DNA from: Gammaproteobacteria bacterium
GTDB taxonomy: Bacteria; Pseudomonadota; Gammaproteobacteria; SZUA-229
DNA: 64,000 bases
Direction of reading: 5' to 3'
Assembly (NCBI GenBank): GCA_026195255.1
Contig: JAPHSS010000011.1
Location: 1 to 64,000 of the forward strand
The stretch's first letter is position 1, and each line of letters begins with the position of its first letter. Positions 1 through 64,000 of this stretch are shown here, in pieces. Under the pieces are notes generated by a model. That model saw only the letters and a list, made by a program, of their open reading frames with translations, was not told the DNA's origin and did not search any database. The position numbers and the translations under genes are program-made.

Positions 1-1305
1 TCACTAGTGTCCGGTTAAAATAGCCGCACTCGCTCTACAGACTTGCCAGGTCTGGTTCTAAAGGGTAAAACACAAGGCACCCATTCGAAATCAGGCCCTC
101 TCATCATGTTTAGTCAATCCCGTTTTGCTGATTTACTTCAAGCGATTCCTAAAACCCCTTTTTATAACAGTATTGAACAGCATAAAAGTGATCGATATGC
201 CAAGTCATTTAAATCATGGGATCTGCTTGTTCTTATGCTTTATGGACAAATTAAAAAAGTAGATAGTTTGCGCACTTTAGTCACCGGGTTTAATGCACAT
301 GAATCGCATCATTATCATTTAAATACTCAAGCTGTCAGGCGCTCAACTGTGTCAGATGCGCTGGCCTCCCGAAGTCCTGAGCCTTACAAAGCGCTATGCG
401 AATCATTGATGAGTGTCATCTCGCGTCAGCAACGAAAATCCTGCAAAGAACTGCTTTGTATTATCGACTCAACGATCATTACACTGAGGGGTGATCACTA
501 CGATGAATGGACATTGGAAAACAGAACGCGTCAAACACAGGGTTTAAAAGTTCATGTCGCCATTGATGCGCAACAGAACGCACCTACCTACGCGAACATC
601 ACACCCGTCAATATCAATGATGTTACCGATGTAAAGAACCTGTCTATAGAAGCCGGTATGACATATGTTATAGATAAAGGGTATTGTGACTATAACTGGT
701 GGCACCATATTGAATCAAAACAGGCAAAATTTGTCACTCGTTTAAAATACAATGCTAATTATATTGTGGTTCGTAACCTATTATCTAACCCCAAAAAAGA
801 CACCTCGATACTCTCTGACGAAGTCATTCAGTTACCCAGAAAAAACCTAAGTAAAGGGCGTAAAAATGCCTATGCAAATAAAGATTTAAGGCTTATAACG
901 GTTCATCGTGCAGGCAATAAAAAAGCCATGGTCATTGTCACAAATGACTTTGATCGTAGTGCAGAGGAAATTGCTGCATTGTATAAACAACGCTGGCAGA
1001 TCGAACTGTTATTCAAATGGTTAAAACAAAAATTAAAACTTAAAAAATACTTTGGTTATTCAGAGAACGCGACACTGATTCAGATTTATTGTGCGCTCAT
1101 TGCTTACCTGTTAATGGTGATATTTAAGCAGCAAAAAAACGCGTTGGCTTCATTAAGTGACATCGCCATCGAGTTACGGCATAACCTGTTTAAAAGAGAA
1201 CGAATTGAGCGTTATTATTATCAAAAGCAAAGAGAGAGGAAAGCCGCCCTGAAGGAAGTTCAGGGAGAGTTATGGGGTTTTTAAACTTTAACCGGACACT
1301 AGTGA
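1..1305 (+). mobile_element. Complete IS4-type insertion sequence
   Basis: The element is bounded by a perfect 19-bp inverted repeat: TCACTAGTGTCCGGTTAAA at 1-19 and its reverse complement at 1287-1305. Between the ends is a single full-length transposase gene. The outermost 8 bp of each end, CACTAGTG, are themselves palindromic and could include target sequence. The left flank is outside the window, so a target duplication cannot be scored. The right flank (1311-1325) is the right half of a GGGAACGAG repeat that occurs complete at 2056-2085, so the element probably inserted in such a repeat. Both ends and the catalytic residues are intact, so it may be active. Confidence 0.88.
106..1284 (+). 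CDS. IS4 family DDE transposase
   Basis: This 392-residue protein would catalyse cut-and-paste transposition of the surrounding element. The N-terminal part resembles the DUF4372 domain common in IS4-group transposases (FSQSRFADLL). The DDE catalytic core is complete: Asp in IDSTI (about 121), Asp in VIDKGYCDY (about 190), and the Y-(2)-R-(3)-E-(6)-K signature in YKQRWQIELLFKWLK with Glu about 300. I chose the ATG at 106. A TTG at 43 would add 21 residues unlike the family N-terminus. The reading frame is uninterrupted. Confidence 0.9.
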   Translation: MFSQSRFADLLQAIPKTPFYNSIEQHKSDRYAKSFKSWDLLVLMLYGQIKKVDSLRTLVTGFNAHESHHYHLNTQAVRRSTVSDALASRSPEPYKALCESLMSVISRQQRKSCKELLCIIDSTIITLRGDHYDEWTLENRTRQTQGLKVHVAIDAQQNAPTYANITPVNINDVTDVKNLSIEAGMTYVIDKGYCDYNWWHHIESKQAKFVTRLKYNANYIVVRNLLSNPKKDTSILSDEVIQLPRKNLSKGRKNAYANKDLRLITVHRAGNKKAMVIVTNDFDRSAEEIAALYKQRWQIELLFKWLKQKLKLKKYFGYSENATLIQIYCALIAYLLMVIFKQQKNALASLSDIAIELRHNLFKRERIERYYYQKQRERKAALKEVQGELWGF

Positions 1306-1343
1306 CGCGGGAGCATGGGAACGAGATAAATATAGTTGTTTTT

Positions 1344-1569
1344 TAATGTGGGTGTCTGGATAAGCCTTTCTGGACAAGCCTACTACATCGAACATCTTCT
1401 AGTGGTATGGGTTAAGGGGACAGAGCGCCAAACAGCGGCGGTCTGTCCCCGATGGAGATGTGCCTTAGCGGGGTAAGTCTGTTTTAGCCCATACCACCAA
1501 GAGATTTTCGTTGTAGAGCATAGGCTTATCCAGACTGGCTTATCCAGGCTTATCCATACACCCACATTA
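1344..1569. repeat. MITE-like inverted-repeat element, non-coding
   Basis: The 226-bp stretch begins and ends with 23-bp inverted repeats at 1344-1366 and 1547-1569 that differ at one position. Inside are nested inverted pairs: GTGGTATGGG near 1402-1411 with its complement at 1487-1496, and GGGGACAG at 1416-1423 with CTGTCCCC at 1443-1450. The right arm also repeats GGCTTATCC three times, at 1523, 1537 and 1547. No convincing reading frame is present. The nested architecture suggests a non-autonomous mobile element or a long RNA hairpin. Confidence 0.6.
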
Positions 1570-1721
1570 ACAAAAGATCTAAGTGCAACTTAAGTCCTTG
1601 TTTTAAAGTCTTCTTATAATGGATTTCAAATTGATACTTTATCAAACTTGCGCTATCTCACTTGAACGGATATAGAAATTGTGGTCTATTATTCTGCATA
1701 CATACTTTGAGGGGAATATCG

Positions 1722-2030
1722 ATGCGTTATTTGGGAGTTATTGTCAGTCTCGTGCTGTTTTCTTTTCCGGCATTTTCTGCTGATATGACAGATGAAGAGC
1801 GTTGCCTGAAGCTTGGTGAGGTGGCTGAGAAAGCGAGTAATATGCGAATTTCTGGTGCTGATAAGGACACCGCCACCAGCACCCTGATAAAAATGTATGA
1901 TCAACCGGGGTCTGGTGTAACCACTAGCAATGTGCGCGGCATGGTAATGATATCCTACATGGCCAGGATGGAGCCGAAAAAGATGCGAGATTACGCCATC
2001 GCCGAATGTAAAAAAGACATTCTAAAATGA
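1722..2030 (+). CDS. Small exported protein of unknown function
   Basis: The 102-residue product has a clear signal peptide (MRYLGVIVSLVLFSFPAFSA, cleavage after about residue 20). A helical, charged mature domain of about 80 residues with two cysteines (ERCLKLGE and AIAECKKD) follows; these could form one disulfide in the periplasm. The ATG at 1722 is preceded by a good ribosome site (GAGGGG at 1709-1714). An in-frame start at 1662 would place 20 residues ahead of the signal peptide and is less likely. I do not recognise the family. The gene stands alone between an IS-derived region and the convergent sat gene. Confidence 0.6.
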   Translation: MRYLGVIVSLVLFSFPAFSADMTDEERCLKLGEVAEKASNMRISGADKDTATSTLIKMYDQPGSGVTTSNVRGMVMISYMARMEPKKMRDYAIAECKKDILK

Positions 2031-2055
2031 TATCCGTGCAATAAATATTTATTAA

Positions 2056-2085
2056 CTCGTTCCCAGACAGGAGCATGGGAACGAG
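2056..2085. repeat. GGGAACGAG palindromic repeat
   Basis: CTCGTTCCCA at 2056-2065 and TGGGAACGAG at 2076-2085 form a 10-bp stem with a 10-nt loop. The right half recurs at 1311-1325, immediately after the end of the insertion sequence. It belongs to a commonly seen class of short dispersed palindromes. Confidence 0.6.
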
Positions 2086-2191
2086 AATAATCCACTGTCG
2101 CTAGAAAACCTTCTGCTGTAACGCCAAATCGTGTGAACTAAAAATACAAATGGATTTTTAACTATTTTCACGGAGATATTATCTAATGCAT

Positions 2192-2230
2192 AAAAAAAGC
2201 CCCAATCTATACAGATATGGGGCTTTTTTT
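2192..2230. terminator. Bidirectional intrinsic terminator downstream of sat
   Basis: AAAAAAAGCCCC and GGGGCTTTTTTT flank a short loop and give a GC stem with A and T tracts on both sides. It lies 16 bp beyond the sat stop codon on the minus strand and could also end the convergent small gene at 1722-2030. Confidence 0.85.
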
Positions 2231-2245
2231 ATAATAAGAATGTTT

Positions 2246-3445
2246 TTATTTTTTCTTATCAAGTTCCTGATAGTAACTAATTAAAATCTCGGCTACTTCA
2301 GGGCGTGAGAACTCTTTAGGTGGGGCAATGCCCTGGCCTAACATTTCACGAACCTTGGTGCCTGATAATAATACAAAGTCATCTTTTTCGTGATCAGGTG
2401 CTTCACACATCATAACTACTTTATCCAGTTTCTTGGAATAAGCCGTATGGTCAGCTTCAAAAATTTCAATCTCTAAAGCGCCTTCAGGCACTTCATTTTT
2501 GAATATAGTCTGTGCATCAAATGCACCGTAGTGATCACCAACGCCTGCATGGTCACGACCTATAATGAAGTGAGTGGCTCCCATGTTCTGACGGAACAGA
2601 GCATGTAATACAGCTTCACGTGGGCCAGCATATAACATATCGAAACCATAACCGGTAACCATTGCGCTGTTTTCAGGGAAGTAAAGCTCTACCATCTTAC
2701 GAATAGCCGCATCACGAACAGGTGCAGGGATATCACCAGGCTTAAGTTTACCAAGTAACATATGAATCACTAAACCATCGCAATTTAAACGCTCCATTGC
2801 CATATGGCAAAGTTCTTCATGAGCAAGGTGCATTGGGTTACGTGTCTGGAAGGCAACAACTTTTTTCCAGCCACGTTCTTTAATTTCGTTACGAATTTCT
2901 ACTGCTGTTCTGAATGTATCAGGGAACTCAGTCTGGAAATAAGAGAAGTTAAGAACCTTGATAGGGCCAGATAGACATACCTTACCCTGTGAGTTAAAAG
3001 CTTCAACACCGGGGTGGTCTTCACCAGCAGCGGGTGCGTAAACTTTCTGACTTATGAAAGCCATGTCTTCATCAGAGAACTCTTCAACAGCCTCTACATC
3101 CATAACGGCTAAAACAGGGTTGCCGTCTACATTAGGATCTTTAAGTGCAATTCTGTCGCCTGCTTTAATACTACCTGCATCTTCAACAAGATTTAATACA
3201 GGAGTAGGGAAAAATAATCCTGAAGTTGTCTTCATTTCTTTAGCAACTGATAAAGCATCTGCTTTAGTCATATAACCTGTTAAAGGATTGAAGTAACCGG
3301 CACCCATCATTACTGCGTTAGCAGCTGACGCAGAACTGACAGTAATTGAAGCTAAACCTTCTGCTTCTTTCTGTAGGGCTTCATTTTCAGCCGTGTCATA
3401 TACAAATAACGGGTTCAGCTCGATAGAACCATGTGGTTTGATCAT
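2246..3445 (-). CDS. sat: ATP sulfurylase (sulfate adenylyltransferase), dissimilatory type
   Basis: The 399-residue cytoplasmic enzyme interconverts ATP plus sulfate with APS plus pyrophosphate. In sulfur oxidisers it runs towards ATP at the end of sulfite oxidation. An N-terminal PUA-like domain (about 1-165) precedes the catalytic domain, which carries the QTRNPMHLAHE nucleotide/sulfate motif (200-210) and GRDHAG (about 296-301). No C-terminal APS kinase domain is fused, and the length matches single-domain homo-oligomeric Sat. It is the only sulfur-oxidation enzyme in the window; no aprAB is adjacent. A strong AGAGGAG-type ribosome site precedes the ATG. Confidence 0.95.
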   Translation of the reverse strand: MIKPHGSIELNPLFVYDTAENEALQKEAEGLASITVSSASAANAVMMGAGYFNPLTGYMTKADALSVAKEMKTTSGLFFPTPVLNLVEDAGSIKAGDRIALKDPNVDGNPVLAVMDVEAVEEFSDEDMAFISQKVYAPAAGEDHPGVEAFNSQGKVCLSGPIKVLNFSYFQTEFPDTFRTAVEIRNEIKERGWKKVVAFQTRNPMHLAHEELCHMAMERLNCDGLVIHMLLGKLKPGDIPAPVRDAAIRKMVELYFPENSAMVTGYGFDMLYAGPREAVLHALFRQNMGATHFIIGRDHAGVGDHYGAFDAQTIFKNEVPEGALEIEIFEADHTAYSKKLDKVVMMCEAPDHEKDDFVLLSGTKVREMLGQGIAPPKEFSRPEVAEILISYYQELDKKK

Positions 3446-3459
3446 TGTGTTCTCCTCTG

Positions 3460-3481
3460 CTTGAGTCTGTTTAAACTCAAG
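3460..3481 (-). promoter_or_regulatory. Inverted repeat just upstream of sat
   Basis: CTTGAGT and ACTCAAG (7-bp arms, 8-nt spacer) lie 15 to 36 bp before the sat start codon. They could form a leader hairpin near the ribosome site or a dimeric regulator site. Role not established. Confidence 0.35.
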
Positions 3482-3875
3482 ATTTATAAGATCATTTTAA
3501 TTCTGCCAGCAGATTAACTGTTCTGATTATGTAAATGATTGATATTTATCATGATTCAATAAAAATTTAGTTAATTTGGCGGATTTACTAAAAAATTTTG
3601 TGTGAACATCATAAAGGGGATTAGAAGATTAGCTAATTCATTTCATTTTGGGCGCTATGAGTTTTTTTTATATTAGAATATAGTGTTAGATGTTTTATAT
3701 TTAGCATAAATAAATCCCAGGCCTGACTATATGTTTGCAGGCCGTTAGTCAGCGGGCTTTATCTGCTAAGTTCAAGTCATTTGAGTTACCTAACCGCAGG
3801 CTTAGGTGGCGACTCCTGTTGATCTCCACGGCTTGATCCCCCACTGTTTTATCCATGCCGGGTTTAACCTGTTTA
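3482..3875. other. Intergenic region between sat and the DUF3570 gene
   Basis: About 390 bp without a supported gene. The part nearest sat (3482-3720) is very AT-rich and probably holds the sat promoter. The part from 3720 to 3870 is GC-richer. On the minus strand it contains a 36-codon ATG frame without a convincing ribosome site, which I do not call. No clear terminator is visible after the DUF3570 gene. Confidence 0.4.
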
Positions 3876-5183
3876 TTACTGGTCAAAATAGAAATCATAT
3901 CCAAATTGAATGATAAAAGAATCAAGATCGGGTGTTAGATCATGATTCACCTGATCACCAACCGCTGTACTCACATCACTTTGTATCTGACTAATGACTT
4001 CAGCGCGCACACTGAATTCACTGTTTTTACCAACAGGCATTGCATATTTAAGACCAATGGTATTGGTTACAAATTCACCTAATCGATAATCGGCACTGGC
4101 ATAGTCTGTTATGGTTGCTGCTGCCGCATCACTCTCACTAAGACTTGTTACAAAGAAATCAGCGGCGGATTGAGAGTAATAACGTAAGTGAGGTTGTAAG
4201 TAACTGCCATTACCTAATTCATAACGGTAATGAAAATCAATAGTATGTGAGTCAATACCCCAGTCATCAGTGTGATATCGATATGCAACATTGATAACAT
4301 CCTCGGTTAAGTGATGCACGGTTTTCCAGTAAAACGTCTGTCTCGAACGTGAGTCAGGACGATTTTCATAAACATAGGGAAGGTCATCTGTGTTTAGGCT
4401 TGTTGTTGGTAGTCCTGCAGCATCAATCACGGTAATAATTTTATACGGGTCGGTCATATATCCGGATGTTTCACTAAAACCAAGATTAAACTGCATTAAA
4501 GTGCTGCGATTAATTACCTGTGTTATACCAAACATGACATCAGATATTGTTTTGCTGTCATCAGCGCCGTCCCGGTTTGTACCGGTACCGGCAACTTTCA
4601 TATTTGTAAAAGGTGTGGGTATTCCACCTGAAGGTTCTATTGAATCAGAGCTAAGGCCAAGTGCCGCACTAAATGTCGTGTTACGGTTATTAAAATCACG
4701 TAGGAAGTTAGCTGAAACACCTATCGATGAATAGTCATATTCATTAGAAATATTACCGCCAAGAATAATTCGGCTGTATTCGTCAAAAATAGCGGTATTC
4801 CAGGAGCCACTTAAGGCGATACGCGTATCGAGGAATGTATCATCCAGGGGCAGTTCACCTGCGGCTACGGTGTAAGGTTTTTTGCCTGACGGGTTGGTAA
4901 AAGTCTGCTCAACACTAGATGCATGTGCACCGGTGGGGGTGGCACCGGTTAATGAGTCAAATACGGCTTTCAAATTTATAATGTCACCGTCTTTATATTC
5001 TTTAGTGCCACTAATAACCGGTTCAATTGCAGAAACCCGGCCATCATTTTCTGAATAAAATAATACGGCGGTTCCAATGTCCCATGCATCATCAGGAATC
5101 TCTGTAGCTGATACATTAGCTACTTGAAGCAGGGTAGCACTTGCGATGGTTAACTTTTCACGAATTTTTTTAGTGTTATTCAT
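3876..5183 (-). CDS. DUF3570 protein, predicted outer-membrane beta-barrel
   Basis: The 435-residue protein starts with a long, atypical signal region (LTIASATLLQVANVSATE). Many alternating hydrophobic/aromatic strands follow, ending in QFGYDFYFDQ, as in outer-membrane barrels. The overall pattern (DDTFLDTRIALSGSW, VAYRYHTDDWGIDSHT) matches the DUF3570 family, whose function is unproven. It is third in a minus-strand operon after a TlpA redoxin and a DUF4266 lipoprotein, a combination I recall as recurrent. I infer an envelope redox or metal-related function. The start is followed downstream by an in-frame signal, so the N-terminus is reasonably secure. Confidence 0.75.
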   Translation of the reverse strand: MNNTKKIREKLTIASATLLQVANVSATEIPDDAWDIGTAVLFYSENDGRVSAIEPVISGTKEYKDGDIINLKAVFDSLTGATPTGAHASSVEQTFTNPSGKKPYTVAAGELPLDDTFLDTRIALSGSWNTAIFDEYSRIILGGNISNEYDYSSIGVSANFLRDFNNRNTTFSAALGLSSDSIEPSGGIPTPFTNMKVAGTGTNRDGADDSKTISDVMFGITQVINRSTLMQFNLGFSETSGYMTDPYKIITVIDAAGLPTTSLNTDDLPYVYENRPDSRSRQTFYWKTVHHLTEDVINVAYRYHTDDWGIDSHTIDFHYRYELGNGSYLQPHLRYYSQSAADFFVTSLSESDAAAATITDYASADYRLGEFVTNTIGLKYAMPVGKNSEFSVRAEVISQIQSDVSTAVGDQVNHDLTPDLDSFIIQFGYDFYFDQ

Positions 5184-5257
5184 AATAAATCCTGACTTTT
5201 AAAAATCTACTAACTAAATGTATGTGGTTACTGAAACTATTAAATTTGAATGTTTGA

Positions 5258-5464
5258 TTAGTTGCAGCCACAACCGCCGCCGCCTACACCCTGACCACCC
5301 ATAGAGGCTTCTTTACTAAAATAGATATGTTCATCCAGTGCGTTATCAATTTCGCTGGGAACCAACGCCATAGAGGGTTTGGCAAGCAGGTCTTTATCCC
5401 AGGGTTGTACGTTTGTACAGGCGCTTAATAAGAGAAAACTTAGAAGTAAAATTATTTTATACAT
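5258..5464 (-). CDS. DUF4266 lipoprotein with Gly/Cys-rich tail
   Basis: The 68-residue product has a short signal peptide ending in the lipobox LLSAC (Cys16). A conserved-looking middle segment (QPWDKDLLAKPSM) follows, then an unusual C-terminus GGQGVGGGGCGCN with two cysteines. This is the DUF4266 pattern. The mature lipoprotein is only about 53 residues, so it is more like a redox or metal-binding peptide than an enzyme. It sits 21 bp downstream of the TlpA-like gene and 74 bp upstream of the DUF3570 gene, evidently in one operon. Function unknown. Confidence 0.75.
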   Translation of the reverse strand: MYKIILLLSFLLLSACTNVQPWDKDLLAKPSMALVPSEIDNALDEHIYFSKEASMGGQGVGGGGCGCN

Positions 5465-5485
5465 AATAGTGACTCGGTTTTATGT

Positions 5486-6013
5486 TTACGGGTTTAATGA
5501 ATTTTTTAAAAGCTGGCTAATCATCTGCTCTTTTTCATTTTTGCTTTTGTTCCAGAAACCGGTATAGCGAATTCGTAAATTACCTTGTTGATCTATCAGG
5601 TAACTACTTGGCATACCTTCTATATTGAATTGCTCGGCAACCGCTGCCTGTGGATCAAAAGCGATCGGGAAGTTGATATTTTGAGAGGCGATAAATTCAT
5701 CAGCTAAGGTTTTATCCTTATCCAGATTAATGGCGACAATTTCAAAAGCCTGGTCTTTGAATTTTTCTTTCATGGCAATCATCCATGGAAATGATTTTTT
5801 GCACGGCCGGCACCATGATGCCCAGAAATCTATATAAACCAGTTTTCCCTTCAATTGAGCTGAATTAAGAACTCCGCCCTCAGTGGGTAGTTGAAACTTT
5901 GGAGCTGGTGGATAGTCAGCATAGACCGGCATATTAATTACCAGAATGATTAATATGTATATTGATGATTTTAGCGGTTTCAAGGTTTTTCTGGCCTGCT
6001 TAAAATAAATCAT
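5486..6013 (-). CDS. TlpA/ResA-family thiol-disulfide redoxin
   Basis: The 175-residue protein has an N-terminal signal/anchor (about 16-33) and a thioredoxin-fold domain with active site WASWCRPC (Cys68, Cys71). The ligand loop GMPSSYLID carries the conserved cis-proline. Such proteins act in the periplasm as reductants or oxidants of specific partners. It is the first gene of an operon with the Cys-tailed DUF4266 lipoprotein, an obvious candidate partner (inference). Its promoter region is shared with a divergent two-component system and contains PmrA-like boxes at 6044-6060 and 6098-6114. Confidence 0.85.
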   Translation of the reverse strand: MIYFKQARKTLKPLKSSIYILIILVINMPVYADYPPAPKFQLPTEGGVLNSAQLKGKLVYIDFWASWCRPCKKSFPWMIAMKEKFKDQAFEIVAINLDKDKTLADEFIASQNINFPIAFDPQAAVAEQFNIEGMPSSYLIDQQGNLRIRYTGFWNKSKNEKEQMISQLLKNSLNP

Positions 6014-6043
6014 GTTGCATGGTTTGAACTATATTGACCTAAA

Positions 6044-6060
6044 CTTAAGACAAGCTTAAG
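6044..6060. promoter_or_regulatory. PmrA/QseB-like response-regulator box 1
   Basis: CTTAAG, five bases, CTTAAG: two perfect hexamers in direct orientation at 6044-6049 and 6055-6060. This is the spacing and sequence known for PmrA/QseB-type OmpR regulators. It lies between the divergent redoxin operon and the response-regulator gene, 31 bp from the redoxin start codon. A TATAAAAT-like -10 element follows at 6067-6074. Confidence 0.65.
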
Positions 6061-6097
6061 AAAGGTTATAAAATACAGGGTATTAGTTCACATTCTA

Positions 6098-6114
6098 ATT
6101 AAGCTGCATTTAAG
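6098..6114. promoter_or_regulatory. PmrA/QseB-like response-regulator box 2
   Basis: ATTAAG, five bases, TTTAAG at 6098-6103 and 6109-6114: a degenerate copy of box 1 with the same 11-bp half-site period. It starts 54 bp downstream of the first box and ends 47 bp before the response-regulator ATG. Confidence 0.5.
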
Positions 6115-6161
6115 AAATAACAGGCAGACTGGTTATACCAGAAACACATCACAGGTTGAGT

Positions 6162-6839
6162 ATGCGAGTAATATTGGTTGAAGATGACAGGTTATTGGGC
6201 GAAGGCATTGTAAGGGGGCTTAAACAACAAAATTATAATGTTGAATGGTTTCAGAAGGGTGCGCCCGCAGTTGAATTTTTAAAGTATGAGGCTTTTGATG
6301 TCATGGTGCTTGATCTTGGCTTGCCTGATATCAGTGGTATTGAGTTGTTACAGAGGATAAGAGCGCAGGGGGCTTTGCTGCCTGTGTTAATTTTAACCGC
6401 GATGGATAGCGTTGAAGACCGTATATCAGGCCTTGATGCGGGAGCCGATGATTATTTAACAAAACCCTTCGATCTGCAAGAGGTGTATGCGCGGATACGC
6501 GCGCTTCTTAGACGTGTCGGTGGAAGAGCTAATCCGCTTATTAATTATCTGGGAATTCAACTTGATCCCGCCGCGCACTCTGTAACAAAAGATGGTCAGA
6601 TAGTTGATTTATCTCGACGTGAATATGATGTTTTACTCGAGTTGTTTGAGAATCTTGGGCGCGTTTTATCGCGTAGTCGTCTGGAAGAAAGCTTGTATAG
6701 TATTGATGAGGATATGGCGAGTAATGCTGTAGAAGTGCATATTCACCATTTAAGAAAAAAATTAGGCAGCAAGTTAATACGCACGATCCGTGGTGTTGGT
6801 TATACCATTGATAAATTAAGCGAAGATCATAAGAAGTAA
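6162..6839 (+). CDS. OmpR-family response regulator (PmrA/QseB-like)
   Basis: The 225-residue protein has an N-terminal receiver domain with the acidic pocket EDD (8-10), phospho-acceptor Asp51 in MVLDLGLPD and Lys in YLTKPF. A C-terminal winged-helix DNA-binding domain ends in the typical IRGVGYTID. The ATG at 6162 gives the canonical MRVILVEDD start; a TTG at 6156 is also in frame. The stop codon overlaps the start of the sensor kinase by one base. Boxes upstream suggest autoregulation and control of the divergent redoxin operon. Confidence 0.9.
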   Translation: MRVILVEDDRLLGEGIVRGLKQQNYNVEWFQKGAPAVEFLKYEAFDVMVLDLGLPDISGIELLQRIRAQGALLPVLILTAMDSVEDRISGLDAGADDYLTKPFDLQEVYARIRALLRRVGGRANPLINYLGIQLDPAAHSVTKDGQIVDLSRREYDVLLELFENLGRVLSRSRLEESLYSIDEDMASNAVEVHIHHLRKKLGSKLIRTIRGVGYTIDKLSEDHKK

Positions 6840-8254
6840 TGAAAAACTCCCTGAGGCATTATTTATTATTCTCCATATTACTGGCACTTGTGGTGGTTGG
6901 TGGTATCACTATCTGGGGCGGTTATCGTGCCAGTGTGCACGAAGTTGAAGAATTATTTGATGCGCAATTATCTCGTTCTTCAAGGTTAATGATGGGGATG
7001 GTGCTAGCGGAAGTAAAACTGGGTCATATAAAAGAGTTTTCAGACGGTGTGAAAGAAAGCCGATTTAAAATTCTGAATAAGCAACAGATTGAAAATGAGA
7101 TTTACAATGAAGGCCATTTTTATGAGTTGAAGCTGGCTTATCAGGTTTGGGATTCATACGGTAATATGTTGCTGCGCTCTGCCAATGCACCGTTGCAGCC
7201 TATGACTAATCTGCAGCAGGGATATGATAATCAAGTTATAAATCAACAAAGCTGGCGCACATTTACGCTATGGGATACTCATAAAAACTATCAGGTAATA
7301 ACAGCTGAGCGAGAAGATGTGCGCCAGGAACTGGTGAATAAAATCACATTACAAATGACCTGGCCATTTATTCTGTTATTACCGATTATGGGGGGGCTGG
7401 TCTGGTATTTTGTGAGTCGAGGTTTATTACCGATTGAGCAAATTGCCAGAGATATTGCGGGTAGAGAAGATGAACAGTTACATGATTTACAGTTTGAGCA
7501 TGTGCCGTCTGAAATACAGCCATTGGTTGATGAATTAAATCATTTATTTAAATCTCTGCGACTTTCATTTGATAAGGAGAGAAGTTTTACCTCTGATGCG
7601 GCACATGAGTTAAGAACACCTCTGGCTGCTTTAAAGGTTCACCTGCAATTGCTACAGGTTAGTGATAATAGTAACGATAAAGCAGATGCATTGGCGGCTA
7701 TTAGTCAGGGGGTTGACAGGGCGGGTCATCTGGTGAATCAATTGTTAGGTCTGGCGAGACTTGATACGCAGGCAATTCGTGTAACCCAGGAAATAAAAAC
7801 TCTTAACCTCTACGATTTATGTGTTGATCAAGTTACAGAAATCTACCCCCTGGCCAATAATAAAAAACAGAGCATAAGTATAATTGGTGATGAAAGCGTA
7901 TATATGCAGGCTTATGTTTATCCTCTTGAGAGTATGTTGCGAAACCTGTTAAGTAACGCGGTTACATATACGCCCCAGGGAGGTGAAATTGTGCTTGAGC
8001 TTCGCGGCCAGGAAGGTGTTATAGACCTGTACTTACATGATAGCGGCCCCGGTATTCCTGCAGAGCAACGAGACGCGGTGATGCAGCGTTTTAAAAAAGT
8101 AGAAAGTAGTGAGCAAACGGGCAGTGGTATTGGTTTATCAATAGTTAGGCGGGTAACAGAGCTCCATGATATGCAGATAGAACTACGAAGTTCCTCACTA
8201 CTCGGTGGGCTGTGTGTGCATTTGCACAAAAATAATGATAGTAATTTGAGCTAA
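6839..8254 (+). CDS. Sensor histidine kinase (QseC/PmrB-like)
   Basis: The 471-residue inner-membrane kinase has TM1 about 8-30, a periplasmic sensor of about 140 residues, TM2 about 172-192, and a HAMP-like linker. A HisKA domain with phospho-accepting His256 in DAAHELRTP precedes a HATPase domain with N box NLLSNAVTY, DSGPGIP and GSGIGLSIV. Signal unknown. The periplasmic domain has no cysteines, which argues against direct disulfide sensing even though the divergent operon encodes a redoxin. It is translationally coupled to the response regulator. Confidence 0.9.
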   Translation: MKNSLRHYLLFSILLALVVVGGITIWGGYRASVHEVEELFDAQLSRSSRLMMGMVLAEVKLGHIKEFSDGVKESRFKILNKQQIENEIYNEGHFYELKLAYQVWDSYGNMLLRSANAPLQPMTNLQQGYDNQVINQQSWRTFTLWDTHKNYQVITAEREDVRQELVNKITLQMTWPFILLLPIMGGLVWYFVSRGLLPIEQIARDIAGREDEQLHDLQFEHVPSEIQPLVDELNHLFKSLRLSFDKERSFTSDAAHELRTPLAALKVHLQLLQVSDNSNDKADALAAISQGVDRAGHLVNQLLGLARLDTQAIRVTQEIKTLNLYDLCVDQVTEIYPLANNKKQSISIIGDESVYMQAYVYPLESMLRNLLSNAVTYTPQGGEIVLELRGQEGVIDLYLHDSGPGIPAEQRDAVMQRFKKVESSEQTGSGIGLSIVRRVTELHDMQIELRSSSLLGGLCVHLHKNNDSNLS

Positions 8255-8447
8255 GCAGGATGTGTCAAATGCATTACGCGTGTTATAGCATAATTGGACA
8301 AATGAATATTAGTAATGCCGGATATAGATAATGCATTGTAAAGTCGTGACCTTCTTCGCAACTAACAGCCAATATCCTTTATAATCTCAACTACTTACAC
8401 TACTCTAATAGATTCACCTTCACGCGGCAGGATGGTTACACACTAAG

Positions 8448-10358
8448 ATGCGGTTTTATCACTTTTTAAGCGGCTTGCTATTAATCGTATTATCGTTTGT
8501 TGTTTATGCTGAACAAAGCATTAATCATGAACTTCAGACGCTTAAACAGAAATCACTGTTATTAGATCGAGACTTATTGATTCTTGACGATAAAATAAAA
8601 AAGCCTTTTAGTATTTATCTGTCGCAAATGACCGATGCAAAATTTGTATTAGAAGTCATGACAATCAAGCTTGACGATAAACCGCTAACTATCCACAACT
8701 ATACAGATTTAGAAAGAAAAGCATTAAAAAATGGCGGTGCACAGCTTATATACAAAGGTGTCCTGGCTGACGGCACACATAAAATTATTGCCTACTATCG
8801 TAGTAATAAGGACTATCAGGGTGGCGCTGAATTTGAGTTTAATAAAAGCTCAGATTCGCAATCTATTGAAATTAGCATCAACAGAGGCGAGTCGAAAGAG
8901 TCTCGACTACAACCGAAGTTATCAATTCAGGCAGTTAAAAACGATAATTCAATTACTGCGTCTGTTGCATATCGCCATTTGAAGTATTTGAAAGATGCAC
9001 AGCCAAATATAGATATTTTAAGCCAGGTACTGAAAGCGCAAAAGCTTAATAAATTAGGTGTATTTAGTGTTGATGCTCAATTAATAAAAGGTCAGCTTTA
9101 TCTTGATAAAGGCTTGCATATTGAAGCAGGTGAGATTTTTAAAAAAATTATCAATAATCCGGCTGCATCAAAAAAGCTACAAAATGAAGCACGATTTTAT
9201 TTAGGTAAAAGTTATTATCATTCTGAGAAATATGAAGCGGCATTGGCTTTACTTATAAAGGTAAATGAACCTGTAAGTAAAAGCGTAAGGGCTGAACTTC
9301 AACATTTGTATAGTCTCATTTTAATGTCGCAGGGCAAATATAAAGAAGCAGCTTTGTATTTACGAAATAACTGGTGGAAAGCTCCGGGTAACTGGGATTT
9401 GTACAAACGACTTAATTTAGGTGTCGCTTTAATACACAGCAATGAACAAAAAGCAGGTTTTGATTTGATTAGAAAACTTGGCCAAAAGAAACCTGAAGAT
9501 AAAGAGGCTAAATCATTAGTTGATAAAGCAAATCAGTCATTAGGATATCTTTTGCTTAACCAGAATAAACCTGAACAGGCTAGAAGTTATCTAGAGAAAG
9601 TGAGCCTTAATGGTGCTTATTCTAATCTGGCATTACTGGGTGCCGGCTGGGCAAGCGCGAGATTGCAGCAATACAATCAGGCCGTCGTGCCATGGATGGA
9701 ACTACAGAAAAATGATATTCGGGATATCCCCGTGCAGGAATCAATGCTTACCGTGCCCTATGCATTCGAACAGATGGGGTTGCTTAAAAAGGCTGTGCGT
9801 TACTATCAGAACTCTGTAAATGTATATGAAAAAGAACTTGTGGATTTGACCTCTAGCATGGAGTCAATTAGACAGGATTTTCTAAAAACAGATTTACTTA
9901 AACTGAATGTTGCATCAGAGTCTGTCTGGCTTAAGTCTGTTAATGAAGTAAGTACGAGTGAAAGTTTACGTTATATCAAGCAGCTTATTGAAGATGCGGA
10001 TTTCTTTAACCTTTTGTTAAATTTTCGTGAAGCTACATTATTAAAGATAAACGCCGATCAGAAAGTGGAAAAAATATCTGATATACAAATGCACCTGTTA
10101 CAAGAGCTGGGCTCAGATAACCTGAAAGAATCAGAGAAACATAGAGATCAAATTAAGTTTATTAAAATTTTAGCCGCCGATCTTCTTAAGCGAAGTAATA
10201 TGATGCAGCTGAAAGCGCAAGAGAACATTGATCTTATTGTCCTGCAAATGAAGGCAAGCGCTTTAAAACTGCTTGCCCTTAGAAAAGTTAAACTTGATGT
10301 ATACCTTGTGCAGAGTCGACTGGCTCTAGCGCAAAGTTATGATCGATTAAATCCTTAG
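8448..10358 (+). CDS. Exported tetratricopeptide-repeat protein
   Basis: The 636-residue protein has a signal peptide (LLIVLSFVVYAEQ). A beta-rich N-terminal region of about 150 residues follows, then helical TPR-type repeats from about 195 to 480 (for example LYLDKGLHIEAGEIFKKI and LLLNQNKPEQARSYLEKV), and a long helical C-terminus. It is the first of four genes running to 14020 that encode exported TPR proteins and lipoproteins. This layout resembles TPR genes that elsewhere accompany ExbB/ExbD/TonB-type energisers, but none is present here. I infer a periplasmic scaffold; the exact role is unknown. Confidence 0.7.
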   Translation: MRFYHFLSGLLLIVLSFVVYAEQSINHELQTLKQKSLLLDRDLLILDDKIKKPFSIYLSQMTDAKFVLEVMTIKLDDKPLTIHNYTDLERKALKNGGAQLIYKGVLADGTHKIIAYYRSNKDYQGGAEFEFNKSSDSQSIEISINRGESKESRLQPKLSIQAVKNDNSITASVAYRHLKYLKDAQPNIDILSQVLKAQKLNKLGVFSVDAQLIKGQLYLDKGLHIEAGEIFKKIINNPAASKKLQNEARFYLGKSYYHSEKYEAALALLIKVNEPVSKSVRAELQHLYSLILMSQGKYKEAALYLRNNWWKAPGNWDLYKRLNLGVALIHSNEQKAGFDLIRKLGQKKPEDKEAKSLVDKANQSLGYLLLNQNKPEQARSYLEKVSLNGAYSNLALLGAGWASARLQQYNQAVVPWMELQKNDIRDIPVQESMLTVPYAFEQMGLLKKAVRYYQNSVNVYEKELVDLTSSMESIRQDFLKTDLLKLNVASESVWLKSVNEVSTSESLRYIKQLIEDADFFNLLLNFREATLLKINADQKVEKISDIQMHLLQELGSDNLKESEKHRDQIKFIKILAADLLKRSNMMQLKAQENIDLIVLQMKASALKLLALRKVKLDVYLVQSRLALAQSYDRLNP

Positions 10359-10413
10359 TGAGTATGTTTCAGTTATTGATGTACAAGTTGAGAAGTAATT
10401 AGTTAGTAAGGTT

Positions 10414-13176
10414 ATGAAATTAAATAAATTAATATTAAGTATTGTTTTTTTGCTGGTCGCTTCCTGTAATAGTAATGTTCGAGAGGGGAGTATTGGTAGT
10501 CTGGGGCAGCAATCAACACTTCTAACCGATGATGTAGAAGAAGTGACTTTGCAAAAAGATTCATCGGTGGTTGAATATAGTCGCTTTATTCGTTTGTTTG
10601 ATACCGTGCCTAACGAGGCCATGCGTCGTGACGGTATGCGAAAGATGGCAAAACTACAGCTTGAATTTAACAATGCAGATTCTATACCGCTGGCATCAGT
10701 TGTTTTGCTGTTTGAGAACTTGATTGAAAATTACCCTTTACAGAAACATGATCGTTTAATCTATCAGTTATCCAGAGAATATGAAGAGAGCGGAGAAAGA
10801 GATGCTGCTTTAAATGGCCTGAACAGGCTTGTAACACAATATCCGAAAACACAATATTTTGATGAAGCTCAGTTTCGTAGGGGTGAAATTTTATTTAGTA
10901 AACGTCAGTTCGCCGATGCAGAAAAAGCGTATGCGCAGGTAGTGGCATTTAGAAAGTACGATGATAAATCTATTTACTATGAGCAGGCTGTATATAAACA
11001 GGGCTGGTCACAGTTTAAGCAAAGCCACTATAACGAAGCTCTTAACTCATTCATGCACTTGCTTGATTTACATACAGTGAATGGCGAATTAAATCTGCCA
11101 GGAATGAAATCCTCCGAACGTGATTTTGTTGAAGATGCAATGCGCGCAATAAACCTTAGTTTTACGTATCAGGCTGGCCCTATAAGCGTACATGAGTATT
11201 TTTCTAATAAACAGAAACGTGTCTATGAAAATAGTATTTATGCTTCTTTGGCTATGTTTTATAAAGACAAGAAACAATATTCTGATGCAGTAAAAACTTA
11301 TCGCTTATTCGTGTCAACAAATGAACTGCACCCAAAGTCACCAGATTTTTTACTGGAAGTTATTAATATATATGAGCAGGGCGGTTTTCCTGACTTGTTG
11401 TTAGATGCTAAAAAGAATTTTGTACAGCGATATAATATTAAGAATTCGTATTGGGGGTTGTATGATAAAAGTGAAACTTATGTTCAGTTAGAGGCTTTAA
11501 AAACTAATTTAAATCAACTGGCAAGTCATTATCATTCTTTAGCTCAGCAATCAAAAAGTAAATTACACTATCGGGAGTCACAGCGCTGGTATCGTACATG
11601 GATTGACTCTTTCCCTAATGATTCAAAAGCATGGGAAATGAATTTTTTATACGCTGAAATATTGAATGAAGACAAACAATATGAAGCTGCTGTTTTGCAG
11701 TATGAAAATACTGCTTATGATTATAAAAAACATCCTAAGTCAGCAGTTGCAGGTTATGCGGCATTACTAATGTATGCCAATAGAGAAAAAGAGTTGCAGG
11801 GCTTTGTTAAACAGCAATGGCACCGTCAGTCTATCGATAGCTCAATACGTTTCGCAAATCAGTTTCCAGAGCATGCTGAAGCAGATAAGGTATTAACCCA
11901 GTCTATAGAAAATTTATTTACATTAGGCGAGTATGAAAAGGCCCACCAGATTGCTGAACAAATGACTCTGTCTGTTAAGGATTCAGCTCTATTGGCATCG
12001 GTCTGGGTGATTATGGGGCATATTGAATTCGAATGGACTGATTTTAACATGGCTGAAAAATCATATAATAAAGCGCTTAAGTATATGCCTGAAAATGCAC
12101 CAGCCCGTGATGCCCTGATGAAGAAGCAGGCGGTTGCTGTGTATAAGCAAGGTGAGATTAGCCGGCAAAAAGGTGATTTAAAGTCTGCAGTTGAGCATTT
12201 TAGTCGCGTAAAAACAGTTTCAGCTGAAGTGGGCCTGGTGGCGAGTGCTGAATTTGATGCGGCTTCCGCGCTAATTGGATTACGTGACTGGGCTAAAGCT
12301 GCAGTTGTGCTGGAAAGTTTTCGTAGAGCAAACCCTAAGCATAAGTTACAAACAGAAGTCACTAAAAAACTGGCTGTGGCTTATCTTGAAAATGGTGATT
12401 TAAGAAAAGCCTCTGAAGAATTTGAAAAGGTATCATATTTACCCGCTGAGACTGCTTATCAGGTAGAAGCTTTATGGCAGGCGGCTGAATTATCAGAACA
12501 GTTAAGTGATAATGAGCGAGCTAGAAAAATATATCAAAATTTTGTTAATCGTTTTCCTTTGCCTTTAGAGCGTTCAATTGAAGCATGTCAGAGATTAGTT
12601 GAGCTTTATGAACGAGATGCGAAGTTCGTGCTTGCAACTCAATGGCGAGTAAAACTGGTTAACGCAGATGCTAAAGGTGGTAATCAGCGAACAGAGAGAA
12701 CTCGTTACCTGGCAGCTAAAGCGAGTTTTGCTTTAGCTGAGCCAGTTTTCGATGATTATCGAAAAGCTAAATTAACCGTGCCTTTAAAGAAAAGTCTTAA
12801 ATCTAAACGTCAGTTAATGAATAAGGCGTTAAGTTCTTATGGTCGAGCTGCCTCATATAATGTGCCGGAAGTATTAACCGCCTCAACTTATCGTATTGCA
12901 GAAATATATCAGGATTTAGGTCTGGCAATATATAACTCCGAAAGGCCTGAAAAACTCAATGAAGAAGAGCTTGAGCAGTATGACATGTTACTTGAGGAAA
13001 AAGCTTATCCATTTGAGGAGAAAGCGATTGAATTTCATGAAGTTAATGTATCCAGATTTGCAGATGGTTTATACGGTGTTTGGGTTTGGAAAAGTCTTGA
13101 ACAGTTAAAAGAATTTTTGCCTGTGCGTTATAACAAAACTGAGCGAAGTGATGCAGTTGTGATGGAGATACTATGA
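10414..13176 (+). CDS. Large TPR lipoprotein
   Basis: The 920-residue protein begins with a signal peptide and lipobox LVASC, so it is probably anchored in the outer membrane. The rest is a TPR solenoid (for example QYFDEAQFRRGEILFSKRQF, then ADAEKAYAQV and further repeats up to about 800). Such proteins organise multiprotein envelope complexes. It lies 55 bp after the preceding TPR gene and overlaps the next lipoprotein gene by 4 bp (ATGA), which indicates co-translation. No catalytic motif is seen. Confidence 0.75.
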   Translation: MKLNKLILSIVFLLVASCNSNVREGSIGSLGQQSTLLTDDVEEVTLQKDSSVVEYSRFIRLFDTVPNEAMRRDGMRKMAKLQLEFNNADSIPLASVVLLFENLIENYPLQKHDRLIYQLSREYEESGERDAALNGLNRLVTQYPKTQYFDEAQFRRGEILFSKRQFADAEKAYAQVVAFRKYDDKSIYYEQAVYKQGWSQFKQSHYNEALNSFMHLLDLHTVNGELNLPGMKSSERDFVEDAMRAINLSFTYQAGPISVHEYFSNKQKRVYENSIYASLAMFYKDKKQYSDAVKTYRLFVSTNELHPKSPDFLLEVINIYEQGGFPDLLLDAKKNFVQRYNIKNSYWGLYDKSETYVQLEALKTNLNQLASHYHSLAQQSKSKLHYRESQRWYRTWIDSFPNDSKAWEMNFLYAEILNEDKQYEAAVLQYENTAYDYKKHPKSAVAGYAALLMYANREKELQGFVKQQWHRQSIDSSIRFANQFPEHAEADKVLTQSIENLFTLGEYEKAHQIAEQMTLSVKDSALLASVWVIMGHIEFEWTDFNMAEKSYNKALKYMPENAPARDALMKKQAVAVYKQGEISRQKGDLKSAVEHFSRVKTVSAEVGLVASAEFDAASALIGLRDWAKAAVVLESFRRANPKHKLQTEVTKKLAVAYLENGDLRKASEEFEKVSYLPAETAYQVEALWQAAELSEQLSDNERARKIYQNFVNRFPLPLERSIEACQRLVELYERDAKFVLATQWRVKLVNADAKGGNQRTERTRYLAAKASFALAEPVFDDYRKAKLTVPLKKSLKSKRQLMNKALSSYGRAASYNVPEVLTASTYRIAEIYQDLGLAIYNSERPEKLNEEELEQYDMLLEEKAYPFEEKAIEFHEVNVSRFADGLYGVWVWKSLEQLKEFLPVRYNKTERSDAVVMEIL

Positions 13177-13766
13177 ATATGAATTTTAAAAATCTGCATT
13201 TTATAAAAATAACATTATTTTTACTGGCGGTTGTTTCAATAGCGGCGTGTCAAACTACAGTGACAAAAACGCATGATGCTGAAGTCTCAAAGAGTGATTT
13301 GAGTACAGAAGTTAAACAGAAATATGCTTATGCACTACAGCTAATGGGGGCAGGTAACGACGCAGCGGCTTTAAAAATGCTTAATGATGTGAGTGATTTA
13401 AATAACAGCTTGTCAGGGCCTTATGTTAATCGCGGTTTAATATATTTAAGGTTAAATGATAAAGTTAAAGCTGAACAACAGTTCAGGGAAGCAATCGGTC
13501 GGAATGCAAAAAATGTAACTGCTTTAAATCAACTGGGTATCTTGCTACGAGAGAAAAAAGATTTTTCTGGCGCACGCACTAATTATGAAGCTGCATTGGC
13601 TATTAATGAAAATCATGTTAATGCGCACCTTAATCTGGGAATATTATGTGATATATATCTGCAGGATAAAGCTTGTGCAATGCAGCACTTTGAAGCTTAT
13701 CTGGCTTTAAATGGTGATGATGAAGCTGTAATAAACTGGGTTGTAGATTTGAAAGAGCAGTTATGA
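13173..13766 (+). CDS. TPR lipoprotein
   Basis: The 197-residue protein has a signal peptide with lipobox SIAAC. Three to four TPR units follow (GPYVNRGLIYLRLNDKVKAE, TALNQLGILLREKKDFSGAR, AHLNLGILCDIYLQDKACAM). It resembles small PilF/NlpI-like outer-membrane TPR lipoproteins. It overlaps both neighbours by 4 bp, so it is translationally coupled in the operon 8448-14020. Confidence 0.75.
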   Translation: MNMNFKNLHFIKITLFLLAVVSIAACQTTVTKTHDAEVSKSDLSTEVKQKYAYALQLMGAGNDAAALKMLNDVSDLNNSLSGPYVNRGLIYLRLNDKVKAEQQFREAIGRNAKNVTALNQLGILLREKKDFSGARTNYEAALAINENHVNAHLNLGILCDIYLQDKACAMQHFEAYLALNGDDEAVINWVVDLKEQL

Positions 13767-14020
13767 AATTAAAATTATATTTATTTGTATTCGCTTTATT
13801 AACCTCACAGCAGCTTATAGCTGAAGATAAGCTTGAAATGGAGGGTATTTCTATAGTCGGTAATAGTGAATTACCTAAGTCGCTATATATTGTTCCCTGG
13901 AAAGAACCCGATAAAAGGGCATCAGCTGGTAAACCGGTTAATAGTTTAATAAGTGAGATTCTTGCGCCTATTGAAAGGGAATCGTTTCAGCGCAGATTGA
14001 AATATTTTGGAGAGCAGTAG
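13763..14020 (+). CDS. Small exported protein, end of TPR operon
   Basis: The 85-residue protein has a signal peptide (LFVFALLTSQQLIAE) and a short mature domain with the motif GNSELPKSLYIVPWKEP. I do not recognise a named family. The 4-bp overlap with the preceding TPR lipoprotein gene and the clean signal peptide make it a real gene. It is presumably a periplasmic partner of the TPR proteins. The operon appears to end here. Confidence 0.65.
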   Translation: MKLKLYLFVFALLTSQQLIAEDKLEMEGISIVGNSELPKSLYIVPWKEPDKRASAGKPVNSLISEILAPIERESFQRRLKYFGEQ

Positions 14021-14248
14021 TGAGTGTAGGTAGCTTGCTTAGAGTATTAGCTAAAAAACAGCATATAACGTATTTTCAGAAGCTATCGAGATTTCATGCT
14101 TTTAATAAATTATATTTAATCATGTGGCCCTGCTTCATGCATTCAAATACTCAGGCAGATTCAAGTTTCCACTGACATTGTGGTTACACAAGTTTAGGTT
14201 TCGAGTTTCGGGCACTATATATGTATCGTTATAGTTAGTAATATACCT

Positions 14249-15286
14249 TTAGTTATTTCTCATGCTACCACGCAAATGCCTAAGCGCGCTTAGCGGGTAC
14301 TGGATTGCAGGAACATGACATAATAACCACAGGAAAGTATATGATATACCTGGTTCAGCCGTATGTGAGTGATATTTTTGTAGGGTGGTTTTTGCAGCAT
14401 GCCTTTCACCATCCAGTAGCTGTTGGCGATATAAAGCTTTTAGTCTTTTAGAGTATGTCAAATCAGTAATATATTTATTATTTTCGTAAAACTCTTTATC
14501 TTGTAGATAGAGTCTTTCTATAAAATCAATTCGTAATTCAAGTTGTTTTTTCCAATTAGTTCTAGTTAATCTGACGTCGTCTTCATGGCTACGATTATAT
14601 GTTGTGTCGTAATCCAGATAGGCAACCTTATTATCACGTGAAAGTCGTGCAAAAAAATCCCAGTCACCACAGATTGAATCATGCTCTACAAACTTTACGT
14701 CTTCAGGAATCATGTTGCGACGAAATAGTGCGGTACTAGGTAGTACGTAGTAGGTCTGCAATGATGCTTGATATATGTTACCAATAAATAGACTGGCGCT
14801 TCCTGTATTGGAAGTACTATCTTCATTTGTAAATTCGTTTAGTTTTATAGATTTTTCATAAAAATCATTCCATGACTTAGGAGAAGAATACCATGTCTGA
14901 ATACCATCAGGTTGAATATTGTTCTGGCTTTTATAAATGGAAAAGTTGGAAAATGTGAAAGCTATTTCAGGGAAATTATTGAGTATTTTAACCTGAAGAT
15001 CCAGTTTGTTATGTTGCCACAAATCATCATTGTCTAATGTAGCAATATATTCTCCCCTGGCTTTTGATAAGGCAAAATTACGTGCCTTATTTACTCCACC
15101 GTTGGCTTGCTCATAATAGCGTATTTTATTGCCGTATTTTTTTAGTTTGCTTGCAGTGTTATCTGTAGAACCGTCATTAACGACTATTATTTCATAATCA
15201 TTATATGATTGTGCAAGAACGCTATCTATGCTTTCGCAAACAAGTTCTGCACGATTGTATGTTGGTATGATTACGCTAACTTTCAT
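14249..15286 (-). CDS. Glycosyltransferase family 2
   Basis: The 345-residue GT-A enzyme would transfer a sugar from a nucleotide-sugar donor, probably to a surface polysaccharide. The nucleotide-binding start SVIIPTYNRAELVCESIDSV, the VVNDGSTDNT acidic motif and the DXD-like TLDNDDLW are present. The C-terminal half (GDWDFFARLSR) fits the acceptor side. It is a single gene facing away from the neighbouring operon, with no other polysaccharide genes nearby, so the acceptor cannot be inferred. Confidence 0.85.
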   Translation of the reverse strand: MKVSVIIPTYNRAELVCESIDSVLAQSYNDYEIIVVNDGSTDNTASKLKKYGNKIRYYEQANGGVNKARNFALSKARGEYIATLDNDDLWQHNKLDLQVKILNNFPEIAFTFSNFSIYKSQNNIQPDGIQTWYSSPKSWNDFYEKSIKLNEFTNEDSTSNTGSASLFIGNIYQASLQTYYVLPSTALFRRNMIPEDVKFVEHDSICGDWDFFARLSRDNKVAYLDYDTTYNRSHEDDVRLTRTNWKKQLELRIDFIERLYLQDKEFYENNKYITDLTYSKRLKALYRQQLLDGERHAAKTTLQKYHSHTAEPGISYTFLWLLCHVPAIQYPLSALRHLRGSMRNN

Positions 15287-15696
15287 AGTGTTAACTTAGT
15301 GTCATTTGCTATTAAATAGAAAAATTATTTACCACGGACATGATGTACTGTGAAAATAGAAAAACAATAAGGATGTTTGGATTTAAATTGTAGGCAAAAT
15401 CTGATAATTCACATAAAACTATTGAAGCTGAAAAGTGCACTGTTAAGGAGCATGTTCCTTGAGGACAGACTGCCGCCCACTTTTAATGCGCATGGGGCGT
15501 TCTGTTTTTGGTTGATGTCGTCAAGAGTTGAGAGTAGTTGTGTATGGCACTGCCAGTCAGATCGGAATTACTACAGGGGACGGAGCTCAAAAAGCGAGGG
15601 TTATTCTGTTTAGCCAAGTGATGTAATACTGTCAGTTCGATATAATTTACTTTTCCCCGAGTTTGTCAATCTTATGAGATTAAAAATCTAAAAAAT
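15287..15696. other. Intergenic region without supported gene
   Basis: About 400 bp. The segment 15420-15600 is GC-richer than its flanks and carries frames up to 78 codons in which I see no domain or ribosome site. It ends where the first of two direct repeats begins. No RNA family is recognisable. Confidence 0.3.
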
Positions 15697-15763
15697 GCTT
15701 TCCTGCATTTTTTTCGAAATGGGTTCTCGTCATGGGCTTCCTCTCTGCCAAATAAAAAAGGCC
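15697..15763 (+). repeat. Direct repeat copy 1, ending in tRNA-Ser 3'-end sequence
   Basis: A 67-bp unit starting GCTTTCCTGCATTTTTTTCG and ending in CCTCTCTGCCAAATAAAAAAGG. The second copy is at 15879-15945, 182 bp further on, with only a few differences. The distal part of the unit equals the 3' end of tRNA-Ser plus its terminator A tract, in the opposite orientation to the tRNA gene at 15972-16059. Confidence 0.65.
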
Positions 15764-15819
15764 GTATTTGTTATGGGTGGGTCTTGTTTGTTTTCATGAT
15801 GAGCTGGGAGAGGGATTGA

Positions 15820-15867
15820 TGGCACACGTCGTGTGTGCCACCCCTTCGGGGCGCGAAAATGCATCGC
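15820..15867. repeat. Three-hairpin array, copy A
   Basis: Consecutive short palindromes: GGCACAC/GTGTGTGCC around a GTC centre, CCCC-TTCG-GGGG, and CGCG/CGCG around GAAAATGCAT. A diverged array with the same order of hairpins but different stem sequences lies at 16136-16190. Confidence 0.5.
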
Positions 15868-15878
15868 GTCTAAAAAAG

Positions 15879-15945
15879 GCTTTCCTGCATTTTTTTCGAA
15901 ACTGGTTCTCATCATGGGTTTCCTCTCTGCCAAATAAAAAAGGCC
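15879..15945 (+). repeat. Direct repeat copy 2
   Basis: Second copy of the 67-bp unit at 15697-15763. Here the terminal CCTCTCTGCCAAATAAAA and the bases up to the hairpin form one arm of a long perfect inverted repeat with the tRNA-Ser 3' end and terminator on the other side. Confidence 0.65.
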
Positions 15946-15971
15946 CACCGTTTAGGTGGGCCTTTTTTATT
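15932..15971 (-). terminator. Intrinsic terminator of tRNA-Ser
   Basis: GGCCCACC and GGTGGGCC flank a 5-nt loop (GTTTA), with A tracts on one side and T tracts on the other. It directly follows the tRNA-Ser CCA end on the minus strand. The palindrome extends beyond the terminator into the tRNA 3' end, giving arms of about 28 bp. Confidence 0.8.
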
Positions 15972-16059
15972 TGGCAGAGAGGAAGGGATTCGAACCCTCG
16001 ATACCGTAAGGTATACACGCTTTCCAGGCGAGCTCTTTCAACCACTCAGACACCTCTCT
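15972..16059 (-). tRNA. tRNA-Ser(GGA)
   Basis: An 88-nt class II tRNA on the minus strand. The acceptor stem AGAGAGG/CCTCTCT has discriminator G and an encoded CCA. The anticodon loop CTGGAAA gives GGA (serine UCC/UCU). A long variable arm (GTATACCTTACGGTATCG) and the T loop GGTTCGAATCCC are present. Truncated duplicates of both ends flank it: 3' ends at about 15740-15750 and 15921-15931, and a 5' end at 16220-16238. Confidence 0.95.
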
Positions 16060-16109
16060 ATAAACTTTCATACCTGCTTTTTTTTTTGATGTTTGAAGTA
16101 CTGAAACAT

Positions 16110-16238
16110 CAGAGCTCGCAGCGAGCTCTCTATTCGGCACGTCGTGTGCCTCACCGCTTCGCGGCCATAATCGGAGAAGCATCGATTATGTTCAGAATTG
16201 TTCCGGACAATTCTAGTCAGCCACTCAGACACCTCTCT
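16110..16238. repeat. Hairpin array copy B with tRNA-Ser 5' remnant
   Basis: A train of palindromes: AGAGCTCGC/GCGAGCTCT, GGCAC-GTC-GTGTGCC, CCGC-TTCG-CGG, CATAATCG/CGATTATG (16166-16190) and AGAATTGT/ACAATTCT (16194-16214). It ends in CCACTCAGACACCTCTCT (16221-16238), identical to the first 18 bases of the tRNA-Ser gene on the same strand. The array parallels 15820-15867 with changed but still pairing stems. No gene is seen between 16060 and 16374. Confidence 0.55.
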
Positions 16239-16374
16239 AGAAGGTGCGCTAGACTAGCTTAGACTCGCATTCAGGTCAATATTTTTGATATGTGATATAG
16301 GTTAATTTTCTGGGAATTAGTCTATATACTATAGAGGGATAGGATGCCTCCCCCTAAAGGTCGAAGATTAATAT

Positions 16375-17301
16375 ATGAAAGTATTACTGGTTGATGATAC
16401 CAAAACAGAGCGTTTAATAATTTCATCATTTTTAGAAAAAATGGGACATGATGTCGTTACTGCAGAAAACGGTAAGCTTGCGGTAGCCTTATATCACGAT
16501 GAAAAGCCAGATCTGGTTTTAATGGATGTCATTATGCCGGAGATGGACGGGCATGAGGCTGCACGGCGAATGCGTCATGATGAAAATATTTGGGTGCCTA
16601 TAATGTTTTTAAGTGGTCGTGTAGAGCCTGATGATATTTTTGCAGGTATAGAAGCTGGTGGTGATGATTATCTTACAAAACCGGTTGATTTTCGTATTTT
16701 AGAAGCCAAGATGGTTTCTATGCAGCGTATTGCAAAAATGCGTCGCAAGTTGATTGATGTGTCTAATGAACTGGAAATTGTTAATTCCGAGTTAAAGAAA
16801 CAGGCAAATATAGATGGTTTAACAGGTTTGGCGAATCGACGTTATCTGGACAAATACCTGCGTGTTGAAATTGCCAGAAGCATTCGAAACAAACATCAGC
16901 TTGCAGTTATATTGTGTGATGTCGACCATTTTAAGAAATATAATGATACTTTTGGTCACCTCAAGGGTGATGATTGCCTGAAAGCTGTAGCTGGGGCTTT
17001 GCAAAGTGTTTGTAAACGTGCCTCAGATCTGGTGGCGCGTTACGGTGGTGAAGAGTTTGCTGTTGTTTTACCAGACACTAATATTGATGAGGCGTTAAAA
17101 TTAGCTCAGGCAATGTGCAATGCTGTCTCTGCTATGAAATATGAGCATCCGGAATCTGAGCATAAAGTGGTAACTATTAGTTTGGGGGTTTATTCTGATG
17201 AGCCTGATAGAACTCATGATTCGGTATATATGCTTGAAAAGGCCGATGCCGCTTTATATAAAGCAAAAGAATCGGGACGAAATAAAGTACAAGTAAACTG
17301 A
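16375..17301 (+). CDS. Response-regulator diguanylate cyclase (REC-GGDEF)
   Basis: The 308-residue protein would make cyclic di-GMP from GTP when phosphorylated. The receiver domain has DD at 7-8, phospho-acceptor Asp51 (LVLMDVIMPEMDG) and Lys102 in YLTKPV. A short helical linker (about 120-145) leads into a GGDEF domain with an intact GGEEF active site (224-228). The product-inhibition I-site RASD (215-218) lies at the usual five-residue spacing. No partner kinase is adjacent. A PilZ protein at 58244-58537 is a possible downstream c-di-GMP receptor in the same genome. Confidence 0.93.
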   Translation: MKVLLVDDTKTERLIISSFLEKMGHDVVTAENGKLAVALYHDEKPDLVLMDVIMPEMDGHEAARRMRHDENIWVPIMFLSGRVEPDDIFAGIEAGGDDYLTKPVDFRILEAKMVSMQRIAKMRRKLIDVSNELEIVNSELKKQANIDGLTGLANRRYLDKYLRVEIARSIRNKHQLAVILCDVDHFKKYNDTFGHLKGDDCLKAVAGALQSVCKRASDLVARYGGEEFAVVLPDTNIDEALKLAQAMCNAVSAMKYEHPESEHKVVTISLGVYSDEPDRTHDSVYMLEKADAALYKAKESGRNKVQVN

Positions 17302-17412
17302 TATTCATTAGATATTGGGTAATGTGTTTACTGAGTCATCACTGTTGCTGTTTTAGATTTAAATTTCAAATATAAGTTGTAAGCGAGGCTTAAAGTCTGG
17401 ATAATCCCGCTT

Positions 17413-17523
17413 GGTAACTTGCATTGGTCCCCTCGCGACGATTAACCGCAAACTCCGCCAGGTCCGGAAGGAAGCAACGGTAGTGGTGACATCGGGTGCC
17501 GGGGTGTGGCTGGTGCAAGTTGC
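17413..17523 (+). ncRNA. ffs: Signal recognition particle 4.5S RNA
   Basis: The apical SRP domain is unmistakable: CAGGTCCGGAAGGAAGCA at about 17459-17476 followed by GGTGCCGGGGTGTGGCTGG, as in small bacterial SRP RNAs. The terminal helix pairs GTAACTTGCA (17414-17423) with TGCAAGTTGC (17514-17523), and a T tract follows. The RNA binds Ffh to target membrane proteins to SecYEG. Its position directly upstream of dnaX is common in gammaproteobacteria. Exact ends are estimated from the pairing. Confidence 0.92.
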
Positions 17524-17530
17524 TTTTTTT

Positions 17531-17647
17531 AATTTCCCAGCTTACCCCTGTAAGGTCCCAGCTCTTCGTTATGAAATGGACACTTAGCAGTGTAAGCTCA
17601 CATTTCACGCCTTAATCTGAAACCTTACAGGGGCAACCTGACAAATT
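17531..17647. repeat. Palindromic element, copy 1 (downstream of ffs)
   Basis: Outer stem CCCCTGTAAGGT (17545-17556) pairs with ACCTTACAGGGG (17622-17633), and an outermost AATTT/AAATT pair extends it. The core reads CTTCGTTA, then AAATGGACACTTA, GTGTAAGCTCACATTT, CGCCTTAATCTG. The same core occurs at 26682-26799 and 54608-54724, where the outer stem sequences differ completely but still pair. Confidence 0.7.
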
Positions 17648-17681
17648 AAAAGCTCCATTCAGGTTAAAAGCTCCATTCAGG
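17646..17681 (+). repeat. Perfect 18-bp tandem duplication plus T tract
   Basis: TTAAAAGCTCCATTCAGG is present twice in a row (17646-17663 and 17664-17681), followed by seven T residues. It directly adjoins the palindromic element. The GC-rich CGCTCTCGCTTCGCTCTCG stretch (about 17697-17715) and the dnaX promoter region follow. Confidence 0.6.
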
Positions 17682-17856
17682 TTTTTTTGTGCTTTCCGCT
17701 CTCGCTTCGCTCTCGTTTGTAAAAGATTCAAGGCATAAAATCGTTAAAACGAAGATCGTTTTCCCGGCTGAACTGTATTTGATATTCCCTAACAACTTTT
17801 CTTCACACCATGTTAAACTTAGCATCGATTTTCATAACCCCAAACAACAATAATTC

Positions 17857-19518
17857 ATGAGCTATCAGGTACTTGCACGCAAATGGCGTCCCGGCAATTT
17901 TACTGAAATGGTCGGTCAGGAGCATATTCTTCGTGCTTTGATTAATGCTCTGGATGAAGATCGTCTGCACCATGCCTATTTATTCACGGGCACCCGGGGT
18001 GTGGGCAAAACCACCATCGCCCGCATCTTTGCTAAATCACTTAACTGTGAAACGGGCATTACCTCTAAACCCTGTGGTGAGTGTGGGGCCTGTAAAGATA
18101 TAACTGATGGGCGTTTTATTGATTTAATTGAGGTTGATGCAGCATCACGCACCAAGGTTGAAGATACCCGTGAGCTTTTGGATAATGTGCAATATGCACC
18201 TACCCATGGGCGTTTCAAGGTATACCTGATAGATGAGGTGCACATGTTATCCGGGCATAGTTTTAATGCCCTGTTGAAAACATTAGAAGAGCCGCCACCG
18301 CATGTTAAGTTTTTACTGGCGACAACCGATCCGCAGAAATTACCGGTGACAATATTATCTCGCTGTTTGCAGTTTAATTTAAAACGTATGCCTGTCCCAC
18401 TCATTGATGGGCATCTTAAACACATATTGCAGCAGGAGCAGGTTGAGTTTGATGCCCCGTCCATTCGCCTTTTAGCTCATGGTGCCGATGGCTCAATGCG
18501 TGATGCATTAAGTTTATTAGATCAGGCAATTGCCTTTGGTGGTGGAAAGCTTGAACAGACTGAAGTACAGGCCATGTTGGGTTCCGTTTCCCGCGATCGG
18601 GTAATGCATATTCTCAAAGCACTGGTAGCTAATGACGCTTCTTTAATGATGAAACATGTGGACGATTTATCTGATTTGAGCCCGGATTATGCCAGTGTAT
18701 TAGCTGAGTTATTAGCCATGTTACACCAGATGGCCCTGGCTCAAAAAGTGCCTGATGCAGTGGATGAAAACCTGGTTGATCGAGAGGCTTTGCAGCAGCT
18801 GGCAACAGAGGTTACCTCTGAAGATATACAGCTTTATTATCAGGTTGGTTTAATCGGGCGCAGGGATTTACCTTTAGCACCTGACCCAAGAGCAGGGCTA
18901 GAAATGGCGTTGCTTAGAATGCTGGCATTTAAACCGTCATTAGAAGGCCGTGAAAAAAGGCCGTCAGTCGCAAATTCGCAAGCGACTAGTAGTTCGCCTA
19001 CGCCAGCTGTGACTAATGCCGCACCCGTGAAAGCGGTGCAAGCCGCCTCTACAAACTCTGTCTCAGCACCATCACCCGCGGTTTCAGTGGCGGCTTCAAC
19101 GCCAGCAGTTGAAGAACCTGGGGCGGTTATTCAGTTTGATGGTAACTGGGCCGGTCTGGTTGAGGCGCTTAACTTACGTGGCATGGTGAAGCAGCTGGCG
19201 GTAAACTGTACATTACAGGAAAAATCGTCATCAGAAGTAAAGCTTGTTCTGAATAAGGAAAATCAGCAGTTATTGAACCCTGCAATGCAGAAAAAACTTG
19301 AAGAAGCGCTGTGCACCAGTCTCCAGCAAAAATTAAAATTGCATATTGAGCTGGGAAACCAGCAGGTTGAATCACCTGCGAAAACCACGGCTCGTAATAC
19401 TGCAGAACGCCAACAGATGGCTGAAGATTCAATTCAGCATGACCCTATGGTGCAGGCGCTCAAAGAAAATTTTAATGCCGAGGTGGTTCCAAACTCGGTG
19501 AAACCCGTAAACGAATAG
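17857..19518 (+). CDS. dnaX: DNA polymerase III subunits tau (and possibly gamma)
   Basis: The 553-residue clamp-loader ATPase has Walker A GTRGVGKTT at about residue 45. The zinc-binding cysteines CETGITSKPCGECGAC, Walker B LIDEVHML and the SRC motif ILSRCLQF are present. Domain III ends near 365, followed by an Ala/Pro/Ser-rich linker (about 370-425) and a tau-specific C-terminal domain. A GAA AAA AGG run at 18952-18960, with a hairpin behind it, could give a truncated gamma form of about 377 residues. It is upstream of ybaB and recR in the standard order. Confidence 0.95.
   Translation: MSYQVLARKWRPGNFTEMVGQEHILRALINALDEDRLHHAYLFTGTRGVGKTTIARIFAKSLNCETGITSKPCGECGACKDITDGRFIDLIEVDAASRTKVEDTRELLDNVQYAPTHGRFKVYLIDEVHMLSGHSFNALLKTLEEPPPHVKFLLATTDPQKLPVTILSRCLQFNLKRMPVPLIDGHLKHILQQEQVEFDAPSIRLLAHGADGSMRDALSLLDQAIAFGGGKLEQTEVQAMLGSVSRDRVMHILKALVANDASLMMKHVDDLSDLSPDYASVLAELLAMLHQMALAQKVPDAVDENLVDREALQQLATEVTSEDIQLYYQVGLIGRRDLPLAPDPRAGLEMALLRMLAFKPSLEGREKRPSVANSQATSSSPTPAVTNAAPVKAVQAASTNSVSAPSPAVSVAASTPAVEEPGAVIQFDGNWAGLVEALNLRGMVKQLAVNCTLQEKSSSEVKLVLNKENQQLLNPAMQKKLEEALCTSLQQKLKLHIELGNQQVESPAKTTARNTAERQQMAEDSIQHDPMVQALKENFNAEVVPNSVKPVNE
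18952..18989 (+). promoter_or_regulatory. Candidate -1 frameshift site in dnaX
   Basis: Six A residues in the context GAA AAA AGG (18952-18960) are followed by a hairpin with stem AGTCGC (18966-18971) and GCGACT (18981-18986). Slipping back one base after the AAA codon leads to a TAG at 18987-18989 after ten codons. The heptamer A-AAA-AGG is weaker than the classic A-AAA-AAG. A purine-rich AGAAGG lies upstream at 18942-18947. Confidence 0.45.
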
Positions 19519-19542
19519 TCATTAATAGAAGAGAGAATAAAG

Positions 19543-19866
19543 ATGAAAGGTGGCATAGGCAATATGATGAAGCAGGCGCAAAAAATGCAGGCTGATATGC
19601 AAAAAGCGCAGGAAGAAATCGCCAATATGGAAGTTGAAGGTCAATCCGGTGGTGGAATGGTTAAAGTATTAATGAACGGTCGTCATGAAGTGCGTCGAGT
19701 TGAGCTGGATGATAGCTTGATGGAAGATGATAAAGATATGATTGAAGATTTGTTGGCGGCAGCGGTTAATGATGCGGTGCGTAAAATTGAAACTACGTCA
19801 TCTGAGAAAATGTCAGGTGTTACAGCCGGCATGAATCTACCTGGTGGAATGAAATTACCATTTTAA
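19543..19866 (+). CDS. ybaB: YbaB/EbfC nucleoid-associated protein
   Basis: The 107-residue DNA-binding protein has the family pattern: an N-terminal Met/Gln/Lys-rich amphipathic helix ([20 protein letters not shown]), the central [16 protein letters not shown] strand region, and the C-terminal [18 protein letters not shown]. It forms dimers that bind and bridge DNA. It lies 24 bp after dnaX and about 120 bp before recR, the usual dnaX-ybaB-recR arrangement. Confidence 0.95.
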
Positions 19867-19987
19867 ACTGTCATCACTTTAGTTAGTCATCAGCTGAAAT
19901 TTAAAACTTACAGAAATATTAGTTAAGATTTTAGTTTCAGCTGAAGGCGTGTGATCACGCTTTTCATACACACAATAAATATCACTA

Positions 19988-20590
19988 ATGAGCCAATCCC
20001 CCTTACTACTCCAATTAATTGAAGCGCTACGCTGCTTGCCTGGTGTTGGCCCCAAGTCGGCTCAACGTATGGCATTTCATCTGTTAGAGCGCGACCGTAA
20101 AGGCGCATCGGTTCTTGCGGATGCATTACAGCAGGCAGTTGAGCATATCGGGCATTGCTCACGGTGTCGCACTTTGTCGGAAACCGATATTTGTGGATAT
20201 TGCGCTGATAATCGGCGTAATGACGAGTTGTTATGCATAGTAGAGACACCCGCAGATGTGCTAGCTATCAATCAGGCGGCTGATTTTAATGGTAAGTATT
20301 TTGTCTTAATGGGGCATTTATCACCATTAGATGGAATAGGCCCGGGTGAACTCGGGTTAGACCTGCTGGAGCAGCGCCTTAAAGAAGGTGGCATCAAAGA
20401 GCTGATTCTGGCGACCAATCCAACGGTTGAAGGTGAAACTACAGCTCACTATATATCAGAAATGGCAGCTGAATATCAGGTGGAATCAACTCGATTAGCT
20501 CATGGTATACCCCTTGGGGGTGAGCTTGAATATATTGATGGCGGCACATTGGCTCATGCTTTTAGCGGGCGGCAAAAGTTAAAACAGTAA
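19988..20590 (+). CDS. recR: Recombination mediator RecR
   Basis: The 200-residue protein works with RecF and RecO in loading RecA at gaps. An HhH motif near the N-terminus ([20 protein letters not shown]), a four-cysteine zinc module (CSRC then CGYC) and a Toprim domain ([28 protein letters not shown]) are in order. Length is typical. A GC-rich inverted repeat (20609-20630) lies just after the stop. Confidence 0.95.
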
Positions 20591-20608
20591 CGGCATAAAA
20601 ATTCCGAC

Positions 20609-20630
20609 TTGCGGCTAAAAATCGCCGCAA
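20609..20630. terminator. Hairpin downstream of recR
   Basis: TTGCGGC and GCCGCAA form a 7-bp stem around TAAAAATC. No uninterrupted T tract follows, so termination is possible but weakly supported. Confidence 0.4.
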
Positions 20631-20672
20631 TTGCTTGCTATACTCTTTTTATTATCAAATGAAGACCCGTTA

Positions 20673-21110
20673 ATGGAAATCGCACTATCCGGTTTAACCC
20701 GACAATTTGACTCTACTGCGTCTATTGATGCCGCAAGACAGCGTCAGCAGCAGGCATCACAACGTCAGGCATCAGCCGGGGATACTCGTGCCCGGGAGAA
20801 TCAGGCTCAGGAAAATCAGAGCCGGCTAGATCAAACTCGCGCTGAAAGTAATCAACGAACCCCTCCCAATACGGAAAATTCTCGAATTATTAATGGCGAG
20901 GTGCTTTCATCTGAAACACGGCGTATTGAAACCCGGGAAATGGCTTCTGGTCTTTTATCACGCTCTGCTAATCAGCAGCCCTCGGGACAGCCAGATAATC
21001 GCAGAATCAGTGCGCAGCAGGCAATTCAAACCTTTCAGGAAAATGAAGACCTGGTACCCGCGGGTAATCAACAACGCCAGGTGTCCGGCATAATAGATGT
21101 GTTTGTTTAA
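20673..21110 (+). CDS. Hypothetical Gln/Arg-rich protein
   Basis: The 145-residue protein has a short ordered start (MEIALSGLTRQFDS) followed by a long low-complexity segment rich in Gln, Arg, Ala and Ser, probably disordered. The C-terminus QQRQVSGIIDVFV looks ordered and ends in a hydrophobic strand. No signal peptide or TM is seen. I chose the ATG at 20673 over an in-frame 20631 start, whose extra residues look like untranslated DNA. Composition and the C-terminal V-(D)-V end loosely recall the small proteins at 57028 and 57316. Function unknown. Confidence 0.55.
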   Translation: MEIALSGLTRQFDSTASIDAARQRQQQASQRQASAGDTRARENQAQENQSRLDQTRAESNQRTPPNTENSRIINGEVLSSETRRIETREMASGLLSRSANQQPSGQPDNRRISAQQAIQTFQENEDLVPAGNQQRQVSGIIDVFV

Positions 21111-21265
21111 CCCTGTTCAGCATAATTGATTTTATATCCTCACTGAAAAAAGCCATCTAATTTGGCTAAAACAATAAGTTTTATAAAAGAGTGATTGGAC
21201 CGCGCGTAATCAATCTTTATCGTTTTTCCTATATAATCATCAAATACTTAAAATAAGGACAAATG

Positions 21266-21610
21266 ATGAGCGAGTGTATTTTCTGTAAAATTATAAATGG
21301 TGATATTCCAGCTGATATTCTTTATCAGGATGATGATGTGCTTGCCTTTCGAGATTTGAGCCCTCAGGCTCCGGTGCATTTTTTAGTGATTCCCAAAAAG
21401 CATATTTCAACCATTAATGACATTCAGCTTGACGATACGGCTTTGATTGGTAAATTATTTCTTGCTGCAAAAATGCTGGCAAAACAGGAACAGATGGATG
21501 AATCCGGTTATCGTTGTGTGATGAATTGCAATGATGATGGTGGGCAAACTGTTCACCATATCCATCTGCATGTTTTAGGCAAACGGCAAATGACATGGCC
21601 TCCAGGGTGA
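21266..21610 (+). CDS. HIT-family nucleotide phosphoramidase (HinT-like)
   Basis: The 114-residue hydrolase has the family start CIFCKIINGDIPADILYQDD and the catalytic histidine triad VHHIHLHVLG near the C-terminus. HinT enzymes hydrolyse adenosine phosphoramidates and acyl adenylates. Tandem ATGs at 21263 and 21266 follow an AAGGAC ribosome site; either may be used. It is a single gene. Confidence 0.92.
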   Translation: MSECIFCKIINGDIPADILYQDDDVLAFRDLSPQAPVHFLVIPKKHISTINDIQLDDTALIGKLFLAAKMLAKQEQMDESGYRCVMNCNDDGGQTVHHIHLHVLGKRQMTWPPG

Positions 21611-21842
21611 GTAGGGCAACCAGGCCGAAGGCCTGAGCTTTTGCCCATAGCTCCATGGTTCAGGGGCAACAATTGTGGCGATAGCCGGATAAGCTTTTCT
21701 GTGCCCATGTGTAAACACAGCCAGTTAATATTTACCCAGTAAATGTTTTAAGCCTGTTAATTATGTCTCTCTTGCTTTTTGTGTAACAATCAGTAATATT
21801 CACGCCTCTTTAAGTATCTAATCATTGCTTAACAGAGATAAT

Positions 21843-21918
21843 GCACCCTTAACTCAGTTGGTAGAGTGCTTCCATGACATGGAAGAAGTCGTTGGTTCAA
21901 GTCCAACAGGGTGCACCA
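21843..21918 (+). tRNA. tRNA-Val(GAC)
   Basis: A 76-nt tRNA with acceptor stem GCACCCT/AGGGTGC, discriminator A and encoded CCA. D arm ACTC-AGTTGGTA-GAGT, anticodon stem CTTCC/GGAAG with loop ATGACAT (anticodon GAC, valine GUC/GUU), and T arm GTTGG-TTCAAGT-CCAAC. Confidence 0.95.
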
Positions 21919-22130
21919 TTTTCTTCATTGATGAATTCACATTGATGATTTTCTCGGCAGATTCTGGCTCTATTTTTAGACGTCTAACGAATAGAACTAG
22001 ACTATCAATTGTGATTTATTACCCAATACCAGACTTCATATTTTCAATTCGCTTTACTTTACTGTAAATTACTCTTTAATTTATTTTTGAACCTGTAACA
22101 ATGAACTTCGCAATCATGAACCTTGTAAAA

Positions 22131-22820
22131 ATGAAAAAACAGCTATTTATCATACTATTACCTGTCGTTTTATCTTTATCTATTACGCCATTATCGGCGA
22201 AAACTATTCAATATGTGAGTGATGATTTAACTATACCAATGAGATCGGGAACGACTACCGGTCATAAAATTTTAAAGTTTTTAAATAGTGGTATGGCAGT
22301 TGAGGTTGTTGAAATAACGGATGACGAAAAACATTCACTCGTGGTTCCTGTTGATGATGCCTCAAAAACAGGCTGGGTTGAAACGCGTTTACTTATGAAT
22401 AATAAGAGTGCCCGTGATCAACTGGTTGTTGAGAAGAAGAGAAATCAGTCTATTAAAACAACACTAAGTGATTTAAAAAAAGAACTGGCTGAAAGCAAGA
22501 GTCAGAATAATGAATTACAGAATATTCAGAATGAGTTAGAAAATAAAATTAAAAGCTTACAGACTACTCTGACCAGCTTACGAAAAAATGCATCTGACCC
22601 TATTCGTATCGCAGATGAAAATGAGCAGTTAAAACAACAACTGACAAGTGTTAAATTGAAACTGAATAAATTGACTCAGCAGAACATTATACTTGGTGAT
22701 CAAAATATCAAACAATGGTTTCTAATCGGCGGGGCTGTTTCCATGGGTAGTTTGATTTTTGGCATCGTGTTAACACGAATTCGCTGGAGGAAGAAAGAAA
22801 GCTGGGGTGCGAATTACTAA
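22131..22820 (+). CDS. YgiM/TIGR04211-like SH3-domain membrane protein
   Basis: The protein (about 229 residues) has a signal peptide (IILLPVVLSLSITPLSA) and a bacterial SH3 domain of about 65 residues (PMRSGTTTGHKILKFLNSG, GWVETRLL). A long coiled coil (about 95-190) is followed by one C-terminal TM helix (about 198-218) and a basic cytoplasmic end RIRWRKKE. This is the architecture of the YgiM/TIGR04211 family, an envelope protein of uncertain role. ATG choices at 22101, 22116 and 22131 are in frame; I prefer 22131 because it gives a normal signal peptide. Confidence 0.8.
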   Translation: MKKQLFIILLPVVLSLSITPLSAKTIQYVSDDLTIPMRSGTTTGHKILKFLNSGMAVEVVEITDDEKHSLVVPVDDASKTGWVETRLLMNNKSARDQLVVEKKRNQSIKTTLSDLKKELAESKSQNNELQNIQNELENKIKSLQTTLTSLRKNASDPIRIADENEQLKQQLTSVKLKLNKLTQQNIILGDQNIKQWFLIGGAVSMGSLIFGIVLTRIRWRKKESWGANY

Positions 22821-23418
22821 TCATCTTCACCGTTCTACAGGTGTAAAGAATGATTAAGGTTTTAGCGTTTTTCGTGCTGGTATTCAATAACTTGTAAGGC
22901 GTGTGTCATAACAGTAAATGATGTGATTAACATGCCTGATGTTGATATTAAAAACCATCCACTGCGTATTAATTATTTACATCATGAGTCTTTCAACAGA
23001 CTCTAATGTCGGGCTTTTCGGATGTTTTCTGGATTATTCGTAAAGCCGCCTTTCTAAACAAAGACATATTTAAAACATGAAAGTAAGAATCTGTCATCGT
23101 TCTTATTATTAAACTCATATTTAACTTTTATTTTGTTGTTTTATTTAATGTCATATCGTTAGCCTGTTCGGCTTATGCCTTACACATAATGCTGTGATTA
23201 ATGAAAAATATGACTGCTCTTCGTTTATTGCATTAAAGAAGAAATAATTAGACAAATCAAGGTAATAGAATAAAAATCAATTGTAATCTCGGTATAGTCT
23301 GGCTAGACTCTGCTGTCTTAAATTCTTAATTAACTCTGTTTAATTCGCCTTTAGTATGGGGGATTAAATAAAACACGTGACCTTACGTATGGGCCACCAC
23401 TGAAACCAGGAGCATACA
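22821..23418. other. Long intergenic region upstream of thrS
   Basis: Almost 600 bp without a supported gene, much longer than needed for a promoter. Only frames of up to about 24 codons were noticed. The 80 bp before thrS (TATGGGGGATTAAATA, GGGCCACCACTG) could hold a thrS leader or autoregulatory operator, but I cannot show a tRNA-Thr-like fold by eye. Confidence 0.35.
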
Positions 23419-25344
23419 ATGCCTGTTATTACTTTGCCTGACGGTAGTCAGCGTACTTTTTCATCTCCCGTATCTGTTTATGACGTAGCTGCCGAAATCG
23501 GTCCGGGTTTAGCTAAAGCCACATTAGCCGGAAAGGTTAACGGCGAAATGGTTGATGCCTCATATATTATGCAGGAGGACTCCAGTCTTTCAATTATTAC
23601 TGATAAAAATGAAGAAGGTCTGGAGGTTATTCGCCACTCTACAGCTCACTTATTGGCGCAGGCAGTTAAGCAGCTTTATCCATCGGCTCAAATTACCATT
23701 GGCCCGGTGATTGATGATGGGTTCTTTTATGATATTGATTATGAAGAAAGCTTTGGTCCTGAAGATTTAGAAAAAATCGAAAAGAAAATGGCGCAACTGG
23801 CCAAAGAAAATTTTAAAATTACACGTTCTGTTAAAACAAGAGATGAAGCGGTTAAGTTTTTCCGAGATCTGGGTGAAGAGTACAAAGCTCAGATAATTGA
23901 AGATATTCCAGCAGACCAGCAACTGTCCTTATATACGCAGGGTGAATTCACAGATCTGTGTCGTGGCCCACACCTGCCAGCTACCGGTAAAATTAAGGCG
24001 TTTAAACTAACAAAACTGGCAGGTGCTTACTGGCGTGGTGATTCAAATAATAAGATGCTGCAGCGTATTTACGGCACGGCCTGGCCCGACAAAAAACAGC
24101 TTAAAGCTTATTTAAAACGTATTGAAGAAGCTGAAAAACGAGATCACCGTAAAATTGGTAAAGCTTTAGGGTTATTTCATACGCAGGAAGAAGCACCGGG
24201 TATGGTGTTCTGGCATAAAGATGGCTGGGATTTAAACCTGACTATTCAGGATTATATTCGTAAACGTTTACGTGATCATGATTATCAGGAAATTAATACA
24301 CCACAGGTGGTTGATCGTAGCTTGTGGGAAAAATCAGGCCACTGGGATAAATTCAGTGAAATGATGTTTACGACACATTCTGAGAATAGAGATTACGCGG
24401 TTAAACCGATGAACTGCCCGTGTCATATTCAGGTGTTTAATCAGGGTTTGAAGTCATATCGTGATTTGCCTCTGCGTTTAGCCGAATTTGGTTCGTGTCA
24501 TCGAAATGAACCATCGGGTACCTTGCATGGCCTAATGCGGGTTAGAAATTTTGTGCAGGATGATGCGCATATTTTTTGTACTGATGAGCAGTTACAGGAT
24601 GAAGTATCGGATTTTATCGATCTGACATATGACGTATATAAAGACTTCGGTTTCGATAATATTGAAATTGCCCTGTCTACCCGTCCCGAGGAGCGAGTGG
24701 GTTCTGATGAAGTATGGGATCAGGCTGAGAAAGCGCTGGCAGATGCACTCGACTCAAAAGGTATTGAGTATAAAGTGCAGCCGGGTGAGGGTGCTTTTTA
24801 TGGCCCGAAAATTGAGTTCACATTAAAAGACTGTCTAGAGCGAGGCTGGCAATGTGGAACCATGCAGGTTGATTTCTCAATGCCTGGCCGTTTAGACGCA
24901 CAATATGTTGCAGAAGATGGTAATCGAAAGGTGCCGGTTATGTTACACCGGGCTATTTTGGGTTCAGTTGAACGATTTATCGGTATTTTGATTGAGCATT
25001 ATGAGGGCAAGTTTCCACTGTGGTTGAGCCCCCAACATGCAGTAATTTTGAATATTACGGACAAACAGGCCGGATTTGCGAAAAAAGTTGAAGAAATATT
25101 GCATAAACGTGGATTTAAGGTCACGTCGGACTTGAGAAATGAGAAGGTAGGCTTTAAAATCCGCGAGCATACTTTAGCGCGTGTCCCCTATATGTTGGTA
25201 ATTGGGGACCGTGAATTAGAAACAGAAAGTGTGACCGTGCGTTCTCGAAGCGGTGAGGATCTTGGCAGTATGAGCATAGACGCTTTTGCTGACCACCTTA
25301 CAGACGCCATCGAAAATCACGATCTCACTATTTCGGAGGAATAA
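23419..25344 (+). CDS. thrS: Threonyl-tRNA synthetase
   Basis: The 641-residue class II synthetase contains the N-terminal TGS domain ([14 protein letters not shown]). The editing domain has its HSTAHLLAQ and TDLCRGPH metal/catalytic residues. The catalytic core shows NCPCH and motif 2 [11 protein letters not shown], and the C-terminal anticodon-binding domain is complete. A good ribosome site (CCAGGAG) precedes the ATG. It heads the thrS-infC-rpmI-rplT block with only three bases between its stop codon and the proposed infC start. Confidence 0.97.
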
Positions 25345-25347
25345 AAC

Positions 25348-25875
25348 ATCGCAGCTGATAAGAAAAAAACTCTCATAAATGACAAGATCCCTTATCCTGA
25401 AGTCAGGGTAATTGATGATGAAGGAGAGCAGCTCGGCATTATGACGCCTGCTGATGCAATAGCAAAAGCAAGTGCCTCAGGCCTGGATTTGGTAGAAGTA
25501 TCACCAAATGCGAAACCTCCCGTTTGCCGAATCATGGATTACGGCAAGTTCAAGTTTGAAGCGAAGAAGCAGAAAAACGCGAACAAGAAGAAAACCAAGC
25601 AGGTACAGGTGAAGGAAATTAAATTCCGTCCGCGTACCGAAGAAGGTGATTACAAGACTAAAACACGTAAATTACGTGAGTTTTTAGAGAAGGGCGACAA
25701 GATCAAAGTAACATTACGTTACCGTGGTCGTGAATTTGCCCATCAGGAACTGGGTCTGGACTTACTGAAACGAGTGGCTGCTGATCTTGATGAGTTTGGT
25801 ATTGTAGACCAGATGCCTAAGATGGAAGGTCGTCAAATGGTGATGATGATGTCACCTAAGAAGGCAAAAGCCTAA
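25348..25875 (+). CDS. infC: Translation initiation factor IF-3, AUC start codon
   Basis: The 175-residue factor prevents premature subunit joining and proofreads start codons. The N-terminal domain ([20 protein letters not shown]) is in frame only if translation starts well before the first ATG at 25441. ATC at 25348 lies seven bases after a strong GGAGGA (25335-25340) and gives the normal family length and N-terminus. Rare AUU/AUC starts in infC are known to permit autoregulation by IF-3. The C-terminal domain ([20 protein letters not shown]) is complete. Confidence 0.92.
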
Positions 25876-25882
25876 AAGATTT

Positions 25883-25976
25883 GCCACAGAGACACGGAGA
25901 ACACAGAGAGTTTTTTGTAATTAAGCTTAGCTTGATGACAAAATAAAAAACTCTGTGACCTCCGTGTCTCTGTGGC
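25883..25976. repeat. Long inverted repeat between infC and rpmI
   Basis: GCCACAGAGACACGGAGA with its continuation to 25916 pairs imperfectly with 25945-25976 (ACCTCCGTGTCTCTGTGGC). The arms are over 30 bp around a loop of about 28 bp. This CACAGAGACACGGAG type is a widespread intergenic palindrome. Related GGCACGGAG sequence occurs at about 62691. It could attenuate transcription into rpmI. Confidence 0.6.
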
Positions 25977-25984
25977 TAAGATGT

Positions 25985-26111
25985 GTTCACCAGGTTCATA
26001 GCTACGTAGTAGTGAAATACCGGAAATAATCACCCCGAAGCCGCTACCAGGTAGTTATAAACATGGTGGTAGGTACTGGGTCCTTTTTAAGAATTATTTT
26101 GGAGCAATATA
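25985..26111 (+). promoter_or_regulatory. Candidate rpmI leader (L20 autoregulation)
   Basis: The 127-bp spacer before rpmI contains a self-complementary CTACC-A-GGTAG segment (about 26044-26054) and further GGTAGG/CCAG pairing possibilities. L20 represses rpmI-rplT by binding leader RNA in other bacteria. I cannot confirm a matching fold, so this is a position-based suggestion. Confidence 0.25.
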
Positions 26112-26309
26112 ATGCCTAAGATGAAAACAAATCGCGGCGCTGCAAAGCGTTTCCGCAAAAACGGCTCTGGCGGCTTTAAACGTGGCAAGTCATTCCGTCG
26201 TCATATCTTGACCAAAAAATCGACTAAGCGTAAGCGTCATCTACGTGAACCTTCACAAGTAGCTAAGTGCGATTCTCGCATGGTTAGCCGCATGTTACCT
26301 TACTTATAG
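26112..26309 (+). CDS. rpmI: Ribosomal protein bL35
   Basis: The 65-residue, highly basic protein shows the full family sequence pattern ([41 protein letters not shown]). It is a component of the large ribosomal subunit. A GGAGC ribosome site precedes the start. It is 11 bp upstream of rplT. Confidence 0.98.
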
Positions 26310-26320
26310 GAGTCTGAATA

Positions 26321-26683
26321 ATGGCAAGAGTTAAACGTGGTGTTCAGGCGAGAGCTAATCACAAGAAAGTAATGAAGAAGGCTAAAGGTTATTACGGAGC
26401 ACGTAGTCGTGTTTATCGTGTAGCTCATCAGGCCGTAATTAAAGCAGGTCAATACGCATACCGTGACCGTCGTGTTAAGAAACGTGAGTTCCGTAAATTA
26501 TGGATCACTCGTATTAATGCAGCAGCACGTATGTTTGACATGTCATACAGTCGTTTCATTAACGGTTTAAGCAAAGCTGAAATCGATCTTGATCGTAAAG
26601 TACTGGCTGACATCGCTGTGCATGATATTGACGCATTTGGTCAATTAGTAGATGCAGCAAAAGCCGGCCTGGCTAAGTCGTAA
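26321..26683 (+). CDS. rplT: Ribosomal protein bL20
   Basis: The 120-residue protein matches bL20 throughout ([52 protein letters not shown]). It is needed for early 50S assembly and is typically the autogenous repressor of this operon. The stop codon overlaps the first base of a palindromic element (26682-26799). Confidence 0.98.
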
Positions 26684-26799
26684 CTACTCAGCTCACCACT
26701 GGCTGACTTCATATCTTCGTTAAAAAATGGTCACTTACCTGTGTAAGCTCACATTTTTCGCCTTGATCTGAAGCCAGCCAGCGGCAAACCTGAGCAGTT
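26682..26799. repeat. Palindromic element, copy 2 (downstream of rplT)
   Basis: Outermost stem AACTACTCAG (26682-26691) pairs with CTGAGCAGTT (26790-26799). The next stem CTGGCTG-CTTC pairs with GAAGCCAGCCAG. The core CTTCGTTAAAAAATGGTCAC, TTACCTGTGTAAGCTCAC and ATTTTTCGCCTTGATCTG matches copies at 17531 and 54608. Stem sequences differ between copies but keep pairing. Confidence 0.7.
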
Positions 26800-26814
26800 A
26801 CTTCAAGTTATACT

Positions 26815-26846
26815 AAAGGGAAAGGCCATGGTCTTTCCCTTTTTTA
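26815..26846 (+). terminator. Intrinsic terminator after rplT
   Basis: AAAGGGAAAG and CTTTCCCTTT form a 10-bp stem around GCCATGGT and are followed by T residues. It ends the thrS-rplT transcription unit before pheS. Confidence 0.8.
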
Positions 26847-26850
26847 TGTG

Positions 26851-26932
26851 CAGGACGTACGGTATTTTGAAAATGCAGGAGCAATTTTTGTGTACAGGAC
26901 GTATGGTATTTTGAAAATGCAGGAGCAATTTT
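26851..26932 (+). repeat. Tandem direct repeat before pheS
   Basis: Two 38-bp copies starting CAGGACGTACGGTATTTTGA (26851) and CAGGACGTATGGTATTTTGA (26895), period 44 bp, differing by one base. They lie between the rplT terminator and pheS. No role is evident. Confidence 0.65.
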
Positions 26933-26967
26933 CAAAGCAAAGCATTAAAAAATAAACAGATTCCGTC

Positions 26968-26987
26968 ATTCCTGCGAAGGCAGGAAT
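26968..26987. repeat. REP-like hairpin
   Basis: ATTCCTGC-GAAG-GCAGGAAT, an 8-bp stem with a 4-base loop, flanked by CGTC and CCAG. This matches a very widespread class of dispersed palindromes (CGTCATTCCTGCGAAGGCAG type). Confidence 0.6.
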
Positions 26988-27056
26988 CCAGTGACTTTGA
27001 AAGTGCAATGAAGCTGGATTTTGGTGAAAATTAAAATGACACATTTCAAAACATAA

Positions 27057-28091
<1,035 letters not shown>

Positions 28092-28168
28092 TAAAAAAGA
28101 TAAACAGTCTCGTTATTTCTGTGTAGGCAGTAAGACGAAGATAAATTATAAATAAATGTCGTTATCTT

Positions 28169-28238
28169 CGAATGCTTCTGTCGAAGATTCAGCGACCTTA
28201 AGTATTTAAAGACACTAGATTTCCGATAGAAGCATTCG
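28169..28238. repeat. Inverted repeat between pheS and pheT
   Basis: CGAATGCTTCT (28169-28179) and AGAAGCATTCG (28228-28238) are perfect 11-bp arms, extended imperfectly inward by TCGAA/TTCCGA, around a 48-bp spacer. It could fold in the pheST transcript or be a mobile palindrome. Confidence 0.5.
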
Positions 28239-28268
28239 GGAATGACGAATAAATTATAGGCTTAATAC

Positions 28269-30641
28269 ATGAAAATCTCGCAAAACTGGTTACACGAGTG
28301 GGTTAACCCTCAAACTGATTTAGAGGAATTTTGCGCAACAATTACAATGGCGGGTCTGGAGGTAGATTCTATTGAACCTGCGGCCGGTGAATTTACAAAA
28401 ATTGTGGTTGCACGTGTTAACTCGGTAGAAAAACACCCCGATGCGGACAAGTTAAATGTTTGCAAAGTAGATGCGGGTGGTGAAGAGTTGCAAATTGTAT
28501 GTGGTGCGCCTAATGTGCGAGAAGGCCTGATTGTTGCCTGCGCAACTATCGGAGCGGTTTTGCCCGGCAACTTTAAAATTAAAAAATCTAAATTACGCGG
28601 TGTTGAGTCATCCGGCATGTTGTGTTCAGAAAAAGAAATGGGTTTAACTGAGCAGGCAGACGGTTTAATGGAGTTGCCTGTGGATGCACCCATTGGTACG
28701 GATATTCGTGAGTACCTTCAGTTAAATGACACCATCATCGAAGTGGATTTAACGCCGAATCGTGCAGATTGTTTAAGTGTTGCAGGTGTGGCCCGCGAAG
28801 TCGCTACTTTGTATAAGAGTGATTTGAATGCACTAGAAACGACAAAAGTAGCTGTAGGCACTGACGCGAAGTTGTCGGTATCGGTTACTGCAAAACAGGC
28901 ATGTCCTCGTTATACAGGCCGCGTTATTCGTGAAGTGAATACACAGGCGACTACACCGCTCTGGATGGTGGAAAAATTACGTCGAGCGGGAATTCGTAGC
29001 CTGGGCCCCTGTGTGGATGTAACTAATTTTGTGATGATTGAGTTAGGTCAGCCCATGCATGCATTTGATCTGGATGAGCTAAAAGGCGGCATTCAGGTGC
29101 GTATGGCGAATGTAGGTGAGAGCATTACTTTACTTGATGGTAAGGAAATTAAAGCCACTGAAAACACGTTACTAATTGCAGACGAAGAAAAAGCGCTGGC
29201 GCTTGCCGGTATTATGGGGGGTGAAAAAAGCGGTGTTGCAGACAAAACCCAGCATATCTTTTTAGAAGCAGCCCACTTCAACCCATTGGCTATTGCGGGT
29301 AAAGCACGTGAATATGGCTTACATACAGACTCATCTCATCGATTTGAGAGAGGCGTCGACCCTGAATTACCTTTGCAGGCACTTGAGCGAGCTACAGAGC
29401 TGTTAATTGGTATCTGTGGCGGTCAGGCTGGCCCCGTAGTGGAACAAACTTCAAAAGCTGATATGCCACAGCGTAAACCGGTTCAATTGCGCCTGGAGCG
29501 AATTAATCGCATGTTAGGTATTGAGTTTGAAGCTGCGGATATAGAATCCATCTTGAATAGACTGGGTATGCAATTAAAGAAACAGAGTGGTGGCTGGTTA
29601 GTTACAGCGCCAAGCTTTCGATTTGATATTGCCATTGAGGCCGATTTAATCGAGGAGATTATTCGAATTCACGGTTATAACAATATTCCGAGAAAACTGC
29701 CTACCTACCAGCCTACGATGAAACCTCTGGTTGAGGCTGAGATAGGCCTGCAGCGCATAAAAGACATACTGGTTGAACGAGGTTATCACGAAGCCATTAG
29801 TTATAGTTTTGTAGACCCTAAATGGCAGGCGGCGATAGACCCGGATATAGAGCCGGTTAAACTGGCTAACCCGATTTCAGCCGATCTTTCGGTAATGCGT
29901 ACCAGTATCTGGCCGGGGTTATTAAAAGCGGTTTCACATAATCTTAATCGCCAGCAGCCCAGAGTGCGTTTGTTTGAAACAGGTTTAACATTTGTAAAAC
30001 AGGATGGAGAGCTGGTTCAAAATGCAAAAGTCTCTGGCGCGATTACCGGTAGCATTTTCGCTGAGCAATGGTCAACGGAAGACAGAAAAGTCGACTTTTT
30101 TGATGCCAAATCAGATCTTGAGGCTATTTTATCTGCAGGTGGTCTAAATGATGTGTATTTTGAAAAAGCCCAGCATTCTGCATTACATCCAGGGCAATCT
30201 GCGAAAATATTTAAGAAAAATCAGGCAATTGGATGGATTGGGGCATTACACCCAAATACCCAGAAAAAGCTGGATATAGACCCACCAGTGTATGTTTTTG
30301 AAGTTGATCAGAAGTTGCTGTTAGAGGGCGCTGTGCCAGTGTTTAAGCCCCTTTCAAAATTCCCTGAAGTGCGCCGTGATTTAGCTGTATTAGTAAAACA
30401 GGAAATTACGGTTGAAGAGCTGGTTAAATCAATTAAATCAGTGACTTCTGAAATATTCCAAGAAATATTGTTATTTGACGTCTATACTGGTGTTAATATA
30501 GAAGATGGTCTAAAAAGTGTCGCTTTAGGCTTGATTTTACAGGGATTTTCCAGCACTCTTACGGATGAGGACGTGGAAAAAGAAATTAACAAGATCGTCA
30601 CCGTCTTAAATGATAGATATGGTGCTACACTACGGGAGTAG
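28269..30641 (+). CDS. pheT: Phenylalanyl-tRNA synthetase beta subunit
   Basis: The 790-residue subunit has the complete domain order: N-terminal tRNA-binding OB fold ([20 protein letters not shown]), B3/B4 editing domain, B5 domain, catalytic-like core, and C-terminal FDX-ACB anticodon-binding domain ([12 protein letters not shown]). It forms the alpha2-beta2 enzyme with PheS. The stop codon is two bases before ihfA. Confidence 0.97.
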
Positions 30642-30643
30642 AA

Positions 30644-30943
30644 ATGGCGTTAACCAAAGCCGATATGGCAGAGCGATTGTTTGATGAGTTAGGGCTCAAC
30701 AAGCGAGAAGCCAAAGAGTTGGTTGAACTGTTTTTTGAAGAAGTGCGCGAAGCACTGGAAGATACTTACAATGTTAAGCTTTCAGGTTTCGGTAACTTCA
30801 CATTAAGAGATAAAACTCAGCGCCCGGGTCGTAACCCCAAGACTGGTCAGGAAATTCCTATCTGTGCCCGTCGTGTTGTTACATTCCGCCCTGGACAAAA
30901 ATTAAAACAAAGAGTTGAGGCCTATGCTGGAAGCCAGCAATAA
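30644..30943 (+). CDS. ihfA: Integration host factor alpha subunit
   Basis: The 99-residue DNA-bending protein shows the HU/IHF fold and the alpha-specific pattern ([54 protein letters not shown]). The intercalating Pro is in the GRNPKTG arm. It heterodimerises with IhfB. It sits two bases after pheT and overlaps the MerR gene by 20 bp. Confidence 0.97.
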
Positions 30944-31280
30944 TAAGGAATTACCTGTTATACCAAGCAAACGTTACTTCACCATTGGTGAAGTAAGTGA
31001 GTTATGTGGTGTAAAACCCCATGTACTGCGTTACTGGGAGCAGGAATTTACCCAATTAAAACCAGTAAAACGCCGTGGAAACCGTCGTTATTACCAGCGT
31101 CATGACGTTATCTTAATTCGTCAAATACGTAGCCTGTTATATGATCAGGGTTTTACCATTGGTGGCGCGCGTCAGCAGCTAACGGGTGAAACAGCTAAAG
31201 AAGATACTTCGCAGAGTAATCAGCTGATTAAGCAGATTCGTAACGAACTTGAAGAAATCTTACAAACCCTGAAGAAATAA
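30924..31280 (+). CDS. MerR-family transcriptional regulator
   Basis: The 118-residue protein has an N-terminal MerR winged-helix domain ([20 protein letters not shown], then [17 protein letters not shown]) and a short C-terminal helix that dimerises. There is no metal- or ligand-binding domain or conserved cysteine cluster beyond one Cys in the DNA-binding domain. This gene typically follows ihfA in gammaproteobacteria and its target is unknown. ATG 30924 is preferred over an in-frame TTG at 30915. Confidence 0.88.
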
Positions 31281-31556
31281 ATCATCATGTTGCTGATTGA
31301 GTCAAATCAGCAGCAATTTCAAATAAAAACCTCCACATTCATGCATATTTTTAATTAGAAACAGTCTATTCTCTAAATTCCACTCTATGTGTGGTTTTTA
31401 CTTATTATCTGCTGTGCGAATAGTTGAGAATAAAATGGCTCATAATTATGCATGAGCTGTTTTTACGGTTCCAGTTATAGGCTTTATTATTACTCCATTT
31501 GCTTTAACGGGCTTAGTCATACTTCCAGTATCTACGAAATAAAAGGATCAAATGTG

Positions 31557-31865
31557 ATGAAAAATATAATTATTATCGCAATAGTCATAGCTTTTTCTGG
31601 CGCAGCTTTCGCTAATAATCTCATCAGGGTTTATGAAGATAGTGATGAATACTTTGTATTTCCAACATCGTCAATTATAACAATTGAGTTTAAAAATGAT
31701 GACGAGGAGTTACACATATACACAAAAATGGCTAAAGCAGGCAAAACGCCCTGGAAAATGTCTATTGATAATATACCCAAACAAACCGCCTCAGATTTAA
31801 TCACTAAAATGTTTGATACAAATCGCAGCAAAATTTTAAATATAAAAGTAGACGATATCGAATAA
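31557..31865 (+). CDS. Small exported protein of unknown function
   Basis: The 102-residue protein has a signal peptide (MKNIIIIAIVIAFSGAAFAN) and a beta-rich mature domain of about 80 residues (DEYFVFPTSSIITIEFKNDD, WKMSIDNIPKQTASDLI). No cysteines are in the mature part. The ATG at 31557 follows AAAAGGA; upstream in-frame starts would place a non-signal extension before it. It is a single gene in a 700-bp stretch between the MerR gene and tRNA-Pro. Family not recognised. Confidence 0.6.
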   Translation: MKNIIIIAIVIAFSGAAFANNLIRVYEDSDEYFVFPTSSIITIEFKNDDEELHIYTKMAKAGKTPWKMSIDNIPKQTASDLITKMFDTNRSKILNIKVDDIE

Positions 31866-32000
31866 TATAAAGAACACAGAATTGAGGCGAATAGAGACCT
31901 GTTAATAATGCGATAGACTATTTATAGAGTGTCTAATCGGTTGATAATTAAGTATTTGCTTTATTCATATATCCACTCAGTGTAGAATTCACCCCCTATT

Positions 32001-32077
32001 CGGGGCGTAGCGCAGTTTGGTAGCGCACCACACTGGGGGTGTGGTGGTCACAGGTTCAAATCCTGTCGTCCCGACCA
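32001..32077 (+). tRNA. tRNA-Pro(GGG)
   Basis: A 77-nt tRNA with acceptor CGGGGCG/CGTCCCG, discriminator A and encoded CCA. Anticodon stem CCACA/TGTGG with loop CTGGGGG (anticodon GGG, proline CCC/CCU); T arm CAGG-TTCAAAT-CCTG. It marks the left border of the AT-rich biosynthetic cluster. Confidence 0.95.
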
Positions 32078-32363
32078 ATTAAATCAATGACTTACCTATT
32101 TTAGTATCACCAGTGAAATCGTCGCTGGTTGCATACTGGTCGCAGTTTTCTGCATTATCTTTTCCGATAGATGGTATTAATAAAAAATGTGTTCATAACT
32201 TAATACTACTTAAGGTTCTGTGTAGCATTACCTTATAATTCTGAACTTAAGCATACTTATAATTTGTGAGACCATAGATATATTAAATATTATTGATATT
32301 GATTGCCCAAATTAATTATATGGTGATAATGAGAGATATTTTCGCAAGGATTGTGTTTAGTAT
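32078..32363 (+). promoter_or_regulatory. AT-rich spacer with candidate cluster promoter
   Basis: This 286-bp spacer between tRNA-Pro and the biosynthetic cluster has two perfect TATAAT hexamers (32234-32239 and 32258-32263), neither with a good -35. CTTAAG occurs at about 32208 and 32246 but not at PmrA-box spacing. It presumably drives the whole cluster, since no later gap could hold a promoter. Confidence 0.35.
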
Positions 32364-33350
32364 ATGAGATCAATAGAGATTGTAGGTTCAGGTATTGCTC
32401 TGCCCAAACGAGTTGTAAAATCATCGGAAATTGATAAACAACTAGGCTATAAAAGTGGGCAAATAGAAGCCATTTCCGGTGTGTTTTCCCGCTACTACGC
32501 AACCACTGAGTCTGCCACAGATTTAGCTATAGCGGCTGTTTTTGAAGCATTTTCCAATACCTCTGTTACCTTACAGGATGTTGAATGTATTATCGCAGCC
32601 AGTGGAACAATGGAGCAGGCTATACCATGTAATGCGGCGAAAATTCACGCAAGGTTAAATTTGAGCAATCCTATTCCAGCATTTGACATCAATATGACCT
32701 GCTTAAGTGCGCTGATGGCTTTAGATTTAGCTGCTTCCATGATTATGAGTGGCCAATATAAGGTAATCCTCATTGTGTCATCTGATATTGCATCTGTTGG
32801 TATAGACTTAAAAGACAGAGAAACTGTGGGATTATTTGGTGATGGAGCTGCTGCACTGGTAGTTACTGAAAGTAGTGTTCCTGATAAGGGGATTTTGGTT
32901 TCTCATTTTGCAACCTACAGCGAGGGTATTAATTACTGCCAAATTCAGGGAGGTGGGAGCTTGAATCATCCTTCTAAGGTTAATACTGATTATAAAAAGT
33001 ATGGCATCTTTGAAATGCAGGGTAAGGAAATTTTTCGCTTAACTGCAAAGGTTATTGATGACTTTATAATTAAGTTATTCTCAGGCCTTCCATATTCACT
33101 AAATGACATTGACTGGGTTGTGCCTCACCAGGCTAGTGCACTCGCAATAAGCCACCTCCAGAAACGATTAAAAATCCCCACAGATAAGATAATTAATATT
33201 TTGAATTCACGTGGAAATCAGATAGCAGCTTCACTACCGTCGGCACTGCATGAACTAATAATAAGTGGTAAAGCTAGTGCAGGAGATAAGGTCTTACTTA
33301 TTGGTACGTCTGCTGGTTTAAGTATTGGTGGGATGATATTGGTCTTGTGA
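32364..33350 (+). CDS. KASIII-type condensing enzyme (FabH/OleA-like)
   Basis: The 328-residue thiolase-fold enzyme keeps the Cys-His-Asn triad of 3-oxoacyl-ACP synthase III: Cys113 in DINMTCLSAL, His255 in VVPHQASAL and Asn285 in RGNQIAASLP. Such enzymes condense an acyl-CoA or acyl-ACP starter with a malonyl or acyl partner. It is not in a fatty-acid operon; it opens a seven-gene coupled cluster, which points to secondary metabolism. Its stop codon overlaps the next start (TGATG). Substrates unknown. Confidence 0.88.
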   Translation: MRSIEIVGSGIALPKRVVKSSEIDKQLGYKSGQIEAISGVFSRYYATTESATDLAIAAVFEAFSNTSVTLQDVECIIAASGTMEQAIPCNAAKIHARLNLSNPIPAFDINMTCLSALMALDLAASMIMSGQYKVILIVSSDIASVGIDLKDRETVGLFGDGAAALVVTESSVPDKGILVSHFATYSEGINYCQIQGGGSLNHPSKVNTDYKKYGIFEMQGKEIFRLTAKVIDDFIIKLFSGLPYSLNDIDWVVPHQASALAISHLQKRLKIPTDKIINILNSRGNQIAASLPSALHELIISGKASAGDKVLLIGTSAGLSIGGMILVL

Positions 33351-34330
33351 TGAAAGCAATTGTAACTGGAGCAACTGGTTTTTTAGGGTCGCATTTAGTT
33401 TCTATACTGGAACAAAAGCACTATGAAGTTATTGCACTTGGTCGAGATGCTAATAAGGGGGCTGCGTTAGCATCAAAAAATATTGTATTTAAATCTATGG
33501 AAATTACAGATAAGCATTCTGTAGATTCAGTATTTGAGTGTGCTGATGTTGTGTTTCACTGCGCTGCACTTTCGAGTGTGTGGGGAAGTCCTGAAGACTT
33601 CGAACTTGTTAATGTTCAAGGTACCCAAAATGTTCTTGAATGTTGTGAAAAGTGGTCAGTAAAAAAGTTAGTATATGTATCCTCCACCAGTGTATATTTT
33701 GACTACAGAGATAAAACCAATATTAAGGAAAGCGAAAGTTTGCATCATGGTTTTGTTAATAACTATGCTAGAACTAAATATCAAGCAGAAGTGCTTTTGC
33801 TAACAGAGAAGAAAAATACTGAAGTAGTGATAATACGTCCACGTGGCATTATAGGAGATGGTGATACTTCTATAATGCCAAGAATATTAAGAATTGCGGA
33901 TAAAGGATTCTTTCCTCTTATTAACAAGGGTCAAGCAACTGTAGATTTAACCTATGTTAAAAATGTTGCACATGCGCTGATTCTTGCAGGGGAGAAATTA
34001 AACATTAATGGTAAATGTTTCAATATTTCAAATTTTGAGCCATTAAGTGTTAAGGAATTACTTCAAAGAGTTCTTAAAGCACGAAAAAAGAAATGCAGTT
34101 TGGTTCCTGTTGATTACAGATTTATGTATGGGATAGCCAAGTTGATGGAGGTTATTTCAATAAGATTGTCTTTGGGAGAACCTAGTATCACATGTTACGG
34201 TGTTGGTCTATTAGCAAAAACGCAAACATTGGATATTGAAGCGGCTAAAAATGTATTAGGCTATGAGCCGGTCTATTCAATGGATTATGCAATAGAAAAA
34301 TATCTGGAGTGGGAAAGTAAGGATGCTTAA
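33350..34330 (+). CDS. NAD-dependent epimerase/dehydratase-like extended SDR
   Basis: The 326-residue Rossmann protein has the extended-SDR glycine motif GATGFLGSH near the N-terminus, a VSSTSVYFD serine region and the catalytic YARTK. The sequence is closer in style to 3beta-hydroxysteroid dehydrogenase/OleD-type reductases (VIIRPRGIIGDGD, VDLTYVKNVAHAL) than to sugar epimerases. It could reduce the beta-keto product of the condensing enzyme (inference). Start ATG 33350 (GTG 33347 also possible); it overlaps the next gene by 8 bp. Confidence 0.85.
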   Translation: MKAIVTGATGFLGSHLVSILEQKHYEVIALGRDANKGAALASKNIVFKSMEITDKHSVDSVFECADVVFHCAALSSVWGSPEDFELVNVQGTQNVLECCEKWSVKKLVYVSSTSVYFDYRDKTNIKESESLHHGFVNNYARTKYQAEVLLLTEKKNTEVVIIRPRGIIGDGDTSIMPRILRIADKGFFPLINKGQATVDLTYVKNVAHALILAGEKLNINGKCFNISNFEPLSVKELLQRVLKARKKKCSLVPVDYRFMYGIAKLMEVISIRLSLGEPSITCYGVGLLAKTQTLDIEAAKNVLGYEPVYSMDYAIEKYLEWESKDA

Positions 34331-35147
34331 GCTATTAAAAGTAGGGCACTGTTTTCATCCAGAAGCGATGGTGATGAAAGGACATTCCTGGCAGTCAATG
34401 CAGTTTCCTGCAATTGTTGGTTTGATTAAGCACCCACAAAAAGGGTATGTTTTATTTGATACAGGATACGCTAAACGTTTCAAGCAGGAAACCGAACGAT
34501 TTCCCGAGAGATTCTATCGCTGGTTAACCCCTTTTCACATATGTGAAAAGGAGAGCCTTGTTTATCAACTATCTCAGCTTAATATTGGCGCTGATGAAAT
34601 TAATGCGATATTTATTTCACACTTTCATGCGGACCATATATCAGGTTTATTAGATTTCCCTAGCGCATCATTTATATGTTCGAAGGTTGCATTGGACACT
34701 TTTATCAGTTTAGGGCGTATAAAAGGTTTAATTAAAGGCTATTTGCCAAAATTGTTACCTAGTGATTTTGTTAAACGGTGTAGTTTCATAGAGGATACTA
34801 AAAAAATAATAATTAGAAATAAGTATGCTCCTTTTTCCGCAGGGTATGATGTTTTTTCAGATGGTGGATTTATAGCTATTCCGCTGCCTGGTCATGCTGT
34901 AGGTCAATTTGGATTACTACTGGAGAGTAGTGGGAAATCTTGCTTTTTGATAGGAGATGCCTGTTGGACAAGAGAAGCATACCAGGAAGGTGTAAGACCA
35001 AACATACTAACGTATGCAATTATGGACAATGGTAAGCAATATTTAGAAACCCTGGATAAACTTTCGCAAGTATATTTATCAAATAAAAAGATACAAATTA
35101 TACCTTCTCACTGTCAGTTATCTTTTGAGTCATTTAAAAGTGGGTAA
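34323..35147 (+). CDS. Metallo-beta-lactamase-fold hydrolase
   Basis: The 274-residue protein has the zinc motif HFHADH (His100, His102, Asp104, His105). Further ligands follow in GHAVGQFG, IGDACW and a C-terminal PSHCQ. Members include lactonases, thioesterases and glyoxalases. In this cluster a thioester- or lactone-hydrolysing step is plausible but unproven. No signal peptide is seen, so cytoplasmic. It overlaps the preceding gene by 8 bp. Confidence 0.85.
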   Translation: MLKLLKVGHCFHPEAMVMKGHSWQSMQFPAIVGLIKHPQKGYVLFDTGYAKRFKQETERFPERFYRWLTPFHICEKESLVYQLSQLNIGADEINAIFISHFHADHISGLLDFPSASFICSKVALDTFISLGRIKGLIKGYLPKLLPSDFVKRCSFIEDTKKIIIRNKYAPFSAGYDVFSDGGFIAIPLPGHAVGQFGLLLESSGKSCFLIGDACWTREAYQEGVRPNILTYAIMDNGKQYLETLDKLSQVYLSNKKIQIIPSHCQLSFESFKSG

Positions 35148-35160
35148 GCAACTGAAGAAA

Positions 35161-36426
35161 ATGATAGCTTTTATTAGAGGCTTTATTAATGCAAAGCTAG
35201 GTTCAAAATTGTCTCGTGAAAAAATTGAAAAGATTCAACAAACTCGGTTTAATAAACTTCAAAGGGAAGCTTTATCTACATCTGAATTTTACTCATGTTA
35301 CGTTAATAAACCTTTAGATGAATATCCAGTTATCAGAAAAGCTATTCATGTAGAAAATTTCAATATAATTAATACCGCTGGGCTTGATAAAGATACCGCA
35401 TTTGAGATTGCAATAGCTTCAGAAAAAAGCCGAGACTTTACGCCTGACTATAAGGGGTTTTCTGTAGGATTGTCTTCGGGGACTAGTGGGAATCGAGGGT
35501 TGTTTGTAACTTCTGTTGAAGAGCGAGCACAATGGGCTGGATATATTATTGGTAAGCTTTTGCCATTTCGTTGTGGAAAGCATCGAGTGGCTTTCTTTCT
35601 TAGGGCAAATAATAATCTTTATGAAAGTTCAAATGGAATACTTCTTATCTTTAAGTTTTTCGATTTGATTGATGGTCTTAATAAGAATATCAAAAAACTG
35701 GTGAAATTTAACCCAACAATATTAATTGCTCCAGCTAGTGTGCTTCTTAAGATCATAGAGAAAAAACCAAAAATTAATCCAGTAAAAGTAATAGCTATTG
35801 CAGAAGTTTTAGAGGCTTCTGATAAGAGGCTACTCGAATCATATTTCCAACAGAAAATACATCAGATTTATCAATGTACAGAAGGTTTTGTAGCAGCAAC
35901 GTGTTCTGAGGGAAATCTGCATCTTAATGAAGATGTTCTAATCATTGAAAAGAAGTGGATAAATCAGGAGAGTGGTCGATTCTCTCCGATTCTGACAGAT
36001 CTTAAAAGAGTTACTCAGCCCGTTATTCGTTATTACCTAGATGATATATTGATAGAGGATAAAGCTCCCTGTGCATGTGGCTCAAACTTTACGAGATTAA
36101 AAGCCATTGAGGGGCGTAAAGATGATATTTTCTATTTACGAAATAATCGTAATGAGCTGATTGATGTTTTTCCTGATTTTATCAGAAATTCACTAATTAT
36201 TGTCTCTGCTGAACTAATAGAGTATCAGGTTATTCAATCTGAGAAGAATAAATTAGTAATTTATATATTACCTTTCAATGAAGTAATTCGTAAAAATATA
36301 TCTTCTGCACTTGATGAACTATTTAATCGATTAGATGTTCTGATCCCTCAATATGAATTCGATGAATTTAAAGTCATCGATAACGGTAAAAAAAGACGAC
36401 GCGTAATGAGGCAGATTGATGGCTAA
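35161..36426 (+). CDS. Adenylate-forming enzyme (F390 synthetase/PaaK-like)
   Basis: The protein (about 421 residues) shows the phosphate-binding loop SSGTSGNRG, an acyl-adenylate core region YQCTEGFVAATC and a C-terminal sub-domain with CACGSNFTRLKAIEGRKDD. It is similar to coenzyme F390 synthetase-related and phenylacetate-CoA ligase proteins. It would activate a carboxylate as AMP ester for transfer to a thiol, amine or alcohol. ATG 35161 is used here; a TTG at 35125 would overlap the MBL gene by 23 bp. The Cys pair CACG may bind metal. Confidence 0.8.
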   Translation: MIAFIRGFINAKLGSKLSREKIEKIQQTRFNKLQREALSTSEFYSCYVNKPLDEYPVIRKAIHVENFNIINTAGLDKDTAFEIAIASEKSRDFTPDYKGFSVGLSSGTSGNRGLFVTSVEERAQWAGYIIGKLLPFRCGKHRVAFFLRANNNLYESSNGILLIFKFFDLIDGLNKNIKKLVKFNPTILIAPASVLLKIIEKKPKINPVKVIAIAEVLEASDKRLLESYFQQKIHQIYQCTEGFVAATCSEGNLHLNEDVLIIEKKWINQESGRFSPILTDLKRVTQPVIRYYLDDILIEDKAPCACGSNFTRLKAIEGRKDDIFYLRNNRNELIDVFPDFIRNSLIIVSAELIEYQVIQSEKNKLVIYILPFNEVIRKNISSALDELFNRLDVLIPQYEFDEFKVIDNGKKRRRVMRQIDG

Positions 36427-37558
36427 ATTACTTATTACGGGTGCAAGGGCACCTGTTGCTCTGGAGTTGGCAAGAAATTTACACGGACATGGCCATCAGG
36501 TGATTATGGTAGATTCACTGCTGTATCCGTTAGCACGAAACAGTAAGGCAATAAACCAGTTTTATAAAATACCTGGTCCCAGAGAGAACCTTGAAGGATT
36601 TAGAAAAAATCTTTTATTGATAATTCAACAAGAAAATGTTGATTACTTGATTCCTACCTGTGAAGAAATATTTTATATCTCATTTATAAAAAATGAGCTT
36701 GATAGATTCTGCCAGATCATTTGTCCGGACTTTGATTTAATCACCAAGTTTCACAGTAAAATTGAAATATTGAACTTGTGCACGAATAAAGGAGTGGGAA
36801 TACCGTCTACGAAAATTGTTGATAAGTCAAATTTGAAAGAATTTTCTGAAATTAAGAACATTATTGTTAAAAAAGAGTTTTGCCGATTCGGCACTGATGT
36901 ATTGCTTAATCCAACACGTAAAATGATAAAAGATGCAGTTGATAAAAATGATGGGCGAATTTTATTGCAAGAAAAAATTGTAGGTGTCGAGTATTGCACT
37001 TATGCCATTGTAAATAATGGAACTGTGTATGCTGAGGCTATCTATGAGCCATCTCATAGAATAAGGCTTGCTGCAGGCATCTATTTTAAGCCGATAATAA
37101 ATGATGCTATATCAAAATTTGTAAAAGATTTTTGTAAGGAGTACCAGTTTACCGGACAAATCGGATTTGATGTAATTGTTGCAAATGATATTGTCTATGT
37201 TATTGAGTGTAATCCCCGTACGACCAGCGGTGTTCACTTGTTACAGGAGGCTGATTTATTCAAAGCCTTTATTGGTAGGAATATACAAGAAATAAAACAA
37301 AGTGATAAAGCAAGCATGATAGGCCTGGTAATGCTTTTGATAGGAATACCAATAGCCATAAAAAAAAATAAACTCAGTCAATGGTGGTCAGATTACTCAT
37401 CAGCCAGAGATGTGATTAACTTGAAAAAGGATAAGAGCTTTATGCTTTTCAAATTTTTATCATTGGGGGAATTATTAGTGATTTCTCTCAGAAAGAAGGT
37501 GTCTATTAGGCAAGCTTCAACTATGGATATAGAATGGGACGGAGAAGAAATTAAGTAA
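36419..37558 (+). CDS. ATP-grasp ligase
   Basis: The 379-residue protein begins with a Rossmann-like preATP domain (LLITGARAPVALELARNLHG) and continues with ATP-grasp elements: IIVKKEFCRFGTDV, the GRILLQEKIVGVEYCTYAIV strand, and the Mg-binding QIGFDVIVANDIVYVIECNPR. ATP-grasp enzymes join a carboxylate to an amine via acyl phosphate. With an adenylate-forming enzyme next door, this suggests an amide-containing product (inference). The start overlaps the preceding stop by 8 bp, and the stop overlaps the next start (TAATG). A hydrophobic helix near 305-320 is possible. Confidence 0.82.
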   Translation: MAKLLITGARAPVALELARNLHGHGHQVIMVDSLLYPLARNSKAINQFYKIPGPRENLEGFRKNLLLIIQQENVDYLIPTCEEIFYISFIKNELDRFCQIICPDFDLITKFHSKIEILNLCTNKGVGIPSTKIVDKSNLKEFSEIKNIIVKKEFCRFGTDVLLNPTRKMIKDAVDKNDGRILLQEKIVGVEYCTYAIVNNGTVYAEAIYEPSHRIRLAAGIYFKPIINDAISKFVKDFCKEYQFTGQIGFDVIVANDIVYVIECNPRTTSGVHLLQEADLFKAFIGRNIQEIKQSDKASMIGLVMLLIGIPIAIKKNKLSQWWSDYSSARDVINLKKDKSFMLFKFLSLGELLVISLRKKVSIRQASTMDIEWDGEEIK

Positions 37559-38673
37559 TGTTAATTCAACTTCGTTCACCTATTTCTGAAGCCGTAAGTC
37601 CTGCAGATGAATATTTGATGGGTTTTCTCGATAAAACTGAAGCAATGATTACCAATGTAAAAACAGAAGTGGGTTGTTGTCAGATAGATGATGTGGTTTT
37701 ACCTTTTACAATAAATGAAGCAGAATATGATAATAGTTATGTTTGCTCACCCTATACAGCATTGATACCCTATTGCATTGAGGAATTAGGGAAACTGGAT
37801 AATTGGTTATTGAGAATAGGTGTTGAAAAGTTAATATTGATTTTTGATAGAATACTTAAAAAGAATAATATCAATCGAGTTATACATATCAATAATTGGT
37901 TGTTATCTACTAACCTATATCCACAAAAAGATAAAGCTCTAAATATCGAATCGCTCATTGAAGGAATTACACGTCAATACAAAAATCATACTGTTATTTT
38001 TCGCTCATTAAATTATTTTCTAAATCCTGCGCTCATATCTGAATTTATGTCAGCAGGCTGTATGATCGTGCCGACAAGGCAGGTGTATCTTTATTATAAA
38101 TCTTTAAACGACTACAGTAAAACACATAATTATAAAGTTGATAAAAAATTAATTGAAAAAACAGAATATCAATATGTTAAACAATCAGATATTAATGAGT
38201 CAGATTATGCTCGTATAGTTGAATTATATAATATGCTATATATTAATAAATATTCGAAGCACAATCCACAATTTACAATCCAATATATAGCGGTAATAAT
38301 TAAACACCCGTTGTTCTACGTGGAAGGGTTTCGAAATATTCACGGAATACTTGATGCTGTGGGAGGCAGATTTACTATTGCAAATACAACTACCTTACCA
38401 ATAGTTGGTTATGACACATCTAAACCTGCAAAACTAGGTTTATATCGTATGGTTCTTATGTCTGCATTGCTCTATTCTGAGAGAAATAATTATTGCTTCA
38501 ATGCAAGTTCTGGAGCACCTCATTTTAAAAAATTAAGGGGTGCTGTTCCTCATATCGAATATTCAGCTGTATATATAAAACACCTTTCTGCTCATTCTCA
38601 ATGTATCTGGAAGGTACTGGCTTATATTATGCGTAAATTGTTTGTACCTATTATGAAAAAGTATCAGTTATGA
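37558..38673 (+). CDS. Unassigned cluster protein, possible GNAT/FemAB-type acyltransferase
   Basis: The 371-residue protein matches no family I can name with certainty. The segment from about 225 to 350 (LGLYRMVLMSALLYSERNNY followed by CFNASSGAPHFKKLRGAVP) resembles the acceptor half of FemAB/GNAT-fold acyl- or aminoacyltransferases, where SSG..HFKK..GA-like motifs occur. The N-terminal half is Asn/Ile/Tyr-rich, with no signal peptide. It is coupled to both neighbours (TAATG upstream, ATGA downstream), so it belongs to the pathway. Confidence 0.6.
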   Translation: MLIQLRSPISEAVSPADEYLMGFLDKTEAMITNVKTEVGCCQIDDVVLPFTINEAEYDNSYVCSPYTALIPYCIEELGKLDNWLLRIGVEKLILIFDRILKKNNINRVIHINNWLLSTNLYPQKDKALNIESLIEGITRQYKNHTVIFRSLNYFLNPALISEFMSAGCMIVPTRQVYLYYKSLNDYSKTHNYKVDKKLIEKTEYQYVKQSDINESDYARIVELYNMLYINKYSKHNPQFTIQYIAVIIKHPLFYVEGFRNIHGILDAVGGRFTIANTTTLPIVGYDTSKPAKLGLYRMVLMSALLYSERNNYCFNASSGAPHFKKLRGAVPHIEYSAVYIKHLSAHSQCIWKVLAYIMRKLFVPIMKKYQL

Positions 38674-39662
38674 TATCTGAGTTTAAAAATAGTGAATGGA
38701 CTGTCGTTACAAGTTCAAAAGAACTTAAGAAAACACCCATACGTGTCTTTTTTCATGATGTACCTGTAGTCTTATTTCGAGGTGAGAATCATTTGTGTGC
38801 TTTGAAAGATCAATGTCCACATCGGGGGGCTCCACTTTCAATGGGACAGGTGTGTAATGACTCAATTGTTTGCCCATATCATGGTTGGAAGTTTAATGGT
38901 GCTGGTGAACATTTAGAAATGCCAGGAAACCCTTGTTTTTCTAAAACCAAACAAGACATAGTGCAGTCTTATGAAGTAGCAGAAGAGGCTGGACTTATTT
39001 GGCTTCGACTGAAGAGTGATTGTGTTAGTCGCCGTTATATTCCACAAATTCACTCTAACTATTCATTTTATACTGTAACTACAAGTATAAAAGCAGATAT
39101 TATTGATATATCTGAAAATTTTCTTGATGCTTTACATACCCATTTTGTTCATTCGGGTATCATTCGCTCGAGGAACAAAAGACGACACAATTGTGCGGTT
39201 ACTATTACTAACGTTAAAGATGGTTATCAAGCAACTTACATTGAAGAAAACCAGCAATCAGGGATTATCAGTCAATTATTTGGAAAGCATATTTATAAGA
39301 GCGTTGGCCGAATAAGGTTCCCCGGCATTATTGAGATTGAATACTATTCTTCTAAGGGTATTGAGCTTTCGACTGTTATATATGTAAATAAAGAACAGGG
39401 TGATAAGTGTAAGTTGATTGTGAGAAATTATTTAAAGAAACAAAGAATACCTTTCTTTATGCTAGTGTCAGTATTGTTTCCATTTCAATATCTAGCTTTC
39501 AAACAAGACAAGCTCATACTAGAAGAACTTCATAAGTCTAATAAAGAAGATCTATTATATAAGCCAATAATTACTCAGTATGATGTAATGCGACCTTATA
39601 TAGAAAAAGCTTTAAGAAATGAGATTTGTGATGTCAAAGTTCAACATAATTTGATGTTATAG
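38670..39662 (+). CDS. Rieske non-haem iron oxygenase
   Basis: The 330-residue protein has a Rieske [2Fe-2S] site with Cys49-X-His51 and Cys68-X2-His71 (CPHRGAPLS, CPYHGWKF). A mononuclear-iron site in the C-terminal domain shows the ENFLDALHTHFVH pattern (Asp153, His156, His161). Such oxygenases hydroxylate, demethylate or cleave using electrons from a ferredoxin/reductase supplied elsewhere; none is encoded here. It is the last gene of the coupled cluster (4-bp overlap upstream) and probably tailors the product. Confidence 0.87.
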   Translation: MISEFKNSEWTVVTSSKELKKTPIRVFFHDVPVVLFRGENHLCALKDQCPHRGAPLSMGQVCNDSIVCPYHGWKFNGAGEHLEMPGNPCFSKTKQDIVQSYEVAEEAGLIWLRLKSDCVSRRYIPQIHSNYSFYTVTTSIKADIIDISENFLDALHTHFVHSGIIRSRNKRRHNCAVTITNVKDGYQATYIEENQQSGIISQLFGKHIYKSVGRIRFPGIIEIEYYSSKGIELSTVIYVNKEQGDKCKLIVRNYLKKQRIPFFMLVSVLFPFQYLAFKQDKLILEELHKSNKEDLLYKPIITQYDVMRPYIEKALRNEICDVKVQHNLML

Positions 39663-40135
39663 ATTGTGAGGGGCGATGACAATCGATTCTTATTCTCATC
39701 AAAAATTAAAGGGGTTGGTGTGAGCCTCCCCCAGTTTAATGGATCATTAAATGCAGGCAGAAAGTAGGACCAGATCACAATTACAACTAATATATGCTAA
39801 TAAATATCAGAGAATAATCTGATAATCAGTGCTAATAGGACCCATGGTAATAGCTATGTTATTTAGATATTAAAACCAAAGGCTTATGTGTATTTAAAAA
39901 TAGCTTCTTATTGTGGGTGTTCTGATAAGACCCTTAAAATATTATGACGACATATTATGCAAATAATAAACATAATAGGTGTCATTCGTGCCATGTTATT
40001 TGTATTATGGCGCGATTGTTTCTAATACTGTTTCTTCTAAAATATGAGAAAAAATTATTCACTGGAATTTTTATTCCTGATCATTTTATTCGGCCACTTT
40101 TATTCTTTATCTACTCAATGAACAAGGTATAAATA
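39663..40135. other. Intergenic region right of the biosynthetic cluster
   Basis: About 470 bp without a supported gene. At 39717-39770 the GTGTGAGCCTCCCCCAGTTT segment resembles the termini of IS3-group elements and might be a remnant, but no transposase fragment is visible. No copy of the tRNA-Pro 3' end is present, so attachment-site evidence for an island is lacking. A 62-codon frame at 39944 looks spurious. Confidence 0.3.
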
Positions 40136-40828
40136 ATGAACACTATTTTAATTACAGGCACTAACAGGGGAATTGGTCTGGAGCTGGTAAATCAATACGC
40201 AGATAATAACTGGCGTGTATTTGCCTGTTGCCGTTCACCAGAAAATGCGCCTGCTTTACAGAAGCTGGCTGACGAAAATTCTAATATATCCGTTCATGCC
40301 TTAGATGTATCAGACTCACAACAAATTACAGCGCTGGCTAGTGAACTTAAAAATACACCCATCGATATTTTATTTAATAACGCGGGTATTTATGGCCCTT
40401 ATGATGCTAACTTTGGGAATACCAATGAACAAGAATGGTTAGCGTGTTTCAGAATTAACACCCTGTCTCCCATGAAAATGTCAGAGGCATTTGTTAAACA
40501 TGTAGCAAGTAGCCAACTGAAAACCATTGCAACAATGAGTAGTAAAATGGGCAGCATGTCAGATAATGGTTCCGGTGGTAGTTATTTATATCGTTCATCA
40601 AAAGCAGCAGTGAACGCGGTAATGACCAGTATGGCAATAGACCTGAAACCTCAGGGAATTAAAGTCGCCATATTACATCCGGGCTGGGTTAAAACCGATA
40701 TGGGTGGCCCCAATGGTGAAATAAATACCGTTAAATGTGTATTACAATTGCAAAAAACATTAAGTACATTAAGTCTCGACAACAGTGGAGGTTTTTTTGA
40801 TATAGACGGTACTATAATTCCCTGGTAA
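40136..40828 (+). CDS. Short-chain dehydrogenase/reductase
   Basis: The 230-residue classical SDR has the cofactor motif TGTNRGIGLEL, NNAGIYG, and catalytic Ser/Tyr/Lys in the MSSKMGSMSDN and YLYRSSKAA regions, ending in HPGWVKTDMGG. It is probably NADP-dependent and resembles carbonyl/csgA-type SDRs. It lies 470 bp after the biosynthetic cluster on the same strand but with its own spacer, so membership in that pathway is uncertain. Confidence 0.88.
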   Translation: MNTILITGTNRGIGLELVNQYADNNWRVFACCRSPENAPALQKLADENSNISVHALDVSDSQQITALASELKNTPIDILFNNAGIYGPYDANFGNTNEQEWLACFRINTLSPMKMSEAFVKHVASSQLKTIATMSSKMGSMSDNGSGGSYLYRSSKAAVNAVMTSMAIDLKPQGIKVAILHPGWVKTDMGGPNGEINTVKCVLQLQKTLSTLSLDNSGGFFDIDGTIIPW

Positions 40829-40840
40829 AAGGGAATTATA
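40813..40840. repeat. Inverted repeat at the end of the SDR gene
   Basis: TATAATTCCC (40813-40822) and GGGAATTATA (40831-40840) form a perfect 10-bp stem spanning the stop codon. There is no T tract. It may stabilise or end the transcript. Confidence 0.4.
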
Positions 40841-40911
40841 AGAGTCGCTGTTGTCAGTGCATAATTGTTTCTAATATTAAAACTATGCTCTGTTACTCAT
40901 GAATTAAACTT

Positions 40912-41319
40912 TCAAGGACACTCATAAGCCTTACCATATGCAGCAAGGTTTGATTGATAAAGTGCTTCTGACCAACCTTTATCGATGCCATACATTTTAG
41001 CTTCTGTTTTACAGTCATTAATGCCTGCGCGTAATTCAGCTGAATATGGGTATGCACTACCGGTATTTAATGAAATTCTTGTACCCAGGGGAATATCACC
41101 GATTTTTATAGTGTTGCTACTGAATTTACTAGCAACATAACAGGTTTGTAAAAACTCATTAAGCCGATTTGTAAGTGTCTCTACATCTTCGTTGTAACAG
41201 TGAGTTGAGTTAATCTGTGCTATTTTAGGAAGTTGGCTGGGGTGTTTTGTTCCTGAGCTGGAACAACCCGCTAACAAAGCAAGTGATATGATTATGTGTA
41301 ATATATGAGTTGTCTTCAT
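40912..41319 (-). CDS. Hypothetical lipoprotein
   Basis: The 135-residue protein has a signal peptide and lipobox SLALLAGC followed by a Ser-rich linker. The mature domain of about 105 residues has four cysteines (HCYNEDVE, QTCYVAS, NDCKTEA, YECP) that could form two disulfides. The end KAYECP is unusual. No family recognised; probably a periplasm-facing lipoprotein. Confidence 0.65.
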   Translation of the reverse strand: MKTTHILHIIISLALLAGCSSSGTKHPSQLPKIAQINSTHCYNEDVETLTNRLNEFLQTCYVASKFSSNTIKIGDIPLGTRISLNTGSAYPYSAELRAGINDCKTEAKMYGIDKGWSEALYQSNLAAYGKAYECP

Positions 41320-41663
41320 TTTTTTAATCCTTTAGTGCTCTTTATAGCGGTTAATGATGTTGCTAAATTTTGGAGACGTTTACGCCTATTTGCAAATAAA
41401 TTAGCTAAGTTTATACATTATTTGTGACTCAATAACATGCTTATATATCAGATATTAATAATTACTATATATACTCAGGTTCAATCATTACTTAATCTCT
41501 ATCATAAAATTCAAGGCAGCGGTGTTTACGGGCAGCTCAGCTATGTTGCCTGAAGAGGGATATTCACTTGTGCAGCGTGTTTCTATTGAGTCTGATTGAC
41601 CTGGTTCAAAGGTAGTCGTATGACGTAAAGCAGAGCAGGATGATTGTTACATGGCTTTATGGC
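41320..41663. other. Intergenic region, nothing recognised
   Basis: About 340 bp between two minus-strand genes. AT-rich, without supported genes, RNA or repeats; it probably contains the promoter of the lipoprotein gene. Confidence 0.35.
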
Positions 41664-42194
41664 TTACTTAGGGTTTAAAACCCTGTCTATATCGCTAATA
41701 GCCTGAAATTCTTCAATAGTAATACCCGCATTATTGAAATTCATAGAATCAGGATAAGCACTGGCTTCTTCGGCCATTTCAGCGGCTTCTTTTACCCAGT
41801 TATCTGACCATAACATGACCAGACGAATGTCATCATCTGACAGCTTCTCTATTGAGGTCTGGAGAATTTGATAAAAACCGTTTCTTGATAATGGTGTATG
41901 TATAGAAGTTATCGATTTTGCATCACATAACCTAAGTGCGCTTATCAGATCTGTAGTTGATTTCTTTAATAACTGCTGGCGGCTGATTTCGGTGATTTCA
42001 TTGATGGTGTCTTCAATTATTTTATATTCAACGGTACCGTGTGCAGGGCGAGCAAAAACGGAAATAAATGTCTCTAATGTAATGAGTGCATCATGAGTTT
42101 TGCTGATATCACGGGACCGTTTGAGTAATTGTTGACAAAAATCTTTTAATTTATCAGCATCTAGCGTTATATTTATTGAGGTTTTAGTGCTCAT
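41664..42194 (-). CDS. Hypothetical cytoplasmic helical protein
   Basis: The 176-residue protein is predominantly alpha-helical and acidic, without signal peptide or TM. A start INITLDADKLKDFCQQLL, a middle RQQLLKKSTTDLISALRL and an acidic C-terminal helix (KEAAEMAEEASAYPDS) are visible, but no motif identifies the function. It is a single gene, divergent from the sugar dehydrogenase. The reading frame is long for chance in this AT-rich DNA. Confidence 0.6.
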   Translation of the reverse strand: MSTKTSINITLDADKLKDFCQQLLKRSRDISKTHDALITLETFISVFARPAHGTVEYKIIEDTINEITEISRQQLLKKSTTDLISALRLCDAKSITSIHTPLSRNGFYQILQTSIEKLSDDDIRLVMLWSDNWVKEAAEMAEEASAYPDSMNFNNAGITIEEFQAISDIDRVLNPK

Positions 42195-42331
42195 GCTCTT
42201 GATATATTATTGAAGTGATTATATGAGACTATTAATTACTCGAAGAGTGAAGTCAATCAAAATTAATACAATTGTATTTAGCCTTGTTTATACTTGTAGA
42301 AGACTAATAATTTAAAAAGAGCTATTAAGAC

Positions 42332-43489
42332 ATGAAAAATCTGATTTCAATTTTTATTATAAGTATCCTGAGTCTGTCATTTAGCGTTCTAGCGGATGAT
42401 GTTTTTTTTGTAATTGAAAGCGAGGGAATGAAGCTCAAGGTTGAAAAAGTTGCAGATGGTTTTGGTGTGCCGTGGGCTATAGCAGTTTTATCATCGAATG
42501 AGTTATTAATAACAGAGCGTGAAGGCTCTATTAAGCTAATTAATCTTGAAAAATCAACAACAGTTACATTAAAAAATACACCTGAGGTTCTTGCAGATGG
42601 GCAAGGCGGTATGCTTGATGTTGCATTAGCTCCGAATTTTAAGGCCAATGGCTGGATATATTTTACCTATGTAAAATCAGTTAATGGAGAAGGTGCAACC
42701 GTGCTTGCCAGGGCTAAATTAGATAAACAGACATTTACTGACTGGCAGGAATTACTGGTAACCGAGTCTGCGAACAGTCAAAACTATCATTTTGGCAGTC
42801 GTATCACATTTGATAGTAACAATCATGTTTACTTTGGTGTAGGGGATCGAGGCAAGCGTCCTAATTCACAGGACTTATCAAATCACGCGGGTACAATTAT
42901 GCGTTTGAATCTGGATGGCACTGTGCCCGTTGATAATCCTTTTAATAAAAAATCTGTAAAAAATGTCTCGGCATTGCCAGAAATATGGAGTTATGGGCAT
43001 AGAAATCCGCAGGGTATGGCTTATGACTTTGATAATAAACGTTTGTGGTCAATAGAACACGGCCCCAGAGGCGGTGATGAAATAAACCTGATTGTGGCTG
43101 CAAATAATTATGGCTGGCCACTGGTGTCGCATGGCAAAGAGTACTGGGGGCCTTTAAGCGTAGGAGAGGGCACTCACCGTGAAGGCATTACACCACCGGT
43201 TAAGGTATATATTCCTTCTATAGCACCTTCAAGTCTAATTTTTTATACAGGCGATGCATTTCCTGAATGGAAGGGAAATTTACTGGCAGGTGCGCTTAAA
43301 TTACGCCATATTAATAGAATTGTTTTAAATGATGATGGTAGCTTCTTAAAAGAAGAAAGGTTACTGGAAAAACTTGACGAGCGTATTCGTGCATTAACGC
43401 AAAGCCCCGAAGGCTGGGTTTACTTTTCAACGGATAGTGGCAAACTATATCGAATATCACCTTATGTTAAACTACAGCATAATCATTAA
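42332..43489 (+). CDS. PQQ-dependent glucose/sorbosone-type dehydrogenase (YliI-like)
   Basis: The 385-residue periplasmic enzyme has a signal peptide (IISILSLSFSVLADD) and a six-bladed beta-propeller. Family motifs are FGVPWAIA, GQGGMLDVALAP, FGSRITF, YGHRNPQGMAYD and EHGPRGGDEINLI. It resembles soluble aldose sugar dehydrogenases that use PQQ and pass electrons to the respiratory chain; the substrate is unspecified. The next gene begins 25 bp downstream, suggesting an operon. Confidence 0.87.
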   Translation: MKNLISIFIISILSLSFSVLADDVFFVIESEGMKLKVEKVADGFGVPWAIAVLSSNELLITEREGSIKLINLEKSTTVTLKNTPEVLADGQGGMLDVALAPNFKANGWIYFTYVKSVNGEGATVLARAKLDKQTFTDWQELLVTESANSQNYHFGSRITFDSNNHVYFGVGDRGKRPNSQDLSNHAGTIMRLNLDGTVPVDNPFNKKSVKNVSALPEIWSYGHRNPQGMAYDFDNKRLWSIEHGPRGGDEINLIVAANNYGWPLVSHGKEYWGPLSVGEGTHREGITPPVKVYIPSIAPSSLIFYTGDAFPEWKGNLLAGALKLRHINRIVLNDDGSFLKEERLLEKLDERIRALTQSPEGWVYFSTDSGKLYRISPYVKLQHNH

Positions 43490-43514
43490 TATCATCAAAC
43501 TATGAGTGTGAACC

Positions 43515-44288
43515 ATGAAAACTATATTACTTTCTCTCCTTTTACTCACGAACCAGTTTATAAGTTATGCATATGCATCTGATTTGGCTAAAGAAAAACG
43601 CTGGGTTGAGCAGGTAGTCGATTTTATTGTTGATGGAGAGGCGGAATGGCTTGATCTTGGTAAACACAAAGCGCTGGCTATTTATATGGAATCAAATACT
43701 GATGAAACTAAAGCCGGGGTTATCGTGGTTCATGGCTCAGGTGTACATCCCAACTGGCAAGATATTGTGCAGCCGTTACGTACCAGTTTACCAGATAGTG
43801 GTTGGGCTACCTTATCAATACAAATGCCGGTATTAGATAATGATGCTGATTATAAGGAATATGCACCATTGTTTGATGAAGTAAAACCTCGCATGGATGC
43901 AGCTATTAAAAACTTACAGGATAAAGGTATTAAAAAAATAGTCATTGTAGCCCATAGTCTTGGTTCTGCGATGAGTGCGTATTATCTGGCAAATGAAAAA
44001 AATACATCTATTAAGGCGCTTGTTGCAATTGGTATGCCCGGTGCAAGAGAAGACAAGCGTATGAATACATTATTAACGTTGCAGAATATCAGTATTCCTG
44101 TACTGGATTTATATGGAGAGAAAGATCTTGAATCTGTTGTTGATTCTGCAAAGCAGCGTAGAGAAGCCAGTTCAAAAAATAAAAATTATTCCCAAAAAGT
44201 TGTCGCGGGTGCAGACCATTTTTTTGTTAATAAAAATGAAGAGCTTGTAAGCAGTGTAAATGACTGGTTAAAGAATAATATTAAATAG
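43515..44288 (+). CDS. DUF3530-like alpha/beta hydrolase, exported
   Basis: The 257-residue protein has a signal peptide (LLSLLLLTNQFISYAYA) and an alpha/beta-hydrolase fold. The oxyanion region is VVHGSGVHPNW, nucleophile Ser is in AHSLGSAMS, acid Asp is in LDLYGEKDLE, and His is in GADHFF. It matches the DUF3530 family pattern; substrate unknown. It probably forms an operon with the upstream sugar dehydrogenase and the downstream lipoprotein. Confidence 0.82.
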   Translation: MKTILLSLLLLTNQFISYAYASDLAKEKRWVEQVVDFIVDGEAEWLDLGKHKALAIYMESNTDETKAGVIVVHGSGVHPNWQDIVQPLRTSLPDSGWATLSIQMPVLDNDADYKEYAPLFDEVKPRMDAAIKNLQDKGIKKIVIVAHSLGSAMSAYYLANEKNTSIKALVAIGMPGAREDKRMNTLLTLQNISIPVLDLYGEKDLESVVDSAKQRREASSKNKNYSQKVVAGADHFFVNKNEELVSSVNDWLKNNIK

Positions 44289-44346
44289 AAATAATTATTC
44301 AGACTTAAGGTATTTACCAAAAATCAGTCTGTTAACGGATAGGTAA

Positions 44347-44904
44347 GTGAAAAATATGAAATATATAATATTGACTTTATTAGTCGTTTTTGCCAGTTCG
44401 TGTTCATCCAGTTATACACCAAGTGAGCAGATGCTGGCTCTTAAAAAAACAATGACGAGTGAGCAGGCCAGAACAGTTATTGAGGAGAGTATTAATGATC
44501 TCAGTAAGTTATCGGGTATATGTGGTGCTCGGGGTTTCTGGTTTGATGAAAAAGCCAATATACAGGTGTTTGAAAATAAAATATTTCTCAATGCGTATAA
44601 ACGAGGCAAAGAGTTAAAAAATACAAATAGAGGTTTTAATGACATAGTTGTATTCGAAAAGGAATATTACGCTTATGACTTTGAATTTGATAAGCTTGTT
44701 GCTATTAATCTATACGATGATCCTTTGTTATTAACAGGCTTTCCAGATTGTTATAAAAAAGATTTAAACAAAAATAATATCATTATTGATTTGTATGCTG
44801 ATAAGTTAAATAATATTAAATTTATAGTTAATAAGAAAGATTTTGATAAAGTGATGGCCGCATTATCATTATTGTTGGTTGATATACCTATTGTAATTAA
44901 ATAG
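44347..44904 (+). CDS. Hypothetical lipoprotein
   Basis: The 185-residue protein has a signal peptide and lipobox VFASSC, then a mature domain with mixed alpha/beta character (IVFEKEYYAYDFEFDKLVAI) and two further cysteines (LSGICGARGF, FPDCYKKD). GTG 44347 follows GGATAGG closely; ATG 44356 is an alternative that leaves the signal peptide intact. No recognised family. It lies 58 bp after the hydrolase gene. Confidence 0.65.
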   Translation: MKNMKYIILTLLVVFASSCSSSYTPSEQMLALKKTMTSEQARTVIEESINDLSKLSGICGARGFWFDEKANIQVFENKIFLNAYKRGKELKNTNRGFNDIVVFEKEYYAYDFEFDKLVAINLYDDPLLLTGFPDCYKKDLNKNNIIIDLYADKLNNIKFIVNKKDFDKVMAALSLLLVDIPIVIK

Positions 44905-44920
44905 CCATAATACGTTGATG

Positions 44921-45121
44921 TTATTTTGAGGTAATGCTTTTTACTCTGTTGTTAGAGTCGAAACTAACTTTTAGATAAAAGTCAAAATCAATGAAGTTTT
45001 GCGGGATATATTGAGAATATATTGGATCGTAATTATATTTGTCTAATAAAAGCCGATGTAGTCTGGTCTCATATTGTTGATTGAGAGTATCTTTAAATGT
45101 TTTTTTATGTATTGCTGCCAT
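44921..45121 (-). CDS. Small hypothetical protein
   Basis: The 66-residue product (MAAIHKKTFKDTLNQQYETR at the start, then Tyr/Phe-rich DFDFYLKVSF) ends in basic residues. A GCGGTGA ribosome-like sequence lies six bases before ATG 45121; GTG 45130 is also in frame. The C-terminal FYLKVSFDSNNRVKS resembles a beta-hairpin of a larger exported-domain family, so it may be a fragment. Weakly supported. Confidence 0.4.
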   Translation of the reverse strand: MAAIHKKTFKDTLNQQYETRLHRLLLDKYNYDPIYSQYIPQNFIDFDFYLKVSFDSNNRVKSITSK

Positions 45122-45333
45122 AATTATCACCGCTTCACTTCAAAACAAACAGTAAGTTAAACGCCTTTGATTGTATTGTCTCTAGGAAAAAATCCCGTTT
45201 TATATAAGACCATGGTTAATTATGTTGTTATTCTCTATATATCAATCACAGAGTAGACGTTCTTGAATGAATGGTAATAGTTTTATGGTTGTTTTCGATA
45301 ATATTGCATTATATTAGGTGCCAGGTTAGTAAT

Positions 45334-45975
45334 ATGAATCCATCTGCCAGCATCGGTCCGCGCTTAAACGCAATTCTTGAGCTCGTTACAGAAGCTCAGC
45401 AGAAAGAAGCTTACCCATGTATATGGGACTGCTGCTGTGATCATGGTTATTTAGGTATTAAAATTCTTAGCTACAACTTATGTGAGAAGCTGGTGTTTGT
45501 TGATCAGTTGCCGCATATAATTGAGCAATTAGCAGCTAAAATAGCACCTTTTGGCACGGGTAAACATGAGCTTATAACTGCGGATGCAGGTGATTTAGTG
45601 TTTGACTCACAAAATCGACATCTGGTTATACTGGCGGGGGTAGGTGGTGAGTGTTTAATTGAGATTATTAGCAAAATCGAGTCAAAACATCCTGATGTTC
45701 AGATTGATTATATATTTTGCCCGAGTAGCAGGCATAAACTGTTACGTGAATATTTATCTTCTCTATCTATGGGTTTATTGTCTGAACAACTTGTTTGTGA
45801 TAAAAAACGTTGTTATGAAATTATATATGTTCAGGGTAAAACACAAACCGGCTTATTACCGGCGGTGTCTTTAAACTGTGGTTTATGGGATATGGATAAT
45901 GTAGATCATCAGCAGTATCTTAAAAAAATCAATACACCAAGAGCCTCTAAAAAACCAAAACGCAGAATAAAATAA
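45334..45975 (+). CDS. TrmK-like tRNA (adenine22-N1)-methyltransferase
   Basis: The 213-residue Rossmann-fold SAM enzyme shows IWDCCCDHGYLGIKIL in place of the usual DIGSDHAYLP motif I. LVFVDQLPHIIEQL (motif II) and VILAGVGGECLIEII, the GMGG-like signature of TrmK/YqfN proteins, follow. The family methylates A22 of tRNAs in Gram-positives; gammaproteobacterial homologues are less studied. The triple-Cys motif I is unusual. ATG 45334 is chosen over an upstream in-frame start that adds a hydrophobic, unrelated extension. Confidence 0.75.
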   Translation: MNPSASIGPRLNAILELVTEAQQKEAYPCIWDCCCDHGYLGIKILSYNLCEKLVFVDQLPHIIEQLAAKIAPFGTGKHELITADAGDLVFDSQNRHLVILAGVGGECLIEIISKIESKHPDVQIDYIFCPSSRHKLLREYLSSLSMGLLSEQLVCDKKRCYEIIYVQGKTQTGLLPAVSLNCGLWDMDNVDHQQYLKKINTPRASKKPKRRIK

Positions 45976-46016
45976 ATCCAGTTAGTTATGCCAGTGAATG
46001 ACCAGGTATTGGTTAA

Positions 46017-47282
46017 CTAATATAATGCATTGATAATATCTATGATTTCAGGCGCATCCCATTCTATTGCAGAGTTAACGCCATAAATAATTTTTCCATT
46101 TTTATCAATCAGAAAAGTAGAGGGATAGGTGATAACGTTCCATTTTTTGGCAAAGCTACCATCCTGGTCCATAAGTACCGGATAATCTACATCTATTTCT
46201 TTTAAAAAGTCTAAAATAACCTGCTTATCTTCCGCATAATTAATAGAGATTAAATCAAAGGGTTTGCCTTTCATTTTTTGTATTAGACGGTTTAGTGATG
46301 GAATCTCCTCAACGCAGGGAGGACACCAGGTTGCCCAGAAATTGACAACTGTTACACGATTTTTGTAATTATTCTTATTAAACTGCACACCATGGGCATC
46401 TAATAAATTTATAACTAGTGGTTCAGTGTTTCCTTTGAATTTTTTTAAATCTATATCAATTCCACTTTTAATTGTTTCTCTATTGTTTAATGGAACAGGG
46501 TTTACAGGTACTGTTTTTTTATCCAGAAAAGCAATCATTTTTTTAATGTTTGGTGCCAGGGATTTAATCTGATTTTTAATCTCTTCAGTCGGATTTTCAT
46601 CATAAAAAAGACTTATGATATTCGGAATCATTTTTGTGTATACCGGGTTATTGTGTTGCTGAAGTTTTTCTAATAAGTTTTCAAATTGATTTATGCTGAC
46701 ACTGCCTTTTGTCTGGTAAATCATTACCGGTATATTGGTAGCGTTAATAATAGGCATATATTCAGGGTCTATGCCGAGTGATGGAATGTAGGCGTAACTA
46801 TAAGGTGAGAACAGTATTGCGCCAACCAGGTAAGCAGACTTGTGTTTTCTTGACTGCCATTGATGAGCACCCATCAGAGCACTTACCGAGGCATAAGAAT
46901 CACCAGCTACAATTATTTTTTTACCGGTTGTTTTATGTGCATATTCAATTAAGTCAGCAATGTTATTGCCATCGAGTTGTTTTAATGAAGCTGAACCCTG
47001 TGGCATAAACAGTGATTCAACTATATTGCTTTGCCATACTTCTATATTTTGTTCAGTTAACAGTTGCGCCATTGATCTATGACTAATACGAAAACCATAT
47101 TCAGGTGCTACCCAAATAATTAAATATTTTCCAGGTGTTTTATGTGTAGCGGTAAATCGACTAACATTAATTTCAATGTCGGAAGAAGTAGATACGGTGA
47201 TCTCAGTTTGAGAATAACAGGTGTTACTAAAAAAGCTTATAAGGCTAAACAGGGTTAAAACAATACTACGAGAAAATGCCAT
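46017..47282 (-). CDS. Exported alpha/beta hydrolase-TlpA redoxin fusion
   Basis: The 421-residue protein has a signal peptide (about 1-24). An N-terminal alpha/beta-hydrolase-like domain (about 40-225) has nucleophile-elbow-like AGDSYAS (Ser129), and a C-terminal TlpA/ResA redoxin domain (about 285-421) has active site WATWCPPC (Cys320, Cys323) and the cis-Pro loop VITYPSTFLID. The hydrolase part recalls virulence-type AcvB/VirJ hydrolase domains in the periplasm. The combination is uncommon. A periplasmic thiol redox role coupled to lipid or ester chemistry is only inference. It stands alone. Confidence 0.8.
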   Translation of the reverse strand: MAFSRSIVLTLFSLISFFSNTCYSQTEITVSTSSDIEINVSRFTATHKTPGKYLIIWVAPEYGFRISHRSMAQLLTEQNIEVWQSNIVESLFMPQGSASLKQLDGNNIADLIEYAHKTTGKKIIVAGDSYASVSALMGAHQWQSRKHKSAYLVGAILFSPYSYAYIPSLGIDPEYMPIINATNIPVMIYQTKGSVSINQFENLLEKLQQHNNPVYTKMIPNIISLFYDENPTEEIKNQIKSLAPNIKKMIAFLDKKTVPVNPVPLNNRETIKSGIDIDLKKFKGNTEPLVINLLDAHGVQFNKNNYKNRVTVVNFWATWCPPCVEEIPSLNRLIQKMKGKPFDLISINYAEDKQVILDFLKEIDVDYPVLMDQDGSFAKKWNVITYPSTFLIDKNGKIIYGVNSAIEWDAPEIIDIINALY

Positions 47283-47459
47283 TAGTAATAACTCTTGTAA
47301 ATGTTTAACAGGCTTTAAGCGAGATATATTAAAGCCTTATGGCGTGGTATGAAACTATAAATACTGATTAATTGATTTAGAATGACTGAAATGAATAGCT
47401 GAATGTTAATCTTTCGGTCGCAGATACGACCGAAGATTGACTTTTTTGAACTTTGAATA

Positions 47460-47546
47460 TGGTACCAGTGGCCGGACTTGAACCGGCACTCCCGTGAAGG
47501 AACCGGATTTTGAATCCGGCGTGTCTACCAATTCCACCACACTGGC
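47460..47546 (-). tRNA. tRNA-Leu(CAA)
   Basis: An 87-nt class II tRNA on the minus strand: acceptor GCCAGTG/CACTGGT, discriminator A and encoded CCA. Anticodon stem CCGGA/TCCGG with loop TTCAAAA gives CAA (leucine UUG). A long variable arm and T arm GCCGG-TTCAAGT-CCGGC are present. Confidence 0.95.
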
Positions 47547-47648
47547 AATACTTGATAAGTAGGCGGGCTATTCTAATGATTTTTGTCTGATGAGCAAGTT
47601 AAGTTTCAGCCACCCAGGTTTAAATAAGGTGAAATTATTGCGTTTAGT

Positions 47649-48827
47649 TTAAAGCTTGAACTTGGCTACCAGTTGCTGAAGGTTCTGTGCGAGATTAGAT
47701 AATCCCTGGCTTTCCTGATTAGTTCTTTCAGCGCCATTCATGCTTTCTGTGGCGATTTCACTAATCGAGTGCATGTTCTGGTTTATTTCAACTGCAACGC
47801 CAGACTGAGAGCCCGCTTCGTCATTTATAAGTGTATTGATTTCCGTAATGCCTTTTACGGCCTCTTTAATTTGTTGTAATGAGTCACCAGCAGCGGTTGC
47901 ATGAACCACACTCTCATTTGCCTGAGCCTGGCCTTTTTCCATTACTTCAACCGTTTCCCTGGAAACTGACTGTAAAGTCTCGATCATTGTTTGAATTTCT
48001 TTTGTTGATTCCTGTGTTCGCTGAGCCAGTGTTCTTACTTCATCTGCAACCACGGCAAAACCACGACCTTGTTCACCTGCTCGTGCGGCTTCTATGGCTG
48101 CGTTTAAAGCTAACAGATTAGTTTGTTCTGATATGCCCTGGATAACATCAAGTACACCACCAATATTCAGGCTTTCTTTCTCAACGCGATTAATGGATGT
48201 GGAGGCGTTTTCAACGGCACTCGCTAGATTTTTAATTGAACTAACCGTTTGACCAACTACGGTATTACCTTTTTCAGCTTCTTCTTTGGCGATGGCGGCT
48301 GCTTCAGCTGCCTGTGCAGCCTTACTTGAAACATCCTGAGCAATCTGGGTCATGCGCTCTATGGCTATTTCTACGTTTTGTGTCTGACTGTGTTGATTTT
48401 GTACGCCCTGACTTGTGCTATCGGCAACAGCGCAAATCTGGTTTACACCGTTTAACATTTGTTCGCTGCTGGTTTTAAGTTCACCCACAACGTTACGTAA
48501 TGTGGCGGCCATATTGTTAAAACTGTCAATGATTTCGCCAACGACATCATCGCTTTTCATGTCACAGGTAAAACTCAAATCATGGTTACTAATGGCAACA
48601 GAGACCTGTGCAATACGTCTAAGTTTTGATACGAGCACTACATTAAGTATGTAGTAGTTAAGTAAACCGATAATAACGCCAGCGACCAGACAGCTAACAA
48701 CAAACCATCCATGTAGCCCTTCTTTATAATCTACAAAGAAGTTTGCAAAGAAAGGGAAAATTATGCCCATCATTATACCAAAACCGAGAAAAGCTAAAAG
48801 TATATTACGCAGAATACTGGGTTTCAT
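47649..48827 (-). CDS. Methyl-accepting chemotaxis protein without large sensor domain
   Basis: The 392-residue transducer has two TM helices (about 8-27 and 42-62) separated by only about 14 residues. A HAMP domain ([20 protein letters not shown]) and a long MCP signalling domain with the hairpin tip [20 protein letters not shown] follow. With no periplasmic sensor, it must sense through the membrane, HAMP or partner proteins. No chemotaxis genes are adjacent. Initiates at ATG with tail-end KFKL and no CheR-tethering pentapeptide. Confidence 0.9.
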
Positions 48828-48934
48828 TGTTACTTCCGTTATTATATTAACCTTAGACCCTCTTTATAGTTGCCAGAAGTGACTCTGGCAAGTTTTTAGC
48901 TCAAGTTACAAGAGGCGTGAGAGCTGGCTGGAAA

Positions 48935-49240
48935 CTAGCTGGCGGGGAAAACTTTTTTGAATGGTTTTACAATGACTTGTTGATAGACGCCTGCAGTTAT
49001 ATAAGGGTCTGCCTCAGCCCAGTTTTCTGCATCACCAAGTGAGGCAAACTCGGCTACAATCAGGCTGCCACTAAAGCCGGCTTCCCCCGGGTCATTACTA
49101 TCGATAGAGGGGTGAGGCCCTGCGATAATGAGGCGACCTTCATTTTGTAACTGCTCAAGTCTGGCCAGATGATCAGGACGAGCATTAAGTCGGTTTTGCA
49201 GGCTGTTTTTCACATCCTGAGAAATAATGGCGTAAAGCAT
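48935..49240 (-). CDS. yciI: YciI-like protein
   Basis: The 101-residue protein has the ferredoxin-like YciI fold with the start [10 protein letters not shown], the conserved His/Asp region [11 protein letters not shown], and [20 protein letters not shown] with [10 protein letters not shown]. The biochemical function is uncertain. It lies two bases after yciB, the standard gammaproteobacterial yciB-yciI pair. Confidence 0.92.
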
Positions 49241-49241
49241 T

Positions 49242-49928
49242 TTAACCTTCCTTCGATGAGTTGCTTATTGCTTGTTTTTTATTTGTTTCATCCTGTTCAT
49301 TGCCTTCATCGGGATCTTCCATATATTTTGAAAGATAAAAGGCCTGGGCAATTACAAACACCAGGGTCATGCCCATTAAACCGAATAGTTTGAAATCAAC
49401 CCAAAAGTCCATTCTGGTTTTTTCATCAAGTTCGGTTGCGTAGTAAAAAGCCACATATAAGTTAGCAAATCCACTGAGTATAAAAAAAGCCACCCATGAT
49501 AAATTGAGTTTAAACCAGACAGGTTCGGGCAAGTTGATTTGCCCCCCCATCATACGATGCACCAGGCTTTTTTTACCCACAAACTGGCTAATTAAAAAGG
49601 CGCCGGCAAAAACCCAGTTTAAAACCGTGGGTTTCCACTGAATAAAAGCCGGGTCACCAAAAACAATCGTAATACCACCCAGACCGCTAATCAGTACCAG
49701 GGAAAATATATGCATACGTTCAAAACGTTTATGCTTGAGCCAGAATCCACCTACCTGAATAAAGCTGGCGACTATTGCGATGCCAGTGGCGATAATGGTG
49801 GCTGATATTACTTCAGGCTGTGCAGGGTCTAACCAGCTGCCGACAGGTGTATTTTCAGCTATTGAACTAGCGTTATGGTAACCAAGAAAAAAAAGAATTA
49901 TTGGGGCAAGATCGTAAAATATTTTCAT
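49242..49928 (-). CDS. yciB: Inner-membrane-spanning protein YciB (septation protein A)
   Basis: The 228-residue protein has five or six TM segments, the typical start [37 protein letters not shown] and the [19 protein letters not shown] region. YciB affects cell-envelope synthesis and division. The C-terminal tail is longer than usual and charged ([20 protein letters not shown]). Its stop is directly upstream of yciI. Confidence 0.93.
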
Positions 49929-50346
49929 GTCGGCAGTTTATCAAAAAATCAGGCGCGAGATTAGCATGAAAGTGCGCGGGCTGCTATTCGGTCTGTATTG
50001 CTAATAATTGTTTGTTTTGCGTATAAAACGTCCAGTTTTTTAGTTTTTATATGCGAATGCCTCTTATTGTAGCGGCCTGTAAAGATGTTAAAGGCGTTTC
50101 AGTATTTGAGCTATCACATGGCACTTCAGTTAATCATGAAAAAAACTGTATATGTAAGGGCTTTTATATACCACCTAAAAAGCAGCTAATTTTGTACTAT
50201 TTCTTTTACACTTTATTGTTGATGGCTTAGTGGTTTCAGAGTAGTGAAAGTGTAAGTGTTTGAAAATGCTTTTATTTCTCGATTTGTCACGTTTATTGCA
50301 GCGGTTCTACATAAATGATAAAAATGATGCCGGGAGGCGCTTTAAT
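49929..50346. other. Intergenic region with inverted repeat before the PEP-CTERM gene
   Basis: The 418-bp region contains TTACACTTT (50206-50214) and AAAGTGTAA (50247-50255), a perfect 9-bp inverted pair 32 bp apart, which could be a regulator site. CATGGCACTTCAGTTAA (about 50117) only partly fits a sigma-54 promoter. No gene is seen; an in-frame upstream extension from 50260 lacks a ribosome site. Confidence 0.4.
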
Positions 50347-51009
50347 ATGGAAACGCATAATAATGTGTTTAAACAAATATCTAAAATAATTCTTGCTGCA
50401 ATAGCGCTGTTAGCTGTTTCTACAGTGCAGGCTGCAAGTGTTAGTTATTATCTGGACCAGTCTAATGATCTGCTTGATGGCACTAATTACCTGCAGGTCA
50501 CTATCAGTGATAGCACAACAGTTCTGGGTGATATCGATTTCAGTGTTGATGTATTAAGCGAAGCGTTTTCTGTATCACCGGGTGCGAACTTTGGTATGCA
50601 AAGTTTCTCATTTAATTTTGATGACACTATTGCTGTTAGTGCGACGGATATTATCAATCTCAATCCGGCGACATGGATGATTAGTGAAAACCAGAATGCC
50701 GGTGGTGGTTTTTTTAAGTTTGATTTACAACTTGATGGAACGGGGGGCTCAAGAACTGAGCTGTTATCATTCAGTATTTCCGGTGTTGATGGAGATATGG
50801 TTACATCTTATGCCACAGGTTCATCATTGAACCCAAGTTCAAGTGAGTACTTTGCGGCTCATGTGGCAGGCTTTGATGAAATAAATGGTGTGACCAGTGC
50901 TCAGTTTGCTGGTTCTTCACTGGTAGTTGTTCCGGTGCCAGCAGCGCTATGGTTATTTGGCTCTGGTTTAATCGCATTAGCCGGTTTTGCGCGAAGCAAA
51001 AAGAGATGA
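50347..51009 (+). CDS. PEP-CTERM-type (VPxPAALWLF) exported protein
   Basis: The 220-residue protein has a signal peptide (IILAAIALLAVSTVQAA), a Ser/Asp/Gly-rich beta-sandwich-like mature domain and a C-terminal sorting signal. That signal comprises VPVPAALWLFGSGLIALAGF and a basic ARSKKR tail. This is the VPLPA variant of PEP-CTERM, recognised by an exosortase and linked to exopolysaccharide-producing bacteria. No exosortase gene is in the window. ATG 50347 follows GGGAGG at good distance. Terminator at 51063-51087. Confidence 0.85.
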   Translation: METHNNVFKQISKIILAAIALLAVSTVQAASVSYYLDQSNDLLDGTNYLQVTISDSTTVLGDIDFSVDVLSEAFSVSPGANFGMQSFSFNFDDTIAVSATDIINLNPATWMISENQNAGGGFFKFDLQLDGTGGSRTELLSFSISGVDGDMVTSYATGSSLNPSSSEYFAAHVAGFDEINGVTSAQFAGSSLVVVPVPAALWLFGSGLIALAGFARSKKR

Positions 51010-51062
51010 GTAAAATTAAGATAAACAGATAACAATAAGTAAATAAAAATGGTTTTGATTTA

Positions 51063-51087
51063 AGGCGGCTTTTTAGTCGCCTTTTTT
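51063..51087 (+). terminator. Intrinsic terminator after the PEP-CTERM gene
   Basis: AGGCGGC and GTCGCCT form a stem around TTTTTA, followed by a T run. A GC-rich stem with T tract 54 bp after the stop codon. Confidence 0.8.
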
Positions 51088-51141
51088 ATGTTCATTAATA
51101 TAAGCTATGATAATTAAATTGTAATTTTAAAAGATTAAAAA

Positions 51142-52002
51142 ATGCAGATAAAAACACATCATATTATTACGCGTTATCTGATGTCGGCAGGTATTATTTC
51201 ATTAGGGGCGGGATTAATTTATCTTTCTTACGCCATTATGTATACGGTCAAGCAGGTGCCAGATACGTTTGCAGAAATTGATAAAGCGGGCGAGCGTATT
51301 GATCGAGTGCTGGACGAGGTGAAGCTAGTCAGTGATCAGGTGCCATTGATTATTGAGCAAGTTGATTTATTGCAGAAAAAAATACCTTCAATATTGGCAG
51401 AAGTTAAAGAGAACAGATTGCTTGTACCAGGTATTGTTAAAGAAGTGGAGCAGCTCAGGTTACAGGTGCCTCTTATATTAAATGAAGTTAAAGCTATTCG
51501 AGAGGAGATGCCGGTTATATTAAGCGAGTTAGAGGCTTATAGAAAACTGGTGCCTGATGTTTTAACAGAAGTGGCAGCAGTACGTGAGATTATTCCACCA
51601 ACACTGGATCGAGCAGAGCGTTTAGCGCAAGAAGTTAGAAGTGCAGGGCAGGAAGCCAGTGAAGGTGCTGTTTTGGGTTTGTTTAGCGGCATAATTAAGT
51701 TGCCTTTTAAAATGTTTGGAGGCATAAAAGAGAAGTTTGAGACAGCTAAACTGTCGGACTCCGATGTTGATAAAATCAGACAGGCATCAATAAACGCATT
51801 GCAGGCTAACATAGGAACTACCCATAAATGGACGAATACGGATTCTAAACATTCAGGTGAAGTTAAGGTTGTTTCAGAGACAAGTGATGACGGTAAACAT
51901 TGCCGCAAGTTAAACATAACGGTAAATAAAAATAACAGACAAATCGATAGTCAAAACACACAGGTTTGCCAGCTTGACAATGGTGAGTGGAAGCTTGAGT
52001 GA
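51142..52002 (+). CDS. Membrane-anchored protein with exact 14-residue repeats
   Basis: The 286-residue protein has one N-terminal TM helix (about 14-35). A stretch follows in which prolines recur every 14 residues (68, 82, 96, 110, 124, 138, 152), with consensus VPxILxEVxxxRxx. A hydrophobic/amphipathic segment (about 175-190, LGLFSGIIKLPFKMFGGI) precedes a C-terminal domain (about 208-286) containing W, SG.V, CRKLN and CQLDNGEW. This last pattern resembles the C-terminus of bacterial 17-kDa surface-antigen-like proteins. I infer a periplasmic rod carrying a small domain. Function unknown. Confidence 0.75.
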   Translation: MQIKTHHIITRYLMSAGIISLGAGLIYLSYAIMYTVKQVPDTFAEIDKAGERIDRVLDEVKLVSDQVPLIIEQVDLLQKKIPSILAEVKENRLLVPGIVKEVEQLRLQVPLILNEVKAIREEMPVILSELEAYRKLVPDVLTEVAAVREIIPPTLDRAERLAQEVRSAGQEASEGAVLGLFSGIIKLPFKMFGGIKEKFETAKLSDSDVDKIRQASINALQANIGTTHKWTNTDSKHSGEVKVVSETSDDGKHCRKLNITVNKNNRQIDSQNTQVCQLDNGEWKLE

Positions 52003-52100
52003 GAAAAACCTTAATAACTAAAAAATGAAGCAATAAAGCGGGATATTAGGTGAAGTTTTACTTTGCCTATTAGACACTTTGCTTCAAAATACGTCGCCTT

Positions 52101-52721
52101 ATGAGTCAATTTTTCGAAATTCATCCCGATAATCCGCAGAAGCGGCTGATACACCAAACCGTTGAAATTATTGATAATGGCGGTGTGGTGGTCTATCCCA
52201 CGGATTCCAGTTACGCCATTGGTTGTCACCTTGGTGATAAGTCGGCTATGGAAAAAATTCGACGTATTCGACAGGTTGATGATAAACACCACTTTACATT
52301 GGTTTGTAGTGATTTATCTGAAATAGCCACCTATGCCAAAGTCAGCAACTCTGATTATCGTTTACTAAAGTCGCTGACCCCCGGGCCTTATACATTTTTG
52401 CTAAAAGCCACCCATGAGGTTCCCCGTAGGCTTATGCATCCAAAACGTAGAGTGATTGGTATTCGAGTGATCGAAGACCCTATCGTTAGAGCGATACTTG
52501 AAGAGCTCGGGCAGCCCATTATGAGTTCAACACTTATTATGCCAGGAAATGATATGCCGGAAACCGATGCCCAAATCATTCGTGAAAAACTCGAGCGTCA
52601 GGTGGATTTAATTGTGGATGGTGGTAATTGCGGTTTTGAAGCGACTACGGTAATTAATATGGTAGAGGATACGCCTTTCGTTGTTCGTCAGGGTAAGGGT
52701 GTTGATCATGGGCTGGATTAA
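52101..52721 (+). CDS. Sua5/YciO/YrdC-type protein (YciO-like)
   Basis: The 206-residue protein has the YrdC-like fold with VVVYPTDSSYAIGC, KSLTPGPYTFLLKATHEVPR and the IGIRVIEDP region. The sub-type looks like YciO rather than TsaC (N-terminal FEIHPDNPQKR). YciO function is not settled, though threonylcarbamoyl-AMP chemistry is known for the family. The site-2 protease gene starts six bases downstream. Confidence 0.88.
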   Translation: MSQFFEIHPDNPQKRLIHQTVEIIDNGGVVVYPTDSSYAIGCHLGDKSAMEKIRRIRQVDDKHHFTLVCSDLSEIATYAKVSNSDYRLLKSLTPGPYTFLLKATHEVPRRLMHPKRRVIGIRVIEDPIVRAILEELGQPIMSSTLIMPGNDMPETDAQIIREKLERQVDLIVDGGNCGFEATTVINMVEDTPFVVRQGKGVDHGLD

Positions 52722-52727
52722 TATTTA

Positions 52728-53372
52728 ATGGATCTGACATACAAGATATTACTTGCTTTGCCTGCGGTTATTAGCGCTATCACATTACATGAAGTTTCTC
52801 ATGGCTGGGTAGCCTACAAACTGGGCGATTCCACGGCAAAAGATTTAGGCCGTATTACGGTTAATCCAGTTAAACACATGGATCTTATCGGTACAGTTTT
52901 AATGCCATTAGTTATGATTGTTTTCACTGGTATGGCTTTTGGTTACGCTAAACCGGTGCCGGTAGATGTACGTAATTTTGAGCACCCGCAGAAAGATATG
53001 GCATTAGTGGCCCTGGCGGGCCCCATATCAAACCTTATAATGGCTATTTTCTGGATGCTTGTATTGGTGATATCGCTGAAGTTAGTGCCCAATGGCATGC
53101 TGGGTGATGCCTTACAATATATGGCGGGTGTAGGTGTCATTATCAATATTGTATTAATGGTGGTTAATTTTTTACCCATATTGCCACTAGACGGTGGAAG
53201 AGTGCTTATGGGGGTTTTACCCTTTAAGTGGGCTGTTATGTTTACTAAAACAGAACGCTTTGGCTTCCTGTTCGTTATTTTACTTTTATTCACAGGAATT
53301 CTAGATAAAATACTCATGCCCATGGTTCAGATGGTACAGAAAAATTTATTCAGCCTGTTTGGTTTAGGTTAA
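52728..53372 (+). CDS. Site-2 protease family zinc metallopeptidase
   Basis: The 214-residue integral membrane protein has the zinc motif HEVSHG (about 21-26) in the first TM and the second metal site LPILPLDGGRVLMG in a later TM. Five or six hydrophobic segments are present. No PDZ domain is present, so it belongs to the compact group unlike RseP. Substrate unknown. It is coupled to the yciO-like gene and followed by trpS after 22 bp, a frequent arrangement. Confidence 0.88.
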   Translation: MDLTYKILLALPAVISAITLHEVSHGWVAYKLGDSTAKDLGRITVNPVKHMDLIGTVLMPLVMIVFTGMAFGYAKPVPVDVRNFEHPQKDMALVALAGPISNLIMAIFWMLVLVISLKLVPNGMLGDALQYMAGVGVIINIVLMVVNFLPILPLDGGRVLMGVLPFKWAVMFTKTERFGFLFVILLLFTGILDKILMPMVQMVQKNLFSLFGLG

Positions 53373-53394
53373 CGGCACAATTTTAGGAGATATT

Positions 53395-54609
53395 TTGAGT
53401 TCAGTTCTAACGCAACATCAGCGCGTCTTATCGGGTATGCGTCCCACGGGGTTATTGCACCTTGGTCATTATCACGGGGTATTAAAAAACTGGATTAATT
53501 TGCAGCATGAATACGAATGTTTCTTTTTTGTAGCCGACTGGCATGCATTAACGACACATTATGAAGACCCACGTATCATTTCTGAAAGTACCATAGATAT
53601 GGTCATTGACTGGTTGGCAGCGGGTGTGAGCCCGGGTGCGGCGAAAATATTTATTCAGTCAAGAGTCCCCGAACATGCGGAACTGCATTTATTACTCTCC
53701 ATGATAACGCCACTAAGCTGGTTAGAGCGTGTGCCTACCTATAAAGATCAGCAGGAAGCACTTAAAGAAAAAGATTTAGCGACTTACGGTTTCCTGGGAT
53801 ACCCGTTATTACAGGCGGCGGATATTCTGGTTTATAAAGCCGGCCAGGTACCTGTTGGTGAAGACCAGGTGGCCCACGTAGAGTTAACGCGTGAGGTGGC
53901 CCGCCGTTTTAATCATATTTATGGGCGTGAACCGGGTTTTGAAGAAAAAGCCGAAGCTGCAATAAAGAAAATGGGCAAAAAAGATGCCCGGCTTTACCGC
54001 GAGTTACGTAAAGCGTATACAGAGCAGGGTGACCAGCAGGCTCTGGATGTGGCGCAGGCATTACTCGAAAACCAGCAGAATATCTCCTTAGGCGATCGTG
54101 AGAGATTATTTGGCTTTCTTGAAGGCGCTGGCAAAATAATTTTACCAGAACCCCAGGCATTACTGACTCCCGCAGCTAAAATGCCGGGTTTAGATGGTCG
54201 TAAAATGTCCAAGTCATATAACAATGCAATTTCACTACGTGAATCGGCGGATGAGGTGTCAAAGAAAATACGCACCATGCCTACGGATACTAATCGTGTG
54301 CGTCGTACCGATCCTGGTGACCCCGGGCGCTGCCCTGTATGGCAGTTACACGAAGTTTACTCAGATGAAGAAACCCAGCACTGGGTACAGGAAGGCTGCA
54401 CCACAGCCGGTATTGGCTGTGTTGACTGTAAGCAACCGGTAATCGATTCGATGATTGCGGAGCTTAAACCCATACGCGAAAGAGCTAAAGACTATATTGA
54501 TGATCCATCAGCTGTAAAAGCGATAATTGATGAAGGTTGTGAAGCCGCAAGAGACGTTGCTCGTGATACACTGGATGAAATACGCAAGGTAATGTGCTTA
54601 AGCCGATAA
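53395..54609 (+). CDS. trpS: Tryptophanyl-tRNA synthetase
   Basis: The 404-residue class I synthetase has the HIGH-like HLGHYHG near residue 22 and the KMSKS motif in DGRKMSKSYNN. It is longer than the usual 330 residues because of an insert of about 70 residues before KMSKS (EEKAEAAIKKMGKKDARLYR through LFGFLEGAGK). TTG at 53395 is supported by AGGAGAT upstream and the MSSVL-type N-terminus. It is followed directly by a palindromic element and tandem repeats. Confidence 0.94.
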   Translation: MSSVLTQHQRVLSGMRPTGLLHLGHYHGVLKNWINLQHEYECFFFVADWHALTTHYEDPRIISESTIDMVIDWLAAGVSPGAAKIFIQSRVPEHAELHLLLSMITPLSWLERVPTYKDQQEALKEKDLATYGFLGYPLLQAADILVYKAGQVPVGEDQVAHVELTREVARRFNHIYGREPGFEEKAEAAIKKMGKKDARLYRELRKAYTEQGDQQALDVAQALLENQQNISLGDRERLFGFLEGAGKIILPEPQALLTPAAKMPGLDGRKMSKSYNNAISLRESADEVSKKIRTMPTDTNRVRRTDPGDPGRCPVWQLHEVYSDEETQHWVQEGCTTAGIGCVDCKQPVIDSMIAELKPIRERAKDYIDDPSAVKAIIDEGCEAARDVARDTLDEIRKVMCLSR

Positions 54610-54724
54610 TAACTCAGCTCACCTCTAGATGACGGCATATCTTCGTTAGAAAATGGACATTTACATTTGTAAACTCACATTTTCCGCCTTGATCTGCCGC
54701 CATCTAGAGGCAACCTGAGTTATT
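54608..54724. repeat. Palindromic element, copy 3 (downstream of trpS)
   Basis: Outermost stem AATAACTCAG (54608-54617) pairs with CTGAGTTATT (54715-54724). Inner stem CCTCTAGATGACGGCA pairs with TGCCGCCATCTAGAGG. The core CTTCGTTAGAAAATGGACAT, TTACATTTGTAAACTCAC and CGCCTTGATCTG matches copies at 17531 and 26682. This is the most regular of the three. Confidence 0.75.
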
Positions 54725-54900
54725 ACCGGAGGAATCTTCTTAAGGGGCAGCCTGAGGTGAGCTTGAACGATTAGCAAGAGTCATTCTGAGAAGGGCTAAC
54801 CTGAGAAATTACCTGAAGAGTTCTGAAATGCTGAGGGCAAGCTGAGTTATTACCAGGAGAGCTCTGAAATGGCTAAGGGCAACTTGAGTCATTACCCAAA
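54709..54900 (+). repeat. 42-bp degenerate tandem repeats between trpS and scpA
   Basis: Units beginning GGCAACCTGAGTTATTACC recur at 54709, 54793, 54835 and 54877, with a degraded unit near 54745. Spacings are 84, 42 and 42 bp. Each unit continues with a GAGAGCTCTGAAATG-type segment. The first unit is also the 3' arm of palindromic element copy 3. No gene is seen from here to the scpA start at 55032. Confidence 0.65.
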
Positions 54901-55031
54901 ATTTTGGATATGAGAAGCAGTGTTATTTATGTTGTGGGTGCTTTAGCTGCTGTTTTGCTTGCACCGGGTAATCGTAACTGTGTAATCGTAGACATACTCT
55001 ACGTAAGAACTTAACAATAGAAATTAATTGA

Positions 55032-55895
55032 ATGAATCAACCTGTTAACAGTACTGAAGAATCAGCGTCGAAAGTGTCGCCGTCTCAATCTGAAATGCCT
55101 TTTGCGGTTATTCAGGGTGAGCCTTTGGCGATTATGCCTGAAGATTTATATATTCCGCCAGATGCGCTTGAAGTCTTTATGGAGGCGTTTGAGGGGCCGT
55201 TGGATTTATTGCTCTATTTGATTAAGCGACAAAATCTTGATGTACTGGACATTCCCATTTCCAATATTACCAAACAATACATGCAGTACATCGATATGAT
55301 GGAAACCATGCGTTTTGAGCTGGCTGCTGAATACCTGTTAATGGCAGCTATGCTGGCGGAAATAAAATCACGTATGTTATTACCCCGGCCTGAGGCGGAA
55401 GAAGATGAGACTGATCCACGGGCTGAGCTGGTACGTCGTTTACAGGAATATGAACGTTTTAAACAGGCGGCTGAAAATCTTAATGAAATTCCGCGTCAGG
55501 AGCGTGATACCTGGGTGGCTAAGGCCGAGGCACCACCGCTTGAGTTAACCCGGCCTGAGCCAGAAGTTGATTTACGTGAGCTGCTGATTGCGTTTAAAGA
55601 TATTCTGAACAGGGTGGATATTAGTAGTAGTCATATGATTCAGCGTGAAACATTATCGATACGAGAAAAAATGACTGAGGTTTTATCCGCGGTAAGTGCA
55701 GATGGTTTTACCGACTTCACGAGTTTGTTTAGTTTTAAAGAAGGTCGTAAAGGCATAGTGGTTACCTTTATGGCGGTATTAGAATTGTTAAAAGGTGCGA
55801 TGATTGATCTGGTTCAGTCTGAACCGTTCGCACCTATTTATTTAAAAGCGGCAACTGATTCTGAATTGCCACCGGATCTTGAAATTCAAGAATAA
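55032..55895 (+). CDS. scpA: Segregation and condensation protein A
   Basis: The 287-residue kleisin has the N-terminal domain FEGPLDLLLYLIKRQNLDVL and ISNITKQYMQYI, and a C-terminal winged helix (FTDFTSLFSF, GIVVTFMAVLELLKGAMIDL). It bridges Smc heads with ScpB. An extra N-terminal extension of about 45 residues, rich in Ser/Glu, precedes the kleisin domain. Only 38 bp separate it from scpB. Confidence 0.94.
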   Translation: MNQPVNSTEESASKVSPSQSEMPFAVIQGEPLAIMPEDLYIPPDALEVFMEAFEGPLDLLLYLIKRQNLDVLDIPISNITKQYMQYIDMMETMRFELAAEYLLMAAMLAEIKSRMLLPRPEAEEDETDPRAELVRRLQEYERFKQAAENLNEIPRQERDTWVAKAEAPPLELTRPEPEVDLRELLIAFKDILNRVDISSSHMIQRETLSIREKMTEVLSAVSADGFTDFTSLFSFKEGRKGIVVTFMAVLELLKGAMIDLVQSEPFAPIYLKAATDSELPPDLEIQE

Positions 55896-55933
55896 TCAAA
55901 TAGTTACAGATTAAAGAGTCATAGTTAAAAGAT

Positions 55934-56812
55934 ATGGAACAAGCACAACTAAAAAATATCATAGAGGCTGTTTTACTGACTGCAGATCAGCCAATGGACA
56001 TGCGTAAGCTGGAAGCGGTTTTTGAAGCAGATGAAGAGCAGCGTCCGAGTAGAGATAATATTCTTCAGGCACTGGAAGATTTACAATCCGATTACGAAGG
56101 TCGTGGTATTGAGCTAAAAGAAGTGGCCAGTGGTTACCGAATGCAGGTGGAGCCATCCAATGCACCCTGGGTGTCACGGATGTGGGAGGAGAAACCGCCT
56201 CGTTATTCCAGGGCTTTACTGGAAACTCTGGTGCTTATTGCATATCGACAGCCTATTACTCGTGGTGAAATTGAAGAAATTCGCGGTGTAAGTGTTAGTT
56301 CTCATATAGTTAAAACACTTACGGAACGTGAGTGGGTAAGGGTTTTGGGGCATAAAGATGTGCCAGGACGTCCATCTATGTATGGCACAACCCGTGATTT
56401 TCTTGATTACTTTAATCTTAAAAGCCTGGATGAGTTACCTGGTCTTGCTGATATTACTGATCTCGATAAATTACACCCGGAACTGGCGCTTGAGCAGGAA
56501 GTGGCTGCGGATGATGGCGCTGTAGAGAAGAGTGAGTCTGATAATCAGGAAATATCAGATACTTCAGATACGTCAGAAACGTCAGAAACGTCAGAAACGT
56601 CAGAAACGTCAGAAACGTCAGAAACTTCAGAAACTTCAGAAACTTCAGAAACTTCAGAAACTTCAGAAACTTCAGAAACTTCAGAAACTTCAGCGATTCC
56701 AGTCGAAAAAGCTGATAATGAGCTTGAAAATGCTATAACTTCGGAAAATGAGCAGGAAATGGAAGAAAATTCTAGCAGGAATGAGAGTGAAAAAGAGCCT
56801 GTAATTAACTAG
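55934..56812 (+). CDS. scpB: Segregation and condensation protein B with SET-repeat tail
   Basis: The 292-residue protein has two winged-helix domains in the first about 180 residues (IIEAVLLTADQPMDMRKLEA, LIAYRQPITRGEIEEIRGVS, GRPSMYGTT). It then adds an unusual acidic tail with 13 consecutive Ser-Glu-Thr tripeptides encoded by a 9-bp tandem repeat. The folded part is normal ScpB, the dimeric kleisin partner of ScpA. The tail is probably disordered. rluB, which often follows scpB, is instead about 3.9 kb away. Confidence 0.93.
   Translation: MEQAQLKNIIEAVLLTADQPMDMRKLEAVFEADEEQRPSRDNILQALEDLQSDYEGRGIELKEVASGYRMQVEPSNAPWVSRMWEEKPPRYSRALLETLVLIAYRQPITRGEIEEIRGVSVSSHIVKTLTEREWVRVLGHKDVPGRPSMYGTTRDFLDYFNLKSLDELPGLADITDLDKLHPELALEQEVAADDGAVEKSESDNQEISDTSDTSETSETSETSETSETSETSETSETSETSETSETSETSETSAIPVEKADNELENAITSENEQEMEENSSRNESEKEPVIN
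56573..56692 (+). repeat. 9-bp coding microsatellite in scpB
   Basis: Thirteen units of TCAGAAAC(G/T)(T/G-type) encode Ser-Glu-Thr. The first five have ACG for Thr and the next eight ACT. Two homogeneous blocks indicate separate expansions by slippage. Length changes stay in frame. Confidence 0.9.
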
Positions 56813-57027
56813 CTTTTCTTCTCCGGAAGGTTTGTTTGCTGTTAAAAAAGAATGCTTTATATCAGTTTAAAGATGCTTTTCAGTAGTAATTGAAGCCGCT
56901 TTAAGGCATCTATTCCAGGAATTCACCGCTTATCGTATCAGAGCGCCGTTTAAGCGCTTCATATTGAAGTTGATGCTGCCCTATGTTATAAGTTAACCCT
57001 AAGTATTAATTTTTCTGGAGTAAAGCT

Positions 57028-57267
57028 ATGGGCGTTTTGTCGGTTCAAAGTGAAGCAGTGCAAGGTATTCAGCGTGGTATGGATGGTTTGCGTAAAAATG
57101 CATCAGAAATTGCCAGTGCTGATCAACTAAACAAGGCTGGTAAAGGGTCTAATCTTGAGGGCTCTTTACTAGATCTACAGCAAAATAAAACCCAGGTGCA
57201 GGCTTCTGCTAAAGTTGTTTCGGCAATAGATGAAGTTGTTGGGACAATAATAGATATACGCGCCTAG
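57028..57267 (+). CDS. Small flagellar rod/hook C-terminal-like protein
   Basis: The 79-residue protein is helical, with a C-terminus ASAKVVSAIDEVVGTIIDIR that resembles the C-terminal helix of FlgC/FlgE/FlgK-type axial proteins. It lacks the rest of such proteins. A CTGGAG ribosome site precedes ATG. It lies 48 bp before the SprA-related gene on the same strand, away from any flagellar locus. Its role may be secretion-related but is unproven. Confidence 0.65.
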   Translation: MGVLSVQSEAVQGIQRGMDGLRKNASEIASADQLNKAGKGSNLEGSLLDLQQNKTQVQASAKVVSAIDEVVGTIIDIRA

Positions 57268-57315
57268 CTCTGGTTTAAACTATAGGTCTTATAGTGCTCA
57301 TCATAGAAGTGCCTT

Positions 57316-58050
57316 ATGATTGTAAGCAGCTCACAAAATATTCAAAGCAGTAACCCGCTAGACACCAGCTCACCCAGGCGTGTTAATAACATTTCTCGCG
57401 CCACAAATATCGACTCAGAAGATAAAGAAGCAGAAAAACTTCAAAGGCAGGAGAATGATAATATTCTCCGTCAGCTGCGTGCTCGTGATCGTGAGGTCAG
57501 GGCCCATGAAGCTGCTCATACGGCTGCCGGTGGCAGTCTTGTTAGAGGCGGGCCCAGTTACACTTTTCAAACAGGCCCAGATGGTCGTTCTTATGCGGTT
57601 GGGGGAGAGGTTCAGCTTGATGTCTCTGCGGTACCTAATAACCCGCAGGCAACATTAGCCAAAGCAAGCCAGATTCGTGCAGCAGCGCTAGCACCTGCTA
57701 ACCCATCAGCTCAAGATGTAAGGGTCGCGGCTAATGCAAATCAGTTGGCTTCTCGAGCACGTATTGATTTAGCAGTACAGCGAAGAGAAGAAATTAAACT
57801 GGAAGAAAATCAGGAGCAGCTTGATAACTTGCAAAATGATTCAAATAACCCGCAGGATGTAAGTTCAACCTCTGCTACAGAAGGTGTCCAGCCAGATAAT
57901 TCGGCTTCACCATCAACAGTTGTTCCCGCTTCTACAGGCGTACAATCAACGAACTTGCGCAGTAATGAGCCTCCTGCCGCTGCAATCAGTGCGTTTATGG
58001 CAACAGCTCAAACTGAAGCAGCGCCAGTACTATTTAATCAGTTCGCCTGA
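57316..58050 (+). CDS. SprA-related putative metalloprotease
   Basis: The 244-residue protein contains the SprA-related (PF12118-type) core: QLRARDREVRAHEAAHTAAG with the zinc-protease-like HEAAH. SYTFQTGPDGRSYAVGGEV and an Ala-rich helix (RAAALAPANPSAQDVRVAAN) follow. The N- and C-termini are Ser/Gln-rich and disordered. Catalysis has not been shown for the family to my knowledge. It is paired with the small flagellar-like gene upstream. Confidence 0.82.
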   Translation: MIVSSSQNIQSSNPLDTSSPRRVNNISRATNIDSEDKEAEKLQRQENDNILRQLRARDREVRAHEAAHTAAGGSLVRGGPSYTFQTGPDGRSYAVGGEVQLDVSAVPNNPQATLAKASQIRAAALAPANPSAQDVRVAANANQLASRARIDLAVQRREEIKLEENQEQLDNLQNDSNNPQDVSSTSATEGVQPDNSASPSTVVPASTGVQSTNLRSNEPPAAAISAFMATAQTEAAPVLFNQFA

Positions 58051-58243
58051 AAACCAGTTGTTAGTATTTAAGCAAAATAGCTGGAAGTGAGACCTGACCT
58101 GTTCAGCATATTACTCTGCGTGAAGATTAATAATGAATATAAATGAGCGTTTTGAAGTTTATTAGGGGGTTTGAAACTTGTACCAGCTGGAACAGCTAGT
58201 AGATATTTTAATGAGATGTTTTAGTTAGCGGTAACTAACTAAA

Positions 58244-58537
58244 TTATCGCCTGGTTATATTGCCAGCAAGCAAAAAATTATCTGCATCTTGTGCTTCACA
58301 GCGAACAACTTCCATCACAACATCAAGTGGTGGAGTTACGTCGTTTTCAGGCTGAATTAATACGCGCACTTCTGTACCTGGAGCAACGGACTGGTCAGCA
58401 ATAATAGAAATGCCGTCACCACTTAGATCGCTTACTTTGCCTGATTTTTGATTACCTGAACCGTTGATGGTGTATTCCGCATTGCACTCAATATTCATGC
58501 GAAAGAAGTTACGTTTCTCAGAGTAGTCTGTAGCCAT
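58244..58537 (-). CDS. PilZ-domain protein
   Basis: The 97-residue single-domain protein has the c-di-GMP-binding RXXXR motif (KRNFFRM) and the DLSGDGISI form of D/NXSXXG, in the right order and spacing. It probably acts as a c-di-GMP receptor that controls motility or polysaccharide export. It is a lone gene on the minus strand. Confidence 0.88.
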   Translation of the reverse strand: MATDYSEKRNFFRMNIECNAEYTINGSGNQKSGKVSDLSGDGISIIADQSVAPGTEVRVLIQPENDVTPPLDVVMEVVRCEAQDADNFLLAGNITRR

Positions 58538-58661
58538 AAATTCCCCGTTTCTATATGTTTTGCATAGGTTAAGCAGAAGCGACTGCCTACCTTCAGTTTA
58601 GAACCCGGATTATTGAAAATCTATGCCTTTTATCTGGTTTTGTGAAGAATATCTACTATAT

Positions 58662-59744
58662 CTAGTGGAATTTCTTAGCGAGAGGCACAATATTGGGTTT
58701 GGCTGAGGCTTCTTCTACCTCATAGGGCCAGTCTCTAATACCGCCCTCCAGTGAGAGGGCCTCAAAATTGTGCTCATGTAGTATTAAAGTCGCAATAGCA
58801 CTTCTTGGTCCAGAGTGACAATAAAGAATGTATGGCTGTTGTTTATTGAGTTTTGCCAGGTGTTGGTTTAAATCTGATAAGGGGACTGCCCGTGAGCCAG
58901 GTATTCTGTTTTCAGCGTATTCTTCAGGGTAACGAACATCGATTAACTGATAACCGTTATCCAGCATTGTTTTTGCCACCTGAGCCTGCACTGTCTGGAC
59001 TTTGGGGCGACTTAGTAGTTGCTGGTAATCGTCTTTACCTAAAATCAGTATTTCACTGTCTTCCAGTATGGCGACGGTTTCATCAGGGTTTTTGCCGGAA
59101 ACATGTGCTTCATCACCAAAAGTATCACCAATACCTAATTCGGTAACGCGCTTAAAGTTCTGTTCTGTACTGTCAAATTTTTGCACCTCAGCCCGACCGC
59201 TCAGTATTAGATAATAGGCATCACTTTGATCGGCAGAAATAGTTTCACCTTTACGAAATAGTGTGGGTTTCATGCAAGAGAATGCATTTTCGATATATTC
59301 TATTGGTAAACGTTGAAATACCAGCGTATTACGTATCATATCTATGTATTTGACCGCGTTTTTAGTTTCCCGGCCGATATAATCCCATGCAATTATAGTG
59401 TCTAAAATATCTCTGTTTGCGTGGCTGATAATACAATCGCTCTTAGCGATGATGCTGCAGCTATTTTTCTCATTGGGTAGTAATACGGGGCTACGTTGGG
59501 TGTCCACAGGGTCACTGATAGTGCGAATGTTGCCTTCACAGACAATATCTATTTCACCCTCCATTAGATAAAGGTAGTCCTGAGAGCGGCTGCCCCTCAT
59601 TTGCAGAATTTCATCCTGTTGTAATTCAATTATACGAATATGATTAACAATTTCCTTTAATCGCCCAGGGCTTAAATTGTTGAATGGAAAGTAAAGGTTG
59701 CTCAATTTGAACAGAACTTTTTTCAATTTAGTGCTTATGGTCAT
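58662..59744 (-). CDS. Double cyclic-nucleotide-binding domain plus rhodanese
   Basis: The 360-residue protein has two Crp-like cNMP-binding beta-roll domains (about 15-125 and 135-240, the second with GIGDTFGDEAHVSGK). A C-terminal rhodanese domain (about 255-350) has active-site Cys in YCHSGPRS and the GGIRDW end. No helix-turn-helix is seen, so it is not a transcription factor. A sulfur-transfer activity gated by a nucleotide is plausible (inference). Confidence 0.87.
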   Translation of the reverse strand: MTISTKLKKVLFKLSNLYFPFNNLSPGRLKEIVNHIRIIELQQDEILQMRGSRSQDYLYLMEGEIDIVCEGNIRTISDPVDTQRSPVLLPNEKNSCSIIAKSDCIISHANRDILDTIIAWDYIGRETKNAVKYIDMIRNTLVFQRLPIEYIENAFSCMKPTLFRKGETISADQSDAYYLILSGRAEVQKFDSTEQNFKRVTELGIGDTFGDEAHVSGKNPDETVAILEDSEILILGKDDYQQLLSRPKVQTVQAQVAKTMLDNGYQLIDVRYPEEYAENRIPGSRAVPLSDLNQHLAKLNKQQPYILYCHSGPRSAIATLILHEHNFEALSLEGGIRDWPYEVEEASAKPNIVPLAKKFH

Positions 59745-59835
59745 AGCCGCCGCCGCTTATGTGTAACCGGGTATAAATTTAATCGATCCTTCGAGTATAG
59801 TCCAAATAAAGGCGCTTGCAGCCATTGTACGAGGC

Positions 59836-59863
59836 TTAAATAAAGCGACTGGGCGCTTATTTA
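59836..59863 (-). terminator. Inverted repeat downstream of 59872 gene
   Basis: TTAAATAA-AGCG and CGC-TTATTTAA pair around ACTGGG, directly after the stop of the minus-strand gene 59872-60663. AT-rich stem with a terminal T-rich side. Confidence 0.45.
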
Positions 59864-59871
59864 AGGCAATG

Positions 59872-60663
59872 TTATTCTGTGTTCAGATCAGTTTTGGGTA
59901 AGGTAAATTCAGACTTATCGACTTTATCGTGACTGATGCTGTTTAATATCAGGTGTTGCTGAATAGTGGAGTCACGATAATCTATGCTCTCAATGAGAAC
60001 ACCATCAATATCATGCTTGTCATAATCAACCAGTGAAAAACGTGTTTTACCCATAGCGATCATCAACTGGCTTTGCATATTGTAATTAAATGCATAAAAG
60101 CTCCGCTGAGTCAGGTAGTCTTCCGGGCTTAATTTGAGGGATTTGGCACTGGCCATGCAGAAGTCTTTAATTAGTTGTTTAGCCCGGTAAACCTGGTAGA
60201 GCTGGCAGGTAATGTTATTTATTTCTTTAGATGTGTCTGACTTGTTTATTTTGAGTAAGGTGTGTTCTCCATACAAATCCGGGTATTTTAATATATTGAT
60301 TAAAGACTCCCCCGCCTCCTGTTGTTCAGGTGTCATGGTTTTTAGTTTTTCTTCCAGTTTAAGCTCTACCTGAGACAGTTTTTTGAGGCGTTGTTGTGTT
60401 AACTGGCTTACCCGTTGCTTTAATACGTCATTATTAAATACGGAACTGACCCCTGATTCAGGGTCAAAACTGATGAATTCCAGCTTATTTCGGTTGAATA
60501 AATTAATGCGCTCCTGCGTTGACTGGGTAAACTTTAGTTTTTCATCTTTTATTTTGTATGTAATCAAGCCTTTACTGGTTATTTCTTTAAATTCTAAAGT
60601 CGCATCCCCAAAGGCGTATTGGGTGCTAGAAAGTAGTACAATACAGATTAATATTATTTTCAT
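59872..60663 (-). CDS. Exported hypothetical protein
   Basis: The 263-residue protein has a signal peptide (IILICIVLLSSTQYAFG). A beta-rich N-terminal half is followed by a helical, charged region (VSQLTQQRLKKLSQVELKLE) and a C-terminal part. It contains two cysteines (NITCQLYQV, KDFCMASA). The pattern resembles DUF4412-like periplasmic proteins, but I do not claim the family. It is divergent from rluB with only 26 bp between start codons. Confidence 0.65.
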   Translation of the reverse strand: MKIILICIVLLSSTQYAFGDATLEFKEITSKGLITYKIKDEKLKFTQSTQERINLFNRNKLEFISFDPESGVSSVFNNDVLKQRVSQLTQQRLKKLSQVELKLEEKLKTMTPEQQEAGESLINILKYPDLYGEHTLLKINKSDTSKEINNITCQLYQVYRAKQLIKDFCMASAKSLKLSPEDYLTQRSFYAFNYNMQSQLMIAMGKTRFSLVDYDKHDIDGVLIESIDYRDSTIQQHLILNSISHDKVDKSEFTLPKTDLNTE

Positions 60664-60689
60664 TGTTATATCCGGAAAAGATTCACTTT

Positions 60690-61652
60690 ATGAGTAAAGA
60701 ACGTATACAAAAAGCATTGGCTCGACAGGGCCTGGGGTCAAGACGACAAATTGAGGGCTGGATTAAGGAAGGTTTAATCAAGCTTAATGGTGAAGTCATA
60801 GAACTCGGCCAGTTAGTCGATACCGGTGACATTGTGATGCACAGCGGTCGTAAAATTATTATTCGTGATGTGCAACAGACTTTGCCACGGGTATTGATGT
60901 ATCACAAGCCTGAAGGTGAAGTTTGTAGCCGAAATGACCCGGAAGGCCGACCCACTATCTTTGAAAATGCACCTGGTTTAAAACACAGCAGGTGGATTGC
61001 TGTTGGGCGTCTAGATATCAATACTTCAGGTCTGATTCTGCTGACTGACGATGGTGATCTGGCCAATAAACTCATGCATCCTTCCAGTCAGTTGCAAAGA
61101 GAATATGCAGTGCGGGTTATGGGTAAAGCGTCCCCGGAGCAGCTAAAGAAGTTAACTCATGGCGTAGAGCTTGAGGATGGTAAGGCCCGATTTGAGGATA
61201 TAGTAGAAACAACCAATGATGATCCTGCGGCGGGGCCTGCAAGTTTTAATCGCTGGTACCATGTGGTGCTGATGGAAGGGCGAAATCGTGAAGTGCGTCG
61301 TATGTGGGAGGCGGTTGATCTCAAAGTGAGTCGTTTGATACGTGTTCGTTATGGCTCTGTAGCAATGACAAAAAGTAATCGCCCAGGGCGTTTTTATGAA
61401 TTAGAGCCTAAAGATATTCGTGAACTGGCGAGTCTTGCAGGTATTGAGTATGACAGTTCGCTTAAATCTGGTGTGCCGGTGCAAAAAGTATTTCGCATGC
61501 AGGGGCGTAAGCAAACCACGAGAGGTGGTCGATCTAGTGCTGGTAGAGACGGCGCTGGAAGTGGTCGATCAACAACGAAAAGTCGAACAGGTAATTCTAA
61601 AAAAACATCTTCAAATCGAACGAGGCAGGGCAATGATAATAAACGTCGTTAA
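60690..61652 (+). CDS. rluB: 23S rRNA pseudouridine synthase B
   Basis: The 320-residue RsuA-family enzyme modifies U2605 of 23S rRNA in E. coli. An S4 domain (ERIQKALARQGLGSRRQIEG) is followed by the catalytic core with Asp in GRLDINTSGLILLT. A basic, low-complexity C-terminal tail (rich in Gly, Ser, Arg, Thr) is typical of RluB. ATG 60690 is chosen because upstream residues are not family-like. The C-terminal tail overlaps the start of the next gene by 20 bp. Confidence 0.93.
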   Translation: MSKERIQKALARQGLGSRRQIEGWIKEGLIKLNGEVIELGQLVDTGDIVMHSGRKIIIRDVQQTLPRVLMYHKPEGEVCSRNDPEGRPTIFENAPGLKHSRWIAVGRLDINTSGLILLTDDGDLANKLMHPSSQLQREYAVRVMGKASPEQLKKLTHGVELEDGKARFEDIVETTNDDPAAGPASFNRWYHVVLMEGRNREVRRMWEAVDLKVSRLIRVRYGSVAMTKSNRPGRFYELEPKDIRELASLAGIEYDSSLKSGVPVQKVFRMQGRKQTTRGGRSSAGRDGAGSGRSTTKSRTGNSKKTSSNRTRQGNDNKRR

Positions 61653-62673
61653 ACTATGCGCTTTTTTATTGATGACTTTCATAGTCGGCATGATGTCGGC
61701 CAGCGCAAAAACGGAAGGTACTTTAGCTGAGGGTATGGTAAACCCCGGTTATGTAGAACAGCCAGCCTGGTTTAAAAATTCTTTTTTAGACCTGGATGAT
61801 GACATAAATGAAGCCCGTAAGTCGGGTAAACGATTAATGTTGTTTTTTTATCAGGATGGTTGCCCATATTGTAAAAAATTATTACAGGATAATTTTGGTC
61901 AGCGAGATATTGCTAAAAAAACAAAATCTAATTTTGATGTGGTTTCTTTAAATATATGGGGTGACAGAGAGGTTAGTTTTGCGGGTGTAGAGACCATAGA
62001 AAAAGACTTTGCTGCACGCCTTGAAGTAATGTACACCCCGACGCTTATTTTCTTTGATGAAGAGGGCAAGGCTGTTTTAAGAACTAATGGTTATTATCAT
62101 CCTGCTAAATTTAATGCGGCTCTTGATTATGTGCTGGGGCACCATGATAAAAAAGAAAAATTCAGATCTTATCTAGCACGTAGTTCAGCGGTTAAAACAA
62201 AGGGGAAAATCTATAAAGACATTGAAAGTTTTAAAGCGCCTTATGATTTTAGCAAAGCAGCAGGCAAATATACGCTAGTCATGTTTGAGCAAAAGCAGTG
62301 TGTTGAGTGTGATGAATTACATAATGACATACTCAAACGTAAGGAATCAAAAGAGCTGTTAGCCAGGTTTAATGTGTCCGTACTGGATATGTGGTCAGAA
62401 GATAAAATTGTTCAACCGAAGGGTAAAAAATCGAGTGTTAGGGAATGGGCTAAACAACTGGATATACAGTATGCGCCTAGCCTGGTTTATTTTGACCCTG
62501 ATGGTAACGAAGTGTTTAGAAGTGATGCATACCTAAAATCATTTCATGTGCAGTCTGTGATGGATTATGTCAGTAGCGGCGATTATAAAACACAGGCTAA
62601 TTTCCAGCGTTATATTGATGCCCGTGCGAATAAGCTGGAAGAACAGGGTGTACATGTTGATATTATGAAATGA
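61633..62673 (+). CDS. Double thioredoxin-fold periplasmic protein (SoxW-like)
   Basis: The 346-residue protein has a signal peptide (about 1-25). Two tandem thioredoxin-like domains follow: the first with DGCPYC (Cys77, Cys80), the second with KQCVEC (Cys223, Cys226). Both have cis-Pro loops (MYTPTLIFF and QYAPSLVYF). This matches SoxW/thioredoxin-fold proteins of sulfur oxidisers that keep partners reduced. The second active site CVEC is non-standard. Overlap with rluB implies co-transcription. Confidence 0.85.
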   Translation: MIINVVKLCAFLLMTFIVGMMSASAKTEGTLAEGMVNPGYVEQPAWFKNSFLDLDDDINEARKSGKRLMLFFYQDGCPYCKKLLQDNFGQRDIAKKTKSNFDVVSLNIWGDREVSFAGVETIEKDFAARLEVMYTPTLIFFDEEGKAVLRTNGYYHPAKFNAALDYVLGHHDKKEKFRSYLARSSAVKTKGKIYKDIESFKAPYDFSKAAGKYTLVMFEQKQCVECDELHNDILKRKESKELLARFNVSVLDMWSEDKIVQPKGKKSSVREWAKQLDIQYAPSLVYFDPDGNEVFRSDAYLKSFHVQSVMDYVSSGDYKTQANFQRYIDARANKLEEQGVHVDIMK

Positions 62674-62971
62674 CTTTGACACGGAGGCACTTAGGCACGG
62701 AGTTTTTAATACTGGAAGGCAGTGCGGTCTTGTTAACATAATTAATGTCGTGATGACTCCTGTCCCGGGCTTCGGGGCTGGCAGAGCCTGTTTAAAGCTG
62801 TTCTATGCAACTTTACCCGAATGCCCGTATCGAAAATCCTAACAGACTCTAAAATTACTAACCTGTTTTTTTAAATATTTAAATAATTAAGAATATGTTA
62901 TGAATCACTTATATCTTATCTTGTTCTTTTTTAATTAAAAAATATATTCACTGAAATACAAGTATTAATAA
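62674..62971. other. Intergenic region upstream of the G3E GTPase
   Basis: About 300 bp. It includes ACACGGAGGCACTTAGGCACGG (about 62679-62700), related to the CACGGAG repeat family at 25883. A GC-rich CCCGGGCTTCGGGGCTGG stretch (about 62763-62780) and an AT-rich promoter region are also present. No gene seen. Confidence 0.35.
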
Positions 62972-63973
62972 ATGAGTACCTATAAAAACATCCCTACAAA
63001 TATTATTTCAGGTTTTCTCGGTGCAGGAAAAACAACGGTCGTACAGTTTTTGCTCAAGCATAAACCTCGAGGAGAAGTGTGGGCGGTGGTTGTTAATGAA
63101 TTTGGCCAAATTGGTATCGATGGTGCGTTATTAAAAAATGACAGTGTTGAAATAAAAGAGATAGCTGGTGGGTGTCTTTGTTGTGTGGGCAGTCAGTCAT
63201 TAAGTGTTGGGTTAAATCAGATTATTCGCACGATTAAACCACAACGTATAATTATTGAGCCCACGGGGCTTGGGCATCCGGCCAGGCTGGTTGAGTCACT
63301 AACGGGTGAGTTTTATCATTCAGTGCTGGATTTAAAAGCCATTATAAATCTACTGGATGCGAGGCAGTTAAAAGATGATCGTTATACTACTAATGAAACA
63401 TTTATTGACCAGTCAAACCTCGCCGATATCCTGGTGGCTAGTAAGTTAGATACCTATTGCGAGACTGATAAAGAATTATTTTTTGATTATGCGAGCAGCT
63501 TTGAACCAGCAAAAGTAAAAGTGGCCATGATTGAGCAGGGCAGGTTGCCATTAGAGTGGCTTGATATGTCACGTAGTCTAAAACGGTTTGCAGAATTTCC
63601 CGAGTTTCATTCTCATTCACATCATCAAGACGATCAAACCTGTGAAATCATAAATGAAAATACCGCTGACTGGTTCGTAGTTGAAGGGCATGCAGACAAT
63701 TTTTATAGCCTGGGCTGGAGAATTAATAAATCCTTAGTTTTTAATAAAGAAAAATTATTAAAAAATATTAAAGATTTATTTGAAAGTTCAGACGTGGAAA
63801 GAGTTAAAGGGGTTGTTTTCACAGAAAGCGGCTGCTTGGCAATTAATTATACCCCAAATGAATCTCAGGTTAATCAGGTAACAGCAAGTGATTTTTCTGT
63901 TTTTGAGGTAATAGCAACTGAGCCACTGAATCTAAATGTAGTGAATTTGTCTTTAAAATCTTGTTTGATGTGA
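62972..63973 (+). CDS. G3E-family GTPase (CobW/ZNG-like metallochaperone)
   Basis: The 333-residue P-loop GTPase has Walker A SGFLGAGKTT, the metal-binding GGCLCC, EPTGLGHP (switch) and SKLD (base recognition). A His-rich insert (HSHSHHQDDQ) is followed by a C-terminal CobW_C domain. Members insert or traffic zinc or cobalt. No cobalamin genes or clear Zur site are nearby, so the metal is unknown. The stop is close to the window end but the gene is complete. Confidence 0.9.
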   Translation: MSTYKNIPTNIISGFLGAGKTTVVQFLLKHKPRGEVWAVVVNEFGQIGIDGALLKNDSVEIKEIAGGCLCCVGSQSLSVGLNQIIRTIKPQRIIIEPTGLGHPARLVESLTGEFYHSVLDLKAIINLLDARQLKDDRYTTNETFIDQSNLADILVASKLDTYCETDKELFFDYASSFEPAKVKVAMIEQGRLPLEWLDMSRSLKRFAEFPEFHSHSHHQDDQTCEIINENTADWFVVEGHADNFYSLGWRINKSLVFNKEKLLKNIKDLFESSDVERVKGVVFTESGCLAINYTPNESQVNQVTASDFSVFEVIATEPLNLNVVNLSLKSCLM

Positions 63974-64000
63974 TTTCTATCTGAGCTCTATTTTTAACCC

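What the first reader, a model, noticed from the sequence alone, without database searches (positions are those of the whole stretch)
32364..39662. Seven-gene, fully coupled biosynthetic cluster with no obvious known product
KASIII-type condensing enzyme, extended SDR, MBL-fold hydrolase, F390/PaaK-like adenylate-forming enzyme, ATP-grasp ligase, an unassigned acyltransferase-like protein and a Rieske oxygenase are joined by overlapping or near-overlapping starts and stops (TGATG, 8 bp, 8 bp, TAATG, ATGA). Catalytic residues are intact in the recognisable enzymes. No carrier protein, NRPS or PKS is present. Two carboxylate-activating enzymes suggest an amide or ester of a beta-keto- or beta-hydroxyacyl chain, later oxidised. 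I know no characterised pathway with this set.
Basis: partly seen in the sequence, partly recalled or inferred. Interest (0 to 1): 0.75.

Follow-up and report, generated by a model that had tools for sequence, protein, structure and literature searches.

The report
Widespread orphan lipid-type biosynthesis gene cluster
Seven tightly packed genes form a biosynthetic pathway that is shared, often in the same gene order, by bacteria of many phyla (its four-gene core is even in some E. coli), yet no product could be found for it; it most likely makes a hydroxylated fatty-acid-type lipid to which an amino acid is attached.

Summary
In detail: seven intact, co-directional genes, A–G (KASIII, OleD-like SDR, MBL hydrolase, PaaK/F390-like ligase, ATP-grasp, unassigned gene, Rieske oxygenase), with overlapping or near-overlapping junctions. 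The core A-B-C-D occurs in bacteria of about ten phyla and in 672 of 5,426 complete E. coli genomes. Exact A-B-C-D-E-F-G order recurs in Pseudoalteromonas, Shewanella, Arcobacter, Sulfuricurvum and another gammaproteobacterium; A-E-B-C-D-F is usual in Bacilli. Known catalytic residues are conserved across each family.

The unassigned gene F is a tandem-GNAT protein. Its closest solved folds are aminoacyl-tRNA-dependent transferases (streptothricin peptide synthases, FemX, MprF), and it keeps their Phe-Lys active-site pair. In 247 Paenibacillaceae genomes, all 83 with F also have D, in 21 cases far away or on another contig, so F depends on the core.

Best reading: A–D make and activate a beta-hydroxyacyl chain, E and F add amino acid(s), G oxidises it. 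Elsewhere glycosyltransferase, sulfotransferase, hydroxylase, desaturase or lipid-transporter genes adjoin the core, which points to a lipid. Literature searches found no characterised product (most subscription journals not held). Product and substrates are inferred. The copy here is an acquired insert beside tRNA-Pro.

The parts
32364..33350 (+). Gene A: KASIII-type condensing enzyme (328 aa), Cys113-His255-Asn285
   Evidence: PF08541/PF08545 over cut-off; NF005541 PRK07204 360 bits, below its cut-off of 402; best solved relatives CorB and MxnB; triad invariant in 74 relatives, TCLSF-type active-site motif
33350..34330 (+). Gene B: extended SDR, closest named family OleD (2-alkyl-3-oxoalkanoate reductase)
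   Evidence: NF042423 204 bits and NF042422 193 bits against a cut-off of 580, next HpnA 133; Tyr140/Lys144 conserved
34323..35147 (+). Gene C: metallo-beta-lactamase-fold hydrolase, lactonase/thioesterase type, full two-metal site
   Evidence: PF00753 47.7 bits; AHL-lactonase relatives; His100, His102, Asp104, His105, His191, Asp212, His263 conserved in 83 relatives
35161..36426 (+). Gene D: F390/PaaK-like adenylate-forming ligase (TIGR02304)
   Evidence: TIGR02304 454 bits against a cut-off of 251.9; AlphaFold2 pLDDT 91.9; PaaK-family folds on top; SSGTSG, TEG, Asp, Arg and Lys motifs conserved
36419..37558 (+). Gene E: ATP-grasp ligase (PRK06849-like)
   Evidence: PF02655 30.8 bits over cut-off; NF005315 358 bits, cut-off 406; Lys115, Lys152, Glu264, Asn266 conserved (numbered from TTG 36416); profile matches 2pn1
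37558..38673 (+). Gene F: tandem-GNAT transferase, aminoacyl-tRNA-dependent type by fold, with Phe323-Lys324
   Evidence: AlphaFold2 pLDDT 93.9; Foldseek and VIA-align best whole-length matches Sbb17/Sba18, FemX, MprF; Lys324 in 52 of 52, Phe/Tyr323; paper comparison
38670..39662 (+). Gene G: Rieske oxygenase, terminal component
   Evidence: PF00355 73 bits; nearest solved SxtDIOX/SxtT; Cys49, His51, Cys68, His71, Asp153, His156, His161, Asp280 conserved in 16 sequences
32001..32077 (+). tRNA-Pro(ggg) just upstream; variable insertion site in the genus

Best explanation
A laterally acquired biosynthetic gene cluster for a modified acyl chain, most likely a membrane or exported lipid. A (KASIII) condenses a fatty acyl thioester, with malonyl-ACP or with a second acyl chain, to a beta-keto product. 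B reduces it to the beta-hydroxy form. C (MBL) hydrolyses a thioester or lactone to free the acid. D activates that acid as an acyl-adenylate for ester, amide or thioester formation. E (ATP-grasp) and F (tandem GNAT) add an amino-acid head group, F by transfer from aminoacyl-tRNA as FemX and MprF do. G hydroxylates or desaturates the product. Shown here: the genes, their conservation as a unit, intact active sites, the folds of D and F, and F's dependence on the core. Inferred: substrates, order of steps, lipid nature, use of aminoacyl-tRNA and the product.
For: Unit: exact A-B-C-D-E-F-G order in 8 loci of two phyla besides the window, A-E-B-C-D-F widespread in Bacilli, E-F-G-B-C-D-A in Flavivirga; blind searches with F alone found two distant genomes, both with all seven families together; F a strict subset of D in 247 genomes, 83 of 83. 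E and F go together: 45 of 46 F loci have E. F: whole-length matches to aminoacyl-tRNA-dependent enzymes, Z 14-17 over about 250-280 residues, and invariant Phe-Lys like FemX Lys305 and DhpH-C Phe328-Lys329 (PMC12945691). A to D chemistry: CorB/MxnB-like A, OleD-like B and lactonase-like C, PaaK-fold D. Lipid: neighbouring FA-hydroxylase, PAP2 phosphatase and desaturase in E. coli, GT21/HpnI-like glycosyltransferase in Fusobacterium and Paenibacillus caui, sulfotransferase in Bacteroidota and Paracoccus, LplT-like transporter in Shewanella surugensis.
Against: No product, substrate or activity has been tested. The GNAT fold is common and single GNAT domains reach Z 12-14 in the same list; a profile comparison of F with two Streptococcus FemAB-family proteins gave nothing. 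TM-scores of F to its best matches are only 0.39-0.48. Where F lies apart from the core in Paenibacillaceae it has none of A-E or G nearby. GH18, EamA or unrelated genes adjoin other copies, so some neighbours are chance. A's preference for CorB over FabH is slight (35.4% against 33.2% identity).
Confidence: 0.42

Rival explanations
1. A diffusible specialised metabolite (antibiotic or signal), such as an acylated peptide or amino-acid conjugate, rather than a membrane lipid; E and F then build a small peptide on a short acyl chain.
For: F's single best fold matches are streptothricin peptide synthases; ATP-grasp ligases build peptides in natural product pathways; patchy, accessory distribution (1 of 54 genomes of the order; 672 of 5,426 E. 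coli); the Rieske enzyme's nearest solved relatives are saxitoxin-pathway hydroxylases.
Against: No resistance gene and no dedicated exporter inside the cluster; decorating genes elsewhere act on lipids.
Confidence: 0.3
2. A functional counterpart of OleABCD: head-to-head condensation of two acyl chains (A), reduction (B), activation to a beta-lactone (D) and opening or further conversion by the MBL enzyme (C); E-F-G modify the product. This overlaps with the best explanation and differs in the chemistry of A and D.
For: The four core roles mirror OleA/OleD/OleC plus a hydrolase; B's nearest named families are the two OleD models; A is nearest to chain-joining CorB/MxnB.
Against: B is far below the OleD cut-offs (204 of 580); A scores only 111 bits with the PRK09258 3-oxoacyl-ACP synthase III model and 224 with the FabH-type PRK09352; D belongs to the PaaK clade and no alpha/beta-hydrolase OleB is in A-G.
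Confidence: 0.25
3. A PQS-like aromatic pathway: D loads an aromatic acid, A extends it with malonyl, C is a PqsE-like thioesterase.
For: The same enzyme classes (ligase, KASIII, MBL thioesterase) act in pqs; PaaK relatives of D often take aryl acids; A matches PqsD weakly.
Against: PqsE was not among C's matches; accessory genes are lipid-type; no aryl-acid supply genes in A-G.
Confidence: 0.12

Closest known systems
OleABCD long-chain olefin / beta-lactone pathway
   Same: Thiolase-fold condensing enzyme, OleD-like SDR, adenylate-forming ligase and a hydrolase in one operon
   Different: Hydrolase is MBL-fold, ligase is PaaK/F390-like, condensing enzyme is FabH/CorB-like; ATP-grasp, tandem-GNAT and Rieske genes added
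CorB / MxnB chain-interconnecting ketosynthases (corallopyronin, myxopyronin)
   Same: Best solved relatives of A; shared CLS active-site and GGGS..HP motifs
   Different: Those act on PKS/NRPS-bound chains; no PKS or NRPS is present here
FemABX and MprF/aaPGS aminoacyl-tRNA-dependent transferases; DhpH-C, Sbb17/Sba18
   Same: Tandem-GNAT fold, conserved Phe-Lys near the C-terminal end
   Different: About 10% identity, no PF02388 match; no fused flippase domain; sits with A-E
TIGR02304 'F390 synthetase-related protein' family
   Same: D is a clear member (454 bits against 251.9)
   Different: The family has no assigned function
pqsABCDE
   Same: Ligase, KASIII and MBL-fold enzymes together
   Different: No detectable PqsE-level similarity; SDR, ATP-grasp, GNAT and Rieske genes instead of PqsB/C

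Membership tests
TIGR02304 (F390 synthetase-related) | Score above the curated cut-off | tested here: met
   454.2 against 251.9 bits
KASIII / FabH superfamily | Domains over cut-off and Cys-His-Asn triad | tested here: met
OleABCD pathway | OleD reductase above its model cut-off | tested here: not met
   204 and 193 bits against 580
OleABCD pathway | Alpha/beta-hydrolase-fold OleB in the operon | tested here: not met
   No such domain in A-G; C is MBL-fold
OleABCD pathway | Beta-lactone formation by the ligase | not testable with these tools
   needs enzyme assay
CorB/MxnB interconnecting ketosynthases | Works with a PKS/NRPS assembly line | tested here: not met
   None among A-G
CorB/MxnB interconnecting ketosynthases | Joins two acyl chains | not testable with these tools
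   Similarity only
FemABX / MprF-type aminoacyl-tRNA transferases | Tandem-GNAT fold over the whole protein | tested here: met
   Z 14-17, rmsd mostly 3.6-4.2 over about 250-280 residues for Sbb17, FemX and MprF
FemABX / MprF-type aminoacyl-tRNA transferases | Catalytic lysine (FemX Lys305, DhpH-C Lys329) | tested here: met
   Lys324 in 52/52, preceded by Phe in 50 and Tyr in 2; the residue match rests on position and motif, not on a superposition
FemAB (PF02388) | Pfam match | tested here: not met
   No Pfam family reported for F; relatives reach PF13480
FemABX / MprF-type aminoacyl-tRNA transferases | Use of aminoacyl-tRNA | not testable with these tools
   needs assay
Rieske non-haem iron oxygenases | CxH/CxxH cluster and His-His-Asp iron site | tested here: met
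pqsABCDE | PqsE-type MBL enzyme | tested here: inconclusive
   PqsE not among matches at E 0.01

The most novel reading that the evidence does not exclude
A previously undescribed, cross-phylum class of bacterial lipids in which a condensed beta-hydroxyacyl core made by A-D receives exchangeable head groups: amino acids from aminoacyl-tRNA (E-F) in some bacteria, sugars or sulfate in others, with E. coli B2-type strains making a core variant.
Probability: 0.3. Interest if true: 0.82.

Novelty: new variant of a known kind. Interest (0 to 1): 0.62.

Why it matters
A conserved pathway present in about ten phyla, in 12% of complete E. coli genomes (including Nissle 1917, CFT073 and ATCC 25922), and in Fusobacterium, Neisseria and Streptococcus has no product that I could find in the open literature searched. 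It is small (four core genes), intact and present in genetically tractable laboratory strains, so the question 'what does it make' is directly testable by gene deletion and lipidomics. If F is aminoacyl-tRNA-dependent, it would also add a new branch to tRNA-dependent lipid or metabolite aminoacylation.

Tried and rejected
Literature: searches for the gene set gave no paper on it; the library lacks most subscription journals. The ladderane paper that mentions an F390 synthetase concerns a different FASII cluster. PHROGs gave no phage link beyond generic SDR and hydrolase matches. A profile comparison of F with two Streptococcus FemAB proteins was uninformative (only two sequences). PDB sequence search with F alone or with its profile found nothing useful. 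A search for a second copy of the tRNA-Pro 3' end downstream, which would mark an attachment site, found none in the window. Promoter and terminator scans were at the level of shuffles and are not used. A coenzyme A P-loop motif search in F hits some relatives at one position that lies just before the Phe-Lys pair and is not shared by the window copy, so it was not taken as CoA binding. A structure job for E was not accepted because one row came from a plasmid record; E was left at sequence level. Chance neighbours (GH18, EamA, NRPS beside Paracoccus, transposases) were not counted as parts.

Full report
OBSERVATION. The seven ORFs lie as described on the + strand at 32364-39662. The junctions are TGATG, an 8-base overlap, a 13-base gap (C/D; D most likely starts at ATG 35161), an 8-base overlap, TAATG and ATGA. 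G+C of the cluster is 34.9% against about 40% for both flanks. It begins 287 bases after a tRNA-Pro gene. In the four sister genomes the same tRNA-Pro is present, but what follows differs: G002 has an integrase and a second copy of the tRNA 3' end about 9 kb further on, G003 has heavy-metal efflux genes, and in G001 and G004 the retrieved contigs end soon after the tRNA. F is in none of the four sisters and in only this one of 54 genomes of the order. So the cluster is an accessory, most likely acquired, insert.

GENES. Pfam and NCBIfam: A is a KASIII protein; B an extended SDR whose best named families are OleD (204 bits, cut-off 580); C an MBL-fold hydrolase nearest to AHL lactonases; D exceeds the TIGR02304 cut-off (454 against 252 bits) although it has no Pfam match; E has an ATP-grasp domain; F has no family; G is a Rieske oxygenase. 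Solved relatives by sequence: A is nearest to CorB and MxnB (E 8e-52 and 1.5e-51; next FabH at 7e-43), shares their CLS active-site motif (TCLSF is the commonest form in 74 sequences), but is only slightly more identical to CorB (35.4%) than to Aquifex FabH (33.2%). B is nearest to sterol-4-alpha-carboxylate dehydrogenase-type SDRs, C to GcL lactonase, G to SxtDIOX and SxtT. D's profile finds PaaK, and its predicted structure (pLDDT 91.9) is closest to PaaK-family ligases, among them NatL2, AjiA1 and ClxA.

CATALYTIC RESIDUES. Alignment of each family from the fetched loci shows conservation at 93% or more of: A Cys113, His255, Asn285; B Tyr140, Lys144; C His100, His102, Asp104, His105, His191, Asp212, His263; D SSGTSG-loop residues, Thr252-Glu253-Gly254, Asp292, Arg331, Lys423; E Lys115, Lys152, Glu264, Asn266; G Cys49, His51, Cys68, His71, Asp153, His156, His161, Asp280. 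Numbering is from the ORF starts. The assignment of these residues to roles follows from established knowledge of the families.

CONSERVATION AS A UNIT. A protein search of plasmid records with D found neighbours with the same partners in Pontibacillus, Paenibacillus, E. coli, Paracoccus and Ketogulonicigenium (the Fusobacterium 'plasmid' record of 2.1 Mb is presumably a chromosome). The E. coli core lies between narI and purU in the copy read, and D of that copy is present in 672 of 5,426 complete genomes. A scan of one genome per species matched at least 592 stretches, of which 582 encode relatives of D; the best 80 were fetched. Over 88 loci, 76 have all of A-D nearby. Eight loci have A-B-C-D-E-F-G in exactly this order: Pseudoalteromonas, four Shewanella, Arcobacter, Sulfuricurvum and gammaproteobacterium 39-13. 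Paenibacillus castaneae has A-E-B-C-D-E-F-G and Flavivirga E-F-G-B-C-D-A. Thirty-one loci, mostly Bacilli, have A-F without G, usually in the order A-E-B-C-D-F. Forty-five of the 46 loci with F have E. A tree of D places the window in a strongly supported gammaproteobacterial clade (100/100) and mixes Campylobacterota with Pasteurellaceae and Neisseriaceae, as expected with transfer, though the tool warns that label changes are no proof. Distances of A, B, C, E, F and G correlate with those of D (rho 0.73, 0.80, 0.54, 0.67, 0.56, 0.40; none of 500 permutations as high).

GENE F. A blind search with F alone in 299 genomes of the phylum found it, besides here, in two genomes of another order; both carry A, B, C, D, F and G in a row with E divergent beside them, and a second sample of 249 genomes found no others. 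In 247 genomes of the Paenibacillus family F is in 83 and D in 94; all 83 are among the 94, and in 21 of them F lies more than 50 kb away from D or on another contig (Fisher p 4e-54, not corrected for relatedness). Co-occurrence without linkage argues for functional dependence rather than hitch-hiking. The AlphaFold2 model (pLDDT 93.9) is a tandem GNAT; the highest-ranked whole-length matches are the streptothricin aminoacyl-tRNA-dependent peptide synthases Sbb17 and Sba18 (Z 17.0), FemX (Z 16.7) and MprF (Z 15.4). FemX uses Lys305, and DhpH-C Phe328-Lys329 (PMC12945691). F has Lys324 in 52 of 52 sequences, preceded by Phe (50) or Tyr (2), and two Streptococcus FemAB-family proteins have an FK pair in a like place. 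The aligned ranges (model 4-357 to FemX 1-337) put Lys324 within about one residue of Lys305, but I could not superpose the structures.

WHAT IT MAKES. Other copies carry different neighbours: PAP2 phosphatase, fatty acid hydroxylase and acyl-CoA desaturase in E. coli; a GT21/HpnI-like glycosyltransferase in Fusobacterium and Paenibacillus caui; a macrolide-type glycosyltransferase in a Campylobacteraceae MAG; sulfotransferases in Bacteroidota, Paracoccus and Ketogulonicigenium; a desaturase in Crocinitomix; an MFS protein like the lysophospholipid transporter LplT in Shewanella surugensis, and extra F paralogues in Shewanella. These are what a hydroxylated lipid with interchangeable head groups would need. 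I therefore commit to a lipid or lipid-like product with an amino-acid head group in E-F clusters, at 0.42. The step order (A condense, B reduce, C free the acid, D activate, E/F aminoacylate, G oxidise) is inference from the enzyme classes.

COMPARISON AND NOVELTY. The core works like OleABCD in outline, but fails two Ole membership tests (OleD cut-off, OleB fold); it shares enzyme classes with pqs but shows no specific PqsE link. D is a member of TIGR02304, which has no assigned function. No paper found by the full-text searches describes the set. The enzyme families are known; their combination as a cross-phylum pathway appears undescribed in what could be searched, hence 'new variant of a known kind'.

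Noticed in passing
window 32001-32077; L132, L133: tRNA-Pro is a variable insertion site in this genus: G002 has an integrase and a 57-base repeat of the tRNA 3' end about 9 kb downstream, G003 has a heavy-metal RND efflux operon.
   Followed up: partly
L037 6140-13018: E. coli (including Nissle 1917, CFT073, ABU 83972, ATCC 25922) carries the A-B-C-D core plus PAP2, fatty acid hydroxylase and desaturase genes, between narI and purU in the copy read; D is in 672 of 5,426 complete genomes.
   Followed up: partly
L047, L048, L055 12600-16290; L046 12693-15091: Shewanella clusters have one or two extra F paralogues after G, with a serine beta-lactamase-fold protein or an LplT-like MFS transporter.
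   Followed up: partly
L171-L174 (Paenibacillaceae): F stands alone, far from the core, with none of the other six genes nearby, yet only in genomes that have the core gene D.
   Followed up: yes
L041, L042 (pMPPla107 and pBASL58 megaplasmids): Large Pseudomonas plasmids carry D and E (pBASL58 also A, B and C) interspersed with many hypothetical genes.
   Followed up: no
window 56555-56693: Tandem array of a 9-base unit TCAGAAACT, 15.4 copies, 97% matches.
   Followed up: no
window 26841-26932; L134: Two-copy 44-base repeat downstream of a ribosomal protein gene; a similar sequence also lies just after tRNA-Pro at a contig end of sister genome G004.
   Followed up: no
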